From assembly GCA_030651305.1 (NCBI GenBank), contig JAUSCI010000046.1, forward strand, positions 186,001 through 250,000: DNA of 64,000 nucleotides, written 5' to 3'. The notes beneath the pieces are model-generated. The model was not told the origin of the DNA. It saw only the letters and a list, made by a program, of their open reading frames with translations, and did no database searches. Shown here piece by piece: positions 1 to 64,000 of the stretch. The stretch is from Sulfuritalea sp. (lineage in GTDB: Bacteria; Pseudomonadota; Gammaproteobacteria; Burkholderiales; Rhodocyclaceae). Every line of letters starts with the position of its first letter. The stretch's first letter is position 1. Position numbers and translations under genes: made by a program.

Positions 1-1771
1 GATGCTGCTGGCCATGGCGCGCGATGTGCGTGTGATCCTGATCAAACTGGCCGATCGCCTGCACAACATGCGGACACTCGACGTCATGCGGCCCGAGAAG
101 CGGCGGCGGATCGCGCGCGAGACGCTTGACATCTATGCGCCCATCGCCAACCGGCTGGGCCTCAACGCGTTCTATCGCGAATTGCAGGAACTGGCTTTCC
201 AGCATGCCCATCCGCTGCGTCATCGGGTTCTGTCGAAAGCCGTCAAAGGCGCGCGCGGCAATCGGCGCGAGGTGGTCAGCAAGATCCTCGAAGCCGTCCG
301 CAAGGCACTGCCGGCCGCCGGCATCGATGCCGATGTAATGGGCCGGGAAAAACATCTCTATGGCATTTATCGCAAGATGCGCGACAAGCATCTGAGTTTT
401 TCACAGGTGCTGGATATCTACGGTTTTCGCATCATCGTCAAGGATCGGCCCACCTGTTATCTGGCGCTCGGCGCATTGCATGCCCTGTACCAGCCGGTGC
501 CGGGCAAGTTCAAGGACTACATCGCCATTCCCAAGGCCAACGGTTACCAGTCGCTGCACACGACGCTGATCGGGCCGTTCGGTACTCCGGTGGAAATCCA
601 GATCCGCAATGCCGACATGCACCATGTCGCCGAATCCGGCGTCGCTTCCCACTGGTTGTACAAGGACGAATCGGCACTCGATCAGTTGCAGAAGAAGACC
701 CACAAGTGGCTGCAGTCGCTGGTAGAGTTGCAGTCAACCACGGGCGATTCCTCGGAGTTTCTGGAAAACGTCAAGGTCGACCTGTTCCCCAGCGAAGTCT
801 ATGTCTTCAGCCCCAAAGGCAAGATTTTTGCCCTGCCGCGCGGCTCGACGCCGGTCGATCTGGCCTACGCCGTGCATACCGACATCGGCGACCGCTGCGT
901 TGCCTGCCGCATCAATTTCGAGGCCATGCCCCTGCGCACGGAACTGCGCAACGGTGATCGCGTCGAGATTGTTACCGCCCCAAACGCCGCACCCAATCCG
1001 GCCTGGCTCGGCTATGTCAAGAGCGCGCGGGCGCGCTCGAGGATTCGCCACTTTCTCAATACCAAGCAGAACGAAGAATCCGCGGCGCTCGGCGAGCGGC
1101 TGCTGGGCGACGCCTTGCGCGATCTCGGCCTGGCCCTGGCCAAACTGCCGGCCCAGGCGTGGGACCGCTTCCGGCGGGCATCGGGCGCGCGCTCCCAGCG
1201 CGCCGTGCTGGCCGACATCGGCCTCGGCAAGCGCCTGCCGGCCATCGTCGCGCGGCGGCTGGCCGAGGGCGTCGAACCCGCAGAGGCAGGCGTCGCGCCC
1301 GAGGGCCGCACCCATCAGGCCATCCTGATCCACGGCGCCGAAGGCGTCGCGGTAAAGCTCGGCAACTGTTGCCGGCCGATCCCAGGCGACCCGATCGTCG
1401 GCCTTATCCGCAAAGGCCAGGGCCTCGTGGTGCACACCCATGATTGCCTGGCCATCGCCAAGTTGCGCAGCGAGCGCGGCAACTGGATCGACGTCGAATG
1501 GGAACCGGACATCACCGGCATGTTCGAAGCCAGCATTCGTGTCGTCGTGCGCAATGTGCGCGGCGTGCTGGCGCGGCTCGCTGCCGGCATCGCCGAAACC
1601 GACTCCAACATCGTCAATATCAGCATGGACAAGGACAGCGGCGAGGCGACCACCCTGTTCTTCACGCTGCAAGTGACGGACCGCATCCACCTCGCCCGCA
1701 TCCTGCGCGCCATGCGGCGCGTGCCGGAAGTGGTGCGCATCACCCGTTACGTCGATCCGAAACAACACTGA
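1..1771 (+). CDS. spoT: Bifunctional (p)ppGpp synthetase/hydrolase SpoT, 3' part
   Basis: The gene is cut by the window edge; the frame is open from base 1, so the first ATG at base 2 is probably not the real start. SpoT/Rel enzymes make and hydrolyse the alarmone (p)ppGpp. What remains starts inside the HD hydrolase domain (LADRLHNM near bases 47-70). It continues with the synthetase domain (YGIYRKMRDK, then YGFRIIV near 420-440, and KANGYQSLHT near 535-560), a TGS domain (EVYVFSPKGKIFALPRGST near 795-850) and a C-terminal ACT domain ending at ITRYV. About 589 residues are visible of a usual 700-750. The HD remnant keeps hydrolase-like sequence, which favours SpoT over a synthetase-only RelA. 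The DUF3460 gene follows after 11 bp. Confidence 0.95.
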   Translation, partial: MLLAMARDVRVILIKLADRLHNMRTLDVMRPEKRRRIARETLDIYAPIANRLGLNAFYRELQELAFQHAHPLRHRVLSKAVKGARGNRREVVSKILEAVRKALPAAGIDADVMGREKHLYGIYRKMRDKHLSFSQVLDIYGFRIIVKDRPTCYLALGALHALYQPVPGKFKDYIAIPKANGYQSLHTTLIGPFGTPVEIQIRNADMHHVAESGVASHWLYKDESALDQLQKKTHKWLQSLVELQSTTGDSSEFLENVKVDLFPSEVYVFSPKGKIFALPRGSTPVDLAYAVHTDIGDRCVACRINFEAMPLRTELRNGDRVEIVTAPNAAPNPAWLGYVKSARARSRIRHFLNTKQNEESAALGERLLGDALRDLGLALAKLPAQAWDRFRRASGARSQRAVLADIGLGKRLPAIVARRLAEGVEPAEAGVAPEGRTHQAILIHGAEGVAVKLGNCCRPIPGDPIVGLIRKGQGLVVHTHDCLAIAKLRSERGNWIDVEWEPDITGMFEASIRVVVRNVRGVLARLAAGIAETDSNIVNISMDKDSGEATTLFFTLQVTDRIHLARILRAMRRVPEVVRITRYVDPKQH

Positions 1772-1782
1772 AAGGAAATGGC

Positions 1783-1971
1783 ATGGCCCTCTACGAATCC
1801 GAGCACACCAAGTTCATGCGCGAATGGATGGAAAAGCATCCCGAGGAATTGCAGGAACAGAAGCAGGGGCGCGCCCTGTGGTGGGACAAAACACCGCGGA
1901 CGCTCGACACGATGAGGAACGACGCCGCAGCGGAAGTGCCGAAAAAGGCCTACTACTACGACACGAACTAG
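1783..1971 (+). CDS. DUF3460 family small protein
   Basis: This 62-residue protein starts MALYESEHTKFMREWMEKHP and ends PKKAYYYDTN. The pattern matches DUF3460, a small family typical of betaproteobacteria with no known function. The frame stays open upstream into spoT, but the ATG at 1783 is preceded by AAAGGAAATGGC, a usable ribosome-binding site, and is where family similarity begins. It lies 11 bp behind spoT and is probably cotranscribed with it. It is rich in charged and aromatic residues and shows no signal peptide or membrane segment. The function is unknown. Confidence 0.85.
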   Translation: MALYESEHTKFMREWMEKHPEELQEQKQGRALWWDKTPRTLDTMRNDAAAEVPKKAYYYDTN

Positions 1972-2099
1972 CCTGCCAGCGCCAGACGGCGGGGTTTATT
2001 CAACGGCACCAGACGGGATAAAGCGAAAAGGGGGCCGGGAATGGTGGTCTATCTGACCCGGTCCATTTTATTTCCCGCAACACGGGGCCAGACTTCCGC

Positions 2100-2128
2100 T
2101 TGACAGATTCTTTGTTGCGGAATACTGT
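2100..2128 (+). promoter_or_regulatory. Possible promoter of higBA
   Basis: A perfect -35 TTGACA lies at 2100-2105. The best -10 candidates are weak: AATACT at 2121-2126 (spacing 15) or TACTGT at 2123-2128 (spacing 17). Transcription would begin almost at the ATG at 2134, so the toxin message would be nearly leaderless. No ribosome-binding site is visible before the toxin gene. Confidence 0.35.
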
Positions 2129-2133
2129 TGTTT

Positions 2134-2412
2134 ATGATTCACTCATTCGCATGCTCCGACACCGAGGCGCTATTCCACAGCCTGGATATCCCCCGATTTA
2201 GGAATATCGAACGAGTCGCGCGTCGCAAACTGCTTCAACTGCACGCCACCACTGAGTTGAATAGCTTGCGAGTGCCTCCCGGTAACCGCTTGGAAGCGTT
2301 GAAGCACGACCGCAAAGGGCAGCACAGCATCCGCATCAATGATCAATGGCGGGTATGTTTCGTGTGGCAGGCAGACGGTGTGCGGAATGTTGAAATTGTC
2401 GATTACCACTAA
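2134..2412 (+). CDS. higB: HigB-type toxin, RelE superfamily mRNA interferase
   Basis: This 92-residue protein has the HigB/plasmid-maintenance killer pattern: FRNIERVARRKL near residues 19-30, a central LRVPPGNRLEALKHDRKGQ, and the C-terminal SIRINDQWRVCFVW and VEIVDYH strands. HigB toxins cleave mRNA on the ribosome. A TTG at 2128 gives two more residues, but ATG 2134 is the more ordinary start. The antitoxin gene follows after 26 bp, giving the toxin-first order typical of higBA. Its boundaries and catalytic-end residues look intact, so it is probably functional. It opens the toxin-antitoxin island. Confidence 0.9.
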   Translation: MIHSFACSDTEALFHSLDIPRFRNIERVARRKLLQLHATTELNSLRVPPGNRLEALKHDRKGQHSIRINDQWRVCFVWQADGVRNVEIVDYH

Positions 2413-2438
2413 ATAGTTGGTGGGCAAAGGAGTGAAAA

Positions 2439-2744
2439 ATGGGTCAATTACTTGACGAGATTCACCCAGGCGAGATTCTCCTTGAGGATTTCATGAAGCC
2501 GATGGGGATTACGGCTCGACAACTGGCTGGCGACATTGACGTTTCGCCAAGCCGGATCAGCGAGATTATCCACGGTTCGCGGCCCATTACAGCGGATACC
2601 GCGCTGCGTCTCGGGCTGTTTTTCGGCATGGAGCCGCGTTTCTGGCTGAACCTGCAAAGCGAATACGACATGCGGACGGCAACGCGCGATCTGCAAGACA
2701 AAATTGCCCCCCGTATCCGAATATTCCATCAGGTTGCTGCATAA
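2439..2744 (+). CDS. higA: HigA-type antitoxin, XRE-family HTH
   Basis: This 101-residue protein begins MGQLLDEIHPGEILLEDFMK, the signature N terminus of HigA. The helix-turn-helix spans about residues 25-60 (ITARQLAGDIDVSPSRISEI then GSRPITADTALRLGLFFG), followed by PRFWLNLQSEYD. HigA binds and neutralises HigB and represses the operon. A clear ribosome-binding site (AAAGGAGTGAAAA) precedes the ATG, unlike the toxin gene. This would favour antitoxin translation from the shared message. The pair is complete. Confidence 0.92.
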   Translation: MGQLLDEIHPGEILLEDFMKPMGITARQLAGDIDVSPSRISEIIHGSRPITADTALRLGLFFGMEPRFWLNLQSEYDMRTATRDLQDKIAPRIRIFHQVAA

Positions 2745-2826
2745 ATTCGGACAGAGCTTGAGTCGCAAGCCATGGGATCGTTTGCTCGCTTGACACGGAC
2801 CGGCTAATGGGTGGCCCTATTATTCG

Positions 2827-3018
2827 TCAGGCGGCGGCTTTGAGCGGTGTAGAGTCCTTGGCGCGTTCGCTGACGGATAACACTTCGACACCTACGATAT
2901 TTCCGTTCGCGTCGTAGTCCAGGATCACGCCAGGCTTGATCTGTTCGGAACGTTCGACATCATGGTCGGAAATTTCCAAGTAGAGCGCGTCGGCGATTGG
3001 ATCGAATTCGAGTTTCAT
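2827..3018 (-). CDS. DUF2283 family protein
   Basis: This 63-residue protein starts MKLEFDPIADALYLEISD and continues PGVILDYDANGNIVGVEVL, the DUF2283 signature. Its stop-side partner on the same strand, a DUF4258 protein, starts upstream and overlaps it by 4 bp. DUF2283 and DUF4258 genes are often found as adjacent pairs in accessory regions. A toxin-antitoxin role is suspected from context only. The family has no assigned biochemical activity. Confidence 0.8.
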   Translation of the reverse strand: MKLEFDPIADALYLEISDHDVERSEQIKPGVILDYDANGNIVGVEVLSVSERAKDSTPLKAAA

Positions 3019-3263
3019 AGATCGGTCACCTCATCATCAAAGTACGCGGTAACGACGCGGACAGGTTGAACGTTTTCATTATAGACGACACGCAATACCC
3101 GGAATCCCCGCTCCGGGATTGGGCGCAGCGCGTGGGCCAGGTCGGGATCGTCGTGGTCGTTTTCGGTGCGGGCGGGATGGTCGAGGGTTGTGGCGATCCA
3201 CTCAGGAACAATCTTTCTTCGCCGCAATCGTTTCTCTGCGTGCTCGGTCAGCGTGTAGTCCAT
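3015..3263 (-). CDS. DUF4258 family protein
   Basis: This 82-residue protein has the DUF4258 pattern: MDYTLTEHAEKRLRRRKIV, WIATTLDHP, and the C-terminal FRVLRVVYNENVQPVRVVTA. DUF4258 has a compact RelE-like look (short basic protein, small sheet), so it could be the toxin of a pair with the downstream DUF2283 gene. The two genes overlap by 4 bp (ATGA), as toxin-antitoxin pairs often do. This gene is first in the two-gene transcript. The toxin role is inference; no activity is established. Confidence 0.75.
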   Translation of the reverse strand: MDYTLTEHAEKRLRRRKIVPEWIATTLDHPARTENDHDDPDLAHALRPIPERGFRVLRVVYNENVQPVRVVTAYFDDEVTDL

Positions 3264-3279
3264 ACCGGCAGTCTAGCAA

Positions 3280-3300
3280 AGGTTTTCACATAGGAAACCT
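3280..3300. promoter_or_regulatory. Inverted repeat upstream of the DUF4258/DUF2283 pair
   Basis: AGGTTT (3280-3285) and AAACCT (3295-3300) form a perfect 6-bp inverted repeat separated by 9 bp. It lies 17 bp upstream of the DUF4258 start, where an autoregulatory operator would sit. This is a candidate only. Confidence 0.3.
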
Positions 3301-3370
3301 CAAACTCGCAGAATCCCACAGCTCGTCGTCAGGTGTGGTTTTGTGCGAAGGCTGCACGGATCAAGCACTG

Positions 3371-3394
3371 AAAGTCGGCGCTGGGGGAACAGCG
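3371..3394 (+). repeat. Dispersed 24-bp repeat, copy A
   Basis: AAAGTCGGCGCTGG is followed by GGGGAACAGCG. It matches the window consensus (AAAGTCGGCGCTGG, CG, two variable bases, ACGGCG) with two differences. It shares the preceding CTG with copy B. This copy is intergenic, between the DUF4258 pair and the porin terminator. Confidence 0.6.
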
Positions 3395-3467
3395 CGGCAT
3401 GGAATGTTCCAATGGAGGAGGAAAGAACACAGGCTGGCAGAAAACCGTGGTCTGTCCCCTATTATTT

Positions 3468-3493
3468 AAAAAGCCACCCCGAAGGGTGGCTTT
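3468..3493 (-). terminator. Rho-independent terminator of the porin gene
   Basis: Read on the minus strand, a 10-bp stem (AAAGCCACCC / GGGTGGCTTT) with a TTCG tetraloop is followed by a T-run. It lies 40-65 bp behind the porin stop codon. The loop and stem are textbook for an intrinsic terminator. Confidence 0.88.
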
Positions 3494-3532
3494 CAGTTTC
3501 CGATACCTTGCCGACACTAGGTCGGCGCGATA

Positions 3533-4663
3533 TTAGAACGAGTGACGCAGGCCGGCTTGCCAGCGGTTGAAGCCGCCAACGCCGTTGCCGGTGGCGCCAT
3601 TCTTGTTGTTGTCGCCCGTCTCGTAACGGCCGTAGGCGGTTGTACGCTTGCTCATCGCATAGTCGATACCAACAGCGTTCAGGTTGCGATCCGCGTCGGT
3701 GACGGACTTGTCATCCACGCGCAGAATCTGACCGGCCAGGCTCAGAGCACCCGAAACTGCGTACTTCAGGCCAAGGTTCCACGAGCGGGAATCGGCGACG
3801 AGAACTGCGTTGCCGGAGTTCTTGGACCTGGTCCAGCCAGCATAAACCGTCGCCGGGCCAAACGTATAGTTGCCGGCCAAAATATTGTGCGTAACCTTTT
3901 CGCCTGCGGCCAGCGTGAGTGCGTTGCCCGAGCCAAGTTGTCCACCGTTGGAGATCTGCTCATTTACGTAATGAACATTGATCGGGCCTTTGTTGTATTT
4001 CAGACCGATCGCGGTAAAACCGGCAGTGTTACTCGCGGCTGCAACGGGAAGACCTTCGTCATTCTTCTTGGCCCACTGCAACGAAGCACTGAAGCCGCCC
4101 ATCGACGGCGTGCTGTACTGCAGGGAATTGTTGATCCGAACCGAGCGGGCGCCACTGATGCCGCCGGCAGCTTCGCCTTCGGCCGCAACCAGGCCAGCCG
4201 TGCCACCTGCGTACACGCCGTTGGAACCAGCGCGCGACAGACGGCCAAAGGCGCCGGAAATGCCGGAGCCGATGCCAGTGCCGAAGGGCTGGGCAGCGAT
4301 GGTGGCGTAGAGTGCGTCGGTATTCAGGTTGCCGCCCTTCAGCGCGCCCCAGTTGCCGGACACTTCCAGATAGTTGTAGCTGTTCAGCAAGCCTGTAGCC
4401 GTGTTGGTGCCAAACTGCCAGTCGGACTCGCCGAAGAACTTGACCTTGTTGCCGCCGCCGAGATCTTCCGTGACGGTGATGAACAGCGCGGAAGTCGACG
4501 AACCATTGCTGGCAAAGGCAGTCTTGGTGTCGGCCATGCCGGCGGTCTCCAGCGACTGGGAGTAGTAGCCACCGTCAACCAGGCCCGACAGGGTAACGGT
4601 CGACTGGGCGAACGCGGCGCTGGACAGGCCGGCGATTGCCAGAGCGATAATTTTCTTTTGCAT
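3533..4663 (-). CDS. Outer-membrane general porin (betaproteobacterial, Porin_4/OmpC-like)
   Basis: This 376-residue protein has a clear signal peptide (MQKKIIALAIAGLSSAAFAQ, cleavage after AFA) and starts its mature part with STVTLSGLVDGGYY. It ends with GLRHSF, the C-terminal phenylalanine that marks beta-barrel proteins for BAM insertion. The sequence alternates short beta strands and loops, like Omp32/neisserial-type trimeric porins, which let small ions and solutes across the outer membrane. GGAGAACACTAA precedes the ATG as ribosome-binding site, and an intrinsic terminator follows. It lies inside a toxin-antitoxin-rich island, which suggests that the island grew around a core gene. Substrate preference cannot be read from the sequence. 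Confidence 0.93.
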   Translation of the reverse strand: MQKKIIALAIAGLSSAAFAQSTVTLSGLVDGGYYSQSLETAGMADTKTAFASNGSSTSALFITVTEDLGGGNKVKFFGESDWQFGTNTATGLLNSYNYLEVSGNWGALKGGNLNTDALYATIAAQPFGTGIGSGISGAFGRLSRAGSNGVYAGGTAGLVAAEGEAAGGISGARSVRINNSLQYSTPSMGGFSASLQWAKKNDEGLPVAAASNTAGFTAIGLKYNKGPINVHYVNEQISNGGQLGSGNALTLAAGEKVTHNILAGNYTFGPATVYAGWTRSKNSGNAVLVADSRSWNLGLKYAVSGALSLAGQILRVDDKSVTDADRNLNAVGIDYAMSKRTTAYGRYETGDNNKNGATGNGVGGFNRWQAGLRHSF

Positions 4664-4915
4664 TTAGTGTTCTCCAAAAAGAGAGTTGGTTTAAGCAGAT
4701 TGCAATGACACCACGTGGTCGGTCACTACTCGCTGCCACTGCCCGAATCCGGGAAGCTGGGAGCATTTTGCCGTTGCGCCCGGGCGCCGACAATCATCAC
4801 CGCCGTTTTTGGAGGCCGGACGACATATTTTGTGGTTTGCGCACAACAGACGCCGCAAGGCCCGTACGTCAGCGAACGAAGAGGATGGGAATACACTCCA
4901 TGAAAAATAAAGTGA
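4664..4915. other. Intergenic region between porin and CopG/MazF module
   Basis: About 250 bp, continuing 64 bp further to the next start codon, hold no supported gene. They include the porin leader. I see no convincing -35/-10 pair for the porin gene and no RNA-gene structure. Confidence 0.5.
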
Positions 4916-4978
4916 TTGACTCCAACCGAGTCGTTTCCTACAATTTGTATTACAAATGTACCGGTGCTTGTAATACAA
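4916..4978 (+). promoter_or_regulatory. Promoter and double palindromic operator of a MazF module
   Basis: TTGACT (4916-4921) and TACAAT (4939-4944) are spaced by 17 bp, a strong sigma-70-type promoter. A perfect 15-nt palindrome (ATTTGTA-T-TACAAAT, 4943-4957) overlaps the -10 box. A second palindrome (TTGTA-A-TACAA, 4968-4978) ends just before the ATG at 4980. Their centres are 23 bp apart, about two helical turns, as expected for cooperative binding by a ribbon-helix-helix antitoxin dimer pair. Confidence 0.7.
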
Positions 4979-4979
4979 A

Positions 4980-5222
4980 ATGAATGCGTTTTCTATCCGC
5001 CTTCCTGAAAATCTGATGAAGGAAGCTGATGCCGGGGCAAAGGTCTTGCACGTACCCCGCTCGGAGTATGTACGCCTTGCCATCAGGCGCATGAACCGGG
5101 ATGTAGCTGCAGAAGAGCGGCGCAAGAGACTGCAACGGGTGTCGGAGCGCGTGCGCGATGAGAGCATGCTGATATGCGCTGAATTCGATGCCTTGGAGTA
5201 TCCGCGTGGCAAAGCCGGATAA
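4980..5222 (+). CDS. Ribbon-helix-helix (CopG/MazE-like) antitoxin
   Basis: This 80-residue protein starts MNAFSIRLPENLMKEADAGA, a beta strand and helix typical of ribbon-helix-helix DNA-binding proteins. PRSEYVRLAIRRMNRD follows as the second helix. The charged C-terminal half (EERRKRLQRVSERVRDE) would wrap the toxin. It overlaps the downstream MazF toxin gene and sits behind a promoter with two palindromes that it probably binds for autoregulation. The start is fixed by the operator, which ends two bases before the ATG. Confidence 0.83.
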   Translation: MNAFSIRLPENLMKEADAGAKVLHVPRSEYVRLAIRRMNRDVAAEERRKRLQRVSERVRDESMLICAEFDALEYPRGKAG

Positions 5223-5565
5223 CGGCGAGGTTTGGCTCGCCAACCTGAATCCCGGTCGCGGTACCGAACCGGGGAAGATGCGTCCGGTTCTGATCGTGCA
5301 GGGGCAAGGGCTTTTGGACGCAAGCCATCCGTCCACACTGATCGTGCCATTGACGACACGCCTGGTTGATGACGCCGAGCCGCTTCGACTCCGCGTTGCG
5401 GCGAGCGAGCGCCTCGACCATGACTCCGATTTACTGATTGATCAGTTGCGGGCTATTGACAACCAGCGCTTGTCGGCCGGCCCCTTGGCCCGACTGTCTC
5501 GCGAGGATATGCTCGCGGTCTATCGCGCCATCGCCGATGTACTGGAAATTCCGCAGGATGAATAG
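5206..5565 (+). CDS. MazF/PemK-family endoribonuclease toxin
   Basis: The GTG at 5206 gives a 119-residue protein beginning VAKPDNGEVWLANLNPGRG. An ATG at 5188 would add six residues. The MazF fold is recognisable from GEVWLANL, PGKMRPVLIV near residues 20-30, the STLIVPLTTRL strand and LLIDQLRAIDNQRL near residues 77-90. MazF toxins cut single-stranded mRNA at short sequences. The 17-bp overlap with the antitoxin gene supports translational coupling. No truncation is seen. Confidence 0.85.
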   Translation: MAKPDNGEVWLANLNPGRGTEPGKMRPVLIVQGQGLLDASHPSTLIVPLTTRLVDDAEPLRLRVAASERLDHDSDLLIDQLRAIDNQRLSAGPLARLSREDMLAVYRAIADVLEIPQDE

Positions 5566-5663
5566 GAACAGGAGCGGGGCCAGACTGCGGTTTCTCGCGC
5601 ATTTACGGCGGCACGAGCAGTCGCGACTGGCGGAAAACACCTGTTCTCCAACCGCAAAACGCT

Positions 5664-5702
5664 TGCAATTCGGATTGGATTAAGTTATATAAAGGTATAA
5701 CT
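5664..5702 (+). promoter_or_regulatory. Promoter and operator of the second MazF module
   Basis: TTGCAA (5664-5669) is followed after 16 bp by TATATA (5686-5691), or after 18 bp by TATAAA (5688-5693). A perfect 7-bp inverted repeat, AGTTATA-N6-TATAACT (5683-5702), covers the -10 box. It lies about 20 bp before the antitoxin ATG, which has a GGAG ribosome-binding site. Confidence 0.6.
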
Positions 5703-5720
5703 CATCATTGGAGATGCATC

Positions 5721-5978
5721 ATGCACACAACCAATCTGCGCAAGGTTGGCGGCTCGATCATGTTGGCTGTTCCTCCGGCGTTCCTCGATCAACTGCACCT
5801 GCACGCGGGAGCGACCGTCGGTGTGACCGTTTCCGGGGGGCACTTGGTGATTGATCCCAAGCCAAGGCCGCGTTACACGCTGGCGGAATTGCTGGCTGCC
5901 TCCGACTATTCACAACCACAACCGGCTGAAGAGCGCGAATGGGTCGATGCGCCTGCCGTGGGTGGCGAGTTGATATGA
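5721..5978 (+). CDS. AbrB/MazE-type antitoxin (ChpS/PemI-like)
   Basis: This 85-residue protein has the swapped-hairpin AbrB pattern: LRKVGGSIMLAVPPAFLDQL at residues 6-25, then GATVGVTVSGGHLVIDPKPR. The C-terminal tail (YTLAELLAASDY, then ERE.WVDAPAVG) is the kind that binds MazF-like toxins; ChpS and PemI proteins end similarly. The stop codon overlaps the toxin ATG by 4 bp (ATGA). An inverted-repeat operator lies upstream. The module is complete and probably active. Confidence 0.88.
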   Translation: MHTTNLRKVGGSIMLAVPPAFLDQLHLHAGATVGVTVSGGHLVIDPKPRPRYTLAELLAASDYSQPQPAEEREWVDAPAVGGELI

Positions 5979-6301
5979 AGCGAGGCGATATTTACCTGGT
6001 CTCGCTTGATCCGACCGAAGGACGTGAACAAAGAGGGAGCCGCCCTGTTCTGGTCGTATCCCCGACCGAGTTCAATGAAGCAACCAGATTGCCGGTGATC
6101 TGTCCGATCACGAGCGGGGGCGACTTCGCCCGCCGCATTGGATTCGCCGTTCCCGTGACCGGCATCAAGACTACGGGCATTGTTCGCTGCGATCAGCCCC
6201 GCGTGCTCGATCTCGGCGCGCGCAATGCGCGCAAGGTGGACACCTTGCCCGCATCCATCATGGACGAAGTTCTGGCAAAGCTCGCCCCGATTTTCGAGTG
6301 A
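5975..6301 (+). CDS. MazF/ChpB-type endoribonuclease toxin
   Basis: This 108-residue protein begins MKRGDIYLVSLDPTEGREQR, the standard MazF N terminus. It continues GSRPVLVVSPTEFN, PVICPITSGG and VRCDQPRVLDL, all conserved in ChpB/PemK toxins; the RP and CDQ segments include active-site residues. The start is the ATG inside the ATGA overlap with the antitoxin. It is unlike the first MazF of the island, with a different antitoxin class, so the modules were probably acquired separately. Confidence 0.92.
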   Translation: MKRGDIYLVSLDPTEGREQRGSRPVLVVSPTEFNEATRLPVICPITSGGDFARRIGFAVPVTGIKTTGIVRCDQPRVLDLGARNARKVDTLPASIMDEVLAKLAPIFE

Positions 6302-6410
6302 ATGGGTAAGAATGCCCCGAAGAAATCGCCTGCGGGTGCTGCCTGATGTCGTGCGGGTCGCGCACAACAGGCCGCCGGGGTTTTGATTGCGGCCAATAAG
6401 TGAGTGAGTG

Positions 6411-6470
6411 TTGACTTGGGGAATATCGGACCCTATCATCGAGCAGGTATTACCCCATTACCCATTACGG
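6411..6470 (+). promoter_or_regulatory. Promoter and tandem-repeat operator of the third MazF module
   Basis: TTGACT (6411-6416) and TATCAT (6434-6439) are spaced by 17 bp. Downstream, three head-to-tail copies of an ATTACC-like unit (6449-6456, 6457-6463, 6464-6470; the last reads ATTACGG) lie between the promoter and the ATG at 6481. Direct repeats rather than palindromes are visible here. They may be the antitoxin operator. Confidence 0.55.
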
Positions 6471-6480
6471 GAGCATACGC

Positions 6481-6708
6481 ATGACATCCGTGTCCCGCTT
6501 GACATCAAAATTTCAGGCGACCATCCCGCTGCCCGTGCGGACCGCGCTCGGTATCAAGCAGGGAGACGCAGTCGCCTTCGAGGTCGAAAATGGGCTGGTT
6601 CGACTCAGCCGCGCCAACCCCCGCGATATCGCGTTCGCGCACGCAATCGAAGGCACGCTGTCCGAATGGGATTCCCCTGCCGACAACGAGGCCTACCGTG
6701 GGCTATGA
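6481..6708 (+). CDS. AbrB/SpoVT-type antitoxin
   Basis: This 75-residue protein begins MTSVSRLTSKFQATIPLPVR, the AbrB/SpoVT DNA-binding hairpin, followed by LGIKQGDAVAFEVENGLVRL. The tail (FAHAIEGTLSEWDSPADNEA) resembles toxin-binding tails of short MazE-like antitoxins. It overlaps the toxin gene by 11 bp, and a strong promoter lies 40-70 bp upstream. It has the same domain class as the second module but little sequence in common, so it is not a recent duplicate. Confidence 0.87.
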   Translation: MTSVSRLTSKFQATIPLPVRTALGIKQGDAVAFEVENGLVRLSRANPRDIAFAHAIEGTLSEWDSPADNEAYRGL

Positions 6709-7033
6709 GCGCTTCGACGTCGTGGTAGTGCCTTTTCCATTCACTGATTCCGCGACGAGCAAGAGACGGCCCGCCCTTGTGATATCAAACGCGGAGGCTT
6801 TCAATCTGCCCGCCGGGCACAACGTCATGGCCATGATTACCAGCGCTGGCAATGCCGGCTGGCCGCTTGACGTGGCGATCTCCGACGGCAACAGCGCAGG
6901 CCTCACGGCGGCTTCGCTGGTAAGAATGAAGCTATTCACGCTGGATAACCGCTTCATTTTGAGACGGGCGGGGCAACTCGCTGTTGCTGACCGCAGGGCG
7001 GTATCGGCAGCCCTCAAGCGATTGCTGGCATAG
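6698..7033 (+). CDS. MazF/PemK-family toxin
   Basis: The GTG at 6698 gives a 111-residue protein starting VGYERFDVVVVPFPFTDSAT. It then shows KRRPALVISNAEAFN, NVMAMITSAG and ASLVRMKLFTLDNRFI, the MazF/PemK core. The frame is open further upstream within the antitoxin gene, but only the GTG gives a family-like N terminus. The F-P-F-T motif followed by KRRP is typical of this branch. The product is predicted to be an mRNA-cleaving toxin. Confidence 0.87.
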   Translation: MGYERFDVVVVPFPFTDSATSKRRPALVISNAEAFNLPAGHNVMAMITSAGNAGWPLDVAISDGNSAGLTAASLVRMKLFTLDNRFILRRAGQLAVADRRAVSAALKRLLA

Positions 7034-7099
7034 CCGCACAGCGACAGCTTCATAAGGGTCGCAACCCTGCACCAGTCGCCGGCGAAACGGTGCGGAAAA

Positions 7100-7411
7100 T
7101 CAGATTTTCCGGTTCGCGGCGTCCGGCCGCAATCGCGATTGCGCTGCCTCGTAAACTTTTTGCTTGTCCCTCTTTCCGACGCCGATCACGGTAACAAACA
7201 CGACGTCGTCATCGACACGATAGACCAGTCGATAGCCGATCTGCCTGAGCTTGATCTTGTAGCAGTCAGCCATGCCAGAGAGTGCGGCAGCCGGCACACG
7301 AGGATTGTCCAAGCGCTCTTCGAGTTTCTTTTTCAATGGTTCGCGCACGCTGCCATCGAGTCGCTTCCACTCCGCCAGCGCCAGTTCGTGAAAGCGCAGC
7401 TTATAGCTCAT
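7100..7411 (-). CDS. RelE/ParE-family toxin
   Basis: This 103-residue protein begins MSYKLRFHELALAEWKRLDG and continues VREPLKKKLEERL, the two N-terminal helices of RelE. CYKIKLRQIGYRLVYRVDDD and FVTVIGVGKRDKQKVYE are the strands and tail that carry the basic RNA-binding residues of this class. The start is chosen as the ATG whose codons overlap the antitoxin end by 11 bp; an upstream extension in frame looks unlike the family. RelE toxins cut mRNA in the ribosomal A site. The partner is the Phd/YefM antitoxin. Confidence 0.9.
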   Translation of the reverse strand: MSYKLRFHELALAEWKRLDGSVREPLKKKLEERLDNPRVPAAALSGMADCYKIKLRQIGYRLVYRVDDDVVFVTVIGVGKRDKQKVYEAAQSRLRPDAANRKI

Positions 7412-7646
7412 CCAACCTGACCTCGACAAAGGGGCCATTGGCGCGCTCATGAACCAACCGGGCGTCCTCCAGATCCTCCATGTGCGCCATCAGTCGCTCG
7501 TAATGCGCTGCCGGCAGGAGATACGCCTCGGGCCGGTTGTGGTTGAGGATGGCCACGGGGCTTTCGTCAGCCTGCTTGATGATGTCGGCAAAATTACGCT
7601 TCAGCTCGGTGACGCTTACGGTCATGCTGCTATAGATGGTATCCAT
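7401..7646 (-). CDS. Phd/YefM-family antitoxin
   Basis: From ATG 7646 the product has 81 residues; a second ATG at 7625 gives MTVSVTELKRNFADIIKQAD, the classic Phd/YefM start. It continues VAILNHNRPEAYLLPAAHYE, the second conserved block. Phd proteins repress their operon and bind the toxin with a C-terminal helix, here MEDLEDARLVHERA. The gene precedes and overlaps the RelE-like toxin. Two identical 8-bp palindromes lie 44-76 bp upstream as likely operators. Confidence 0.88.
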   Translation of the reverse strand: MDTIYSSMTVSVTELKRNFADIIKQADESPVAILNHNRPEAYLLPAAHYERLMAHMEDLEDARLVHERANGPFVEVRLDEL

Positions 7647-7689
7647 CGGAACCCCGCCAGAAGAAAATCTGAACCAAAGACAAAGACGC

Positions 7690-7723
7690 CTAATTAGGGT
7701 TAAATTGTAGCATCTAATTAGAT
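7690..7723 (-). promoter_or_regulatory. Paired palindromic operators of the Phd/RelE module
   Basis: CTAATTAG occurs at 7690-7697 and again at 7714-7721, 24 bp apart. The second copy extends to a perfect 12-nt palindrome, ATCTAATTAGAT (7712-7723). On the minus strand a TACAAT -10 candidate lies between the two copies. No good -35 is seen. The arrangement fits cooperative antitoxin binding. Confidence 0.6.
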
Positions 7724-7739
7724 ACTTTTCGCCGTCCAA

Positions 7740-8927
7740 TCAAGTCAGAGTCACCCGCGCAAACTTGCGCTTGCCCACCTGCAGCACGACACAGTCTCCG
7801 GCACTCAGCGCCGTAGCGCGATCGCCGACTTTCTCGCCGTTGACGCGCACGCCGCCGCCATCGATCATGCGCAAGGCATCGGACGTGCTCGGCGTCAGGC
7901 CGGCGGCCTTGAGCACCTGCGCCAGCGAGCCGGCGGCAACGCTGATCGCGGGCATGTCGTCAGGCAGCACGCCGCGCTGGAAGCGCGCCTCGAACTCGGC
8001 CAGGGCGGCGTCCGCATCCTTTGCCGAGTGAAAGCGGGCGACGATCTCCTGCCCCAGCAGCACCTTGATGTCGCGCGGATTGCGCCCTTCGGCCACTTCG
8101 CGCTTGAAGCGGGCGATCTCGTCATTGCCGCGAAACGAAAGCAGCTCGTAGTAGCGCCACATCAGTTCGTCCGACACCGACATCAGTTTGCCGAAGATCT
8201 CGGTGGGCGATTCGGCAATGCCGATGTAATTGCCCAGCGATTTCGACATCTTGTTGACGCCGTCAAGACCTTCCAGCAGCGGCAGCATCAGCACGCACTG
8301 CGGCACCTGGCCGTAGTGCTTCTGCAATTCGCGCCCCATCAGCAGATTGAACTTCTGGTCGGTGCCGCCCAGCTCGACATCGGCCTTCATGGCCACCGAG
8401 TCGTAACCCTGGCACAAGGGGTAAAGGAATTCGTGGATGGCGATGGGCTGGCCGCCGGCGTAGCGCTTGGAAAAGTCGTCGCGTTCGAGCATGCGCGCCA
8501 CCGTGTGGCGGGCAGCCAGCTTGATCATGCCGGCGGCGCCGAGCGGCTCGAACCAGGTCGAGTTGAAGCAGACCTCGGTCTTCTGCGGGTCGAGTATCTT
8601 GAATACCTGCTGGCGATAGGTGTCGGCATTTTCCATAATCTGCTCGCGCGACAGCGGCGGGCGGGTGGCATTCTTGCCGCTCGGATCGCCGATCATGCCG
8701 GTGAAATCGCCGATCAGGAACATCACATGGTGGCCAAGGTCCTGAAAATGCCTCAGCTTGTTGATCAGCACGGTATGCCCCAGATGCAGGTCCGGCGCGG
8801 TCGGATCGAAACCGGCCTTGATGCGCAGCGGACGCCCGGATTTCAGTTTCTCGACGAGTTCGGACTCGATCAGCAGTTCGTCGGTGCCGCGCTTGATCAG
8901 TGCCAGTTGGGAGTCGATAGCGACCAT
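7740..8927 (-). CDS. tyrS: Tyrosyl-tRNA synthetase
   Basis: This 395-residue class I synthetase charges tRNA-Tyr. The HIGH-equivalent is HLGH in [14 protein letters not shown] (about residues 45-58), and the KMSKS loop is intact ([11 protein letters not shown]). A C-terminal S4 RNA-binding domain is present ([19 protein letters not shown]). The start is ATG 8927 ([14 protein letters not shown]), because the longer upstream frame runs through the divergent promoter region. It is a single-copy housekeeping gene, transcribed away from the M23 peptidase gene. Confidence 0.97.
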
Positions 8928-8943
8928 GATGACGTAACCCGGT

Positions 8944-8971
8944 TTGACGGAAGGGGGATATTTGCTACACT
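8944..8971 (+). promoter_or_regulatory. Promoter of the M23 peptidase-anmK transcript
   Basis: TTGACG (8944-8949) and TACACT (8966-8971) are separated by 16 bp, and TG at 8963-8964 makes an extended -10. Transcription would start near 8978. This rules out peptidase start codons at or before the -35 box and points to the TTG at 9004 or later. Confidence 0.75.
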
Positions 8972-9003
8972 CACCCGACTTTTTAGCCGGTCCGCCCATC
9001 CAA

Positions 9004-10344
9004 TTGAACAGAAACAAGAGCGGGATTTTAGCGCAACTCCTTCATTTCCGATCCCAACGACCCGGCCATTTCTGGGCCGGCGCGGGTGTGGTCGGCGTTT
9101 CGCTGTTCAGCATGGTCGCCGCCTTCGGCACGGTAAATGACGCGCGTTTGACCGACGTTCCGCAGCGGCAGGTGATCGAACAGTTGGCGCTGCCGGCGCT
9201 GGACGCGACGGCGGACAACGGTCAGAGCTTCGTGCGCGAAGAGCGGGTGCAGCGCGGCGACACGGTGATGGCATTGCTGCAGCGTCTGGGCGTTGATGAT
9301 CCAGCGGCCGTCAACTTTCTGAAAGCCAACACTTCCGCCCATAGCCTGTTCCGCCAGCTCAGTCCGGGCAAAAGCCTGACGGCGAAAACCGGGCCGCTAG
9401 GCGAGCTGCAGATGCTCATTTTCCCGCTCAACGGCAGCAAGGATCAGGCCTTGGTGGTCGAACGCCGGGGTGACCAGCTTTCGGCTTCCGAGCAAGCCCT
9501 GCCGCTGGAAACCCAGGTGGTCATGAAGTCCGCCGAAATCCGTTCTTCCTTGTTCGGCGCAACGGATGCGGCAGGGATCCCGGACTCGGTGGCAACGCAA
9601 CTGGCGGACATTTTCGGCGGCGACATCGATTTTAATCGCGATCTGCGCCGTGGCGACCGCTTCGCCGTGATCTATGAATCGATCAGCCACCTCGGCCGCG
9701 TAGTGCGCAGCGGACGCATCCTCGCCGCCGAATTCGTCAACAACGGCAAGACCTACCGCGCCGCCTGGTTCGCCGATCCTGCCGGCGGCGAAAACAGCAG
9801 CGGCTATTACACCGCCGACGGCAAGAACATCCGCAAGGCCTTCCTGCGCTCGCCGCTGGAATTTTCACGCATCACATCAGGCTTCTCGTCGGCGCGCTTC
9901 CATCCCGTGCTGCAGAAATGGCGCGCACACAAAGGCACCGACTACGGCGCCCCGGTCGGTACCCGGGTAAAAGCAACCGGCAACGGCGTGGTCGAGTATG
10001 TCGGCGCGCAAGGAGGCTACGGCAAGGTGGTCATGCTGCGCCACCAAAGTCGCTACACCACCCTCTATGGGCATCTTTCGGGATTTGCCGCCGGCCTGCG
10101 CAAGGGAACTCGCGTCAGCCAGGGCGATGTGATCGCCTTCGTTGGCGCCACCGGTCTGGCCACCGGTCCTCACCTGCATTACGAGTTCCGCGTCAATGGC
10201 GTGCAGCAGAACCCCCTGGCGATGGCCCTGCCCAGCGCACCGCCCTTGCTGCCGCAACAGCTCGGCCTGTTCCGGGCAAAAACCGAAGCTCGACTCGCCC
10301 GTCTTGATCTGATCCGCGGATTGAACCTCGCCCAGGCTGACTGA
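9004..10344 (+). CDS. Murein endopeptidase, M23 family (MepM-like)
   Basis: From the TTG at 9004 the product is 446 residues. An N-terminal membrane anchor is visible ([18 protein letters not shown]), then a LysM/OapA-like region ([14 protein letters not shown]) and a C-terminal LytM domain. The zinc ligands are intact: [14 protein letters not shown] and [12 protein letters not shown], with YGHLSGF between. Such enzymes cut peptide cross-links in peptidoglycan to allow growth. The exact start is uncertain: no ATG is near, and the promoter excludes the far upstream frame. anmK follows one base later, which links wall cutting with muropeptide recycling. Confidence 0.9.
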
Positions 10345-10345
10345 C

Positions 10346-11446
10346 ATGGCATCGGCTATGTCGCTGGTCGTAGGGCTGATGTCCGGGACCAGCCTCGATG
10401 GCGTCGATGCCGCTCTGGTCGACTTCTCCGCAGGCCGTCCGCGCACGCTGGCGACGTTCTGGCTGCCGTATTCGCCCGCCATTCGCCAGCAGGCCTTGCA
10501 ATTGCAGACGGCGCAGCCCGATGAAATCCACTTTGCCGCACTGCTTGCCAACGAACTGGCGCACTGCTACGCGGACGCGGTGCACCAGGTGCTCGCCAGT
10601 GCCGGCGTGGATGCGGCGCAGGTCGCGGCCATCGGCTGCCACGGCCAGACCATCCGCCATCGGCCGGTAGCCGGCTATAGCCTGCAGTTGAACAATCCGG
10701 CACTGCTCGCCGAGCTTGCCGGGATCAGCGTCGTGGCTGATTTCCGCAGTCGCGACATTGCCGCGGGAGGCCAGGGCGCGCCGCTGGTGCCTGCCTTTCA
10801 TGCCGCCGTGTTTGGCGATCCGCAGCAGCATCGGATCATCCTCAACATCGGCGGCATCGCCAATCTCACCGACCTCAAGCCGGGAAAGCCGGTGCGGGGG
10901 TTCGACTGCGGTCCGGGCAATCTGTTGATGGATGCCTGGATAGAACGCCATCAGGGGCTGAGCTACGACGACGCCGGCTGCTGGGCCAGCGAGGGGCAGG
11001 TGCGCCCTGAACTACTGCACAGCCTGCTCACGGATGCCTTCTTCAGCACCAGCCCGCCAAAAAGTTGCGGTCGGGACGAATTCAATATTTCGTGGCTGGA
11101 GAGTCACCTTGCCGGCAGCGAACGGCCGGAAGACGTGCAAGCGACGCTGCTCGAACTCACCGCAGTATCGGCAACCGACGCCATAGCCCGCTGGTGCGGC
11201 AGCCCCGTCGAACTTTTTGTCTGTGGCGGCGGCGCCCGCAATCTGGCGCTCATGGCGCGCCTGCAAGGCCATCTGCCGGATTGCCGTGTCGCCGGCACCG
11301 ACTCTCTGGGGCAACCCGCCGACTGGGTCGAGGCGGTAGCTTTTGCCTGGCTGGCTTGGCGCACCCTGCGCGGCGAAGCGGGGAATCTGGCGGAAGTGAC
11401 CGGCGCCAGCGGCCCGCGAGTACTCGGCGCCATCTATCCGCGGTAG
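10346..11446 (+). CDS. anmK: Anhydro-N-acetylmuramic acid kinase
   Basis: This 366-residue kinase phosphorylates and opens 1,6-anhydroMurNAc to MurNAc-6-phosphate during cell-wall recycling. Family motifs are intact: GLMSGTSLDGVDAALVDF at the N terminus, IGCHGQTIRH, LNIGGIANLTDL, DCGPGNLLMDAW and FVCGGGARNLALM. The length is normal. It directly follows the M23 peptidase gene, so release and reuse of muropeptides appear to be encoded together. The erpA terminator lies between this gene and the convergent erpA. Confidence 0.96.
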   Translation: MASAMSLVVGLMSGTSLDGVDAALVDFSAGRPRTLATFWLPYSPAIRQQALQLQTAQPDEIHFAALLANELAHCYADAVHQVLASAGVDAAQVAAIGCHGQTIRHRPVAGYSLQLNNPALLAELAGISVVADFRSRDIAAGGQGAPLVPAFHAAVFGDPQQHRIILNIGGIANLTDLKPGKPVRGFDCGPGNLLMDAWIERHQGLSYDDAGCWASEGQVRPELLHSLLTDAFFSTSPPKSCGRDEFNISWLESHLAGSERPEDVQATLLELTAVSATDAIARWCGSPVELFVCGGGARNLALMARLQGHLPDCRVAGTDSLGQPADWVEAVAFAWLAWRTLRGEAGNLAEVTGASGPRVLGAIYPR

Positions 11447-11450
11447 ACGA

Positions 11451-11480
11451 AAAAAGGCGCGGAGCCCACGGCTCCGAGCC
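11451..11480 (-). terminator. Rho-independent terminator of erpA
   Basis: On the minus strand a stem CGGAGCC-GTG-GGCTCCG is followed by CGCC and a run of six T. It begins about 20 bp after the erpA stop. The T-run exists only in this orientation, so it does not serve anmK. Confidence 0.82.
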
Positions 11481-11500
11481 CTTCGCTCAAAACAATCGAA

Positions 11501-11851
11501 TCAGGCCGAGAACGACGATCCGCAACCGCAGGTACTGGTGGCGTTCGGATTCTTGATCACGAACTGGGAACCCTCAAGCCCCTCGGAGTAATCAATTTCA
11601 GCGCCGACCAGGTACTGATAGCTCATCGGGTCGATCAGCAGCGATACGCCGCCCTTTTCCATTACGGTGTCGTCTTCGTTGGTTACTTCATCGAACGTAA
11701 ACCCATACTGAAAACCGGAGCATCCGCCGCCGGTCACAAACACCCGCAGCTTGAGTTCGGGGTTGCCTTCCTCGGCGATGAGCTCCTTGACCTTGGCCGC
11801 CGCATTGTCAGTGAAATTGAGCGGTGCCGGCATTTCGGTGGGTGCGTTCAT
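11501..11851 (-). CDS. erpA: Iron-sulfur cluster insertion protein ErpA
   Basis: This 116-residue A-type carrier passes Fe-S clusters to target proteins. The three cluster cysteines are present: [11 protein letters not shown] in the middle and [11 protein letters not shown] at the end. The start is the ATG at 11851 ([15 protein letters not shown]) with an AGGAG site eight bases upstream; the longer in-frame extension lacks family similarity. It is transcribed alone or from a promoter behind the bactofilin gene, and an intrinsic terminator follows. Confidence 0.95.
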
Positions 11852-11929
11852 GGTGTTCTCCTGTTGGGGGGGTGCTACGCAATGGGACTTAGGTATGTCC
11901 ACAAATTATGGTTTCAATAGCGCGGAAGG

Positions 11930-12331
11930 TCAATTACTGGCTGCCAGCTTCAATTCCACCGCCTTCGCCGGCGCGCCCTGATGCACCAGGCGGCCCTGCA
12001 CTATGGCCCCGAGATGCATCTCGATCGTGCTGTACTCGACATCACCCGTGACCCGGGCGTGCGGCTGAAGTTCAAGAAAATCGCTTGAATACACCGAACC
12101 GACGACGGTGCCGTTGATAACCAGATGGGACACCGAGATCTCGCCCTCTATCCGCGCGTGCTCGCTGATCACCAGCGTCGCCGGTTGTCCTTCGGCGCCG
12201 CGTACGTTGCCCCTGACCTCGCCATCCACGCGCAGACCACCGGTAAAGGTCACGTCGCCATCGAGCGCCGTGCCGACCCCGATCAGACTGTCGATACGTC
12301 CTTGCGGCTTGCTGGTTTTTTTGCCGAACAT
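11930..12331 (-). CDS. Bactofilin family protein
   Basis: This 133-residue protein has the bactofilin beta-helix pattern of short repeats: IGVGTALDGDVTFTGGLRVD, GEVRGNV, EHARIEGEISVSHLVINGTV and YSTIEMHLGAIVQGRLVH. Bactofilins form membrane-associated filaments that position cell-wall enzymes. The basic N terminus (MFGKKTSKPQGR) may bind membrane. Wall-recycling genes (M23 peptidase, anmK) are close by, which fits a wall-related role, though that is inference. It lies 43 bp after the DUF6776-like gene on the same strand. Confidence 0.92.
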   Translation of the reverse strand: MFGKKTSKPQGRIDSLIGVGTALDGDVTFTGGLRVDGEVRGNVRGAEGQPATLVISEHARIEGEISVSHLVINGTVVGSVYSSDFLELQPHARVTGDVEYSTIEMHLGAIVQGRLVHQGAPAKAVELKLAASN

Positions 12332-12374
12332 TATTGGAATCTCCTCACCTGTAATTCCTGCGAAAGCGTGCCGC

Positions 12375-13142
12375 TCAAAGAGCCACGCTCTGACTGGCCT
12401 TGACCACGCCGTCCTGGATCAAACGCACCTCGACACGCTGAATCCGCGCTTCGGCGGCCACCTTGAACGTGCCTTCCAGGCGCCGGAAGTAACGAAAATT
12501 CACCTGATACTGGCCCGCTGCGGGTTCCCCGGCGGCGGGGAACTGCATCATAGCAGTCTCTTTGCCCCGCTGCACGGTCGCAATCAGCTGGATCATGCCG
12601 TTGAATTCCCGGTCTTTCTTGTCCCAGGTTTGTGCCACCAGCAGGCGATAGGTGTATTGGCCACCACCACCGGGAAGTATCTGCAGCCGACTGATCGCCA
12701 GGCCGGAATCCCCGGCCGGGCCCCCCGCCAGGCTTTCAAACGTCGCCAGATCTGACTTGAGGCGAATATTTTCCTCTTCCAGTATCCGTATCTGACCGGA
12801 AAGCTGCTCCTGCGAGGTGCTCTCTATACGCAGGCGGCTTTCGCTGGCATTCGCCACCTTGCGCGCGCTTTCCAGGTCGGATTCCAACTGCGCAATACGT
12901 TCCCGCATTCCGGCAATTTCGTGCTCGCTGGCGCCCTGGTGGAAACCGGCAAAGCGCTGCCCGGCGTCATAAATCCAGCCGGCCACAGCCAGCGACGCAC
13001 CGGCAAGAACCACCACGGACAGCGCCCGCCAGTACCACGGCAGATGGGTCCGCACCGCGACCCGCGGTGCGGAAATACCGAAGCGGCCGCGCAGCCGCCT
13101 CAGTGTCAGGGCAAGACGGGAACTTGCGAAAGACCCGAACAT
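12375..13142 (-). CDS. Membrane-anchored coiled-coil protein (DUF6776-like)
   Basis: This 255-residue protein has a basic N terminus, one membrane segment near residues 36-60 ([20 protein letters not shown]) and a long coiled coil at about residues 75-140 ([18 protein letters not shown] and [18 protein letters not shown]). A small beta-rich domain follows ([20 protein letters not shown], then [14 protein letters not shown]). This layout is typical of the DUF6776 group found next to bactofilin genes in betaproteobacteria. A role with the bactofilin at the envelope is likely but unproven. Its start overlaps the end of argC by 37 bp. Confidence 0.8.
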
Positions 13143-14143
13143 TCGTCCACACCAAACATGATGTTCATGTTCTGCACTGCCTGCCCGGCGGCGCCCTTGA
13201 CCAGGTTGTCGATCACCGCAAGCACCACCAGCGTGTCCCCCCCCTGCGGCCGATGCAGCGCAATGCGGCAGGTGTTCGCCGCGCGCACCGAGCGCGTCTC
13301 GGGATGCGATTTCGGCGGCATGACGTCGACAAACGGCTCGGCGGCGTAACGCTGTTCGAACAGGGCCTGAAAATCTTCTTCGCGGGTAATGCGCGCGTAG
13401 AGCGTGGCATGGATGCCGCGAATCATCGGCGTCAGGTGCGGCACGAAGGTCAGGCCGACCTCGTCCGCCGTCTTCCCGGCGACGCGCGCCAGTCCCTGCC
13501 GGATCTCAGGCAGATGGCGATGGCCCGGTACCCCGTAGGCCTTGAAATTGTCCGATGCCTCGGAAAACAGCGTGCCGATTTCGGCCTTGCGACCAGCGCC
13601 GGACACTCCCGACTTGGCGTCCGCAATCAGGTGATCGAGGTCTACGCAGCCAGCCTCCACCAGCGGCAGGAAGCCCAGTTGCGTCGCTGTCGGGTAACAA
13701 CCGGGGTTCGCCACCAGGCGGGCGGTGCGAATCTGTTCGCGATTCACCTCGGGCAAGCCATACACCGCCTCGGCGACAAGACCCGGGCTGGCGTGGCTCA
13801 TGCCGTACCACTGCTCCCACAAGGCCACATCCTTGATGCGGAAATCAGCGGCCAGGTCGATGACCTTCACCCCCGCTTCAAGCAAGCCAGTCGCCTGCTG
13901 CATGGCAATGCCGTTTGGGGTGGCGAAGAACACCACGTCGCACTCGTTTAACGGTGCATCTTTTGGATCGCTGAACTTCAGGCTGACGGCGCCGCGAAGA
14001 CTGGAAAACATATCGGCGACGGCCGTACCGGCCTCGCCGCGCGACGTGATGGCCGTCAGTTCAACGTCGGAATGCCTTGCCAGCAAGCGCAGCAATTCCA
14101 CCCCGGTGTAGCCCGTGCCGCCGACGATACCCGCCTTGATCAT
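13106..14143 (-). CDS. argC: N-acetyl-gamma-glutamyl-phosphate reductase
   Basis: This 345-residue enzyme performs the third step of arginine biosynthesis, the NADPH-dependent reduction of N-acetylglutamyl phosphate. The Rossmann motif [17 protein letters not shown] is at the N terminus. The catalytic cysteine lies in [15 protein letters not shown] and the partner histidine in [14 protein letters not shown] 14143 is preceded by AGGAG at a six-base spacing, which fixes the start. The C-terminal coding end overlaps the next gene by 37 bp, suggesting coupled translation. Confidence 0.96.
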
Positions 14144-14200
14144 GCCCAACTCCTTGCTGCGAATGGTTGATGGTAACCCCTAATCCCACCAGGGGATACC

Positions 14201-14221
14201 GTCCGCGCCTCAGGCGCGGAC
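14201..14221. repeat. Perfect hairpin before argC
   Basis: GTCCGCGCC-TCA-GGCGCGGAC is a perfect 9-bp inverted repeat in the 130 bp between rpsI and argC. It has no T-run on either strand. It may be a secondary RNA structure in the argC leader or a short repeat remnant. Confidence 0.45.
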
Positions 14222-14230
14222 ATAAGACGC

Positions 14231-14253
14231 AAAAGCCGCCCCGAAGGCGGCTC
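14231..14253 (-). terminator. Rho-independent terminator of rplM-rpsI
   Basis: On the minus strand AGCCGCC-TTCG-GGGCGGCT is followed by TTTT. It lies about 30 bp behind the rpsI stop and ends the ribosomal-protein transcript before argC. Confidence 0.8.
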
Positions 14254-14282
14254 TTGGACAACAGCGATACAACTGCTGATGC

Positions 14283-14675
14283 TTAGCGCTTCGAGAACTG
14301 CTTGCGCCGGCGCGCCTTGCGGAAGCCGACCTTTTTGCGCTCTACTTCGCGCGCATCGCGGGTAACGAATCCGGCGGTCGACAGCGCAGGTTTCAGCGTC
14401 GCATCGTATTCGATCAGGGCGCGGGTGATTCCGTGCCTTACCGCACCGGCCTGGCCGGACTCACCGCCGCCTTCGACATTCACCAGAATATCAAAGGTGC
14501 TGGTGTGCTGGGTCAGTACCAACGGCTGACGCACCACCATGCGACCGGTTTCGCGCGAGAAAAACTCGTCGACCGGCTTGTCGTTGACCACGAACTTGCC
14601 GCTGCCGGTGCGCAGGAACACGCGCGCAATGGCGGTCTTGCGGCGACCGGTTCCATAATATTGGGTGACTGCCAT
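14283..14675 (-). CDS. rpsI: Small ribosomal subunit protein uS9
   Basis: This 130-residue protein begins [20 protein letters not shown] and ends with the basic tail [14 protein letters not shown] that reaches the ribosomal P site. The start is ATG 14675 with AGGAG upstream; one codon of longer frame exists. It is second in the conserved rplM-rpsI operon, 24 bp behind rplM. Length and sequence are normal. Confidence 0.98.
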
Positions 14676-14699
14676 CAAAACTCCTTAGATTTCCAGCGC

Positions 14700-15128
14700 T
14701 CAGATGTCGAGTGACTTGGGCTGCTGGGCGGCGTGCGGGTGGGCAGCGCCAGCATAGCACTTCATCTTCTTCAGCATCGCGTAGCCCAGCGGGCCCTTGG
14801 GCAACATGCCCTTGACCGCCTTTTCCAGGATGCGGCCGGGAAAACGCTGCTGCAGCTTGGTGAAGTTGGTTTCATTGATGCCGCCCGGATAGCCGGTGTG
14901 GCGGTAGTACATCTTGTCCTCGGCCTTGTTGCCGGTGACGCGCAGTTTGTCGACGTTCACCACGACGATGAAATCGCCGGTATCGACGTGCGGCGTGTAG
15001 ATGGCCTTGTGCTTGCCCCGCAGCCGGCCTGCAATCACGGACGCCAGGCGACCGAGTACCTTGTCCGTCGCATCGACGACAAACCAGTCGTGCTCGACCT
15101 CATGCGCCTTGGCGGAAAATGTTTTCAT
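14700..15128 (-). CDS. rplM: Large ribosomal subunit protein uL13
   Basis: This 142-residue protein begins [20 protein letters not shown] and contains the uL13 core ([41 protein letters not shown] and the [12 protein letters not shown] block). It is an early-assembling 50S protein. It is first in the rplM-rpsI operon; the 140 bp upstream to the YeeE gene should hold the promoter, which I could not assign to clear boxes. Confidence 0.98.
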
Positions 15129-15267
15129 TCTGGTGTTCCTTGCGTGCTTCGATAACCCGACCTGCGCGGCAATGAATGGAACCCGCCCATGCGCTTCTCG
15201 GAAAGCCGAGCATTCTAACCAATCGCCGAAGCCCGTGTCAAATGGGATTTGTCGCGGCTCACAGCCC

Positions 15268-16368
15268 TCAGGCTTCCTGCATCATGCGCCAGTACTGATA
15301 CTTCATCATCGCGGCGGAACCCGCCACGATGGAAACCAGTGTCAGCACCGACCCCAGGGCCAGCGTCGAAACCCCGGTGATCCCCTGTCCGATGGTGCAA
15401 CCCATGGATAAAACACCGCCTATGCCCATCAGCACGGCACCGACGGCGTGGTTGGCGAAATCGCCACCATTGACGAACCACTCGACGCGAAAGCTGCGCG
15501 TAAGCAACGCATAGAGCAACGAGCCGACGATCACGCCGACCAGCGCCATGATGCCGAAATTGATCAGGGACGTATCTGCCGGATTCATCACATAGCGCGC
15601 CAGATCGCCCATCGGACTCATGAACGTGAAGGACTGGATTTCGACGCGCAAGGGCTTGACGTCGGCAAAGTCGGCGAACTCCTTCCAGGCCACGCCCATC
15701 GGCCCGGCGGTGACATACCAGCCGACGACAACCGCGAGACCGATCACCGCGCCGCCCAGGATCAGATCGAAGCTGCCGCGAAAATCGCGCGAAGAAAAGA
15801 TGAATCCGAGCAAGGCTACGCCCAGGGCGACCCCGAACGCGGTATTGCCGAGCCCGGTCAAGTCCCCCAGCGCCTGACTGGCCTTGCCGGCGGCAGCGAG
15901 ATTGATGGTGGTCGCCGACATCATGCTGCCGAATACCGTGTCGTAGAAGTTGGTCCATAACATCGCGTAGGCGCAGGCCGACGCAATCACCAGAACCACC
16001 AGGGATTTCAGGTTGCCGCCGCCGACGCGCACCAGGGTCTTGTTGCCGCAGCCCGAAGCCAGCGTCATGCCGATGCCGAACATGAGCCCCCCCAGCACAT
16101 AGCGCAGCCACGCCAGATTGGCGGTCCGGTAGGGCGGGAAGGTACTGGTGCCGATGACCGCCTTGCCCGAGGCTTCGAGCACCACGACGCCGAGCGTGGC
16201 CACCGCAATCGCCAGCATCCAGGCCCGCAAGCGACCCGTGTCGCCCATGTTGACCCAGTCCGAAACGGCGCCCATGGTGCAGAAGTTGGTCTTGTTGGCG
16301 ACCGCACCCATGATGATGCCGGTGACGAAAACGATGCCCAGAATCTGCAGATGAATATTGAATTCCAT
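15268..16368 (-). CDS. YeeE/YedE-family (TsuA-like) sulfur compound transporter
   Basis: This 366-residue inner-membrane protein has about ten hydrophobic segments. Conserved cysteines of the thiosulfate-transporter family sit in NFCTMG (C30), SGCGNKTL (C107) and [12 protein letters not shown] (C324). In TsuA such cysteines pass thiosulfate through the pore. The length matches the full-length two-half form of the family. No tusA-like or sulfurtransferase gene adjoins it, so the substrate (thiosulfate or related) rests on family knowledge only. Confidence 0.9.
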
Positions 16369-16472
16369 GACTCTCCCCCAAGTCCAGAATGTCTAAGTTC
16401 TTGTCCAGCCGGCAATTCTAGAATAGCGGCGGCGGCGGGGAATCAGTCTTCTTTGACCGCAAATAATGGCAA

Positions 16473-17153
16473 TCAATTGCCGCTGGCGTAAGGGGTCGGG
16501 TCCGCCAGGCCGGCATCGGCAAAGCCCTGGCGGCGCAAGCGGCAGGAATCGCACACGCCGCAGGCGCGGCCCTCCGCATCGGCCTGATAGCAGGACACCG
16601 TCAGCCCGTAATCCACTCCCAGCCGACCGCCTTGCTCGATGATCTGCGCCTTGCTCATGTCGATCAGCGGCGCGTGCAGCTTGAGTGGTCGGCCTTCCAC
16701 CGCCGCCTTGGTCGCCAGATTGGCGAGCGACTCGAAGGCGCGAATGAATTCCGGCCGGCAATCCGGATAGCCCGAGTAATCCACGGCATTGACGCCGACA
16801 AAGATGTCCTGCGCACCCAGCACCTCGGCCCAGGCCAGCGCCAGGGACAGCATGATGGTGTTGCGCGCCGGCACGTAGGTGACGGGAATGCCGGGCTGGA
16901 CGCCGGTGGTCGGGACAGCAATCGACCTGTCGGTCAGCGCCGAGCCACCGAGCTGTCCGAGGTCGAGCTTGAGTACGCGATGGGCGGTCGCCCCCAGCGC
17001 GGCGGCGACGCGCCCGGCCGCATGCAGCTCGGCGCCATGGCGCTGTCCGTAATCGAGCGACAGGCAGTGGCAGGCATAGCCCTGCTCGCGCGCCAGCGCC
17101 AGCACCGTGGCGGAATCGAGACCGCCGGAGAGAAGAACGACTGCAGGTTGCAT
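16473..17153 (-). CDS. queC: 7-cyano-7-deazaguanine synthase
   Basis: This 226-residue enzyme makes preQ0 from 7-carboxy-7-deazaguanine with ATP and ammonia in queuosine biosynthesis. The PP-loop motif is [17 protein letters not shown] at the N terminus. A zinc site is formed by [20 protein letters not shown] near residues 193-212. [17 protein letters not shown] is also typical. It is divergently placed from miaB with 76 bp between; both genes modify tRNA anticodon-loop positions. Confidence 0.96.
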
Positions 17154-17193
17154 GGCGGCGATGGTAGCAAACAGCCGGCGACTGCGGCTGCTC

Positions 17194-17199
17194 TATAAT
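17194..17199 (+). promoter_or_regulatory. -10 element before miaB
   Basis: A perfect TATAAT lies 31 bp upstream of the miaB ATG. No recognisable -35 box sits 16-18 bp further upstream. It probably drives the miaB-phoH-ybeY-corC-lnt run. Confidence 0.5.
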
Positions 17200-17229
17200 C
17201 TTCACCTCTAAACTTTTCCGCGACCGACG

Positions 17230-18591
17230 ATGGCAAAAAAAGTGTTCATCCGCACCTTCGGCTGCCAGATGAACGAATACGACTCCGACAAGATGGCCGA
17301 CGTGCTGGCCGGCGACGGCGGCGCAGTCAGGACGGAAAACCCCGAGGAAGCCGACATCATCCTGTTCAATACCTGCTCGGTGCGCGAAAAGGCACAGGAG
17401 AAGGTGTTCCACGACCTCGGTCGGGTCAGGCACCTGAAGCAGCTCAACCCGAATCTGGTGATCGGCGTCGGCGGTTGCGTCGCCAGCCAGGAAGGCGCGG
17501 CCATCGTCGCCCGCGCGCCCTACGTCGATATCGTCTTCGGCCCGCAGACCCTGCACCGCTTACCGCAAATGATCGCCGCGCGCCGCAGCAGCGGACGGTC
17601 CCAGGTCGATATTTCCTTTCCGGAAATAGAGAAGTTCGACGCCCTGCCTCCGGCCAGCGTTACCGGCGCCTCGGCCTTTGTCACGATCATGGAGGGTTGC
17701 TCCAAGTATTGCAGCTTCTGTGTCGTGCCCTACACGCGCGGCGAGGAAGTCTCGCGCCCGCTGGCCGACGTGCTCGCCGAAATCGCCGGACTGGTCGAGC
17801 GGGGCGTGCGCGAATTCACCCTGCTGGGCCAGAACGTCAATGCCTATCGGGGCAGCATGGACGACGACGGCGAGACTGCGGACCTGGCGTTCCTGATCGA
17901 AACCATGGCCGACATGGAAGGCATCGAACGCATCCGCTATACCACGTCGCATCCGCGCGAAATGACGCAAAGGCTGATCGACGCCTACCGCAGCACGCCA
18001 AAACTCGTCTCGCATCTGCACCTTCCGGTACAGTCCGGCTCGGACCGGATTCTGGCGGCGATGAAGCGCGGCTATTCGGTGCTCGAATTCAAGTCGCTGG
18101 TCAGAAAGCTCAGGGCGGCAAGGCCCAACCTATCGCTCTCCTCCGACTTCATCATCGGCTTCCCCGGCGAAACCGAAGAGGATTTCGAAAAGACCATGCG
18201 CCTGGTCGAGGAGCTGAACTTCGACGCCAGTTTCTCTTTTGTCTACAGCCCGCGTCCCGGCACGCCCGCCGCCGAAATGGCCGACGACACGCCGCCGGAG
18301 TTGAAGATCCAGCGCCTGACACGCTTGCAGAAAACAATCGAAGCACAGGCGCTGAAAATCAGCCAGGCGATGGTCGGCACGATGCAGCGCGTCCTCGTCG
18401 AAGGCCACGCCAGAAAGGATGCCAGCGAACTGGCCGGACGCACCGACAACAATCGAGTGGTCAACTTCGCCGGAAACGAAAGCCTGATCGGTCGTTTTAT
18501 TGATGTAAAAATAACTGCCGCGCTGCCCCACAGCCTGCGTGGCGAACTCGTCAAACTTCCCGAACTGACAGACACGGCAGTTCACGGCTGA
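17230..18591 (+). CDS. miaB: tRNA-i6A37 methylthiotransferase MiaB
   Basis: This 453-residue radical-SAM enzyme adds the 2-methylthio group to isopentenyl-A37 of tRNA. The N-terminal cluster cysteines lie in [22 protein letters not shown] and [11 protein letters not shown]. The radical-SAM CxxxCxxC is [19 protein letters not shown]-terminal TRAM domain is visible ([13 protein letters not shown] to [14 protein letters not shown]). It heads the conserved miaB-phoH-ybeY-corC-lnt order. Its TGA stop is in the same reading frame as phoH, which follows without a standard start codon. Confidence 0.97.
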
Positions 18592-18618
18592 GACAGCAAA
18601 CCACCCGGACCAGACATT

Positions 18619-19596
18619 CTGAGAACTTCGCCCCGCCCGCTGACGCTTTCCCTGCAGCCGCTCGACAACGCGCGGCTACAGAACCTGTGCGGAGCACTGG
18701 ACGAAAACCTGCGCCAGATCGAGGCTGCCTTCGATGTCACCATCAGCCGCCGCGGCCAGCATTGCCGGATCAGCGGCGACCCGACGCAGTCGCAACTGGC
18801 AGCCACCGCCTTGCAGCAGTTTTACGAACAGGCGAGCGAGCCGCTGTCGATCGACGAACTTCAACTCGGTCTGGTGGAAATCGCACGCAACCGCAACAGA
18901 ACTGCCTCCGCGCCGCCCAATGCCGGTCTCTTGACGAAGAAGCACGACCTGCATGGACGAACGCCCAACCAAGCGAAGTATCTGCGTGACATCCAGGAAC
19001 ACGACATCACCTTCGGCATCGGCCCGGCCGGTACCGGCAAGACTTATCTGGCGGTCGCTTCCGCCATCGATGCCTTCGAGCGCGACCTGGTCAGCCGCAT
19101 CGTCCTCACCCGTCCGGCGGTAGAGGCCGGCGAACGGCTGGGCTTCCTGCCCGGCGACCTGGCGCAGAAAATCGACCCCTATCTGCGGCCGCTCTACGAT
19201 GCGCTGTACGACCTGATGGGCTTCGAAAAGGTGTCCAAACTGTTCGAGAAGCAGAGCATCGAGATCGCACCGCTGGCCTACATGCGCGGCCGCACGCTGA
19301 ATCATGCCTTCATCATCCTCGACGAGGCGCAGAACACCACGCCCGAACAGATGAAAATGTTTTTGACCCGCATCGGCATCGGCGCCAAGGCAGTGGTCAC
19401 CGGCGACGTGACGCAGATCGACCTGCCGCGCGGGCAGAAGTCCGGGCTGGTCGAAGCGCGCCGCATCCTGGCCGATGTGCGCGGCCTGGCTTTCACCGAC
19501 TTCGACGCCTCGGATGTGGTGCGCCACCCGCTGGTGGCACGCATCGTCGATGCCTACCAGAAACATGACGCCGTCCGCCAAGCGCCGACTGCCTGA
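18619..19596 (+). CDS. ybeZ: PhoH-like ATPase (YbeZ)
   Basis: The protein has the PhoH Walker A motif [14 protein letters not shown], the conserved [19 protein letters not shown] and the Walker [10 protein letters not shown]. Similarity to the family begins well upstream of the first ATG/GTG/TTG in frame, the TTG at 18811. [20 protein letters not shown] matches the usual N-terminal KH-like domain and is encoded from 18637. Between the miaB stop and this block no ATG, GTG or TTG exists in frame; the plausible starts are CTG 18619 (chosen) or ATT 18616. From CTG the protein has 325 residues. PhoH/YbeZ works with YbeY in rRNA and RNA metabolism. Confidence 0.87.
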
Positions 19597-20023
19597 GCTG
19601 CGCCTTTCGGTCCAGTATCCCGGCGGCAAGGACGGCGCACCGACTCGCCCGCAGCTTCGCCGCTGGGTGCGCGCGAGTTGCACCACGCCAGCGGAGGTGA
19701 CTGTTCGTTTCGTCGGCAGCGAAGAGGGCCGGAGCCTCAACCGCGATTACCGCCAGAAGGACTACGCCACCAACGTGCTGTCTTTTCCCTACGAATCAGG
19801 CTCCCGCCTCAGCGGCGATCTGGTGCTGTGCCTGCCGATCGTGGCAAGCGAGGCAGGGGAACAGGGAAAGTCGCTGCAAGCCCACTTCGCCCACCTGATC
19901 GTGCATGGTATGCTGCATTTGCAGGGCTATGACCACGAGACCGGCCGCGCCGATGCCGAACGCATGGAGGCGCTGGAGCAGAAGATTCTCGATACTCTGG
20001 GTTATCCCGATCCTTACGCGTAA
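19565..20023 (+). CDS. ybeY: Endoribonuclease YbeY
   Basis: This 152-residue metalloprotein takes part in 16S rRNA 3' maturation and ribosome quality control. The zinc motif is intact (LIVHGMLHLQGYDHE, near residues 114-128), and the family motifs EGRSLNRDYRQKDYATNVLSF precede it in two parts. ATG 19565 overlaps phoH by 32 bp. The C terminus (LGYPDPYA) is also typical. It sits between phoH and corC as in many proteobacteria. Confidence 0.96.
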   Translation: MTPSAKRRLPELRLSVQYPGGKDGAPTRPQLRRWVRASCTTPAEVTVRFVGSEEGRSLNRDYRQKDYATNVLSFPYESGSRLSGDLVLCLPIVASEAGEQGKSLQAHFAHLIVHGMLHLQGYDHETGRADAERMEALEQKILDTLGYPDPYA

Positions 20024-20026
20024 ATA

Positions 20027-20881
20027 ATGGACCCATCCAGTAGACCCAGTCTGATCGAACGGCTTTCCGCTCTTCTGCTGCGCGAACCAGAAGACCGCGA
20101 ACAACTCCTCGCACTGCTGCATGGAGCCTTCGAGCGCCATCTGATGGACGCCGACGCGCTCTCGATCATTGAAGGCGCTCTCTCCGTCGCCGACATGGCG
20201 GTGCGCGACATCATGGTGCCGCGCGCGCAGATGGATGTGGTGGATATCAACGATACGCCGGAGCAGATCGTCGAGATCGTGCTCGAAACGGCCCACTCGC
20301 GCTTTCCCGCCATCGGCGAGAGCAAGGACGACGTGCTCGGCATCCTGCTGGCCAAGGACCTGCTACGCTATTTCGCCGGCAAGGAATTCGACCTGCGCGA
20401 TACCCTGCGCCCGGCGATCTTCATTCCCGAATCGAAGCGGCTCAACGTGCTGCTGCGCGAATTCAGGGCGTCGCGCAACCACATGGCGATCGTGGTCGAC
20501 GAATACGGCGGCGTCGCCGGACTGGTCACCATCGAAGACGTGCTGGAGCAGATCGTCGGCGACATTGAGGACGAATACGACTTCGATGAAACCGCCGACA
20601 ACATCGTCAGGGACAACACCGGCCGCTACCGGGTCAAGGCCGTGACCGAAATCGGCGACTTCAACGCCGCTTTCGCCACCGGATTTTCGGACGAGAATTT
20701 CGACACCGTGGGCGGTCTGGTGATTCATCACCTGGGCCGGCTGCCCAAGCGCAACGAGGTGGTCAACATCGAGGGCCTGCGCATGCAGATTCTGCGTGCC
20801 GACAGTCGTCGCGTGCATACGTTGCTGGTCGATCCGCAGAAGGATCTGCCGCTCGCAACGCCTCTCGCCGCGGACGAATGA
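20027..20881 (+). CDS. corC: CorC/YbeX-family CBS-domain protein
   Basis: This 284-residue protein has two CBS domains (VRDIMVPRAQMDVVDIND near residues 60-80 and the second around LREFRASRNHMAIVVDEYGG) and a C-terminal CorC_HlyC domain (TVGGLVIHHLGRLPKRNEVV). It has no DUF21 membrane domain, as for E. coli YbeX. Members are linked to magnesium/cobalt efflux and, through operon context, to ribosome metabolism. It begins three bases after ybeY and overlaps lnt by 4 bp. Confidence 0.94.
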   Translation: MDPSSRPSLIERLSALLLREPEDREQLLALLHGAFERHLMDADALSIIEGALSVADMAVRDIMVPRAQMDVVDINDTPEQIVEIVLETAHSRFPAIGESKDDVLGILLAKDLLRYFAGKEFDLRDTLRPAIFIPESKRLNVLLREFRASRNHMAIVVDEYGGVAGLVTIEDVLEQIVGDIEDEYDFDETADNIVRDNTGRYRVKAVTEIGDFNAAFATGFSDENFDTVGGLVIHHLGRLPKRNEVVNIEGLRMQILRADSRRVHTLLVDPQKDLPLATPLAADE

Positions 20882-22350
20882 CCCCGCGGCGAGCCGCCGT
20901 TGCCATGCGCGCGGCAAGTGCTGCGTTTGTTCTGGGCGCATTCTGCGTCCTCGGTTTCGCCCCATTCGGCGTCTCGCCTGCGCCGACTCTTGCGCTGGGC
21001 GGCCTGTTCTTCCTCTGGCGCAAGGCAAGCACTCCGCGCCAAGCAATGCTGCTCGGCCTGGCCTGGGGGGCGGGCTGCTTCCTGTTCGGCGTGTCGTGGA
21101 TCTACGTCAGCCTCTCGCAATTCGGCGGCATGGCGCCGCCCGCGGCGGCCGGCGCAACCCTGCTGTTCTGCCTCTATCTCGCCCTGTTTCCCGCCCTGGC
21201 CGGCGGCCTGTTTCTGCACTGGCGCAGCAACACAAGCCGCGATGTGCTGCTATTCGCCGGCTTGTGGACACTCGCCGAATGGCTGCGCGGCACGCTGTTC
21301 ACGGGCTTCCCCTGGCTGGCCGTCGGCTATTCGCAAAGTCCGCCGAGCCCGCTGGCCGGCTGGGCTTCGGTACTCGGCGTCTACGGCCTCGGATTCATTG
21401 TCGCGCTGATCGGCGGACTCGTTGGTCAAATGAGCCTCGCCGGCTGGCGCAGGCCGGCGGCATGGTTCTCGATAGTTGCGCTGCTCGGCCTCGGCGGATT
21501 GCTGCGGAGAATGGACTGGACGCAAGCGGCGGGCGCGCCCGTCACCGTGAGCCTGCTGCAGGGCAACGTGCCGCAAAGCCTGAAGTGGGACCCGAAGCGG
21601 CTGCCGCTGTCCATCGATACCTACTTGGGCCTGGCCAGGTCCCATCCGGCAACGCTCACCGTGCTGCCGGAAACCGCACTGCCCCTATACTTCAACGAAG
21701 TTCCGCGCGAGGTGCTGCGCGGCCTGACCAGCCACGGTAGCGCGCTGATCGGCGTCGCCGTCAGCACCACCGACGGCGGCTATACCAACGGCGCGGTGAC
21801 GCTGACCGCGGAGCTTGCCCCTGCCGCCTACGCCAAGCGCCATCTGGTGCCCTTCGGCGAATACGCGCCGCCGGGCTTTGCCTGGTTCTTCCGTTTTGCG
21901 CACATCCCGATGTCGGATTTCACCGCCGGTCCGCCGCGACAGGAGCCGCTGAACATCGCGGGACAACGCATCGCGCCGAACATCTGCTACGAGGATCTGT
22001 TCGGCGAGGAACTGCTTGGCGCATTGCCGGCAGCGACCTTGCTGGTGAATATGTCCAACACGGCGTGGTTTGGCGATTCGCTGGCACAACCGCAACACCT
22101 GCAGATCGCCCAGTTGCGCGCCATCGAAACCGGCCGTGTGATGCTGCGCGCCACCAACACCGGCATGACCGCCATGGTGGGCCCGGATGGCGTCATCGCC
22201 GCCGCCCTGCCGCCTTTCACCACCGCTGCGCTGGTGGTCCAGGCCCAGGGGCGCAGCGGTTTGACGCCGTATGCGCGCTGGGGCAATCTGCTGGCGCTGC
22301 TGATTGCCGCCGGCGCCTGCCTGACGGCGCTGCGGCGGAAGAAAACCTAG
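20878..22350 (+). CDS. lnt: Apolipoprotein N-acyltransferase
   Basis: This 490-residue inner-membrane enzyme adds the third acyl chain to lipoproteins. The N-terminal half holds several membrane segments and the C-terminal half is a nitrilase-like periplasmic domain. The catalytic triad is present: Glu265 (VLPETALPLY), Lys320 (AYAKRHLVPFGEY) and Cys370 (PNICYEDLFGEE). The start overlaps corC by ATGA. It ends the operon; a small gene on the other strand overlaps its last 4 bp. Confidence 0.96.
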   Translation: MTPRRAAVAMRAASAAFVLGAFCVLGFAPFGVSPAPTLALGGLFFLWRKASTPRQAMLLGLAWGAGCFLFGVSWIYVSLSQFGGMAPPAAAGATLLFCLYLALFPALAGGLFLHWRSNTSRDVLLFAGLWTLAEWLRGTLFTGFPWLAVGYSQSPPSPLAGWASVLGVYGLGFIVALIGGLVGQMSLAGWRRPAAWFSIVALLGLGGLLRRMDWTQAAGAPVTVSLLQGNVPQSLKWDPKRLPLSIDTYLGLARSHPATLTVLPETALPLYFNEVPREVLRGLTSHGSALIGVAVSTTDGGYTNGAVTLTAELAPAAYAKRHLVPFGEYAPPGFAWFFRFAHIPMSDFTAGPPRQEPLNIAGQRIAPNICYEDLFGEELLGALPAATLLVNMSNTAWFGDSLAQPQHLQIAQLRAIETGRVMLRATNTGMTAMVGPDGVIAAALPPFTTAALVVQAQGRSGLTPYARWGNLLALLIAAGACLTALRRKKT

Positions 22351-22661
22351 AGCTTGTAAGCCGCCAGGTCGATGGTAAGCGTCGGCCGTCCCATGGCCTT
22401 CATCGCGGCGCAGAGAAAGCGGCGTGCCTCCGGCGTCAGCGGGTCATAGTCGGCCGGCTTGAAATCCAGGGCGAGCAACAGAATCTGGTCGACCAGCAAC
22501 ATTTTCCCCATGGGGTTCGGAGTTTCCAGCCCGGCGGCGAGGAATTTCTCGGCGATCCAGTGCCGCGCGCTGGCGGCATCGAAAGCAGCCAGATCTTCTG
22601 CGCCCAAGGGAAAAGCATAACGCTCGCCGTTCTTCAAAACCACGCTGACCAGATGATCCAC
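22347..22661 (-). CDS. Hypothetical protein
   Basis: I do not recognise this 104-residue protein. It begins MDHLVSVVLKNGERYAFPLG and contains ARHWIAEKFLAAGLETPNPM and LTPEARRFLCAAMKAMGRPT. It has no signal peptide, membrane segment or cysteine pair. Codon use is like the neighbouring core genes, and it fills the gap between lnt and the caspase-like gene with a 4-bp tail overlap. The start ATG is preceded by AGGAGCCC on its strand, so it is probably a real gene. Confidence 0.65.
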   Translation of the reverse strand: MDHLVSVVLKNGERYAFPLGAEDLAAFDAASARHWIAEKFLAAGLETPNPMGKMLLVDQILLLALDFKPADYDPLTPEARRFLCAAMKAMGRPTLTIDLAAYKL

Positions 22662-22752
22662 GGTAGGGCTCCTTTGCGTATTGTTGACTTGACGCAGATG
22701 ATACCGGAAGCGGCGGCGGCCACCGGGTTGTCGCGATGGAAATGGCTCACTG

Positions 22753-22780
22753 TTGACCGCAAGTCGCGCAGGTCCATAAT
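22753..22780 (+). promoter_or_regulatory. Promoter of the caspase-Bug fusion gene
   Basis: TTGACC (22753-22758) and CATAAT (22775-22780) are spaced by 16 bp. The predicted transcript starts near 22787, leaving a 22-nt leader with AGAGGA before ATG 22809. This supports 22809 as start even though the frame is open for a further 740 bp upstream. Confidence 0.6.
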
Positions 22781-22808
22781 TGACACTTCATCTATCAGAG
22801 GATCCGCG

Positions 22809-25313
22809 ATGCCGTTCCGGTTTTTCCTGGCTTCGCTGTTCGCACTTGCGCTTGGCCTGCTGCCGGCCTTTCCAGCACTGCCGCAGACCGGTCAGCGCGC
22901 GGTTGCCGCGCAGCCCGCCAAGACTGACGGCAGGCGTATTGCTCTGGTGATCGGCAACGGCGATTACCAGTACCCTGACAACCTGCCCAAGCTGCCCAAC
23001 CCGACCAACGATGCGCAGGATATTGCCGAGGCCCTGCGCGGATTTGGTTTTGAAGTCATCGAGCGCAAGAACCAGACGCTCGAAGCCATGAACCAGACCA
23101 TCGCCGAATTCGGCAGCCGCATCGGCGGCAGCGAAGCGGCGCTGTTCTACTTTGCCGGGCACGGCATCCAGGTCAAGAACCAGAATTACCTGATGCCGGT
23201 GAATGCCAAGATCGACAGCGAAGCCGCCGTGCCCTATCAGGGCGTCGACATGAACCGGATCCTCGACGAAATGGACAACGCCAGGAGCGCCGTCAACATC
23301 GTCATGCTCGATGCCTGCCGCAACAATCCGATCAGCGGCAAATTCCGCTCCGGCAAATCGCGCGGTCTGGCCAGCCCGGGCAGCGCGCCGCAAGGCACCG
23401 TCATCGTCTATGCCACCGATCCGGGCAACGTCGCCGCCGATGGCGAAGGCCGCAACGGACTGTTTTCGGCCGGACTGCTGAACGCCTTCAAAGGCGGGGA
23501 TTTGAGCCTCGACGGCGTCCTCACGACAGCGAGCGAGTACGTCGAACAGAAGAGCGTCGAAAGCGATCCGACGCGGAAGCAGACGCCCTACGTCAATGGC
23601 CCGAAGACGGTACAGAAGAACTTTCATTTCCGCGTCACCGTCGATCCCGGCCGCGGCGAGATTGAAAAGACCTTCTGGACCAGCATCGAGCGCAGCACCG
23701 ATGCAACCGACTTCGAAGCCTATCTGCGCAAGTACCCCAAAGGCAGCTACCGGGCGCTGGCGGAGAACCAGCTCAGGCGCCTGAAAGCCAGCCAGCCGGC
23801 CGCGCCAAGACCGGCGGCAGTCGCCGTGCCGCCAGGGCCGACTTCTGCGCCCATGACCAGCGCAGACCCCGAAACCCAGTTCTGGAACGAAGTGAAAACC
23901 AGCGGCGCGCGGGACTACTTCGACATCTATCTCAAGCAATATCCGAAAGGCAAGTACGTCGCGCTGGCAAAGTTCGAACTCAAGAAGCTGGATGATCAGG
24001 ACAAGGCCGAGCAGGCACGGCAAGCCGCGGAGAAGGAGCAGGCCGCCCAGCGCGCCGAACAGGCAGCGTGGGACGCCGCCAAAGCCGGCACCAGCGCAGC
24101 GGCCTACGCGAGTTATCTGGACCACTACCCCAGCGGCCGCTATGCGGCACTGGCGCGGTCGGCCCAGCAGAGGTTGCTGCGCGAAGAGGACGCGCAATGG
24201 AAGACGGCACTTGACACCGCGACGCGGCCCGCGATGCAGACCTACCTGGCAAAGTACCCGAGCGGCCGCTACGTGGCGCAGGCCAGACAGAAGGAAAAGG
24301 ACTACCAGCCCGTCCCACCCCGGCCACCAGTCCCCGCAGCAACTCTAGCGATGGCGCCGGCCACCTACATCGCCGCCCGTCCGGCGGAAATTCCCGCGAC
24401 GAGTGTCAGCGGTTACCCGAACAAGCCGCTGCGGATCATCGTGCCCTTTGCCCCCGGCGGGGCCAGCGACATTGTTGCCCGTGTGCTGTCCCAAGCGCTG
24501 GCGCAACACCTGGGCCAAGCGGTCATCGTGGAGAACCGTCCCGGTGCCGGCGGCATGATCGGCGTCGACGCTGCTGCCAAGTCCGCGCCCGATGGCTACA
24601 CCATGCTCCTCGGCAGTTCGGCGAACATTTCGATTGGTCCGCAGCTGTACCGCAACATGCCGGTGAACGTCGCCACCGATCTGCTGCCGGTTGCCGTGCT
24701 TACCAATGCATCGCTGCTGCTCACGGTACATCCAGGTGTTCCAGTCAGAAGTGCAAGCGAGGTGATCGCCTATGCCAAGGCCAATCCCGAATTGCTAACC
24801 TATGCGACGTCCGGAGTAGGAAGCAGTTCCCATCTCGCGGCGGTGGCCTTCGAAACAGAAGCGGGTATCCAGATGACACACGTGCCCTACAAAGGCATGG
24901 CTCCAGCGATCGTCGATCTGCTGGGCGGCCGGGTGAGTCTTGCCTTCCTCGATCCTGCCTCGGCCGCAAGCCATGTCAAAACGGGCAAGCTGCGCGCCCT
25001 GGCCGTCACCGGGGACCGACGGCAGATTGAACTTCCCGACCTTCCCACCTTCGCCGAGCAGGGCATGCCCCGAGTGCATTTCACTCCGTGGAACGGCATT
25101 TTCGTTCCGGCGGGAACACCGGCGGCCATCGTGCGCCATCTCAATGCCGAAGTGCGCCGAGCCATGCAGCAGCCGGATCTCGTTGATGTGCTGGCACGTG
25201 GTTCGGTACAGGCTGCCCCCGGCGGGAGCAGCGAGGATTTCGCCGCTTTCGTGCGCGACGACACGGCCCGCATGGCACGCTGGATCAAGGCCGGCAACAT
25301 CCGGATCGACTAG
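22809..25313 (+). CDS. Secreted caspase-like (metacaspase) protein fused to a Bug/TctC receptor domain
   Basis: This 834-residue protein has a signal peptide (about residues 1-24) and a peptidase C14 caspase-like domain from RRIALVIGNGDY (42-53), with catalytic His118 in FAGHGIQ and Cys170 in MLDACRNNP. Four repeats with a YL..YP.G.Y core follow (near 305, 374, 436, 479; e.g. AYLRKYPKGSY) with charged linkers. From about residue 536 it is a complete Bug receptor (TctC family) domain: YPNKPLRIIVPFAPGGASDI, VIVENRPGAGGMIGVDAAAK, APDGYTMLLG, MTHVPYKG, ending AGNIRID. Bug proteins normally are separate periplasmic receptors of about 300 residues with their own signal peptide. Here there is none before the domain, so one export signal serves both. 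Its own promoter lies upstream. The domain calls are firm; the joint function is unknown. Confidence 0.92.
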   Translation: MPFRFFLASLFALALGLLPAFPALPQTGQRAVAAQPAKTDGRRIALVIGNGDYQYPDNLPKLPNPTNDAQDIAEALRGFGFEVIERKNQTLEAMNQTIAEFGSRIGGSEAALFYFAGHGIQVKNQNYLMPVNAKIDSEAAVPYQGVDMNRILDEMDNARSAVNIVMLDACRNNPISGKFRSGKSRGLASPGSAPQGTVIVYATDPGNVAADGEGRNGLFSAGLLNAFKGGDLSLDGVLTTASEYVEQKSVESDPTRKQTPYVNGPKTVQKNFHFRVTVDPGRGEIEKTFWTSIERSTDATDFEAYLRKYPKGSYRALAENQLRRLKASQPAAPRPAAVAVPPGPTSAPMTSADPETQFWNEVKTSGARDYFDIYLKQYPKGKYVALAKFELKKLDDQDKAEQARQAAEKEQAAQRAEQAAWDAAKAGTSAAAYASYLDHYPSGRYAALARSAQQRLLREEDAQWKTALDTATRPAMQTYLAKYPSGRYVAQARQKEKDYQPVPPRPPVPAATLAMAPATYIAARPAEIPATSVSGYPNKPLRIIVPFAPGGASDIVARVLSQALAQHLGQAVIVENRPGAGGMIGVDAAAKSAPDGYTMLLGSSANISIGPQLYRNMPVNVATDLLPVAVLTNASLLLTVHPGVPVRSASEVIAYAKANPELLTYATSGVGSSSHLAAVAFETEAGIQMTHVPYKGMAPAIVDLLGGRVSLAFLDPASAASHVKTGKLRALAVTGDRRQIELPDLPTFAEQGMPRVHFTPWNGIFVPAGTPAAIVRHLNAEVRRAMQQPDLVDVLARGSVQAAPGGSSEDFAAFVRDDTARMARWIKAGNIRID

Positions 25314-25382
25314 CGCGCCACCCCAGGCCGGGGACGGAAACCCTGTAAAATCTTCGCTTCCGCGAATTTCCGGGGTTTCCCG

Positions 25383-25442
25383 ATGAAGAAACAAACGACG
25401 TTTAGTTCCGACGTCACGCGCGCAGGCGCGCATGAGTCATGA
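25383..25442 (+). CDS. Possible 19-residue leader peptide before glyQ
   Basis: The first unit of the duplication encodes [19 protein letters not shown] and stops with a TGA that overlaps the glyQ ATG (ATGA). Its sequence nearly repeats the GlyQ N terminus [19 protein letters not shown]. No clear ribosome-binding site precedes either ATG. It may be an accident of the duplication or may couple translation of glyQ. There is no run of glycine codons to suggest classical attenuation. Confidence 0.35.
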
Positions 25443-25494
25443 GCCAAAAACCCACTTTTAGTTCCGACATCACGCGCGCAGGCGCGCATGAGTC
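25383..25494 (+). repeat. 56-bp tandem duplication at the glyQ start
   Basis: Bases 25383-25438 and 25439-25494 are two adjacent 56-bp units, both beginning ATGA and ending CATGAGTC, with 48 of 56 positions identical; the last 38 differ at one base. Each contains the self-complementary GCGCGCAGGCGCGC. Because 56 is not a multiple of three, the first copy cannot be read through into glyQ in frame. Confidence 0.85.
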
Positions 25495-26395
25495 TTCACT
25501 GAAAGTCGGCCACGGGCCGACTTTTCAGGAAGTCATCCTGCGCCTGCAGGACTTCTGGAACAAACAGGGCTGCGTCCTGCTCCAGCCTTACGATATCGAA
25601 GTCGGCGCCGGCACCTTCCACACCGCCACCTTTCTGCGTTCGATCGGCCCCGAGCCGTGGAAAGCCGCTTACGTCCAGCCCTCGCGGCGGCCCAAGGACG
25701 GTCGCTATGGCGAGAACCCGAATCGCCTGCAGCACTACTACCAGTACCAGGTGGTGCTCAAACCAAGCCCGTCGAACATCCAGGAACTCTACCTCGACAG
25801 CCTGCGCGCGCTCGGCATCAACACCTCGGAACATGACATCCGCTTTGTCGAGGACGACTGGGAATCGCCGACACTGGGCGCCTGGGGCCTGGGCTGGGAA
25901 GTCTGGCTGGACGGCATGGAAGTCACCCAGTTCACTTACTTCCAGGAAGTCGGATCGATCCCTTGCCGACCGGTGCTGGGCGAGATCACCTACGGCATCG
26001 AGCGCCTGGCCATGTATCTGCAAAGCGTGGAAAACGTCTTCGACCTGGTCTGGGCGCCCGGCGTGACGTATGGCGACGTGTATCACCAGAACGAAGTCGA
26101 GCAATCGACCTACAACTTCGAGCATTCAGACGTCGACTGGCTGTTTGCCCAGTTCTCCAAATTCGAATCGGAAGCCAAGCGCCTGATCGGCTTGAGCCTG
26201 CCGCTGCCCGGCTTCGAGATGGTGATGAAGGCCTCGCACACTTTCAACCTGCTCGATGCCCGCGGCGCCATTTCCGTCACCGAACGCGCCGCCTACATCG
26301 GTCGTGTGCGCGCGCTGGCGAGGGAAATCGCGCAAGCCTATTTCGCTTCGCGCGAACGGCTCGGCTTCCCGATGCTGAAAGGATCCGCAACGTGA
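25439..26395 (+). CDS. glyQ: Glycyl-tRNA synthetase alpha subunit
   Basis: This 318-residue class II subunit, with GlyS, charges tRNA-Gly. The catalytic core is normal: [52 protein letters not shown], and [20 protein letters not shown] in the middle. Most homologues start a few residues before TFQ; here about 25 extra residues ([20 protein letters not shown]) precede it. They arise from the second unit of a 56-bp duplication and a following hairpin sequence. No nearer start codon exists in frame, so the extension is apparently translated. glyS follows after 100 bp. Confidence 0.95.
25499..25528. repeat. Long hairpin within the glyQ 5' coding region
   Basis: CTGAAAGTCGGCC (25499-25511) and GGCCGACTTTTCAG (25515-25528) are complementary except for one bulged base, around an ACG loop. 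The right arm ends in TTTT, giving a terminator-like shape. The left arm, CTGAAAGTCGGC, equals the start of dispersed-repeat copies A and B. Confidence 0.7.
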
Positions 26396-26415
26396 ACGCC
26401 AAAACAACAAAGCCG

Positions 26416-26478
26416 GCCACAGAGATCACAGAGGAAGAGCAAGACGCTTTTCTCTGTGTCCTCTGTGCCCTCTGTGGC
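26416..26478. repeat. CACAGAG-type inverted repeat, copy 1
   Basis: GCCACAGAG and a second CACAGAG on the left face CTCTGTG copies and CTCTGTGGC on the right. The element fills most of the 100 bp between glyQ and glyS. It closely resembles copy 2 behind glyS. Such CACAGAG repeats are familiar dispersed intergenic elements in proteobacterial genomes. Confidence 0.75.
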
Positions 26479-26495
26479 TGCCTGAGGTTTCAAGA

Positions 26496-28556
26496 ATGAA
26501 GGCGACATTGCTGATCGAACTCCTGACCGAGGAACTACCGCCGAAGTCGCTGGCGAAACTGGGCCTGTCCTTCCGCGAGCAACTGCAAAAGGCCTTGGCC
26601 GAGGCCGGCTTCATCGACGCCGGCAACGCCGGGCGCTGGTTCGCCACGCCACGCCGGCTGGCCCTGCAATTCGACGACTGCCTGGAAAGCCAGCCGGATC
26701 GAGTGATCGAAAAGAAGGGCCCGGCGGTTGCCTCGGGAGTCGGCGCTGACGGTACGCCGACCAAGGCATTGGAGGGCTTCATCCGCTCGGCGGGTGTCGA
26801 ATTCGCGCAGCTTGAAAAGCTCAACGACGGCAAGGCCGAGTACTTCGTGGCCCGCACCAAGAAGAAAGGCGGACGCATCGACGACTATCTGGCCGGCATG
26901 GTCGAGGCCGCCCTCAAGAAATTGCCGGTAGCCAAGATGATGCGCTGGGGTGCCGGAGAAGCGCAATTCGTGCGCCCGGTGCATGGCCTGGTCCTGATGC
27001 ACTGCGCCAAAACCATCGCCGGCGAGGTGCTGGGGATTGCCAGTCGCAATGTCACGCGCGGCCACCGCTTCATGAGCGTCGGCGTGATCGAGATCCGGCG
27101 CGCCGAGGATTACGAGGCATCGCTGGAGACGCAGGGCCGGGTCATCGCCTCCTTCGACAAGCGCCGCGCCATGATCGTGGAACAGCTCGACCGCACCGCT
27201 GGGCCGCTGACCTGGTTGCGCGACGACGCGCTGCTCGATGAAGTCACGGCGCTGGTCGAATTTCCGGCCGTCTATGAAGCGAGCTTCGAACCGGAGTTTC
27301 TCGCCATCCCGCAGGAATGCCTGATCCTGACCATGAAGGCCAACCAGAAATATTTTCCGCTGATGGACGGCGACAAGTTGACTCACCGTTTTCTGGTGGT
27401 GTCGAACATGAAGGTGGCCGACCCGACCAACATCATCACCGGCAATGCCCGCGTGGTGCGGCCGCGCCTGGCGGATGCCAAGTTCTTCTTCGAAACCGAC
27501 AAGAAGACGCCGCTGTCGGCGCGCATCGGCAAGCTGGCGCGAGTGGTCTATCACAACAAGCTGGGCAGCCAGGGCGAGCGCGTCGATCGGCTGATCAAGC
27601 TGGCAGCGAGGATCGCCAGCCGCCTCGACGCCGACGTGTCGCAGGCCGAACGCGCCGCACTGCTGGCGAAAGCGGATCTGGTCACCGACATGGTCGGCGA
27701 GTTCCCTGAACTGCAAGGCATCATGGGCCGCTATTACGCATTGTCCGATGGCGAGCCTGCCGTCGTCGCCGACGCCATCCAGAGCCATTACCAGCCGCGC
27801 TTCAACGGCGACTCCTTGCCGCAAGGCCCGGTCGCATGCGCCGTCGCCCTGGCCGACAAGCTCGATGCGCTGATCGGTTTTTTTGGCATCGGCCAGGTTC
27901 CCACCGGCGACAAGGATCCCTTCGGCCTGCGCCGCGCCGCGCTGGGCGTACTGCGCATCCTGATGGATACGCCGCTGCCGCTTTTGCTGCCGGAGCTGAT
28001 CGACGACGCCGCCGCCGGCTTCGCCTCGGAGCTGCTGACCGGCGATTGGCGTACCGCCAGCGCCGACTTCTTCAGGGAACGCCTGCGCCACATGCTGCGT
28101 GACGCCGGGCACGACCACAAGGCTGTCGACGCCGTGCTGGCGCTGGACCCGGCGCGGATCGACCAGGTTCCCGCCCGGCTTGCCGCCGTCAAGGCATTCG
28201 CCGCGCTGCCCGAAGCCGAAGCACTGGCGGCCGCCAACAAGCGCATCGTGAACATCCTGAGAAAGTCGGGCGCCGAAGCGGGCACTGTGGTCGTCGTCGC
28301 GCTGTTGCATGAAGCGGCCGAAAAGGCGCTGTTCGCCCAGGTCAACGCCATCGCGCCCGGCATCGAAACGCAACTCGCTGCCGGCGACTACGCTGCCGCG
28401 CTGAAAGCCCTAGCTGGCTTGCGCGGCGCGGTCGATGCTTTCTTCGACGGCGTCATGGTAATGGCCGACGATGCGGCAACGCGCGCCAATCGTTTGGCCC
28501 TGCTGTCGCGCCTCACCGGATTGATGAACCGGGTGGCTGACATTTCGCTTCTATAA
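26496..28556 (+). CDS. glyS: Glycyl-tRNA synthetase beta subunit
   Basis: This 686-residue subunit begins [20 protein letters not shown] and contains family blocks [72 protein letters not shown], and the HD-like region with [16 protein letters not shown]. The C-terminal anticodon-binding part ends [14 protein letters not shown]. It binds tRNA-Gly and completes the tetrameric enzyme with GlyQ. The length is normal. Both flanks carry a CACAGAG-type inverted repeat. Confidence 0.97.
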
Positions 28557-28563
28557 GCCAATG

Positions 28564-28644
28564 AGCCACAGAGATCACAGAGAACACAGAGAAGGGCCAG
28601 ACAAGCAGTGCTTTTCCTCTGTGCCCACCGTGATCTCTGTGGCT
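28564..28644. repeat. CACAGAG-type inverted repeat, copy 2
   Basis: AGCCACAGAGATCAC (28564-28578) and GTGATCTCTGTGGCT (28630-28644) are perfectly complementary over 15 bp with 51 bp between. Further CACAGAG/CTCTGTG units lie inside. It sits between glyS and gmhB and could fold in RNA as a long hairpin. Confidence 0.82.
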
Positions 28645-28655
28645 AAATTGCTCTT

Positions 28656-29189
28656 ATGAAACTAGTCATCCTCGACCGCGACGGCGTAATCAACCACGAC
28701 TCTGACCAGTACATCAAGTCGCCGGAGGAGTGGAAGCCGATTCCCGGCAGCCTCACCGCCATCGCCCGCCTCAACCAGGCGGGCTATCGCGTGGTGGTGG
28801 CGACCAACCAGTCGGGCATCGGCCGCGGCCTGTTCGAAACGGATACGCTGATCGCCATCCATGACAAGATGCTCAAGGCGCTGGCGCAAGTCGGCGGGCG
28901 CCTCGACGCGATATTCTTCTGCCCGCACACCCACGCCGACAACTGCGACTGCCGCAAACCGAGGCCCGGCATGCTGCGCGAAATCGCCGCGCGCTACAAC
29001 GCCGATCTCGCCGGCGTGCCGGCCATCGGAGATTCCCTGCGCGACCTGCAGGCCGCAATCGCCGTCGGCGCCCAGCCCATGCTGGTACTGACCGGCAAGG
29101 GCCGCAAGACCGTCGATGATCCGGCGTTGCCTCCCGATACGCTGGTGTTCCCCGATCTCGCCGCCGCCGCTGCGCACATCGCCCACTGA
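28656..29189 (+). CDS. gmhB: D-glycero-beta-D-manno-heptose-1,7-bisphosphate 7-phosphatase
   Basis: This 177-residue HAD phosphatase removes the 7-phosphate in ADP-heptose synthesis for the lipopolysaccharide inner core. The nucleophile motif is LVILDRDGVIN, and ATNQSGIGRGLF follows. The zinc-binding loop CPHTHADNCDCRKP distinguishes GmhB from histidinol phosphatases, and IGDSLRDLQAA holds the metal aspartate. It is followed after 15 bp by an acyltransferase gene, an envelope-lipid context common in betaproteobacteria. Confidence 0.95.
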   Translation: MKLVILDRDGVINHDSDQYIKSPEEWKPIPGSLTAIARLNQAGYRVVVATNQSGIGRGLFETDTLIAIHDKMLKALAQVGGRLDAIFFCPHTHADNCDCRKPRPGMLREIAARYNADLAGVPAIGDSLRDLQAAIAVGAQPMLVLTGKGRKTVDDPALPPDTLVFPDLAAAAAHIAH

Positions 29190-29204
29190 GAGTACGCCCG
29201 GCTG

Positions 29205-29933
29205 ATGGCGGTATTCCGTTCCCTGTTGTTCATGCTGATCCTGCTGGTGGTGACGCCGCCCTACACGCTGGGGGTCATCCTGTGCCGGCCGCTGCCGCAC
29301 CACATGCGGCGCCAGACGGTAGTGCCCTGGGTGAATTTCGTCATCTGGCTGGTCAAGCATGTCCTCGGCATACCCTACCGGCTGCTCGGCGCCGAGAACA
29401 TTCCCGCCCGCGCCACGATCGTGCTGGCCAAGCACCAGTCGGCGTGGGAAACTTTCATGCTGCAGGAGGTGTTCACGGACACTGTTTTCGTCTGGCGCAA
29501 GGAGATCAAGTACTTGCCGTTTTTCGGCTGGGCGCTGGCCTCGATCCCGATGATAGAGACCGATCGCAATGCCACCCGGTCCAGCCTGACGCGGCTGGTA
29601 GAGCAAGGCCGCGACCGTCTCGACAAGGGCTATACCGTCATCATTTTCCCCGAGGGCACCCGCGCCCAGCCGGGATCGAAGAACCGCTACAAGGTCGGCG
29701 GCGCGCATCTGGCCGTCGAGACCGGCACGCCGGTGGTTCCGGTGGCGCTGAATTCCGGTGAATTCTGGGGCCGCAACGCCCTGTTCAAGCGCAGCGGAAC
29801 CGTCACCGTCAGCATCGGTCCGGCCATCGATCCAACGGGACTCACGGCGAGCGAAGTAACGCGCCTTGCCGAAGACTGGATCGAAGCCGAAATGCGACGC
29901 ATCAGCCCGCAGTTGTATGGAGGCCCGGCATGA
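29205..29933 (+). CDS. PlsC-type 1-acyl-sn-glycerol-3-phosphate acyltransferase
   Basis: This 242-residue inner-membrane enzyme has an N-terminal hydrophobic segment (LLFMLILLVVTPPYTLGVIL). The acyltransferase box I is KHQSAWETF, with Glu where many relatives have Asp, and box III is FPEGTRAQPGSKNRYKVGG. PVVPVALNSGEFW is the fourth block. It probably acylates lysophosphatidate in phospholipid synthesis. It follows gmhB and overlaps the next gene by 4 bp, forming an envelope-related operon with a YgjP-type peptidase. Confidence 0.92.
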   Translation: MAVFRSLLFMLILLVVTPPYTLGVILCRPLPHHMRRQTVVPWVNFVIWLVKHVLGIPYRLLGAENIPARATIVLAKHQSAWETFMLQEVFTDTVFVWRKEIKYLPFFGWALASIPMIETDRNATRSSLTRLVEQGRDRLDKGYTVIIFPEGTRAQPGSKNRYKVGGAHLAVETGTPVVPVALNSGEFWGRNALFKRSGTVTVSIGPAIDPTGLTASEVTRLAEDWIEAEMRRISPQLYGGPA

Positions 29934-30433
29934 GCGCGTCAACCGGCCATCGCCCGCAACTCAAGCTCAGGCTCGACAGCAGCGCACCCGACCCCGCCAG
30001 CCGCTGGCACGACGGCGCCGCGCTGGCGTTCCTCGGCGGCAGCCTGCGTCTGGTGCTTGACACCCGACATCGGGACGCGCTGCGCGAAGGCGACACGCTG
30101 GATTTGCCGCTGCCGCCCCAGGCCACCCCGCGCCAGATTCAGGATCGCGCCGAAGCCTGGCTGCGCGAAGAAGCCAAACGCCTGCTGCAACAGGTCATCG
30201 AACAAAAGTCGGCTCTGGCGGGACGGCGAGCGCCGCGCCTGGCACTCTCCTTTGCCGCCCGCGGTCATTGGGTCGAGGTGCAGAACCGGGACTCGTTGCG
30301 CTGCAACTGGCGCCTGATCGAACAACCCATGACCGTGATCGAGCAGGCGATCGCCCGCGCCATTGCCGCCTTGCCGCCGGAACAAGGCGGCTTCGATCTT
30401 TTCGGCACGCCGCTCGGCACCGCGGCGAACTGA
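29930..30433 (+). CDS. YgjP/DUF45-like protein lacking the HExxH motif
   Basis: This 167-residue protein has no obvious family name, but it aligns with the next gene product. PRLALSFAARGHWVEVQ and SLRCNWRLIEQPMTVIEQAI match [17 protein letters not shown] and [20 protein letters not shown] there, with one gap. The zinc motif HEVAH is replaced (ARAIA) and the protein ends soon after. The WGSCS segment is also lost. It looks like a non-catalytic relative retained beside the active form; its overlaps of 4 bp and 1 bp with both neighbours indicate cotranslation. It carries one copy of the 24-bp repeat. Confidence 0.72.
   Translation: MSASTGHRPQLKLRLDSSAPDPASRWHDGAALAFLGGSLRLVLDTRHRDALREGDTLDLPLPPQATPRQIQDRAEAWLREEAKRLLQQVIEQKSALAGRRAPRLALSFAARGHWVEVQNRDSLRCNWRLIEQPMTVIEQAIARAIAALPPEQGGFDLFGTPLGTAAN
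30205..30228 (+). repeat. Dispersed 24-bp repeat, copy F (in coding sequence)
   Basis: AAAGTCGGCTCTGG, CG, GG and ACGGCG: one mismatch to the consensus over the 22 fixed positions. It is read in a different frame (KSALAGRR) from the copy in glnS (KVGAGDTA). Confidence 0.5.
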
Positions 30434-31176
30434 TGTTCCTCGAACAGCTCAAGCTATTCCGGCTGCCCTCGCCACCGCCCGAGGCAAAGACGCGCCATCT
30501 GCTGATCGGCGGCCGCATTATCGATTACCGGCTCAAGAGCGGCGCCAGGCGTTTGTCGATGACCATCGACGAGCGCGGCTTGCGCGTCGGCGCGCCGACG
30601 CGCACGGCCCTGACGGAGATCGAGGCCTTCGTCCAGGCAAACGGCGACTGGGTGCTGAAAAAACTCGGTGAGCTCGCCGCCGCCAGTCGCCCGCGCCACC
30701 TCACGGTCAAGGACGGGACGCGGCTGCCCCTGCTCGGCAACGATGCCGAAGTGCGCGTCCTGCCCGGCGCCAACCGGGTGCGCTGGGTGGCCGATGTGCT
30801 GGTCCTCGAAGCGCGCCCCGAAGCCGATCTGGCCCAACTGGCCACGCGTGCCCTGCAGAAGCGTGCGCTCACCCATTTCACCGGGCGCCTCGCCCATTTC
30901 AGCGGCCAACTCGATCTCGCACCGCCCAGGCTCGGCCTGTCGTCGGCGCATACGCGCTGGGGCAGTTGCAGCAAGCACAGCGGCATCCGCGTGAACTGGC
31001 GGCTGATCCACCTGCCGCCGCACCTGGGCGACTACGTGGTGGCGCACGAAGTCGCGCACCTGCTCGAAATGAACCACAGCGCGCGCTTCTGGGCCGTGGT
31101 CGGTTCGCTCTACCCGGAGTGGAAAGCGGCTCGCAGCGAACTCAAGCAGCGCGCCACCTCGCTGCCAATACTTTGA
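30433..31176 (+). CDS. YgjP-like zinc metallopeptidase (M48/DUF45)
   Basis: This 247-residue protein has the family motifs [19 protein letters not shown] and the zinc site [19 protein letters not shown] (HEVAH at residues 205-209, NHS downstream). SprT-like/YgjP proteins are cytoplasmic; physiological substrates are mostly unknown. It starts at an ATG sharing one base with the previous gene's stop. The upstream neighbour is a degenerate relative, so the two may form a heteromer, but that is inference. Confidence 0.9.
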
Positions 31177-31187
31177 TTGGACGCACG

Positions 31188-31574
31188 ATGAGAATTCTGC
31201 ACACCATGCTGCGCGTCGGCGATCTCGACAAGTCGCTGGCCTTCTACACCGAAGTACTCGGCATGCGCCTCTTGCGCCGCAATGACTACCCGGAAGGAAA
31301 GTTCACCCTGGCCTTCGTCGGCTTTCAGGACGAGAAGGATGGTGCGGTGATCGAACTGACCCACAACTGGGGCGTCGACAATTACGAAATCGGCACCGGC
31401 TACGGCCACGTCGCGCTGGCGGTCGAGGACGCCCGTGCCGCCTGCGATGCCATCCGCCAGCGCGGCGGCAAGGTCACGCGCGAGGCCGGGCCGATGAAGG
31501 GCGGCAGCAGCGTAATCGCCTTTGTCGAGGACCCGGACGGCTACAAGATCGAGCTGATCGAGAAGAAGCGGTAA
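31188..31574 (+). CDS. gloA: Lactoylglutathione lyase (glyoxalase I)
   Basis: This 128-residue metalloenzyme converts the methylglyoxal-glutathione hemithioacetal to S-lactoylglutathione. Metal ligands are His5 ([17 protein letters not shown]), Glu in [10 protein letters not shown], His in GYGHVALAV and Glu in [23 protein letters not shown] and [12 protein letters not shown] are standard. The length matches bacterial nickel-type GloA. It lies 11 bp behind the YgjP gene. No glyoxalase II gene is in the window. Confidence 0.97.
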
Positions 31575-31645
31575 AACGCATTCCGACCAGGCCGCCAGCA
31601 CTTCCAGTCAGATCCTGCCGCGCGCCCTGACAAAAAGCCGGATCG

Positions 31646-32119
31646 TCAGGTCGGGTGAATGTCGATCGAACGATAGGCGTGGTCAGTGGCCTTGAAGGCA
31701 AGCCTCGTCACATCCTCAACGGAATACGTGCTCTCCTTGCCACAGCCGCCACAGCGGAACAGAGGCACGTCGACCGGAACCTTGAACGGCTCCGCCTTCT
31801 TGAGTTCCGCGACAACCTCCAGCCGGTGATGACCGGCCGACGACTCGGGCAGTTCCGCGTCACAGCGGGGACAGTGGTAGCGTTTCTTGAACAGTCCCTT
31901 CTTCTTGGCGCTGGGAATGCTGCTGAAGACTTCGGGGCTCATCATCAAATCCATGAGTTGCGCGGCGAACTCAAGATGAATGAAGCGTTTGTGCCCCTGT
32001 GCGCAGATCAGGGCCGGCATTCCAGTCACGGTCAACTTCAGGCCTCCTTCTTCGCCATGGAATGGATCAAGAACTTTCGGCGACATTTCACTCTTGCACT
32101 TGCTGCATGGCTTGCTCAT
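31646..32119 (-). CDS. Multi-zinc-ribbon protein, function unknown
   Basis: This 157-residue protein has three CxxC pairs plus a further cysteine: CSKCKSEM (N terminus), CAQGH, CPRCDAEL in the middle and CGGCGKEST. Two zinc ribbons are likely. Between them lies HLEFAAQLMDLMMSPEVF, a possible helix. The start ATG 32119 has a strong AGGAGG site eight bases upstream. Zinc-ribbon proteins of this kind may bind nucleic acid or protein; I do not recognise a named family. It is isolated, with a 363-bp gap upstream, and convergent with gloA. Confidence 0.75.
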   Translation of the reverse strand: MSKPCSKCKSEMSPKVLDPFHGEEGGLKLTVTGMPALICAQGHKRFIHLEFAAQLMDLMMSPEVFSSIPSAKKKGLFKKRYHCPRCDAELPESSAGHHRLEVVAELKKAEPFKVPVDVPLFRCGGCGKESTYSVEDVTRLAFKATDHAYRSIDIHPT

Positions 32120-32482
32120 CGCACATCCTCCTGTGGACTCCAACGTTGAAACAGTCTCCGGGCTTCATGCGAGGCGAGCTTCAAGGCGGTCGGCCGCCGC
32201 CTCGCAAGGTCAGGAATTCGGGCGAAGTCCGGCCGGCCGACGCGAGATCGCCGCGACGACAAGTCGTTCTCGAAAGAATGGGATTCAAGCGTGGCAGGAA
32301 CGGGCACCATGTCAGCCTCCAGCCGCGTGTCATGCACGCGGGTGGCAGGCGGCCCGACCTGCCTAAGACCTGCAGCGCGAATGCACTGCACCTCTTTGAG
32401 TTGAGAATCAATCTCGGCGCAATTTATCGTTTCGACGCCCCAGCGTCAACCCGGACGTGTCGCGTTCAACGACCAGCTCGTG
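32120..32482. other. Gene-poor gap between zinc-ribbon gene and glnE
   Basis: This 363-bp stretch has short open frames on both strands, but none resembles a protein family or has a convincing ribosome-binding site. It must contain the promoter of the zinc-ribbon gene. I see no tRNA, terminator or repeat in it. Confidence 0.55.
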
Positions 32483-35197
32483 TCACCGTTGCCCGGTATC
32501 AAACACGACACGCCACAACGCGCGTACCGCATCCACCCGCTGCTGCACCAGTTCGCGCGCAACCCGCGGCCGGGCGCCGTTGAGGCGCAGCGCGTGCTGC
32601 ATGCGGCGGTAGTCGCGATAGGCATTGCGCACTTCCTCGGCGAGACCCTCCGGGATCAGGCCAAGTCCGGCGGCAATTCTCAGCAGCGCGATATTGCCCA
32701 GATTGCCGGTGAGTTCGACGTGGCGATGTGAATACCCGAGCACCAGATACTGGATGACGAACTCGACATCGATCAATCCGCCGGGGTCGTGCTTGAGATC
32801 GAATACACGTTCGCGCTGGTCGCCCTTGGTGCCGTGCGCATCGACCATCTTCTGTCGCATGGCCAACACTTCCTCGCGCAGCCTGGCGAGATCGCGCTGC
32901 TGCCGCAGCACCTCGCAGCGAATGCGCTCGAAGGCATCGCCGACCGCCCGGTCGCCGGCCGAGTAGCGGGCGCGAGTCAAGGCCTGGTGCTCCCACACCC
33001 AGGCCGATTCGAGCTGGTACTTGCGGAAGGCATCGATGGAACTCACCACCAGGCCGGAGTCGCCATTCGGCCGCAGCCGCAGGTCGGTCTCGAATAACTG
33101 TCCGGACGAGGTCTGCAGCGACAGCCAGGTATTGAGCCGCGTCCCGAGTCTGCCGTAATTTTCACCTGCTTCGGGCGCCGGATCGTCGAACAGAAATACC
33201 AGATCGAGATCGGAAGCGTAAGCCAGTTCCTTGCCGCCCAGCTTGCCGTAACTGATGACCGCGAATCTGGGCGTTTCGATGTGGCGTTTCGGCATCTTCT
33301 TCCACGCCCTCTGAATCGCGGCATCGAGCAGAACATCGGCGAGTTCCGAAAGATGATCGGCCAGCTTTTCGACAGTCAGAAGGCCGGCAATGTCCTGCGT
33401 CAGCAAACGGAAAACCTGGGCGTGATGCACTTCGCGCAGGGTGTCCATTTGTTGCTCCGTATCGGGTTCGAGTTCATCGAGTCGCGTCGACAGTTGGGCG
33501 CGAAAGGCCGGCCAGTCGGGCACGACATCGAGCAGGCGCGGATCGAGAAGTTCATCGAGCAGGATCGGATGGCGTTGCAGATAGCCTGCGGCCCAGCTCG
33601 AACTGCTGACCAGTTGCGCAACCTTCTGCAGGGTCTGCGGATACTGCTGCAGCAAGGCCAGGTAAGCCGCGCGTCGGGAAATGGATTCGAGCAGATCGAC
33701 GCCGCGCGACAGCGTTTCATCCGGATTCGGCAGCGCGGCCGCAGCCTCGATCAGACGCGGCACGAGGACATCGAAACGACTGCGAATATCCTGCGACATC
33801 TGCTGGTAGAGTGACCCCGCACGCAGCGCGACCATGCGTTGCGCGGCAGCCGGCGGATTGCGGTAACCGAGACGTTCGAAGCTGTCTTCCTTCGCCTCGC
33901 CGCCGGCATCGTGCCAAAGTCCGGCGAGGGCATGCTGGCCACGATTCGGGTCGGCAAACACCTGCTCGAAGTGGCGCGATACCGTGGCGCGATGGTCATC
34001 GAGTTCTTCGAGCAAGGCCCTGAAACTGGCGAAACCCATGGCCTTCGCCACGAGCCGTCGATCCTCGGCGGCCAGCGGCAGGCTGTGGGTCTGGGCATCG
34101 TCCAGATATTGCAGGCGATGTTCGAGGCGACGCAGAAAGATGTAGGCCGACGCCAACTCCCCGGCCGCATCCGGACTCAGGATGGTGCGCTCCGCCAGCA
34201 GCCTCAGCACGGTCTGCGTCGGCTTGATCTGCAAGGGCGTATCGCGGCCGCCGCGAATCAACTGGAACACCTGGGCGATGAATTCGATTTCGCGTATGCC
34301 GCCAGGACCCAGCTTGACATTGTCGGCCATGTCCTTTTTCGCTACCTCGCGGCGAATCTGGGCGTGGAGGTCGCGCATCGCGTTGATGGCGCCGAAATCG
34401 AAATACTTGCGAAAGACGAAGGGCAGGCGGATGCTTTCCAGCTCGTCGTGGCGATCTCCCGTCAGGGGTCGCGCCTTGATCCATGCATAGCGCTCCCATT
34501 CGCGGCCCTGGGTGATCAGGTAGTTCTCCAGCATATCGAAGGAGCACGCCAGCGGCCCGGATTCGCCATCGGGCCGCAAACGCATGTCGACACGAAACAC
34601 CCGACCGTCTTCGGTAGGGTCGGCAATGGCGTTGATCAAACCGCGTCCGAGGCGGGTGAAAAATTCGAAGTTGGATATCGACCGCGAAGTTGCGTTAACT
34701 GCGTCGGTCTCGCCATCCTCCGGATAAACAAAGATCAGATCGATGTCGGACGACACGTTCAGTTCGCGCCCGCCGAGCTTGCCCATGCCGATCACGATCA
34801 GTTGCTGGGCACGACCCGCCGCCACGGCTGCCTCACTCCCCTCGCCCGCGCTACGCGGCGTACCGTAGCGTTCCACCAGGCCAGCGCTGAGCACGTCCAC
34901 TGCCTTCCTCACCGCCAGCTCGGCAATCAGGGTCATGCATTCCGTCACTTCCGACAGCGGCGCCAGACCCGCCAGATCGCGTGCGGCGATGCGAGCGTAG
35001 GCCCTTTGCTTGAGTTGGCGCAACACCGGCTTGAGATTGCCTTCGGTGACCGGCTGCGCCGCGAGCCACGCGGATAACTCGCCGGCGCTTACCGGCTGAT
35101 TCAGGGACAACTCGACCTCAGCCGCCAGTGCCGGGTTTGCGGCAAGCAAACGCCCAAGGTAAGGCGATGTTTCGACGATATCGACGAGGGGGGGCAT
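32483..35197 (-). CDS. glnE: Bifunctional glutamine synthetase adenylyltransferase/deadenylase
   Basis: This 904-residue enzyme adenylylates and deadenylylates glutamine synthetase in response to PII. It has two nucleotidyltransferase domains: the first with IVIGMGKLGGRELNVSSDID followed by LIFVYPEDGE, the second with VISYGKLGGKELAYASDLDL followed by VFLFDDP. Each carries the metal-binding DxD pair. Other blocks are VKLGPGGIREIEFIAQVFQL and, late, HDPGGLIDVEFVIQYLVL. E. coli GlnE is slightly longer, as usual. It is divergent from yhdP, the conserved neighbour. Confidence 0.97.
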   Translation of the reverse strand: MPPLVDIVETSPYLGRLLAANPALAAEVELSLNQPVSAGELSAWLAAQPVTEGNLKPVLRQLKQRAYARIAARDLAGLAPLSEVTECMTLIAELAVRKAVDVLSAGLVERYGTPRSAGEGSEAAVAAGRAQQLIVIGMGKLGGRELNVSSDIDLIFVYPEDGETDAVNATSRSISNFEFFTRLGRGLINAIADPTEDGRVFRVDMRLRPDGESGPLACSFDMLENYLITQGREWERYAWIKARPLTGDRHDELESIRLPFVFRKYFDFGAINAMRDLHAQIRREVAKKDMADNVKLGPGGIREIEFIAQVFQLIRGGRDTPLQIKPTQTVLRLLAERTILSPDAAGELASAYIFLRRLEHRLQYLDDAQTHSLPLAAEDRRLVAKAMGFASFRALLEELDDHRATVSRHFEQVFADPNRGQHALAGLWHDAGGEAKEDSFERLGYRNPPAAAQRMVALRAGSLYQQMSQDIRSRFDVLVPRLIEAAAALPNPDETLSRGVDLLESISRRAAYLALLQQYPQTLQKVAQLVSSSSWAAGYLQRHPILLDELLDPRLLDVVPDWPAFRAQLSTRLDELEPDTEQQMDTLREVHHAQVFRLLTQDIAGLLTVEKLADHLSELADVLLDAAIQRAWKKMPKRHIETPRFAVISYGKLGGKELAYASDLDLVFLFDDPAPEAGENYGRLGTRLNTWLSLQTSSGQLFETDLRLRPNGDSGLVVSSIDAFRKYQLESAWVWEHQALTRARYSAGDRAVGDAFERIRCEVLRQQRDLARLREEVLAMRQKMVDAHGTKGDQRERVFDLKHDPGGLIDVEFVIQYLVLGYSHRHVELTGNLGNIALLRIAAGLGLIPEGLAEEVRNAYRDYRRMQHALRLNGARPRVARELVQQRVDAVRALWRVVFDTGQR

Positions 35198-35267
35198 CGG
35201 TTAGAATTTGCACGTGCAGCGCTGTGATCGCCCATTTTAGCGTGGGGCAGTGGCGCAGCCTCCCTCA

Positions 35268-38200
35268 ATGTCAGCATCAAGAACCGCCAAGCCCATTATT
35301 TCCCAACTTATTTCCCGTCTGCGCCAGATGCCACGAGCCTACCCCCGGCTCGGCGTTTTGCTGCGCGTGCTGCTCTGGACGGTAACACTTGGCTACTTTG
35401 CCTTCGCCCTGCTGCTGCTGACGCTGCGCTACGCGATCCTGCCGCAGATCGAAAGCTACCGGGGCGAGGTCGAGCAGATGATCAGCTCGGGCATCAATCG
35501 ACCGGTCGGCATTCGCAAGATCGAGGCGCATTGGGCCGGACTGCGCCCCGCGCTGAATCTCGAAGGCTTCGAGATTCGCGACACCGAGGGGCAGTCAGCA
35601 CTGGGTTTCGATCAAGTCGAAGCCGAACTGTCCTGGAGTTCGCTGTGGCATCTTCAGCTGCGTCTGGCGCGGCTGGAGCTGAACGCGCCGACGCTTCAGC
35701 TGCGCCGCGACAGCAAGGGCCGCTTCTTTGCCGCCAGCCTGGAAATCACTCCCCAGACGGGCGACGAGGATGACATCACCGACTGGTTGCTGGCACAGGA
35801 TCGCGTCATCATCCGCGACGCCAGTATCGTCTGGCAGGATGATTTGCGCGGCGCGGCGCCGCTGGAATTGAAACGTCTGAACATCCAGCTCGACAACAGC
35901 GGCAACCACCATCGCTTCGGCTTGACCGCCGAGCCCCCGCCCCAATTGGCCGCGCGGATAGACATTCGCGGCGATTTCAAGGGGCGCGACCTCGACCAGC
36001 TGGACGCCTGGAAGGGCGACATCTACGCCGAGCTGGACTACGCCGACCTCGCTGTCTGGCGCGCCTGGGTCGATTATCCGGTGGCCTTGCCGCAAGGCAG
36101 TGGCGCGCTGAGGCTATGGCTGGGATTTGCCGACAAGCGATTGGTCTCGACCACCGCCGATGTCCGCCTGGCCGACGTCCGCCTGCAGTTGCGCCCCGAT
36201 CTGCCCGAACTGGATCTGCTCAAGCTAGAAGGAAGGCTGGCAGGAAGACGACTCGACGGCGGCTTTGAAGCCGAGCTGAAGCATCTCACGCTGGCGACCC
36301 GTGACGGTCTTGCACTGCAACCGACCGACCTCAAACTGGTCTGGCAGGAGGCGGCGGCAAACCGTCCTGCGCAGGGCACCGCCACTGCCAACGGCCTCGA
36401 TCTCGATGCCCTGGCTCGTCTTGGCGCCCACTTGCCGCTGGACGAAACAACCCGCACCCGGCTGGCTCGTCATGCGCCGCGCGGTCGCGTTTTCGACCTC
36501 AAGCTGGACTGGAAGGGCGGCGTTGAAACCTCCGAAAACACCGCTGCACCTGAAATATGGAACGTCAAGGGCCGCTTCGAAGGCCTTGGACTCACGGCCC
36601 TGGGATCGGTACCGGGCATTTCCGGGATCAATGGCCGCGTCGACGGCAACGAAAAGGGCGGCGCCCTCTCGCTCGATGGCCAACGGGCGGCTTTCGAACT
36701 CCCCACCGTATTCGCCGATCCCGAGCTCGAGCTGGAAGCTTTGACCGCCGACGTCGAATGGAAATTGGCCGCCGATGGTTTGCGCGTAAGTCTGCGCAAG
36801 GCCTCGTTCCACAACAAGGACGCCGCCGGCGAAGCCAGCGGCAACTGGCATGCCCTGAGCGAAGGACCGGGCGAGATCGAACTCGACGCCCGCCTCACCC
36901 GCGGCAGTGGCGACGCAGTCTGGCGCTACATGCCACTGGCCGTGGGCAAGAACGTCCGCGACTGGCTGCGCGGCGCCATCATCGGCGGCAAGGCGACCGA
37001 AGCAACGCTGAGGCTGCGCGGCGATTTACGCCAGTTTCCCTTCCGCGACGGCAAGGATGGCACATTCGAGGTGCGCGGCAAGTTCCGCGACGCTAGATTG
37101 CGCTACGCCGGCAACTGGCCGGAGATCAACGAAATCGAGGGCGAATTGCTGTTTGCTGGCCAACGCATGCTGATCACGGGCAACAGCGGCCGGATGTTTG
37201 GCGTCGCCTTGCGCGACGTGCGCGCCGAGATTGCCGACCTCGAACAGGCGAACGAACTGCTCACCGTGACCGGAAAAGCGACCGGACCAACCGCGGATTT
37301 CCTGCGCTTCATCGAGACCAGCCCGGTCAGCGAGCGCATCGATCATTTCACCGAGGACATGAGGGCTGAGGGTAACGGCGAGCTCGATCTCAAGCTCGGC
37401 CTGCCCTTGCGCCGGCTGACGAATTCGAAGGTCGATGGCAGCTATCGCTTCGACGGCAACCGCCTGACGGTGGACAACGATCTGCCGCCGCTGGACGAGG
37501 TGCGCGGCGCACTTAACTTTTCCGCCGACCATCTGGAGGCGCGAGCCATTCGCGGCACGCTGCTGGATTCACCGCTGACGGTCGACGTGAAGACGGCGGG
37601 TGATGGCAACGTGCAGGTCAGCGCCGCCGGAGAAGTCAGCATCGCCACACTGCGGCGCCAGTTCCCGCATCCCGTGTTCGATCATCTGGCCGGGGGCGCG
37701 AAATGGGCGGGCAGCGTGCGGGTAAGGAAGAAATCCGCGGAAGTGAAGGTGATGTCGAATCTGATCGGGCTTTCATCAAGCTTGCCGGAGCCCTTCAACA
37801 AGCCGGCCACGGATGCGCTGGCCTTCAGTTTCGAACGCAAACCGCCACCCGAAGCTGCGACGCGTACCAGCGCCGTGCTGCGAGCGCCGACTCTGGTGAA
37901 GCCGGGCGCGGCGCAGGACATGCTCGATATCAGCCTCGGCAACGTGTTGCGCTTCCAGCTGGTGCGCCGCCACGACGTCAATCCGCCTGTCATAACGCGC
38001 GGCCTGCTGGCCGTCGGCGATGTCAGCGCCGGCATGCCGGACCGCAACGTTCTGGTGGCCGCGAATCTGCCACGCATCAATGCCGATTTCTGGCGCAAGT
38101 TGCTGGAAAAGCAAAGCGATGGCGGCGAGCAGAAAGAATCGGTGCTGCCAGCCCTGCCAACAGTTCAATTCGATTTGCGGACTGCCGATCTGACTCTGCT

Positions 38201-39236
38201 GGACAAGAATTTCCATGAAATACGCATCAACGGCAGCCGGCCCGAGGGCACCGGCAACACGCACTTCGACCTGAAGAGCAGGGAACTGACCGGGAACTTC
38301 GAGTGGAACAGCGCGGGCAGCGGCAAGCTGTCCGGCCGCATCGCCCAGTATTCGATTCCAGAAACCGTGGCCGCACCGGCGGTTCTGCAGGCGAAGGCGA
38401 GGGAAGTGATTGACCGGATTCCCGCGCTGGACATCACGGTTGACCATCTTTCGTTCAAGGACCGTCCGCTCGGCACCGTGCGCATCGCGGCCGAAAATCG
38501 CGACGGCTACTGGAACGCCAAAATCGATGCGAAAAACGATGATGGCGCACTGGAGGCCACCGGCCACTGGCGGCCCATCCCCAGCCAGCCGGATACCCGC
38601 ATCGACTTCAAGCTCAACGCGAAAAGCATCGAGAAACTTCTGGCACGCATCGGCCACCCGGACGCCATGCGGCGCGGCAGCGCCAACCTTGCCGGCAACC
38701 TGTCATGGAACGGCTCACCCTTCATCATCGACTATCCGTCCCTCAACGGCAGCCTCAAGCTCGACGCGTCGAACGGACAGTTCATCAAGCTTGAACCGGG
38801 CGTCGGGCGCCTGCTCGGGATTCTCAGTCTGCAATCCCTGCCGCGCCGCATTACCCTCGATTTCCGCGACATCTTCAGCGAAGGCTTCGCCTTCGACAGC
38901 ATCGGCGGCCAGTTTGCGGTCGCGCGCGGCGTGATGGATACCAGGGATCTGCAGATACAGGGACCGTCGGCAAAGGTGCTGATGAGCGGCACGGTCAATC
39001 TCGGCGCAGAAACACAGAATCTCAAGGTGCGCGTGCAGCCTGCGGTCGGCGAGTCGCTCGCAGTAGGCGCCATGATTGCCAACCCGGTGGCCGGCGCGGT
39101 CGTTTGGGCGGCACAAAAACTCTTCCAGGATCCGCTCGATCAAGCCTTCGCCTTCGAATACGCGGTGACCGGAAGCTGGGTTGACCCGAAGGTGGAAAAA
39201 TTGGGACAAACGCCGCAAAAAGAGGAAGCCAAATGA
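35268..39236 (+). CDS. yhdP: YhdP family envelope protein (AsmA/TamB-like)
   Basis: This protein of 1322 residues (1328 from GTG 35250) has one N-terminal membrane anchor (LLRVLLWTVTLGYFAFALLL). It is followed by a very long periplasmic beta-rich region and the C-terminal AsmA2/DUF3971 block (ASNGQFIKLEPGVGRLLGIL, LPRRITLDFRDIFSEGFAFD). YhdP and relatives are long lipid-transfer bridges that move phospholipids from the inner to the outer membrane. ATG 35268 is the preferred start; neither start has a good ribosome-binding site. It overlaps the nitrilase gene by 4 bp. Confidence 0.93.
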   Translation: MSASRTAKPIISQLISRLRQMPRAYPRLGVLLRVLLWTVTLGYFAFALLLLTLRYAILPQIESYRGEVEQMISSGINRPVGIRKIEAHWAGLRPALNLEGFEIRDTEGQSALGFDQVEAELSWSSLWHLQLRLARLELNAPTLQLRRDSKGRFFAASLEITPQTGDEDDITDWLLAQDRVIIRDASIVWQDDLRGAAPLELKRLNIQLDNSGNHHRFGLTAEPPPQLAARIDIRGDFKGRDLDQLDAWKGDIYAELDYADLAVWRAWVDYPVALPQGSGALRLWLGFADKRLVSTTADVRLADVRLQLRPDLPELDLLKLEGRLAGRRLDGGFEAELKHLTLATRDGLALQPTDLKLVWQEAAANRPAQGTATANGLDLDALARLGAHLPLDETTRTRLARHAPRGRVFDLKLDWKGGVETSENTAAPEIWNVKGRFEGLGLTALGSVPGISGINGRVDGNEKGGALSLDGQRAAFELPTVFADPELELEALTADVEWKLAADGLRVSLRKASFHNKDAAGEASGNWHALSEGPGEIELDARLTRGSGDAVWRYMPLAVGKNVRDWLRGAIIGGKATEATLRLRGDLRQFPFRDGKDGTFEVRGKFRDARLRYAGNWPEINEIEGELLFAGQRMLITGNSGRMFGVALRDVRAEIADLEQANELLTVTGKATGPTADFLRFIETSPVSERIDHFTEDMRAEGNGELDLKLGLPLRRLTNSKVDGSYRFDGNRLTVDNDLPPLDEVRGALNFSADHLEARAIRGTLLDSPLTVDVKTAGDGNVQVSAAGEVSIATLRRQFPHPVFDHLAGGAKWAGSVRVRKKSAEVKVMSNLIGLSSSLPEPFNKPATDALAFSFERKPPPEAATRTSAVLRAPTLVKPGAAQDMLDISLGNVLRFQLVRRHDVNPPVITRGLLAVGDVSAGMPDRNVLVAANLPRINADFWRKLLEKQSDGGEQKESVLPALPTVQFDLRTADLTLLDKNFHEIRINGSRPEGTGNTHFDLKSRELTGNFEWNSAGSGKLSGRIAQYSIPETVAAPAVLQAKAREVIDRIPALDITVDHLSFKDRPLGTVRIAAENRDGYWNAKIDAKNDDGALEATGHWRPIPSQPDTRIDFKLNAKSIEKLLARIGHPDAMRRGSANLAGNLSWNGSPFIIDYPSLNGSLKLDASNGQFIKLEPGVGRLLGILSLQSLPRRITLDFRDIFSEGFAFDSIGGQFAVARGVMDTRDLQIQGPSAKVLMSGTVNLGAETQNLKVRVQPAVGESLAVGAMIANPVAGAVVWAAQKLFQDPLDQAFAFEYAVTGSWVDPKVEKLGQTPQKEEAK

Positions 39237-40039
39237 AGATCGCGGCGGTGCAGATGATTTCCGGGCCGGACGTGGCGCCCAATCTGGCAACGGCCGGACG
39301 CCTGATCGCCGAGGCGGCGACAGCCGGCGCTCAACTGATCGCCCTGCCGGAATACTTTCCCCTGATCGGCGCCACGGATGCGGACCGGCTCGCGGCGCGC
39401 GAGGTGGATGGCCATGGTCCAATCCAGGACTTTCTTGCCGATGCAGCCCGCCGACACGGCCTGTGGCTGGTCGGCGGCTCGATCCCGCTGATGGCGCAGA
39501 ACCCCGCCAAACTGCGCAATGCCTGCCTGGTGTTCGATCCGCGGGGTCAACGCGTGGCGCGCTACGACAAGATCCATCTGTTCGGCTTCAACAAGGGCGA
39601 CGAAGCCTACGACGAAGCCGCCACCATAGAACGCGGCGATCAGGTCGTGAGCTTCGACTCGCCGCTCGGACGCGTTGGCGTCGCCATCTGCTACGACCTG
39701 CGTTTCCCCGAACTTTTCCGCGCCATGGCTCAGATGCCAAACCCGGTCGATCTGCTGGTGCTGCCCGCAGCGTTTACCGAAACCACCGGCCGCGCCCATT
39801 GGGAATTGCTGCTGCGCGCCCGCGCCGTGGAAAACCAGTGCTATGTTCTGGCTGCGGCGCAAGGCGGCCAGCATCCGAACGGACGCATCACCCACGGCAA
39901 CAGCATGGTCATCGATCCCTGGGGTGAAGTACTGGCCCGCATGGACAAGGGTGAAGGCGTGGTCATTGCTGAACTGAACCGGCAACGGCTGGTCGACATA
40001 AGAGCCAGTCTGCCGGCGCTGCGTCACCGCATTTTTTGA
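39233..40039 (+). CDS. Carbon-nitrogen hydrolase (Nit1-like, deaminated glutathione amidase type)
   Basis: This 268-residue nitrilase-superfamily enzyme has the Glu-Lys-Cys triad in [23 protein letters not shown] and [13 protein letters not shown]. Its sequence resembles the Nit1 branch that hydrolyses deaminated glutathione as metabolite repair, and the conserved position between yhdP and tldD in betaproteobacteria agrees. [20 protein letters not shown] is another strong family block. ATGA overlap with yhdP suggests cotranslation. The precise substrate is inferred. Confidence 0.9.
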
Positions 40040-40047
40040 GGAACCCG

Positions 40048-41484
40048 ATGAACCACTTCGAAACCGCCGAACACGTCCTGCTCAAACCTCATGGTCTGGC
40101 GCCCCGCTTGCTTGAGGGCGTCTTCGGTCAACTGTTCGGCAATCATGTCGATTACGCCGACCTGTATTTCCAGTACGCGCGCTCGGAAGCCTGGAGCCTG
40201 GAAGAAGGCATCGTCAAGTCGGGCAGTTTCAATATCGAACAGGGCGTCGGCGTGCGCGCGATATCGGGCGAGAAGACCGCCTTTGCCTATTCCGACGACA
40301 TCAGCCTAGCGGCGCTGCAAACAGCCGCGAACACCACCCGCGCCATCGCCGCGACGGGCGCCCAGCGCGTGGCACCCCTGCTGCATCGGGGCAAACAGCC
40401 GCAAGCGCTCTACGCCGGCAATGACCCCATCGCGTCGATGGCAGACGCCGCCAAAGTGAAGCTTCTGGAACGCCTCGAAGCCATGGCGCGCGCCGCCGAC
40501 CCGCGGGTCAAGGAAGTCATGGCCAGCATCGCCGGCACCTGGGAAGTCGTGCTGGTGGCCCGTTCCGACGGTCCCATGGCGGCCGACGTGCGGCCGCTGG
40601 TGCGCGTTTCGATTTCCGTGATCATGGAACAGGACGGGCGCCGCGAGCAGGGTTCCGCGGGCGGCGGCGGACGCTTCGATTACGCCTATTTCAGCGATGC
40701 CGTGCTGCACGACTACGCCAGCCGTGCCGTCCATCAGGCCAGCGTCAATCTCACCGCCAGGCCCGCTCCGGCCGGCGAGATGACCGTGGTGCTGGGTCCC
40801 GGCTGGCCCGGCATCCTGCTGCACGAAGCGGTCGGCCACGGCCTCGAAGGCGACTTCAACCGCAAGGGCAGTTCGACCTTTGCCGGGCGCATCGGCCAAC
40901 GCGTGGCGGCCAAAGGCGTCACCGTGATCGATGACGGCACGATTGCCGACCGGCGCGGCTCACTGACCGTCGACGACGAAGGCAACCCGACGCAGCGCAC
41001 CGTCCTGATCGAAGACGGCATTCTCGTCGGCTATCTGCAGGACACCCTGAATGCCCGCCTGATGGGCGTTGCCGTCACCGGCAACGGCCGTCGCGAGTCC
41101 TTCGCCCACCTGCCGCTGCCGCGCATGACCAACACCGCCATGCTCAATGGCCGCCACGATCCGCAGGAGATCATCCAGTCGGTGAAGAAGGGTCTCTATG
41201 CCGCCAACTTCGGTGGCGGACAAGTGGATATCACCAGCGGCAAATTCGTCTTCTCGACCGCCGAAGCCTATCTGATCGAAAACGGCAGGATCACCACGCC
41301 GGTCAAGGGCGCCACGCTGATCGGCAGCGGCCCGGAAGCGATGATGCGCGTCGCCATGATCGGCAACGACATGGCGCTCGACTCGGGCGTCGGCACTTGC
41401 GGCAAGGAAGGCCAGAGCGTGCCGGTCGGCGTCGGCCAACCGACGGTGCGCATCGATGGGCTGACAGTGGGTGGAACCGGGTAA
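40048..41484 (+). CDS. tldD: Metalloprotease TldD
   Basis: This 478-residue protein has the TldD zinc motif [12 protein letters not shown] (near residue 260), preceded by [12 protein letters not shown]. It also has [20 protein letters not shown] and the C-terminal [20 protein letters not shown]. TldD works with TldE/PmbA to process short unfolded peptides and modified peptides such as microcin B17. The start ATG 40048 has a GAGGAA site. It follows the nitrilase gene by 8 bp. No pmbA is in the window. Confidence 0.96.
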
Positions 41485-41493
41485 ACGGCCGCT

Positions 41494-42447
41494 TTACTCA
41501 GCGGTCTCAACCCGGTCACGGCCGTTCTCCTTGGCGCGCCGCAAAGCCGCGTCGGCGCGGGACGTCATATCGTCAAGCAGTTCGCCCGGGACCATCTGGG
41601 CCACCCCGCAACTGATCGTTACGCCCTGCACTCCCTTCCCGGTTTCCAGCCCGCAACCGGCAGCGACCAGACCGCGCAGCCTTTCGGCGATCAGCAGGGC
41701 TTCATCGATGCCCGAATGCGGCAGCAGAATAAGGAACTCCTCGCCGCCGTAGCGGGCAATCAGGTCCTGCGCGCGCAAGCCATCGGCCAATTTGCGCGCA
41801 ACGCTGCGCAATACTGCGTCGCCGGCCAGATGACCGAAGAGGTCATTGAAACGCTTGAAAAGATCGATGTCGGCTATCAGAAGGCTGAGCGGCTCACCAT
41901 CGTGGTCACAGCGTCCGATGGCGCGCGGATAGGTTTCCAGCAGCCAGCGCCGGTTGTGGACTCCGGTCAGCGCATCCACGCTCGCCGCCTGTTCGAATTC
42001 GAGACTCTGGTTTTGCGAGGCAACCAGCGCCAGATTGTCATTGCGCATGCGGCCGGCCATGATCGCCAGCAGGTGTCGCGCCACACCGTGGGAACAATCC
42101 ACCATCGACCAGAGCACCTCGTGCGGTATCGCCACCAAGCGCGTATCCTTCGCCGCCAGCACCAGGGCCGAAGCGTTCTGCCCATCCAGCAGAGACATCT
42201 CGCCGACACAATCGCCGTCGCCGAAAACCGCATGCTCCGGCAAGCTGCTGTCAGCCAGATAGACGCGCAATTCGCCGTCAAGAATCACGTACAGATGATT
42301 GTTGGGCGCGCCGGCTTCGAGCAGATGTTCGCCGCGCTTCAGATTCACGCGGCGGCATTGCTCGAACAGATGCTCTACGCTTTCCAGGCTGACGTTGGCA
42401 AACAATCCGGCTCGTCCGAGCTGCTGGCGGTCCTCAAAATCAATCAT
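41494..42447 (-). CDS. Cyclic-nucleotide-binding diguanylate cyclase
   Basis: This 317-residue protein has an N-terminal cNMP-binding fold (about residues 12-115; FGDGDCVGEMSLLDGQNASA) and a C-terminal GGDEF domain. The active site GGEEF is at 234-238, with an intact inhibitory RxxD (RAQD, 225-228), so it should make cyclic di-GMP with product inhibition. VDALTGVHNRRWLLETYPRA opens the domain. The sensor half lacks a clear phosphate-binding arginine (NASALV in place of RSA), so its ligand is uncertain. It is convergent with tldD, 9 bp apart. Confidence 0.93.
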   Translation of the reverse strand: MIDFEDRQQLGRAGLFANVSLESVEHLFEQCRRVNLKRGEHLLEAGAPNNHLYVILDGELRVYLADSSLPEHAVFGDGDCVGEMSLLDGQNASALVLAAKDTRLVAIPHEVLWSMVDCSHGVARHLLAIMAGRMRNDNLALVASQNQSLEFEQAASVDALTGVHNRRWLLETYPRAIGRCDHDGEPLSLLIADIDLFKRFNDLFGHLAGDAVLRSVARKLADGLRAQDLIARYGGEEFLILLPHSGIDEALLIAERLRGLVAAGCGLETGKGVQGVTISCGVAQMVPGELLDDMTSRADAALRRAKENGRDRVETAE

Positions 42448-42516
42448 CGCGACACCTGTTTTCGTCTGGTTCCGGTAGGGATAGCATAAACCAAGAAAAC
42501 ACCAGCCATGGCGGAA

Positions 42517-43275
42517 TCACTTCTCATCGAAAGCAAACCCGAGTTCCACCACCCCGCGCCGGATCACCTCCATTGCCGGCGGCACCTGCTCCGGCGCACC
42601 GCGCACGCCGAGTTCGATATGACGCTCGACATGTTGCGAACCGAGGAAGGGCAGGCTGAATACCTTGACGCCGGGAAAATCCGCTTCAACGCGCCGCATG
42701 AGATCGATCAGCCGGCCCTCAAGGCCCTTCCAGACCAGGATTGCCGCTTCGGCACTCGGCTGCGCATGGAAGCGGGACGAGTAATAGCTGTCGAGCACCC
42801 ACTCCACCATCGGCCAGGCCATCTGCGGAAAGCCCGGCACGAAATGATGCTGGCCGAGCGAGAAACCGGGAATGCGGTTGTATGGATTGGGAATGATGCG
42901 GCTGCCCACCGGCAAATTGCCCATCGCCAGTTGTACATCGCTCAACTCGAACTTCATTTCCGCAAATCGCGCCCTGATCTCGCGCTCGGCGTCCGCATGC
43001 AGTTTCAGTTCGACTCCCGCCGCGGCGGCCGCAGCCTGTCGCGTATGGTCGTCCGGCGTATTGCCGATGCCGCCGAAGCTGAACACGATGTCGTCGCTCG
43101 CCAGGGTGCGTTTCAGCGTGTCGGTCAAGCGTTCCCTATCGTCGCCGATGTACAGCGCCCAATCCAGCACCAGACCGCGCGCCGCAAGGATTTCCAGCAA
43201 TTTCTGGAAATGCTTGTCGGTGCGGCGGCCAAGCGTGATTTCGTCGCCGATGATGATGGCGCCGATGCCTGTCAC
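42517..43275 (-). CDS. Molybdopterin-binding (MoaB/CinA-N-like) domain protein
   Basis: The GTG at 43275 gives 252 residues beginning VTGIGAIIIGDEITLGRRTD, with AGGAGG nine bases upstream. It shows the MoCF fold: VFSFGGIGNTPDDHTRQAAA is the GGxGxTxxD motif and NPYNRIPGFSLGQHHFVPGF is a further conserved block. Stand-alone CinA-N-like proteins of this length occur in many betaproteobacteria; the function is unclear. Its start overlaps the EI24 gene by 4 bp (GTGA). Confidence 0.87.
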   Translation of the reverse strand: MTGIGAIIIGDEITLGRRTDKHFQKLLEILAARGLVLDWALYIGDDRERLTDTLKRTLASDDIVFSFGGIGNTPDDHTRQAAAAAAGVELKLHADAEREIRARFAEMKFELSDVQLAMGNLPVGSRIIPNPYNRIPGFSLGQHHFVPGFPQMAWPMVEWVLDSYYSSRFHAQPSAEAAILVWKGLEGRLIDLMRRVEADFPGVKVFSLPFLGSQHVERHIELGVRGAPEQVPPAMEVIRRGVVELGFAFDEK

Positions 43276-43988
43276 AGTTCTATTCCTCCTTCCTGCCGCT
43301 GCCGCCGCAGCGCCGCCAGACCGAGATGCACGAAGACCAGCGCGGTGAAGGCGGGTGCCAGCAGATTGACCAGAGGCACGTGCGCCGCCGCCGCGGTACC
43401 GATCCCGGCATAATAGAAACGGCTGCGATTCGCCGCCAGCAGGCGCTGCATTTCCGCTCGCGTCGCATGTTCGGCCAGGGCGTCGAAACGGAAGGTGCGC
43501 TGGTCGAACCAGCTGCCCCACAGCAGCGGCAGCACCAGCAGTGCGCCCGGAATCAGCAGCAGAGGCAGCATCGCGAAGCAACCGATGACAAAGATCGCAC
43601 CGGCTCCCAGGGTATTGCCCAGACTGCCCCAGAACACATTCTCGCCATGTCGTCCCAGATCCGGGTAATCACGCGCTGCCACCAGGTTGATCAGGCGCGG
43701 CAGGGCGAACACCGCCACCAGCAAGATGGCCGTGAAATAGGTCAGCGCTGCGAAGGCCGCCAGCAAGAGGAAGACCGCGGCCCAGTGCGCCACCCACTCC
43801 CATCCCGACCACGGCAGTTGCGGCACGATGTGCGCCATCGTCGCCACGCCGTGGCTCCAGGCCGAAACGGCCACCGCAGTCCACAGGCTTAGCGCCACCA
43901 GCGGCGGCCAGACGGCCTGCCACAACACATCGGCCCGCGTCAGATCCCGCAGCGACCGGGTAAACGCGGCAAATACTTCGAGCATCAC
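43272..43988 (-). CDS. EI24 domain (CysZ-like) membrane protein
   Basis: This 238-residue protein has about four to five membrane segments (WPPLVALSLWTAVAVSAW, AVFLLLAAFAALTYFTAILL, LLLIPGALLVLPLLWGSWFD). The motif WGSWFDQRTFRFDALAEHAT and NRSRFYYAGIG are EI24 hallmarks. CysZ relatives transport sulfate, but other members have unknown roles. It sits between hrpA and the molybdopterin-binding-domain gene and overlaps the latter by 4 bp. Confidence 0.87.
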   Translation of the reverse strand: MMLEVFAAFTRSLRDLTRADVLWQAVWPPLVALSLWTAVAVSAWSHGVATMAHIVPQLPWSGWEWVAHWAAVFLLLAAFAALTYFTAILLVAVFALPRLINLVAARDYPDLGRHGENVFWGSLGNTLGAGAIFVIGCFAMLPLLLIPGALLVLPLLWGSWFDQRTFRFDALAEHATRAEMQRLLAANRSRFYYAGIGTAAAAHVPLVNLLAPAFTALVFVHLGLAALRRQRQEGGIEL

Positions 43989-43994
43989 GATCCT

Positions 43995-46900
43995 TTATTT
44001 GTGTACCCTGCCATCCCACATTTTCTGCAAGCGCTTCACCGATACCGGCGAAGAGGTTTTCAGTTCCTGGGCGAACAATGCGACACGCAGTTCTTCGAGC
44101 AGCCAGCGGAATTCGTCGAGGAAGGCATCGCCCCGCTGCCCGGATTTAAGCATGGCATTGCGCTCGCGCGTCCAGGGCATGCCCAACGCCTGCCAGTCTG
44201 CCATCAAGCGCGTGTCCCGTGCCGGATCGCTGCGCGATTTTTCCAGGCGCAGGCTGATGGCCTTGAGGTAGCGCGGGTAGTGCTGCAGGCGCTCGAAAGG
44301 CGTGGCGGCAATGAAGCGCTTCGGCATCAGTTCGGCCAGTTGCGCGCCGATGTCGGCGCAGGACTGCGGAAAAGCCTTCTGCATGGAGGCAAGCTTTTTC
44401 GCCAGCGCCGCATGCTCGGCGAGAATGCCGCCGATCAGCCGCAGGATCTCCTGCGCCACCAGCAGGATGCGGCCGCGCGCCGCATCGCGCCGTACCGCGA
44501 ACGCCGACTCGTCGGTCGGCAGCGGGTCCATCAGGCAGGTGCGCTCAAGGGTCACTGCGATCAACTGTTCGCGGAGTTCCTTTTCCGTGCCCAGCGACAC
44601 GAACTGCAGGGCAATCTCGCGCAGCCCCGGCAGCTTCTCGATGGCCTTGACCTGGGCGGCGAGTTGCAGCGCGAACAGCCGCGCCATGCCTTTGCGATGC
44701 TCGGCACGGGCCTTGTCCTCGGTGTCGAAGGCGGTCAGGCGTACCGCCTCGCCGGTGTCGACCAGTGCGGGGAAGCCCACCGTTACGCCAGGGCCGACTT
44801 TCACTTCCATCAATTCGGGCAGTGCGCCGAAAGTCCAGGCCGTGAGGCCGGAGACATCACTCGCCGCCTCATGCTGTACTTCCGCAGCGGCATAGACCTG
44901 CTCGACGCGATCGCGATACTCGGCGCGCAATTCGGCCAGATTGCGCGAAATGGCCAGCGTGCCGCCATGTTCATCGATCAAGCGGAAGTTCATGAACAGA
45001 TGCGGCCGCAACTCGCCGCTGCGAAAGGCATCGAGCGGCAGCTTCATGGCCAGATGCTCCTCCGCGGCACGCGTCAGCGCGCGCACCAGCGGCTCATCGA
45101 AATCATGCTCGGCCTCACAAAAGTCAATGGCAAACTCGTCGAGCGGTTGCAGGCGATGGCGATACTTCTGCTGCAGCGTCTTCAGCAGCGCCAGGATTTT
45201 TTCCTTGAGTAGTCCCGGCACCAGCCATTCGCAGCGATTGGCCGGCAACTGGTTGAGCGCGGCCAGCGGCAGGGCCAGCGTGACGCCGTCGTCTGCCGCG
45301 CCGGGATCGTGGTGGTAAGCCAGCTTGAAGCTCTGGCCGCGATGGGTGAGTGCCGGCGGAAAGGCGTCGGTGGTGATGCCCGCCGCCTCGTGGCGCATCA
45401 ACTGCTCCTTCTCCAGGCAGAGCAGCTTCGGAGCGGCGGCCTCGGCCTCCCGCCGCCAGTGATCGAAGGCCGCCAGTGTGATGACGCCCTCGGGCAACTT
45501 GGCGTCGTAGAAGGCGTAGATCAGTTCATCATCGACCAGCACATCGGGCCGCCGCGACTTGTGCTCCAGCGCCTGGATTTCCTTCATGAGTTTGGCATTG
45601 TGCTGGAAGAAGCGCCACTTGCGCACCCAGTCCTCGCCAACCTGACCTTCGACCAGCGCCTCGCGGATCAGGATTTCGCGGGCGAGTTTCGGATCGCTCG
45701 GCCCATAGTGCACGCGGCGCTTGGCGTGCAGCATCAGGCCATGCAAAGTGACGCGCTCCCAAGCCACGACCTGCCCCGACCCTTTCTCCCAGTGCGGCTC
45801 ATAGATATGCCTGCGGATCAGGTGGCCGCCGACCTGTTCCAGCCACTCCGGCTCGATCTTCGCAATGCAGCGGGCGAACAGTCGCGAGGTTTCCACCAGT
45901 TCGGCGGCAATGATCCAGCGACCGGCTTTCTTCAGCAGCGAAGATCCGGGATGAATGTAGAAGCGAATGCCGCGCGCACCGAGATAATTCTTGTCCTCCT
46001 CGCTGATCAGGCCGATGTGGCCGAGCAGGCCGGTCAGCAAAGCCTTGTGAACGGCCTCGTAACTCGCCGGGACTTGATTCTCTTTCCATCCATGCTCATG
46101 GCAAAGGGTCATCAATTGACCATGAACATCGCGCCACTCGCGCAGGCGCAGCCAGTTGACGAAGTTCTGCCGGCACCACTGACGCTGCTTGTTGCTGGTC
46201 TCGTGCTTCCAGATTTCGTCGCCGGCGGCCCAGAGTTTCAGGTAGGAGAGGAACTCCGACTTCTCGTCCTTCCACTTGGCGTGCGCCTGGTCGGCGGTCC
46301 CCGCGTGCTCCTGTGGCCGGTCGCGGCAATCCTGGGTGCCCAGGGCGGCGGCGATGATCAATACCTCACGCAAGCAACCGTACTCGCGCGCGGCGAGGAT
46401 CATGCGGCCTATCTTCGGGTCGAGCGGCAGCTTGGCCAACTCGAAACCGACCTTGGTCAGTTCCTTGCTCGTCTCGTCGATGGCACCGAGTTCGGCGAGC
46501 AACTGGTAGCCATCGGTGATCATGCGCGGCAGCGGCGCTTCGAGAAAGGGAAAATCTTCCACATCGCCCAGATGCAGCGACTTCATGCGCAGGATGACGC
46601 CGGCGAGGCTGGAACGCAGAATCTCGGGCTCGGTATAGGCCGGTTGCTTGTTGAAATCTTCCTCGTCGTAGAGCTTGAAGCAGATACCTGCCGACACCCG
46701 GCCGCAGCGCCCGGCGCGCTGGCTGGCCGCCGCACGCGAGATCGGCTCGACCTGCAAAGCTTCAACCTTGCTGCGATGCGAATAGCGCTTGACCCGCGCC
46801 AGCCCCGAGTCGATCACGTAGCGGATGCCGGGCACGGTCAGCGAGGTCTCGGCGACGTTGGTCGCCAGCACCACACGGCGACCCTGGTGGGAGGTGAAAA

Positions 46901-47750
46901 CGCGGCCTTGTTCCACGGCGGTTTGCCGTGCAAACAGCGGCAGCACTTCAAGCCCCGGCGCGAGTTTGCCAAATGAGTGCTTGCGCAGCGCCTCGGCCGC
47001 CTCGCGTATCTCGCGCTCGCCGGGCAGGAAGACCAGCACGTCGCCCGGTCCCGCGCGATGCGCTTCGTCCACCGCACCGACGATGGCCTCATTGAGGTCG
47101 CCGCCCTTCTTCTCTTGCCAGGGACGATAGCGCGTCTCGATCGGGTAGAGCCGGCCCGAGACTTCGATCACCGGCGCCGCTTTGCCGTCCATGGCGAAAT
47201 GCCGGCTGAAGCGCTCCGCATCGAGTGTCGCCGAGGTCACGATGACTTTCAGATCGGGGCGCTTCGGCAGCAACTGCTTGAGGTAGCCGAGCATGAAATC
47301 GATATTCAGGCTGCGCTCGTGCGCCTCGTCGATGAGGATCGTGTCGTACTGACGCAAGAGCGGATCGGTCTGCGTTTCGGCGAGCAGGATGCCGTCGGTC
47401 ATCAGCTTGATATAGCTGTCGGATGTCACGCGGTCGGTGAAGCGGATCTTGAAGCCGACATGACGGCCGATTTCCGAATTCAGTTCCTGCGCAATGCGCG
47501 TCGCCGTGGCACGCGCCGCAATCCGGCGCGGCTGGGTATGGCCGATCTGGCCGTTGAGTCCGCGGCCGATTTCAAGGCAGATCTTGGGTAGTTGCGTGGT
47601 CTTGCCGGAACCGGTCTCGCCGCAGATGACCACGACCTGATGACGGAGAATCGCCTCGCCTATCTCGCCGCGCCGCACATTCACCGGCAACGCCTCGTCA
47701 TAGGTCAGCACAGGCAGACCTGCCCGTCGTGACTCGGGGTCGAACCTCAC
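43995..47750 (-). CDS. hrpA: ATP-dependent RNA helicase HrpA
   Basis: This 1251-residue DEAH-box helicase has Walker A GETGSGKTTQ (44-53), DEAH at 141-144 (ILIDEAHERSLNIDF), motif III TSATLDAERFSRHF and motif VI SQRAGRCGRVSAG. A long C-terminal HrpA-specific region (DUF3418 type) follows. HrpA rescues stalled or collided ribosomes by acting on mRNA. The GTG start has GGAG nine bases upstream. E. coli HrpA has about 50 more N-terminal residues. The gene ends 7 bp before the EI24 gene. Confidence 0.95.
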   Translation of the reverse strand: MRFDPESRRAGLPVLTYDEALPVNVRRGEIGEAILRHQVVVICGETGSGKTTQLPKICLEIGRGLNGQIGHTQPRRIAARATATRIAQELNSEIGRHVGFKIRFTDRVTSDSYIKLMTDGILLAETQTDPLLRQYDTILIDEAHERSLNIDFMLGYLKQLLPKRPDLKVIVTSATLDAERFSRHFAMDGKAAPVIEVSGRLYPIETRYRPWQEKKGGDLNEAIVGAVDEAHRAGPGDVLVFLPGEREIREAAEALRKHSFGKLAPGLEVLPLFARQTAVEQGRVFTSHQGRRVVLATNVAETSLTVPGIRYVIDSGLARVKRYSHRSKVEALQVEPISRAAASQRAGRCGRVSAGICFKLYDEEDFNKQPAYTEPEILRSSLAGVILRMKSLHLGDVEDFPFLEAPLPRMITDGYQLLAELGAIDETSKELTKVGFELAKLPLDPKIGRMILAAREYGCLREVLIIAAALGTQDCRDRPQEHAGTADQAHAKWKDEKSEFLSYLKLWAAGDEIWKHETSNKQRQWCRQNFVNWLRLREWRDVHGQLMTLCHEHGWKENQVPASYEAVHKALLTGLLGHIGLISEEDKNYLGARGIRFYIHPGSSLLKKAGRWIIAAELVETSRLFARCIAKIEPEWLEQVGGHLIRRHIYEPHWEKGSGQVVAWERVTLHGLMLHAKRRVHYGPSDPKLAREILIREALVEGQVGEDWVRKWRFFQHNAKLMKEIQALEHKSRRPDVLVDDELIYAFYDAKLPEGVITLAAFDHWRREAEAAAPKLLCLEKEQLMRHEAAGITTDAFPPALTHRGQSFKLAYHHDPGAADDGVTLALPLAALNQLPANRCEWLVPGLLKEKILALLKTLQQKYRHRLQPLDEFAIDFCEAEHDFDEPLVRALTRAAEEHLAMKLPLDAFRSGELRPHLFMNFRLIDEHGGTLAISRNLAELRAEYRDRVEQVYAAAEVQHEAASDVSGLTAWTFGALPELMEVKVGPGVTVGFPALVDTGEAVRLTAFDTEDKARAEHRKGMARLFALQLAAQVKAIEKLPGLREIALQFVSLGTEKELREQLIAVTLERTCLMDPLPTDESAFAVRRDAARGRILLVAQEILRLIGGILAEHAALAKKLASMQKAFPQSCADIGAQLAELMPKRFIAATPFERLQHYPRYLKAISLRLEKSRSDPARDTRLMADWQALGMPWTRERNAMLKSGQRGDAFLDEFRWLLEELRVALFAQELKTSSPVSVKRLQKMWDGRVHK

Positions 47751-47855
47751 GATCTACTCCGACAACCGGGCACGACTCGCCATCGCCGTCTCGGACTCTG
47801 TCTGCCGGGAATTCCGCTTCGCGGGCCGGCAAGCGCCGACTCTTAGGACTCGATT

Positions 47856-47873
47856 CATGGGACAATTCCCATG
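47856..47873 (+). promoter_or_regulatory. Perfect inverted repeat upstream of the small Fic-inhibitor-like gene
   Basis: CATGGGA-CAAT-TCCCATG is a perfect 7-bp inverted repeat that ends 31 bp before ATG 47904. Its position fits an autoregulatory operator. It overlaps the alternative ATG at 47871, which makes that start less likely. Confidence 0.5.
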
Positions 47874-47903
47874 CATTCAATTTCGACGAAGAAAGCACTT
47901 AAC

Positions 47904-48080
47904 ATGGCAGCCACGCTTCTCCAACAAAACCCGTTTCTGCGCAATCCGAAGACACGCGAGGAATCCATACGAGTAGCCGTTTCCACTTCCTCGGCTGTCG
48001 AGGGCATCCGCAAGCCGTTTGCTGCAGGCAAAAAGCCGGTCACGACGACAGCCCGTAAGGTCGCGAAGTCCGGCCGATAA
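47904..48080 (+). CDS. Small protein with Fic-inhibition motif (VbhA-like antitoxin candidate)
   Basis: This 58-residue basic protein starts MAATLLQQNPFLRNPKTREE and contains VAVSTSSAVEGIRKPF. S29 to G34 reads SSAVEG, the [S/T]xxxE[G/N] motif by which class I antitoxins and class II/III Fic proteins block the Fic active site. The neighbouring Fic protein has no such motif of its own. A GAAGAAAG site precedes the ATG and a perfect inverted repeat lies upstream. Unusually, the gene is convergent with fic and overlaps its 3' end by 41 bp, instead of preceding it. Pairing is inferred. Confidence 0.6.
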   Translation: MAATLLQQNPFLRNPKTREESIRVAVSTSSAVEGIRKPFAAGKKPVTTTARKVAKSGR

Positions 48081-48684
48081 CAGCAGCGAAGCGTTCTTCC
48101 AGCGGCGCATAGTTTCCCGAAAACGCCGCATGAATCGCAGCGATGTAGGCCTTCTTGCCCCGCCCCGCCAGCAGATCGAAGTCCAGCGTCGGCAGCCCGG
48201 CCTGCAGTGCCATCAGATAAGCCAGCAGGCGCGCGCAGCGTCCGTTACCCTCGCGGAAGGGATGGATGATCAACAGCTCCGCGTGGGTTCGCGCCAGAGC
48301 CCTGGCCAGTCGCGGCGCGTCCATGTGGGCACAGGGCGTTTCCGCCGCCAGTTCCTTGCGCTCGAATTCCGCCATCAGGCGCGCAACCTGCGGCGCGGCG
48401 GCAAACATGAACCCGCCCTTGGCCATATTGACGTTGCGGTACAGCCCGGCCCATTCGTAAATGTCGCCCAGCCATTGCCGGTGAAGTTCGCACAAATCCC
48501 CGGCGCTAAAACGATGCGCGATGTCGAAACGTCCGACGGCCCAGCGCGTCACCGCCACCAGCGCATCGGATTCCGCCTGCTGCATATCGCCGACCAGTCG
48601 AATGCCGAGCCGGTTCTTCAGCACCCGACCGCGCGAACCGGGCTCGAACTCGGCCTCAATGCCGGTCGCGTCGTAGCGAGACAT
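48040..48684 (-). CDS. Fic-domain AMP-transferase (toxin candidate)
   Basis: From ATG 48684 the protein is 214 residues; GTG 48732 would add 16. The Fic motif HPFREGNGRCAR (141-152) is complete and matches HxFx(D/E)GNGRxxR, so it should transfer AMP (or another nucleotide phosphate) to a protein target. The flap region (YRNVNMAKGGFMFAAAP) precedes it. No [S/T]xxxE[G/N] inhibitory helix is visible at either end, so it is class I and needs a separate inhibitor. The small convergent gene at its 3' end carries that motif. An orphan DUF1778 antitoxin gene lies upstream on the same strand. Confidence 0.88.
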   Translation of the reverse strand: MSRYDATGIEAEFEPGSRGRVLKNRLGIRLVGDMQQAESDALVAVTRWAVGRFDIAHRFSAGDLCELHRQWLGDIYEWAGLYRNVNMAKGGFMFAAAPQVARLMAEFERKELAAETPCAHMDAPRLARALARTHAELLIIHPFREGNGRCARLLAYLMALQAGLPTLDFDLLAGRGKKAYIAAIHAAFSGNYAPLEERFAAVIGRTSRPYGLSS

Positions 48685-48794
48685 CATGGCGCTATTGTCT
48701 TTGCCAATGTCGACAATTGCCGAAACAGACACGATGCATTGTCCAGCGCCGGCTCGAAACCGATGACATCGACTTCATTGGGAGCCAGCACCAT

Positions 48795-49064
48795 TCAGCG
48801 CCGAGCCATCAGGTCACGCAGCGCCTTGTTCGGCTTCGACGGTTTCTCGCAAGCGGCAACGAAAGCCTCGAAATCGCGCTGCGACAGCATGATCGTGTCG
48901 TTGTCGGCCACCACCCGCCGCGCCGCCTCGTAGGCGGTCTGCAGCATGAAGCCGGACAACGTGGTACCCATCAGCGCGGCAGCGCGCTCGATCAGGGCTT
49001 TCGCCTCGGGGCTGATGCGCAGCTGGATGGAAGTGGATTCGGGGTTGAGAGTGGCGGCGGGCAT
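48795..49064 (-). CDS. DUF1778 (TacA-like) antitoxin without a GNAT partner
   Basis: This 89-residue ribbon-helix-helix protein shows IQLRISPEAKALIERAAALM and SGFMLQTAYEAARRVVAD, the DUF1778/TacA core, then IMLSQRDFEAFVAACEKPSK, the usual toxin-binding tail. TacA antitoxins normally precede a GNAT acetyltransferase toxin (TacT). Here the next gene on this strand is fic, about 110 bp away, and no GNAT gene is seen. It may be an orphan left by deletion, or it may regulate fic. Confidence 0.85.
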   Translation of the reverse strand: MPAATLNPESTSIQLRISPEAKALIERAAALMGTTLSGFMLQTAYEAARRVVADNDTIMLSQRDFEAFVAACEKPSKPNKALRDLMARR

Positions 49065-49116
49065 GGCAGGAGCTCCAGAGACTCGACGCTCGATTGTAAG
49101 TCAGTTCGCCACACCG

Positions 49117-49527
49117 TCAGACGCCCGACGGCACGATGCCGTTCGCCCGCGCCAGTGCCACGATCACCTCGCGCGCCACCTTGCGCTGCGGCACAGGCAG
49201 CTTGAGGAACAGCTCGAAGATTTCCCGCTCCTGGTAGCCGATCCCTTCGTCCCAGCGCTTGCGCTTTTCGCGCACGCGCACCACCACACCATCGCCATAG
49301 CGCAACACCGAAGGCTCAATCCCAAGCCACTCGGCCAGGCAAAGAATCTTGTCATGCGCCGGGAAGGATTCGCCGCGTAGCCAGCGCCGCACACCGTACA
49401 AGGTTATCGGCTTGCCCCAATAGCGTTGGTTGAACTCACGTTCCAACACGGCGGGTTTGGCGGGGATACCCGCTGTTTCCAGCGCCTTGTGCAGGCGCTT
49501 GGCGAACTCGGCCTTGGCATTTTCCAT
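49117..49527 (-). CDS. HTH-type transcriptional regulator
   Basis: This 136-residue protein begins MENAKAEFAKRLHKALETAG and contains YWGKPITLYGVRRWLRGESF, a helix-turn-helix of the phage-repressor-like kind, followed by KILCLAEWLGIEPSVLRYG. The C-terminal half (REIFELFLKLPVPQRKVARE) is probably a dimerisation helix pair. It is divergent from the speD cassette. TGCGTGA occurs at 49547-49553 and 49588-49594 in the shared intergenic region and could be its operator. Confidence 0.8.
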   Translation of the reverse strand: MENAKAEFAKRLHKALETAGIPAKPAVLEREFNQRYWGKPITLYGVRRWLRGESFPAHDKILCLAEWLGIEPSVLRYGDGVVVRVREKRKRWDEGIGYQEREIFELFLKLPVPQRKVAREVIVALARANGIVPSGV

Positions 49528-49546
49528 GCCCTGAAGTTACGTAAAT

Positions 49547-49594
49547 TGCGTGATTACCACTTACCAACTCAACGCAGTCATGTATTATGCGTGA
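49547..49594 (+). promoter_or_regulatory. Intergenic control region with repeated TGCGTGA
   Basis: TTACCA (49561-49566) and TATTAT (49583-49588), 16 bp apart, form a modest promoter towards the speD side. Two TGCGTGA boxes (49547-49553, 49588-49594) flank it, the second overlapping the -10 box. Control by the divergent HTH regulator is plausible. Confidence 0.4.
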
Positions 49595-49616
49595 CTATTT
49601 GTCATGTTGGTACCCA

Positions 49617-49793
49617 ATGGACCGCGGTCTTGCAACGTGCTCGCTCGCTTCGCGAGGAATACAGGATCCGCGCCGGCTCCAGCGCGTGCTCCCTGTCTTT
49701 CCGGACTTCAATCCACTCGAACTCGCCGACCGCGCGGCAATCGAGGCGGTAGTCCATCGCTTCTCACCAAATCGCGATGCCGTACATTTATGA
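49617..49793 (+). pseudogene. Fragment resembling the N terminus of a DUF2156 acyltransferase-like protein
   Basis: Fifty-eight codons end at 49793. The segment FPDFNPLELADRAAIEAVVH followed by RFSPNRD resembles the opening of DUF2156 proteins (related to lysylphosphatidylglycerol synthases): a phrase of the type PL.L.DR.AIE.....FPP. Nothing of the rest of that domain follows. The stop overlaps the speD ATG region. It is most likely a remnant, though a real small protein cannot be excluded. Confidence 0.4.
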
Positions 49794-50194
49794 CCCATTT
49801 TGGCGAGCACCTCACCTACGACGGCTACAACGGCGATTACACGGCGCTCAACTGCCGTGAAACCGTCAGCAAGGCCCTGTCCGATCTGGTAATCGCCGTG
49901 GGCATGACTGTATTGAGCGGCCCAGAGGTCTATTTCGCCGCCGGCAACGACAAGAAGGACCCCGGAGGCTGGACCGGCTTTGTCGTAATCATGGAAAGCC
50001 ACATCAGCATCCACACCTTCCCTGCGCGCGGCTTTATTTCCGCCGATGTCTATACCTGCAAGAACGGTTTGGATGTGGAAGCCATCAAGCAATTTTTTCG
50101 TGCCCGTTTCAAGATTGCCGATGAGGAAGTCAATTTCATCAGGCGCGGTACGCGGTACCCGCTCCACAACATCTGCCAACCGCGCAGCGCTTGA
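49790..50194 (+). CDS. S-adenosylmethionine decarboxylase family proenzyme (SpeD-like)
   Basis: This 134-residue protein is a pyruvoyl enzyme of the bacterial class Ib size. Self-cleavage should occur between Glu69 and Ser70 (VVIMESHISIHTF); His75 and Cys90 match the processing and catalytic residues of the Thermotoga enzyme. The family phrase HTWPE reads HTFPA here, so the Glu after proline is lost. Some SpeD relatives are known to decarboxylate ornithine or arginine rather than AdoMet, so the substrate is open. It is first in a cassette with an ATP-grasp enzyme, a DMT transporter and an outer-membrane protein. Confidence 0.88.
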   Translation: MTHFGEHLTYDGYNGDYTALNCRETVSKALSDLVIAVGMTVLSGPEVYFAAGNDKKDPGGWTGFVVIMESHISIHTFPARGFISADVYTCKNGLDVEAIKQFFRARFKIADEEVNFIRRGTRYPLHNICQPRSA

Positions 50195-50218
50195 GTTGGC
50201 CTCTTTCCGCGTTATCGC

Positions 50219-51517
50219 ATGAACGTCCTTTTCGTTTCCGGCGAGTTGATCGCCGGTGATCTGGCGCTGCAATTACAGCGCGAGGGCAATGCCCTACGCC
50301 TGTTCATCGATTGCTACAGCCAGCGGGACTGCCTGAACGGCTACGTACCCAAAACCACGAATTGGGAAGCGGAACTCGATTGGGTAGGCAAGGACGGCCT
50401 GATTGTGTTCGACGATGTCGGCTACGGCGAGACACAAGACCGCTTGCGCCGCGAGGGCTATCGCGTAGTCGGCGGCAGCGCTGGCGGAGACAGGCTGGAG
50501 CTTGACCGCGCCTTCGCTCAGCAAGTGTTTGCCGATTGCGGCCTGCGTGTTGAACCGGTCTACACCTTTGCCGACGCCGGCGAAGCACTGTCCTTCATCA
50601 GCGCAAAAGAAGGCGCCTGGGTGGTCAAGCAGAACGATCACCAGAGTCACCTCAACTACGTCGGCGTGATGGATGACGGTAGCGATGTACGCGGCGTACT
50701 GGCAAGCTACCAGCGCCTTGGCATTTGCGACATCTCGGTGCAACGTCGATTGCACGGAGTCGAAATTGCTGTTGGCCGCTATTTCAACGGCCAAGACTGG
50801 GTGGGTCCGTTAGAGATCAATCAGGAACACAAGGGCCTGCTCAATTGCGAACTCGGCCCAAAAACCGGCGAGATGGGCACGCTGATGTGGTACTCCGCGA
50901 GCAGCCGCCTGTTCGACGCGACGCTGGGCCGACTACGCGATCATCTGCGCGAGGTGGACTTTCGTGGTGCTATCGATATCAACTGTTTTGTCGATCGCGA
51001 CACGATCCACCCCATCGAAGCTACTGCCCGTTTCGGCTGCCCAAGCACGTATTTGCAATCCGCGCTCCATCGCACGCCATGGACTGAATTGCTCAATGCC
51101 GTGGCCGATGGCCGACACTGCGATCTAAAAGTGCGCGAAGGCTACGCTATTGGCCTGACGCTTGCCGTGCCACCTTTCCCCTACCATGCGGAACAGATCA
51201 CCGGTGTCTCATCCGCTGGCCTGCCAATGCTGCTACGACGTCCGCTTACTGCCGACGAAACGTGCCACTTGCATCTGGAAGGCGTAGCGTTGTTGCAAGA
51301 CAGCGATAACGAAGGCGGCAACCGTACCGTACTGACCCACAGTCTGGGTTATGCGGTGTTTGTTACCGGTACCGGAGCAACGGTGGAAGCTGCTCAACAA
51401 GCCGCCTATGCACTGGCCGGGAATATCGTGATCCCGAAAGTGATGTACCGGACGGATATCGGGAATCGATTTTTGCGCGGGGATGAAATGAAGTTGCGCG
51501 AGTATGGCTGGATATAA
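50219..51517 (+). CDS. ATP-grasp ligase, PurD-like
   Basis: This 432-residue protein starts MNVLFVSGELIAGDLALQLQ, a Rossmann-like preATP-grasp domain. The ATP-grasp core follows (GAWVVKQNDHQSHLNYVGVM; later VGPLEINQEHKGLLNCELGP and KTGEMGTLMWYS, comparable to the PurD GPxTGGMG region). RGAIDINCFVDRDTIHPIEA is the metal-binding strand and ARFGCPSTY follows. Such enzymes join a carboxylate to an amine via acyl phosphate. Purine synthesis is unlikely given the context: the gene sits 24 bp behind a SpeD-like gene. Ligation of a polyamine or amine product is a reasonable guess, not shown. Confidence 0.85.
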   Translation: MNVLFVSGELIAGDLALQLQREGNALRLFIDCYSQRDCLNGYVPKTTNWEAELDWVGKDGLIVFDDVGYGETQDRLRREGYRVVGGSAGGDRLELDRAFAQQVFADCGLRVEPVYTFADAGEALSFISAKEGAWVVKQNDHQSHLNYVGVMDDGSDVRGVLASYQRLGICDISVQRRLHGVEIAVGRYFNGQDWVGPLEINQEHKGLLNCELGPKTGEMGTLMWYSASSRLFDATLGRLRDHLREVDFRGAIDINCFVDRDTIHPIEATARFGCPSTYLQSALHRTPWTELLNAVADGRHCDLKVREGYAIGLTLAVPPFPYHAEQITGVSSAGLPMLLRRPLTADETCHLHLEGVALLQDSDNEGGNRTVLTHSLGYAVFVTGTGATVEAAQQAAYALAGNIVIPKVMYRTDIGNRFLRGDEMKLREYGWI

Positions 51518-51570
51518 CACGGCCCTCATGATCCACCAACCCAACACACTGACCAGCGACTACCGCAATG

Positions 51571-51594
51571 CGCCGTCTCGCCAGCGCCGACTTT
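51571..51594 (-). repeat. Dispersed 24-bp repeat, copy E
   Basis: On the minus strand it reads AAAGTCGGCGCTGG, CG, AG, ACGGCG: a perfect match at all 22 fixed positions of the consensus. It lies in the 120 bp between the ATP-grasp and transporter genes. Confidence 0.65.
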
Positions 51595-51637
51595 TCATAT
51601 TTGGAGATTTCTCGCATGGCAAGCACATCTACACGAT

Positions 51638-52603
51638 TTGCGGCGGGATGAAGACCTTGCGATATTCCTTGGAGTAAATCCCATTCAGACATGGTTTGTC
51701 CTGGCAATGATTTCGCCGCTGCTCTGGGCGATGTGCAATCACATCGACAAGATCATTCTTGAGCGGTATTTCAAGGAAGGCGGTGTCGGCACGCTGCTCC
51801 TCGTTTCGGCGCTCGCCTCGGTGATCGCGACACCCTTCCTGTACGTGGTCGACCCATCGGTTCTCGATGTGAGCAAGGGCAATTTCGGCATCATCGTTGC
51901 TAACTCCGTGCTCGACATCATCCTGCTCTGGGCTTACCTCAAAGCCATGCAACGGGACGACTCGTCGCGGGTGATTGTCTATTACCAACTGGTGCCGATC
52001 TTCGGCATCGTTGCGGGCTGGGTTTTCCTCGGGGAAATCATCAGCAACGACCAACTGGTGGCAATGGGGATCGTCATTTTCGGCACGACCATCGTCTCGC
52101 TGGAGAATGTCGAGGGTCGATTCAGGTTCAAGGGCCGGACGGTTGGCTACATGCTGATCGCCTGCACCTGCTGGGCGGCCGAACTTGCTACCTTCAAGTT
52201 GGTGGCGCTTGAGGCGAACCCCTGGCGCACGCTATTCTGGAATCACGTCGTCCTGATGGTCCTGGGGGTGCTCATGTACCTGTTCATCCCCAGTTACCGC
52301 GCCAGTTTCCAGGCGGCCATACGGACCAATTCGGTCCCTCTGCTCGCCGCCAACCTGCTCAACGAAGTGCTCTTCATGTTGGCAGTGGTTTCCTACGGCC
52401 TCGCGGCCATGCTGGCGCCGGTCGCGCTGGTGCTGCTGACCGAGACCTTCCAGTCGGTCTTTGTTTTCGTCATGGCCATCTTCATCGCCAGATTCATTCC
52501 GACACTGGCGACAGAACGTATCGACAGGGCGCACGTCGCCATGAAAGGCACTGCCATATGCATAACCGGACTGGGTACCTACCTTCTGCTGGTCGCGAAA
52601 TGA
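51638..52603 (+). CDS. DMT-superfamily (EamA-type) transporter
   Basis: This inner-membrane protein of up to 321 residues has ten predicted membrane helices in two EamA halves (WFVLAMISPLLWAMCNHID; IIVYYQLVPIFGIVAGW-like segment; YMLIACTCWAAELATFKLVA; AMLAPVALVLLTETFQSVFV). DMT permeases export or import small metabolites. The start is uncertain: TTG 51638 keeps the first helix whole, while ATG 51707 would cut into it. Its position behind SpeD and ATP-grasp genes suggests export of their product. It overlaps the next gene by 4 bp. Confidence 0.85.
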   Translation: MRRDEDLAIFLGVNPIQTWFVLAMISPLLWAMCNHIDKIILERYFKEGGVGTLLLVSALASVIATPFLYVVDPSVLDVSKGNFGIIVANSVLDIILLWAYLKAMQRDDSSRVIVYYQLVPIFGIVAGWVFLGEIISNDQLVAMGIVIFGTTIVSLENVEGRFRFKGRTVGYMLIACTCWAAELATFKLVALEANPWRTLFWNHVVLMVLGVLMYLFIPSYRASFQAAIRTNSVPLLAANLLNEVLFMLAVVSYGLAAMLAPVALVLLTETFQSVFVFVMAIFIARFIPTLATERIDRAHVAMKGTAICITGLGTYLLLVAK

Positions 52604-53166
52604 CGGCACGTCTCAAGGCATTCCTGCTGGCGCTGACACTCCTCGCGTCGCCGCTGGCCCTGGCCGACTGGCCGAACCTGTGGGTCGAGGCGGGGGTGCA
52701 GCGCCCTCAGGTCGGCAAGGCCGTTAACGAAGCCCTGGCCTGGATCGATGGCCCGATCGCCGGCCCTGTCGGCTGGTTCGTTTTCGCCTACCAGGACTCC
52801 GACGGCTACCGCAAAATCTATGGTGGGCCGACGATACGCCCCCTGCCCTGGCTGGAAATCGGCGTCGGCATGGGACGTGAGAACGAGGGCACTGGTCAGC
52901 GTCGCAGCACACACTTCTCGGCGGACGGCGAGATCGGCTCGTTTTCGGGCTACTTCGAGAACGGCGCCTCGGGTCCATCGCACAAGCTGTACCTGAACTA
53001 CTGGCTGACGAAGTCGATAGGACTCGGCCTGATGGAGGACAGCTCGGGACGCGGCCCGCGGGTGGTGTTGCCACTTGGGGAAAAGTCCAATCTCTGGGGT
53101 GCTCTACTGCGCGACAAGTCGGACGGGACGACCAGGGCCGTCGCGGCGGTGAATTACCAGTTCTGA
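52600..53166 (+). CDS. Putative outer-membrane beta-barrel protein
   Basis: This 188-residue protein has a signal peptide (MTARLKAFLLALTLLASPLA, cleavage after LALA). The mature part is rich in alternating aromatic and glycine-containing strands (GPVGWFVFAYQDSDGYRKIY, PLPWLEIGVGMGRENEG) and ends VAAVNYQF, a terminal phenylalanine typical of BAM substrates. A small eight-stranded barrel is likely. I do not recognise a named family. The ATGA overlap with the transporter gene ties it to the cassette, possibly as the outer-membrane step of export. Confidence 0.72.
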   Translation: MTARLKAFLLALTLLASPLALADWPNLWVEAGVQRPQVGKAVNEALAWIDGPIAGPVGWFVFAYQDSDGYRKIYGGPTIRPLPWLEIGVGMGRENEGTGQRRSTHFSADGEIGSFSGYFENGASGPSHKLYLNYWLTKSIGLGLMEDSSGRGPRVVLPLGEKSNLWGALLRDKSDGTTRAVAAVNYQF

Positions 53167-53215
53167 TGCACGCGACTCACATGCAATGGATCAGGGAGCC
53201 GGGCTCGACTTCCTG

Positions 53216-53239
53216 AAAGTCGGCGCTGGCGGAACGGCG
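53216..53239 (+). repeat. Dispersed 24-bp repeat, copy B
   Basis: AAAGTCGGCGCTGG, CG, GA, ACGGCG: a perfect match at all fixed positions. CTG precedes it as in copy A. It lies in the 190 bp between the outer-membrane protein gene and the broken phosphoribosyltransferase gene. Confidence 0.65.
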
Positions 53240-53356
53240 GAGACTGTTGCCGCAATTCAATCCGGGGAGTCCGCGCCGCGAGGGACAGGACTCGGTTGGG
53301 GTCGGGCAATTGGGCTACCGGAGTACCCCCGGCGACCCTACTTGCTCGCGGCGACT

Positions 53357-54103
53357 TTACGCGCTATTTCTTGCTTGCTCTGCCGCAGCAATGCGATTTC
53401 GGATGGTAGCAAGGTCCGGGGTGCGGACAAGGTACCGAGCTTCTGATTCAGTAAGCGCGTCGAAGGCGTGACCGAATCGCTCCTGCCACCAGTGTTCGAG
53501 TTCTGCGCCATGTGTGCTCCTCAATTCGTGCAAACGTTCAACCGACAGCCTCAATTTGGCCGAATGCGGCTTGCCTGTCTAGACAACCGCCGCCAGTACT
53601 CGCCCACCATGGGACTCAATGTGGCCACGAAGGTTCGCCAAGGTGCCGCCCATGCCGACGAAATCGTCGACCATGACGTTTTCGGTGCCGGCGGTCACCG
53701 CGCCATCGAAGGCCGGCTGACGTGCCAACCGGGCGAATCCATCGGCACCGGTATGCGTCACCACATTGGCCTGCACCACACCGCCATCGACCCGCCAGCC
53801 CAGCCTTTTCGCCATCACATCGGCCAGCACTTCGGGAATCGCATTCACGCCTTCCCGCTCGTAGGCATGCGCGCTGACGAGCATCGGTTGCCTGTCCCCG
53901 ACCAGCTCACGCAGGCGGTCCGGCAGTGCATCGTCAAAGACATCCCGGACCAGATCGAGAGCGGCGCCCGCATCACCGCTCTTGGCCGCGGGATAGGCGG
54001 AATGCTGCTTGACCCGCGATTCGGCGGCGTGGATCAGGACATCGGGAAATCGCCCCAGGGGCGACGCGGCGGTTGCATCGGCGGGATGGTAGCACCGCCC
54101 CAT
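53357..54103 (-). pseudogene. Phosphoribosyltransferase-domain gene with an internal amber codon
   Basis: From ATG 54103 (MGRCYHPADATAASPLGRFP) the frame encodes a PRTase-like protein with the PRPP-binding loop VMVDDFVGMGGTLANL. It meets TAG at 53579-53581 after GGRVLAAVV. The same frame continues with TGKPHSAKL, LRSTHGAELEHWWQERFGHA and FDALTESEARYL to a natural stop at 53357. Both parts look like one protein of about 248 residues with a single nonsense codon where Leu would fit. Upstream is crcB on the same strand. The gene may be a fresh pseudogene, a sequencing error, or need amber suppression. Confidence 0.75.
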
Positions 54104-54174
54104 CCTCGGCAGGAACTGCGCCACGCCGGCGATCGCCAAGGCCAAAGGTGGGCTCGCCCATTTGGCCCTGCCGT

Positions 54175-54558
54175 TTATTGCGCCAGCTTGTGAATCGTGA
54201 AAATGCCCAGCCCGGTCATCAGGAGCGAACCGAACAGGTGCAAGGAAGCGGCACCTGCCGCCCAGCCGTAGCGCGCGTTCTGGATCAGGTGCACCACCTC
54301 GGCGGAAAACGTCGAGAAGGTGGTCAGCGCGCCGAGGAAGCCGGTGATGAAGAACAGCTTGAGTTCGGGCGGCATCTCGGCATTGAGGTGGAATACCATC
54401 ACTGCCGCGCCGACCAGATAGCCGCCAATCAGGTTGGCGGCCAGCGTACCCATCGGCACCATGACAAATACCTGATTGAGCCAGAGTCCCAGGCCATAGC
54501 GCAACCAGGCGCCCAATACGGCGCCGCCGCCGATGGCGAGAAGACTTGTCCAATTCAT
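54175..54558 (-). CDS. crcB: Fluoride ion channel CrcB/Fluc
   Basis: This 127-residue protein has four membrane helices and the Fluc motifs GGAVLGAWLRYGLGLWLN at the N terminus, PMGTLAANLIGGYLVG and FFITGFLGALTTFSTFSAEV. Fluc channels work as dual-topology dimers that export fluoride. No fluoride riboswitch is apparent in the 59 bp to the divergent glnS start. The downstream neighbour is the interrupted phosphoribosyltransferase gene. Confidence 0.95.
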   Translation of the reverse strand: MNWTSLLAIGGGAVLGAWLRYGLGLWLNQVFVMVPMGTLAANLIGGYLVGAAVMVFHLNAEMPPELKLFFITGFLGALTTFSTFSAEVVHLIQNARYGWAAGAASLHLFGSLLMTGLGIFTIHKLAQ

Positions 54559-54617
54559 TGTCGCGATTTTACGCCTGCCGGTAGAATTGCGGCTTCGCAG
54601 CGAAGCACACCGCCATC

Positions 54618-56378
54618 ATGGCCGACATCGAAAAGACTTCCAACTTCATTCGCCACATCATCGACGCCGATCTCAAGGCCGGCAAGTACGAATCGCGCCA
54701 TTGGAGCGGGCGACCCGGCCCGGCCGCGCAGCAAAAAGTCGGCGCTGGCGATACGGCGAAAATCCGCACCCGCTTCCCGCCGGAGCCGAATGGCTACCTG
54801 CACTTCGGCCACGCCAAGTCGATCTGCCTGAATTTTGGCCTGGCGCTGGATTACCAGGGCGCCTGCCACCTGCGCTTCGACGACACCAATCCGGAAAAGG
54901 AAGAGCAGGAATATGTCGATGCGATCATCGACGCGGTGCATTGGCTGGGCTTCAGTTGGGAAAATGCGGGCAGGATCAACCAGTACTTCGCCTCCGACTA
55001 CTTCCAGTGGATGTACGACTTCGCCGAAAAGCTGATCGAGGCCGGCCATGCCTATGTCGATTCGCAAACGGCCGACGAGATGCGCGCCAGCCGCGGCACG
55101 CTGACCGAGGCCGGCAGAAACTCTCCCTTTCGCTCGCGCACCCCGACCGACAATCTCGCCCTGTTCCGCGCCATGCGCGCCGGCGAGTTCCCCGACGGCA
55201 CGCATATCCTGCGCGCCAAGGTGGACATGGGTTCGGGCAACATCAATCTGCGCGACCCGGCCATCTATCGCATCCGCCACGCCACCCACCACGCCACCGG
55301 CGACAGCTGGTGCATTTACCCGATGTACACCTACGCCCACCCCATCGAGGACGCGCTGGAGAACATCACCCACTCCATCTGCACCCTCGAGTTCGAGGAC
55401 CAGCGGCCCTTTTATGACTGGCTGCTGGCGCGGCTGGCCGAACTCGGTTGCGTCAATACGCCGCTGCCGCAACAGATCGAATTCGCCCGGCTCAATCTTT
55501 CCTATGTCGTACTCTCCAAGCGCAAGCTGATCCAGCTGGTCGAGGAAAAGCATGTCGACGGCTGGGACGATCCACGCCTGCCGACGCTGGTCGGTGCACG
55601 CCGGCGCGGCTTCACGGCGGAGGGCTTCCGCCGTTTCAATGAAATGAACGGCATCACCAAGTCGGATTCATGGATCGACATCAGCGTGCTGGAGGAATGC
55701 CAGCGCGAGCACCTGAACGAGACCGCGCCGCGCCGCATCGCGGTGCTCGATCCGGTCAGGCTGATCATCGACAACTATCCCGAGAATGAGGAAGAGGAAT
55801 GCCTCGCCCCCAACCACCCGCAAAAACCGGAGTGGGGCAAGCGCCCGGTGCCCTTCTCGAAAGAGCTGTGGATCGAGCGCGAGGACTTCATGGAAATCCC
55901 CTCCAAGGGCTATTTCCGCCTCTTCCCCGGCAACACCGTGCGCCTGCGCTACGGCTTCGTGGTGAAGTGCATCAGCTGCGACAAGGATACCGCCGGCAAT
56001 ATCACCGCCGTGCATTGCGAATACATGGCCGATTCGAAATCCGGCACGCCGGGCGCCGACAACTACAAGGTCAAGGGCAACATCCACTGGGTCTCGGCGA
56101 AGCACGCCTATGCCGGGGAGGTAAGGCTGTATGACCGCCTGTTCGCCGTCGAGGAGCCGGGTGCGGGCGGACGCGACTTCATCGCCGACCTCAATCCGGA
56201 CTCGAAGCGCGTCGTCACCGCACAACTCGAATCGGCGCTAAGAAACACCGCCGCCGAAGACCGCTTCCAGTTCGAACGTCATGGCTACTTTGTCGCCGAT
56301 CGCATCGACTCGAAAGATGGCGCGCCGGTATTCAACCGCACGGTGACGCTGAAGGATTCGCGGGCGAAGGGGAAGTAG
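54618..56378 (+). CDS. glnS: Glutaminyl-tRNA synthetase
   Basis: This 586-residue class I enzyme charges tRNA-Gln. The HIGH motif is HFGH in FPPEPNGYLHFGHAKSICLN, and the KMSKS-equivalent is YVVLSKRKLIQLV (LSKRK). The C-terminal anticodon-binding barrels are complete. Between ADLKAGKY and RTRFPPEPNG there are about 20 residues (ESRHWSGRPGPAAQQKVGAG and DTAK) more than in E. coli GlnS; part of this is encoded by a copy of the 24-bp dispersed repeat. Otherwise the length is normal. It is divergent from crcB. Confidence 0.97.
   Translation: MADIEKTSNFIRHIIDADLKAGKYESRHWSGRPGPAAQQKVGAGDTAKIRTRFPPEPNGYLHFGHAKSICLNFGLALDYQGACHLRFDDTNPEKEEQEYVDAIIDAVHWLGFSWENAGRINQYFASDYFQWMYDFAEKLIEAGHAYVDSQTADEMRASRGTLTEAGRNSPFRSRTPTDNLALFRAMRAGEFPDGTHILRAKVDMGSGNINLRDPAIYRIRHATHHATGDSWCIYPMYTYAHPIEDALENITHSICTLEFEDQRPFYDWLLARLAELGCVNTPLPQQIEFARLNLSYVVLSKRKLIQLVEEKHVDGWDDPRLPTLVGARRRGFTAEGFRRFNEMNGITKSDSWIDISVLEECQREHLNETAPRRIAVLDPVRLIIDNYPENEEEECLAPNHPQKPEWGKRPVPFSKELWIEREDFMEIPSKGYFRLFPGNTVRLRYGFVVKCISCDKDTAGNITAVHCEYMADSKSGTPGADNYKVKGNIHWVSAKHAYAGEVRLYDRLFAVEEPGAGGRDFIADLNPDSKRVVTAQLESALRNTAAEDRFQFERHGYFVADRIDSKDGAPVFNRTVTLKDSRAKGK
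54735..54758 (+). repeat. Dispersed 24-bp repeat, copy C (inside glnS)
   Basis: AAAGTCGGCGCTGG, CG, AT, ACGGCG: a perfect match at all fixed positions, read in frame as KVGAGDTA. It falls exactly in the extra N-terminal segment of GlnS. Confidence 0.65.
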
Positions 56379-56407
56379 CGCAGCGCGGAAAACTGCGGGC
56401 ACCCCGA

Positions 56408-57052
56408 TCAGGTTTGCCGTCCGTAGTCGACGAACTTCGCCATCACGCGCGTCATTTCGGCGTCGGACAACAACCTCGGCGCACCTAGCTGCAAGACGCG
56501 CCAGTACTGCTCGCAGAGGGTCTCCAGTTCCACCGCCAGCGCCAGTGCGTGGTCCGCATCACGACCGAACACCACCATGCCGTGATGGGCCATCAGGCAG
56601 GCGCAGCGATCCTCCAGCGCGCTGATGATAGCGTCGGACAATTCCTGGGTGCCGAAGGTGGCGTAGGCGGCGCAGCGCACATCCGCACCGCCGAAGCGTG
56701 CCACCATGTAATGGAAAGCCGGCACGCCCTGTTCCTGACAGGCCAGTGCGGTGGCGAATGGCGAATGCGTATGCACGACGGCGCCAGCCTCGGGCCGCGC
56801 GGCGTAGATGTCATGATGAAAGCGCCATTCGGACGAAGGCTTGCGGCGGCCGCCAGGCGTCCCTTCAGCATCGACTCTCACCATGTCGGCGGGCTCGCAG
56901 ACGTCGTAGGCCATGCCAGTAGGCGTGACGAGGAAGCCGCCTTCGCAACGCGCGCTGACGTTGCCCGCGCTGCCGCGATTGATGCCGCAGGTATTCATCG
57001 CGCGCGCCGTGGCGAGTACTTTGCCGGCGAGATCGACGTCAGAATCGCTCAT
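56408..57052 (-). CDS. Class II aldolase (FucA/Ald2-like)
   Basis: This 214-residue protein resembles L-fuculose-phosphate aldolase: GSAGNVSAR, PSSEWRFHHDIYAARPEAGA (with the catalytic Glu), AVVHTHSPFATALA (zinc histidines), YATFGTQELSD and LMAHHGMVVFG. ATG 57052 overlaps the mtnA stop (ATGA). The pairing mtnA-aldolase is that of the dihydroxyacetone-phosphate shunt, in which Ald2 splits 5-methylthioribulose-1-phosphate. A methylthioribulose-phosphate dehydratase (MtnB) role is the alternative; the FucA-like HYMVARFGGADV region favours the aldolase. Confidence 0.87.
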   Translation of the reverse strand: MSDSDVDLAGKVLATARAMNTCGINRGSAGNVSARCEGGFLVTPTGMAYDVCEPADMVRVDAEGTPGGRRKPSSEWRFHHDIYAARPEAGAVVHTHSPFATALACQEQGVPAFHYMVARFGGADVRCAAYATFGTQELSDAIISALEDRCACLMAHHGMVVFGRDADHALALAVELETLCEQYWRVLQLGAPRLLSDAEMTRVMAKFVDYGRQT

Positions 57053-58125
57053 GGCCTCCACTGTCCCAGTTCTCCGGCTTGGGCGATGCCACGCTCGGAC
57101 ACGATGCCACTGATCAGAGCCGCCGGCGTCACGTCGAAGGCCGGATTGGCGACAGGCGTATCACCCGCATCGAGTTCGTCCGCGGCGCGCTCCTCGATCG
57201 GGATCGCGGCACCCGAAGGGCAGGCGAAGTCGATGGTGGACAGCGGCGCCGCGACATAAAACGGCACGCCATGGGCGCGTGCCGCGAGAGCCTTGAGATA
57301 GGTGCCGACCTTGTTCGCGGTGTCGCCGTTGGCCGCAATTCGGTCGGCACCGACGATGACCAAATCGACCTTGCACTGCATCAATAGCAGGCCGGCGGCA
57401 TTGTCGGCAATCAGCGTATGCGGCACGCCGGCCTCGCGTAATTCCCATGCGGTGAGCAAGCCCTGGTTGCGCGGCCGAGTCTCGGAAACCCAGACATGCA
57501 CCGGCATGCCGGCGGCATGAGCGGCATACACCGGCGCCAGCGCCGTGCCGTACTCGACGGTCGCCAGGCGTCCGGCGTTGCAGTGAGTCATGACATTCAC
57601 GATTGCAGGCGCAGCCTGCCTGAAATAGTCTCCCCCTTCCCCGGGAAGGAGGCCGGGGGGATGGCCCATCTTTTGGCCAAGGGCAGCATGGATTGTCGCT
57701 ATTAGCGACAATCCATGCTGCCCAATGGCGGCGTTAGCTGCCTTGTCCTCGGTGGCAATGGCGCGGGCTTCATTCCAGGCGACGTCGCGCCGTGTCACCA
57801 GCGTCGACTCCTGGATCAAGCGGCGCATGCGCGCCAGCGCCCAATGAAGATTGATCGCCGTCGGCCGCGTCGCGGCGAGCGTTTCGATCACGTGCTGCAG
57901 GCGCGCATCGTCAGCATCATCAGCGAGACCCAGCGCAACGCCATAGGCCGCCGTGGCGCCGATCAGCGGCGCGCCACGCACCTGCATGACGCGGATGGAA
58001 CGGACGACATCCTCGAGTGAGGTCAGGCGAAGAATGACCGCTTCGCGCGGCAGACGCGTCTGGTCGAGGACGAGGATGGCGTCGCCATCTTCCACCAGCG
58101 TAGGGAAAGAATCTTTCAAAACCAT
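57049..58125 (-). CDS. mtnA: Methylthioribose-1-phosphate isomerase with an in-frame insertion
   Basis: This 358-residue isomerase converts methylthioribose-1-phosphate to methylthioribulose-1-phosphate in methylthioadenosine salvage. MQVRGAPLIGATAAYGVAL, the catalytic-Cys block VNVMTHCNAGRLATV (C182) and VIVGADRIAANGDTANKVGT with the catalytic Asp are intact. Between IGQHGLSLI and VNVMTHC about 30 extra residues occur (TIHAALGQKMGHPPGLLPGE and GGDYFRQAAPA). They coincide with a perfect 43-nt palindrome and two smaller ones in the DNA. The insertion lies between conserved blocks, so activity may persist. Confidence 0.94.
   Translation of the reverse strand: MVLKDSFPTLVEDGDAILVLDQTRLPREAVILRLTSLEDVVRSIRVMQVRGAPLIGATAAYGVALGLADDADDARLQHVIETLAATRPTAINLHWALARMRRLIQESTLVTRRDVAWNEARAIATEDKAANAAIGQHGLSLIATIHAALGQKMGHPPGLLPGEGGDYFRQAAPAIVNVMTHCNAGRLATVEYGTALAPVYAAHAAGMPVHVWVSETRPRNQGLLTAWELREAGVPHTLIADNAAGLLLMQCKVDLVIVGADRIAANGDTANKVGTYLKALAARAHGVPFYVAAPLSTIDFACPSGAAIPIEERAADELDAGDTPVANPAFDVTPAALISGIVSERGIAQAGELGQWRP
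57605..57648. repeat. Two short palindromes inside the mtnA insertion
   Basis: GCAGGC-GCA-GCCTGC (57605-57619) and CTTCCC-C-GGGAAG (57636-57648) lie next to one another in the extra segment. The second is within a run CCCCCTTCCCCGGGAAGGAG that looks like common GC-rich intergenic repeats. Both are translated as part of mtnA. Confidence 0.65.
57681..57723. repeat. Perfect 43-nt palindrome within mtnA
   Basis: Bases 57681-57701 (GGGCAGCATGGATTGTCG then CTA) are exactly complementary to 57703-57723 around a single central T, giving a 21-bp stem. It encodes part of IGQHGLSLIATIHAALG on the minus strand. The conserved codons IGQHGLSL form one arm and the extra residues form the other, as if the native sequence had been copied in inverted orientation. 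Confidence 0.95.
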
Positions 58126-58179
58126 GACGTCAGGATCACCGGGAGGTCGAAAGCAAGCATAGGAAGATCATGACCCTGA

Positions 58180-60543
58180 CTAAGCTTGCACATGAATATG
58201 CTCAGGGGCCAGGCCCGCGTGGTATCGCTCATACATCGCTGTATACGCCGCCTCAATATGCCGGGTAAAAAGTTGGGTGTTAAACAAAGGCGTCGCTAGG
58301 CGATTGCTGGCCAATTTCCGCTTGATTTTCATTAGCCCGTCCGGATTCATCGCAAGTTCTATCGCAAGGGCCTCGTACGCTTCGGGTGTTGATGTGATGA
58401 GTTCGGGTAGATGTATCGCATTCAGCAGGCTGGCCGCTACCCTGCCGGCGAAATTCTCGCCAATACAGGTCAACACAGGCAAGCCAGTCCACAGTGCGTC
58501 GCTAGCGGTTGTATGGGCATTGCAGGGACGTGTGTCCAAAAACAAATCAGCCAATCGATGTCTCGCTAGGTGCTCAGATAGTTCCATTCGTTTGGCAAAA
58601 ATCAGTCGTGCTGCATCAATGCCTCTTAGCACGGCTTCTTTTCTCAAATTGCTGGAGGCTTTCGCATTGTCCTCAATGAGCCAAAGTACGCTACCCTCGA
58701 CCCGCTTCAAGATGCGCATCCAGCGATCAAACGTATCTGGCGTTATTTTGTAGTTATTGTTGAAACAGCAGAAGACAAAACCTCTCCGCGGCAATCCTAG
58801 CTCTACGCGGCTAAACTCTTTTTCCGCAATGCGTCGCTTGGCATCGTTGACCTGATAGCAGTTCGGCAGATAAGCAATCTTTTCGGCATAAGCCGCCTGG
58901 TGAGACTCCGGTATCAGCGTAGGGTCGGCGATCAGATAATCGATGTAGTCCGCCCCCATCGTACCCGGATAGCCTAGGTAATTCACCTGTAGTGGCGCAG
59001 CCCGCATCGCAAATACTCCGGTTCGGCTATCTTGGGTGAACCCCTTCAAGTCCACGGCGATATCGATTTCGAGGCTTCTTGCAAGGATTGCGACATCCCT
59101 ATCAGATCGAGTTCGCACATCAATAAACCTGTCAAACGCTGCTGCCACCCGCTTTCTCATTACGTCACTCTTTTCTGGCCCAAACGAAAACGCAGTCAGC
59201 TCAAATTTTGATTTGTCGTGCGTCTCAAACAACTCAGCCATCAAATTTGCCGTGGCATGGTTATGCAAGTCGGCAGAAAAGTACCCGATACGAATCTTGT
59301 TGTGTATAGTCCGCTTGGCTATTTTCGGAAGGGCATTGCTTCTTGGGTATTTGGCCCGCACCCAAGTCTCTGCGACCTTCCTTTGCAGCGCACGAGAGTC
59401 TGATATCGCAAGCACTGAAAAAGGTGCTGCTGCCTTTTCATCACATTCAATTTTTGCAAACAGCTGACGAGATTGACTCTCCAGATCGCTCCAATCAGAT
59501 ACCTTCATCTTTGTGTACAACCAATCGCCGCATAGAAATTCAAGTTCCGGCTTGAGTCTGAGCACGCGGTCGTAACTCTCCAGTGCCTCTTCAGGGCGCT
59601 TCAGGTCACGCAATGCGTTGCCCCGATTGTAGAGTGCTTCTGCGTAGTCCGGCTTGACCTTGAGCGCGCGGTCATAGCTCGCCAGAGCTTCTTCAAGTCG
59701 TTTCAGGTCACGCAATGCGTTGCCACGGTTGTTGAGGGCTTCCGCATGGTCCGGCTTGATCCCGAGCGCGCGGTCGTAACTCTCCAGCGCCTCGTCAGGG
59801 CGCTTCAGGTCACGCAATGCGTTGCCACGGTTGTTCAGCGCTTCCGCATTGTCCGGCTTGAGCTTGAGCGCGCGGTGATAGCTCTCCAGGGCCTCTTCCG
59901 GGCGTTTCAGAGCCAGCAATGCGGTGCCACGGTTGTAGTGCGATTCCGCATGGTCCGGCCTGATCTTGAGTGCGCGGTCATAACTCTCCAGGGCATCCTC
60001 ATGACGGTTCAAAGCACGCAATGCAGCGCCACGGTTGTTCAGTGCTTCAGCATAGTCCGGCTTGAGCTTGAGCGCACTCTCATAACTCTCCAGCGCCTCT
60101 GCATGGCGATTCAGGGTACGCAGTGCGATGCCACGGTTGTAGTGTGCTTCTGCGTAGTCCGGCTTGATCTTGATTGCACGCTCATAACTCTTCAGCGCAT
60201 CTTCATGACGTTCCAGGCCGCGCAATGCAACGCCACGGTTGTTGAGTGAATTCGCGTGATCAGGATTGATCTTGAGTGCCTGATCGAACAACTCGACAGC
60301 GGCAGCAGAATTCTTTCGCTGCGCGGCAATCGTCGCCAGCAATTGCAGTGCGTCAAAGTGCCGTGGCTGCGACTTCAATATCTCTCGGTAGAGAGCCTCG
60401 GCTTGATCGAACTTGCCTTGTTGATGTAGAGCAAGCGCCGCCTGCAACTTGGCGGCCTCGGCCGGTGCTGCTGCATCGGGCTGTGTATGCCCCCTCGCAA
60501 GAGGACGTCTTGGCTGAGGAATGGATGACCTGGGTCGGCTCAT
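58180..60543 (-). CDS. TPR protein with SPINDLY/O-GlcNAc-transferase-like domain (GT41)
   Basis: This 787-residue protein has nine TPR units (residues about 35-337) and a C-terminal GT41 domain: IRIGYFSADLHNHATANLMA, IDIAVDLKGFTQDSRTGVFA, APLQVNYLGYPGTMGADYID, FCCFNNNYKITP and FLDTRPCNAHTTASDALWTG. Such enzymes glycosylate Ser/Thr of cytoplasmic proteins or act in polysaccharide pathways. It starts 9 bp behind secA, so it may share its transcript. The C-terminal half is visibly richer in A/T than neighbouring genes and the TPR units are nearly identical, both signs of recent acquisition or repeat expansion. Targets are unknown. Confidence 0.92.
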   Translation of the reverse strand: MSRPRSSIPQPRRPLARGHTQPDAAAPAEAAKLQAALALHQQGKFDQAEALYREILKSQPRHFDALQLLATIAAQRKNSAAAVELFDQALKINPDHANSLNNRGVALRGLERHEDALKSYERAIKIKPDYAEAHYNRGIALRTLNRHAEALESYESALKLKPDYAEALNNRGAALRALNRHEDALESYDRALKIRPDHAESHYNRGTALLALKRPEEALESYHRALKLKPDNAEALNNRGNALRDLKRPDEALESYDRALGIKPDHAEALNNRGNALRDLKRLEEALASYDRALKVKPDYAEALYNRGNALRDLKRPEEALESYDRVLRLKPELEFLCGDWLYTKMKVSDWSDLESQSRQLFAKIECDEKAAAPFSVLAISDSRALQRKVAETWVRAKYPRSNALPKIAKRTIHNKIRIGYFSADLHNHATANLMAELFETHDKSKFELTAFSFGPEKSDVMRKRVAAAFDRFIDVRTRSDRDVAILARSLEIDIAVDLKGFTQDSRTGVFAMRAAPLQVNYLGYPGTMGADYIDYLIADPTLIPESHQAAYAEKIAYLPNCYQVNDAKRRIAEKEFSRVELGLPRRGFVFCCFNNNYKITPDTFDRWMRILKRVEGSVLWLIEDNAKASSNLRKEAVLRGIDAARLIFAKRMELSEHLARHRLADLFLDTRPCNAHTTASDALWTGLPVLTCIGENFAGRVAASLLNAIHLPELITSTPEAYEALAIELAMNPDGLMKIKRKLASNRLATPLFNTQLFTRHIEAAYTAMYERYHAGLAPEHIHVQA
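59530..60243 (-). repeat. Seven near-identical 102-bp tandem repeats encoding TPRs
   Basis: Seven successive 34-codon units of the form NNRG.ALR.L.R.EEALES followed by YDRALK.KPD.AEAL lie head to tail. Identity is high at the DNA level as well (phrases such as GTCACGCAATGCGTTGCC recur). The unit number is likely to vary between strains. Confidence 0.9.
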
Positions 60544-60552
60544 CCGGATAAC

Positions 60553-63276
<2,724 letters not shown>

Positions 63277-63447
63277 TTTTCTCATTCAGAGACCGGCTTC
63301 AGAGAAAGCTAATGCCCGCGCAAGCGGGCGTTACGCTGGAACCAAAACCGGTGATCATGGGGTGTGCAACCGCGACTCGGCGGGGAAAAGCAAAGCGGCA
63401 ATTTTAGCACGCGGGGAGGGAGGACCTCTCCCGAAACACTCAGTGAC

Positions 63448-64000
63448 TCAGTTGCGCTGCGCAGCAGGCCGCTGGGTCGTCTGCGCGATACGCAGGAAGC
63501 GATCAGGGTTTTGCGCCAGACCGTGGATGCGTACTTCAAAATGCAGATGCGGTCCAGTGGATCGTCCGGTGGAACCCACTTCGGCGATTTTCTGGCCGCG
63601 TTTGACCAATTGCCCCACCTTGACCAGAATTTTTGACGCATGGGCGTAGCGTGTCGTCAAGTCCTTGCCGTGGTCAATTTCCACCAAATTTCCATAGTCC
63701 GGATGACGCTCGGCGCTGATCACCACCCCTGCAGCCGCGGCGCGAATGCCCATACCAGGGCTCGCGACAAAATCCACTCCCTCATGTAACGCACGTTCGC
63801 CGGTGAAAGGATCGACGCGCCAGCCATAACTCGAAGCGTTCCATTGCGCATCGACCGGCAGGCTGGTCGGCAGCAGGCTCTTCCTGATCCGATCTTCCAG
63901 CATCCGGGATTCAATCATGGAAATCGCGTCGGATTTCGCTTCGACCTGATGCGCCAGGGCGTCGACCGCGCGCTGCAGCTCCGTTGAAGACATCGCCTCC
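63448..64000 (-). CDS. M23 family metallopeptidase, 3' part
   Basis: The gene runs off the window edge; the ATG at 63993 is probably internal, since the frame stays open to base 64000. A coiled-coil-like segment (LQRAVDALAHQVEAKSDAIS) leads to a LytM domain: YGWRVDPFTGERALHEGVDF with zinc His and Asp, TRYAHASKILVKVGQLVKRG, and GPHLHFEVRIHG. All zinc ligands are present. Such proteins upstream of secA are envelope peptidoglycan hydrolases or amidase activators. About 184 residues are visible. Confidence 0.92.
   Translation of the reverse strand, partial: EAMSSTELQRAVDALAHQVEAKSDAISMIESRMLEDRIRKSLLPTSLPVDAQWNASSYGWRVDPFTGERALHEGVDFVASPGMGIRAAAAGVVISAERHPDYGNLVEIDHGKDLTTRYAHASKILVKVGQLVKRGQKIAEVGSTGRSTGPHLHFEVRIHGLAQNPDRFLRIAQTTQRPAAQRN

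Follow-up and report, generated by a model that had tools for sequence, protein, structure and literature searches.

A single-frame fusion of a caspase-type protease to a Bug solute receptor in Sulfuritalea, most likely a secreted protease with a sensing or recruiting module

Architecture of the fusion gene and its locus

The window analysed here is a stretch of 64,000 nucleotides from contig 20 of a 3.9-Mb Sulfuritalea genome (G000), a draft of 82 contigs. Translation of the window revealed an open frame of 834 amino acids on the forward strand, running from an ATG at 22809 to a TAG at 25313 (22809-25313, stop included). A caspase domain of the Peptidase C14 family (PF00656; E = 1.4e-34) occupied residues 42–264 (22932-23600) and scored 120.2 bits against a curated cut-off of 21.4. 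It displayed a catalytic-type dyad of His118 (23160-23162; motif AGHG) and Cys170 (23316-23318; motif LDACRNN), the latter being the sole cysteine of the protein, and equivalents of both residues were present in the aligned copies from four further genomes that carry the fusion (G181, G328, G270, G398). The score against the NCBIfam family of EACC1-associated caspases (NF047832) was 74.4 bits, below the curated cut-off of 140, and the protein was not assigned to that family. The caspase domain is followed by a helical repeat arm (residues 282–500; 23652-24308) with exactly four YP.G.Y motifs at residues 309, 378, 440 and 483, a linker (residues 504–532; 24318-24404) predicted to be disordered (pLDDT < 50), and a Bug receptor domain (residues 536–834; 24414-25310). 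The last of these matched TctC (PF03401; E = 3.6e-74; 250.2 bits against a cut-off of 27) over residues 556–830, covering profile positions 1–273 of 274. A Pfam scan of the whole protein at E ≤ 1 returned nothing beyond Peptidase_C14 and TctC. A preliminary description, made from the letters of the DNA alone, had read one frame with a complete C14 domain, four YP.G.Y repeats and a full-length Bug receptor, and translation, Pfam and motifs bear out that reading.

The N-terminus was the most hydrophobic 19-residue stretch of the protein (mean hydropathy 2.08 at residue 6), and hydropathy together with reading delimited a signal-peptide-like segment of approximately residues 1–26 (22809-22886). 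The best hydrophobic stretch outside residues 1–40 (1.54 at residue 622) falls inside the Bug domain, so no hydrophobic segment separates the two halves. As had been proposed, no export signal of the Bug domain's own was found by hydropathy, and the N-terminus is the only export-type candidate before it. Upstream of the gene, a consensus scan identified a sigma-70-like promoter on the forward strand (TTGACC, a 16-base spacer and CATAAT; 22753-22780), and a ribosome-binding-site-like AGAGGA (22797-22802, forward strand) was read six bases 5' of the ATG. The promoter and ribosome-binding site claimed in the preliminary description held up in part: TTGAC and CATAAT were unchanged in all five fusion loci and AGAGG was kept in three (G000, G181, G328), but it was absent in G270 and G398, sigma-70-like sites were by number not above chance (one found against 0.6 ± 0.9 expected), and G181 has ATA (L009 1592-1594) at the homologous start where the others have ATG, the upstream AGAGG being kept.

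An AlphaFold2 model built from 49 sequences had a mean pLDDT of 77.7 and a pTM of 0.46. The caspase domain was mostly predicted at pLDDT 67–88 with loops below 50 (low-confidence loops at residues 173–186 and 204–214), the helices of the repeat arm mostly at 75–95 with a low-confidence gap at 331–349, and the Bug domain mostly near or above 90. Prediction of the full structure, which had been suggested earlier, therefore yielded the individual domains but no arrangement of them with confidence. By Foldseek the caspase part matched MALT1 and the Bug part resembled the open forms of TBP and TphC (TMt 0.96–0.98, 37–39% identity). Asp68 aligns with a MALT1 residue which we take to be the arginine-holding aspartate of the S1 pocket and which would favour basic substrates; a literature search on MALT1 D365, with most subscription papers outside its reach, returned nothing.

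All five fusions sit downstream of lnt and a reverse-strand orf104. In G000, G181 and G328 the next gene is glyQ; a rhodanese-like gene separates the two in G270, and the G398 contig ends within the fusion. A survey of 30 glyQ loci from 30 genomes of the genus (the G398 locus not being among them) included four from fusion genomes; in 12 others orf104 lies about 0.3 kb or less from glyQ, leaving too little space for such a gene, and in five a rhodanese-like gene, a sensor kinase or an ABC ATPase was read in its place, while seven were not resolved by script and two were cut by contig ends. Because the contents differ among these loci, the orf104–glyQ interval (22662-25438 of the window) is considered a variable insertion site. 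In the window, a tandem duplication of the glyQ start (25383-25494) comprises two imperfect copies of about 55 bases each, and a second short match to the glyQ start was also seen in G242 and G378.

Distribution and descent of the fusion

C14 and Bug domains were found in one protein in five of the 31 genomes of the genus examined (G000, G181, G328, G270, G398). This is the domain-architecture search that the preliminary description had called for, and the two halves are thus not always separate genes in relatives of the window protein. Among the best 80 of 509 relatives, a full-length copy on a G181 contig (L009) had a best segment 75% identical over residues 1–834, and a copy from G328 (L010) was cut by the contig end at residue 543. 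The G328 gene extends across two contigs that end within it and overlap with identical sequence, and in G398 the contig stops near residue 820, inside the Bug domain. A misassembly or the accidental joining of two neighbouring genes has a negligible probability as an explanation: the window does come from an 82-contig draft, and the G328 gene is divided between contigs, but the junction is uninterrupted and the linker similar in G000, G181, G270 and G398, genomes that differ by 22–34% in the Bug domain and have two different caspases. The single-frame fusion of caspase and Bug is therefore genuine, as the preliminary description had maintained.

In a family sample of 395 genomes (23 of the genus, G000 included), no Bug fusion outside the genus was present among the matches followed, and the caspase motif occurred in none of seven long frames with Bug matches among those listed. 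A wider caspase search (E ≤ 1e-30) in an order sample of 399 genomes, a class sample of 369 genomes and other loci collected gave 131 distinct caspase frames among the matches fetched, cut copies counted. Of these 131 frames, only the Bug fusions and one DctP fusion (G008) included a segment resembling Bug or DctP (phmmer, E ≤ 1e-8); other receptor families were sought by reading C-termini and in the Pfam-scanned proteins. Matches were obtained in 1,082 plasmid records, none of which covers 80% of the fusion protein, the ten listed covering residues 468–834 or less.

The caspase segments of the five fusions fall into two types. Those of type A (G000, G181, G328) were 92–97% identical to each other and those of type B (G270, G398) 92%, compared to only 37–38% between the types. 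Elsewhere types A and B were clearly homologous, with 50–72% identity over residues 1–40, 61–81% over the linker and 66–78% over the Bug domain. The repeats also varied, with four YP.G.Y motifs in G000, a G181 copy that is without the stretch holding the fourth, and a single motif in type B. In a Bug tree of 220 rows the five fused Bug domains formed one clade (SH-aLRT 99 by a quick method; FastTree 0.998), whereas in a caspase tree of 77 rows the fusion caspases fell into two well separated clades; the bootstrap of that tree had not converged, and the program flagged long branches that come together. One Bug clade combined with two distant caspase clades indicates that the caspase was exchanged while the pairing was kept, and the simplest reading of these sequences is that the Bug fusion arose once and that one line subsequently received a different caspase-plus-repeat segment in place of the original. 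The dN/dS ratios were 0.03–0.09 for the caspase within types and 0.06–0.35 for Bug over the computable pairs, rough values given that NG86 and YN00 differ, that YN00 values cover part of the pairs and that dS ranged from 0.24 to about 2.4. Both halves look to be under purifying selection, with Bug apparently less constrained than the caspase. A pseudogene or a decaying half was ruled out by these ratios and the intact domains.

C-terminal modules, ligand pocket and transporter genes

The type-A clade of the 77-row tree contained 13 distinct caspase domains with seven kinds of C-terminus. Bug was present in three (in one a contig end cuts the gene before the domain, with the rest on a second contig), four shared an alike C-terminal domain that has no Pfam match above cut-off, two had a DUF3108-like part below cut-off, one had a short Cys-containing tail, and DctP (E = 9.4e-46), cyclophilin (E = 7.2e-48) and Lcl_C (E = 9.9e-11) occurred once each. 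Two further relatives from another order (G1018), 63 and 67% identical and outside the tree, carry FGE-sulfatase and Lcl_C; more distant caspases carry FGE-sulfatase (by Pfam) and parts resembling MORN, WD40, PDZ and Sel1 (by reading only). Most C-terminal modules of the related caspases are not receptors. This variety suggests a common design among these proteins, in which an exported caspase and its repeat arm carry a C-terminal module that can be swapped.

The DctP fusion (G008, L160:3214-6081, forward strand) comes from one genome, the sole member of its genus examined, and joins a caspase of the same clade and a repeat arm to a complete TRAP-type receptor, of a family unrelated to Bug. 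Its DctP part was closest to two TRAP receptors, 4yzz and 4yic; next came 2hzk and 7ug8, which were deposited as sorbitol/mannitol- and ketoacid-binding proteins. Judged by sequence, a solute receptor is thus the C-terminal module in two genera.

Other caspase genes of unusual composition were observed. The cyclophilin fusion (L013:5860-7653, forward strand), on the same contig as L097 of G270, consists of a repeat-bearing type-A caspase followed by a peptidyl-prolyl isomerase of the cyclophilin type, and adjoins two free cyclophilin-like genes. A frame on contig 47 of G000 (L001:1-2337, forward strand) holds two proteases, with PDZ, peptidase S41 (E = 6.6e-52) and C14 (E = 3.8e-47) domains, and a caspase homologue of G136 (L103:1330-3003) has a C-terminus that scores above cut-off against Pfam models of the Tudor and Agenet types. 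Caspase homologues are numerous in the genus: G000 has ten C14 matches, and in G069 three lie next to one another (contig 1, 574238-578975).

The putative ligand pocket of the fused Bug domain was compared with the terephthalate-contacting residues of TphC (PMC8556258). Aligned to 7ndr, F30, G34 and D37 of TphC correspond to identical residues in the window protein and T155 is replaced, by Ala in one fusion and by Ser in the other four. All five fusions have Asp or Glu in place of N197 and Pro in place of T242; Pro occurs at the latter position in 0.9% of 215 other Bugs. With the frame residues retained and N197 and T242 replaced, the predicted pocket appears to be kept while its specificity should differ, and the two positions that differ from TphC in every fusion mean that binding of a small molecule is not assured. 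Loss of a transporter-docking surface was considered and is not used as an argument, as the four of 46 family-conserved positions lost in all fusions are not exceptional (0–4 lost in 37 control clades, partly nested, with a median of 1 and two reaching 4).

The fused Bug was the only TctC match in each of the five fusion genomes, and TctA (PF01970) was found in none of them (drafts, 74–99% complete; the search covered TctA and TctC). The same search in another genome of the genus (G339) returned two TctA and four free TctC genes. Estimated completeness was 97.6% for G000, 99% for G181, 85% for G328, 90% for G270 and 74% for G398, so the absence of TctA rests mainly on the two most complete genomes. 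As the pairing has been kept in several related species in which no importer was found, Bug may sense a small molecule for the protease. This missing-partner argument does not apply to the DctP fusion, because G008 has TRAP transporters.

Possible roles of the fused receptor

The fusion protein is most likely a protease of the caspase type that is secreted and whose carboxylate-receptor module serves in sensing or recruitment. In this reading a helical repeat arm followed by a flexible linker connects the cysteine protease to the Bug receptor within a single exported chain, which probably works in the periplasm. The Bug domain would bind a small carboxylate-type molecule and its change from open to closed would alter the action of the protease, with closed Bug docking onto the caspase or the repeat arm, or recruiting a partner or substrate. 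An analogy may be drawn with Bordetella pertussis, where the TctC receptor BctC, when loaded with citrate, acts on the sensor kinase BctE (PMC5812351, PMC9602780). This is a precedent for a TctC-type receptor as a signalling part, although BctC is not fused to another protein and has a transporter of its own, and the receptor of the fusion is part of a protease. The preliminary description had proposed a ligand-gated sensor-protease: a non-transport role is backed by the lack of TctA and of any other TctC in all five genomes, but gating of the protease by ligand is what we infer, and the disordered linker and the low confidence in the domain arrangement leave that part of the claim conjectural. 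With a linker predicted to be disordered and a pTM of 0.46, a rigid switch or lever is disfavoured by the model, and docking, recruitment or self-processing is favoured. We consider ligand-dependent control or recruitment of the protease by Bug to have close to an even chance, and because the tether is predicted to be flexible, tethering and release by self-cleavage are kept as live rivals.

The strongest of these rivals, which we regard as rather unlikely, is that Bug is a targeting or substrate-holding module that brings the caspase close to a surface or protein bearing the ligand, while the activity of the caspase is controlled by something else. The many kinds of C-terminal module in the caspase clade, most of them not receptors, are consistent with such a tether, as is the predicted linker with no fixed arrangement of the domains. 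However, Bug is complete with most pocket-frame residues kept, and a second genus carries another solute receptor, which would be surprising if the module served only as an anchor. Caspase homologues are known to process themselves, and the protein could cut itself in the loops after Cys170 or in the linker, freeing Bug as the product that matters. The low-confidence loops at residues 173–186 and 204–214 and the disordered linker of the model could accommodate this, but a cleavage site cannot be shown from sequence and a freed Bug has no known partner, since TctA was not found, making such release improbable. Continued service in uptake, with Bug passing its solute to a transporter of another family, is less probable still: TRAP transporter subunits exist in the fusion genomes (DctM matches in G000, G181 and G270), but TctA is missing from all five and a fusion to a protease and repeat arm would be needless for uptake.

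The fusion shares the C14 His-Cys dyad, the N-terminal export-type segment and modular accessory domains with bacterial caspase homologues (metacaspase/orthocaspase-like), but its accessory domain is a transport receptor. A survey of such homologues with accessory domains comprised 671 proteins with 71 Pfam domain types (PMC3501461), and in its main text, figures aside, the words TctC and Bug do not appear. Bug/TctC receptors of tripartite tricarboxylate transporters, of which TBP (8hk9, 8hka) and TphC (7ndr) are the nearest solved, share the fold, the length and most of the ligand-pocket frame; the fused receptor differs in standing behind a protease with no export signal of its own seen and no TctA found in the genome, and from TphC in the two replaced positions. 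The DctP fusion has the same caspase clade, repeat arm and C-terminal placement of a solute receptor but a receptor of the TRAP family in a genome with TRAP transporters. A literature search, with most subscription papers outside its reach and so no proof of novelty, found no description of a caspase fused to a TctC receptor or, among the titles listed, to a DctP receptor, and, within the same reach, none of metacaspases in Rhodocyclaceae or of periplasmic orthocaspases. More tentatively, bacteria may have joined a caspase-type protease to a transport receptor at least twice (Bug in one genus, DctP in another), creating exported one-protein sensors that would turn a periplasmic small carboxylate directly into proteolysis with no transporter, kinase or transcription step.

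The fusion gene points to a candidate input for a bacterial caspase homologue, namely the small molecule that its receptor, whose fold is known, would bind; the natural variants with an exchanged caspase provide built-in controls. If the ligand controls the protease, extracytoplasmic sensing would here take a form different from the kinases and chemoreceptors that solute receptors usually drive, and the fusion would be a natural model of a ligand-switched protease.
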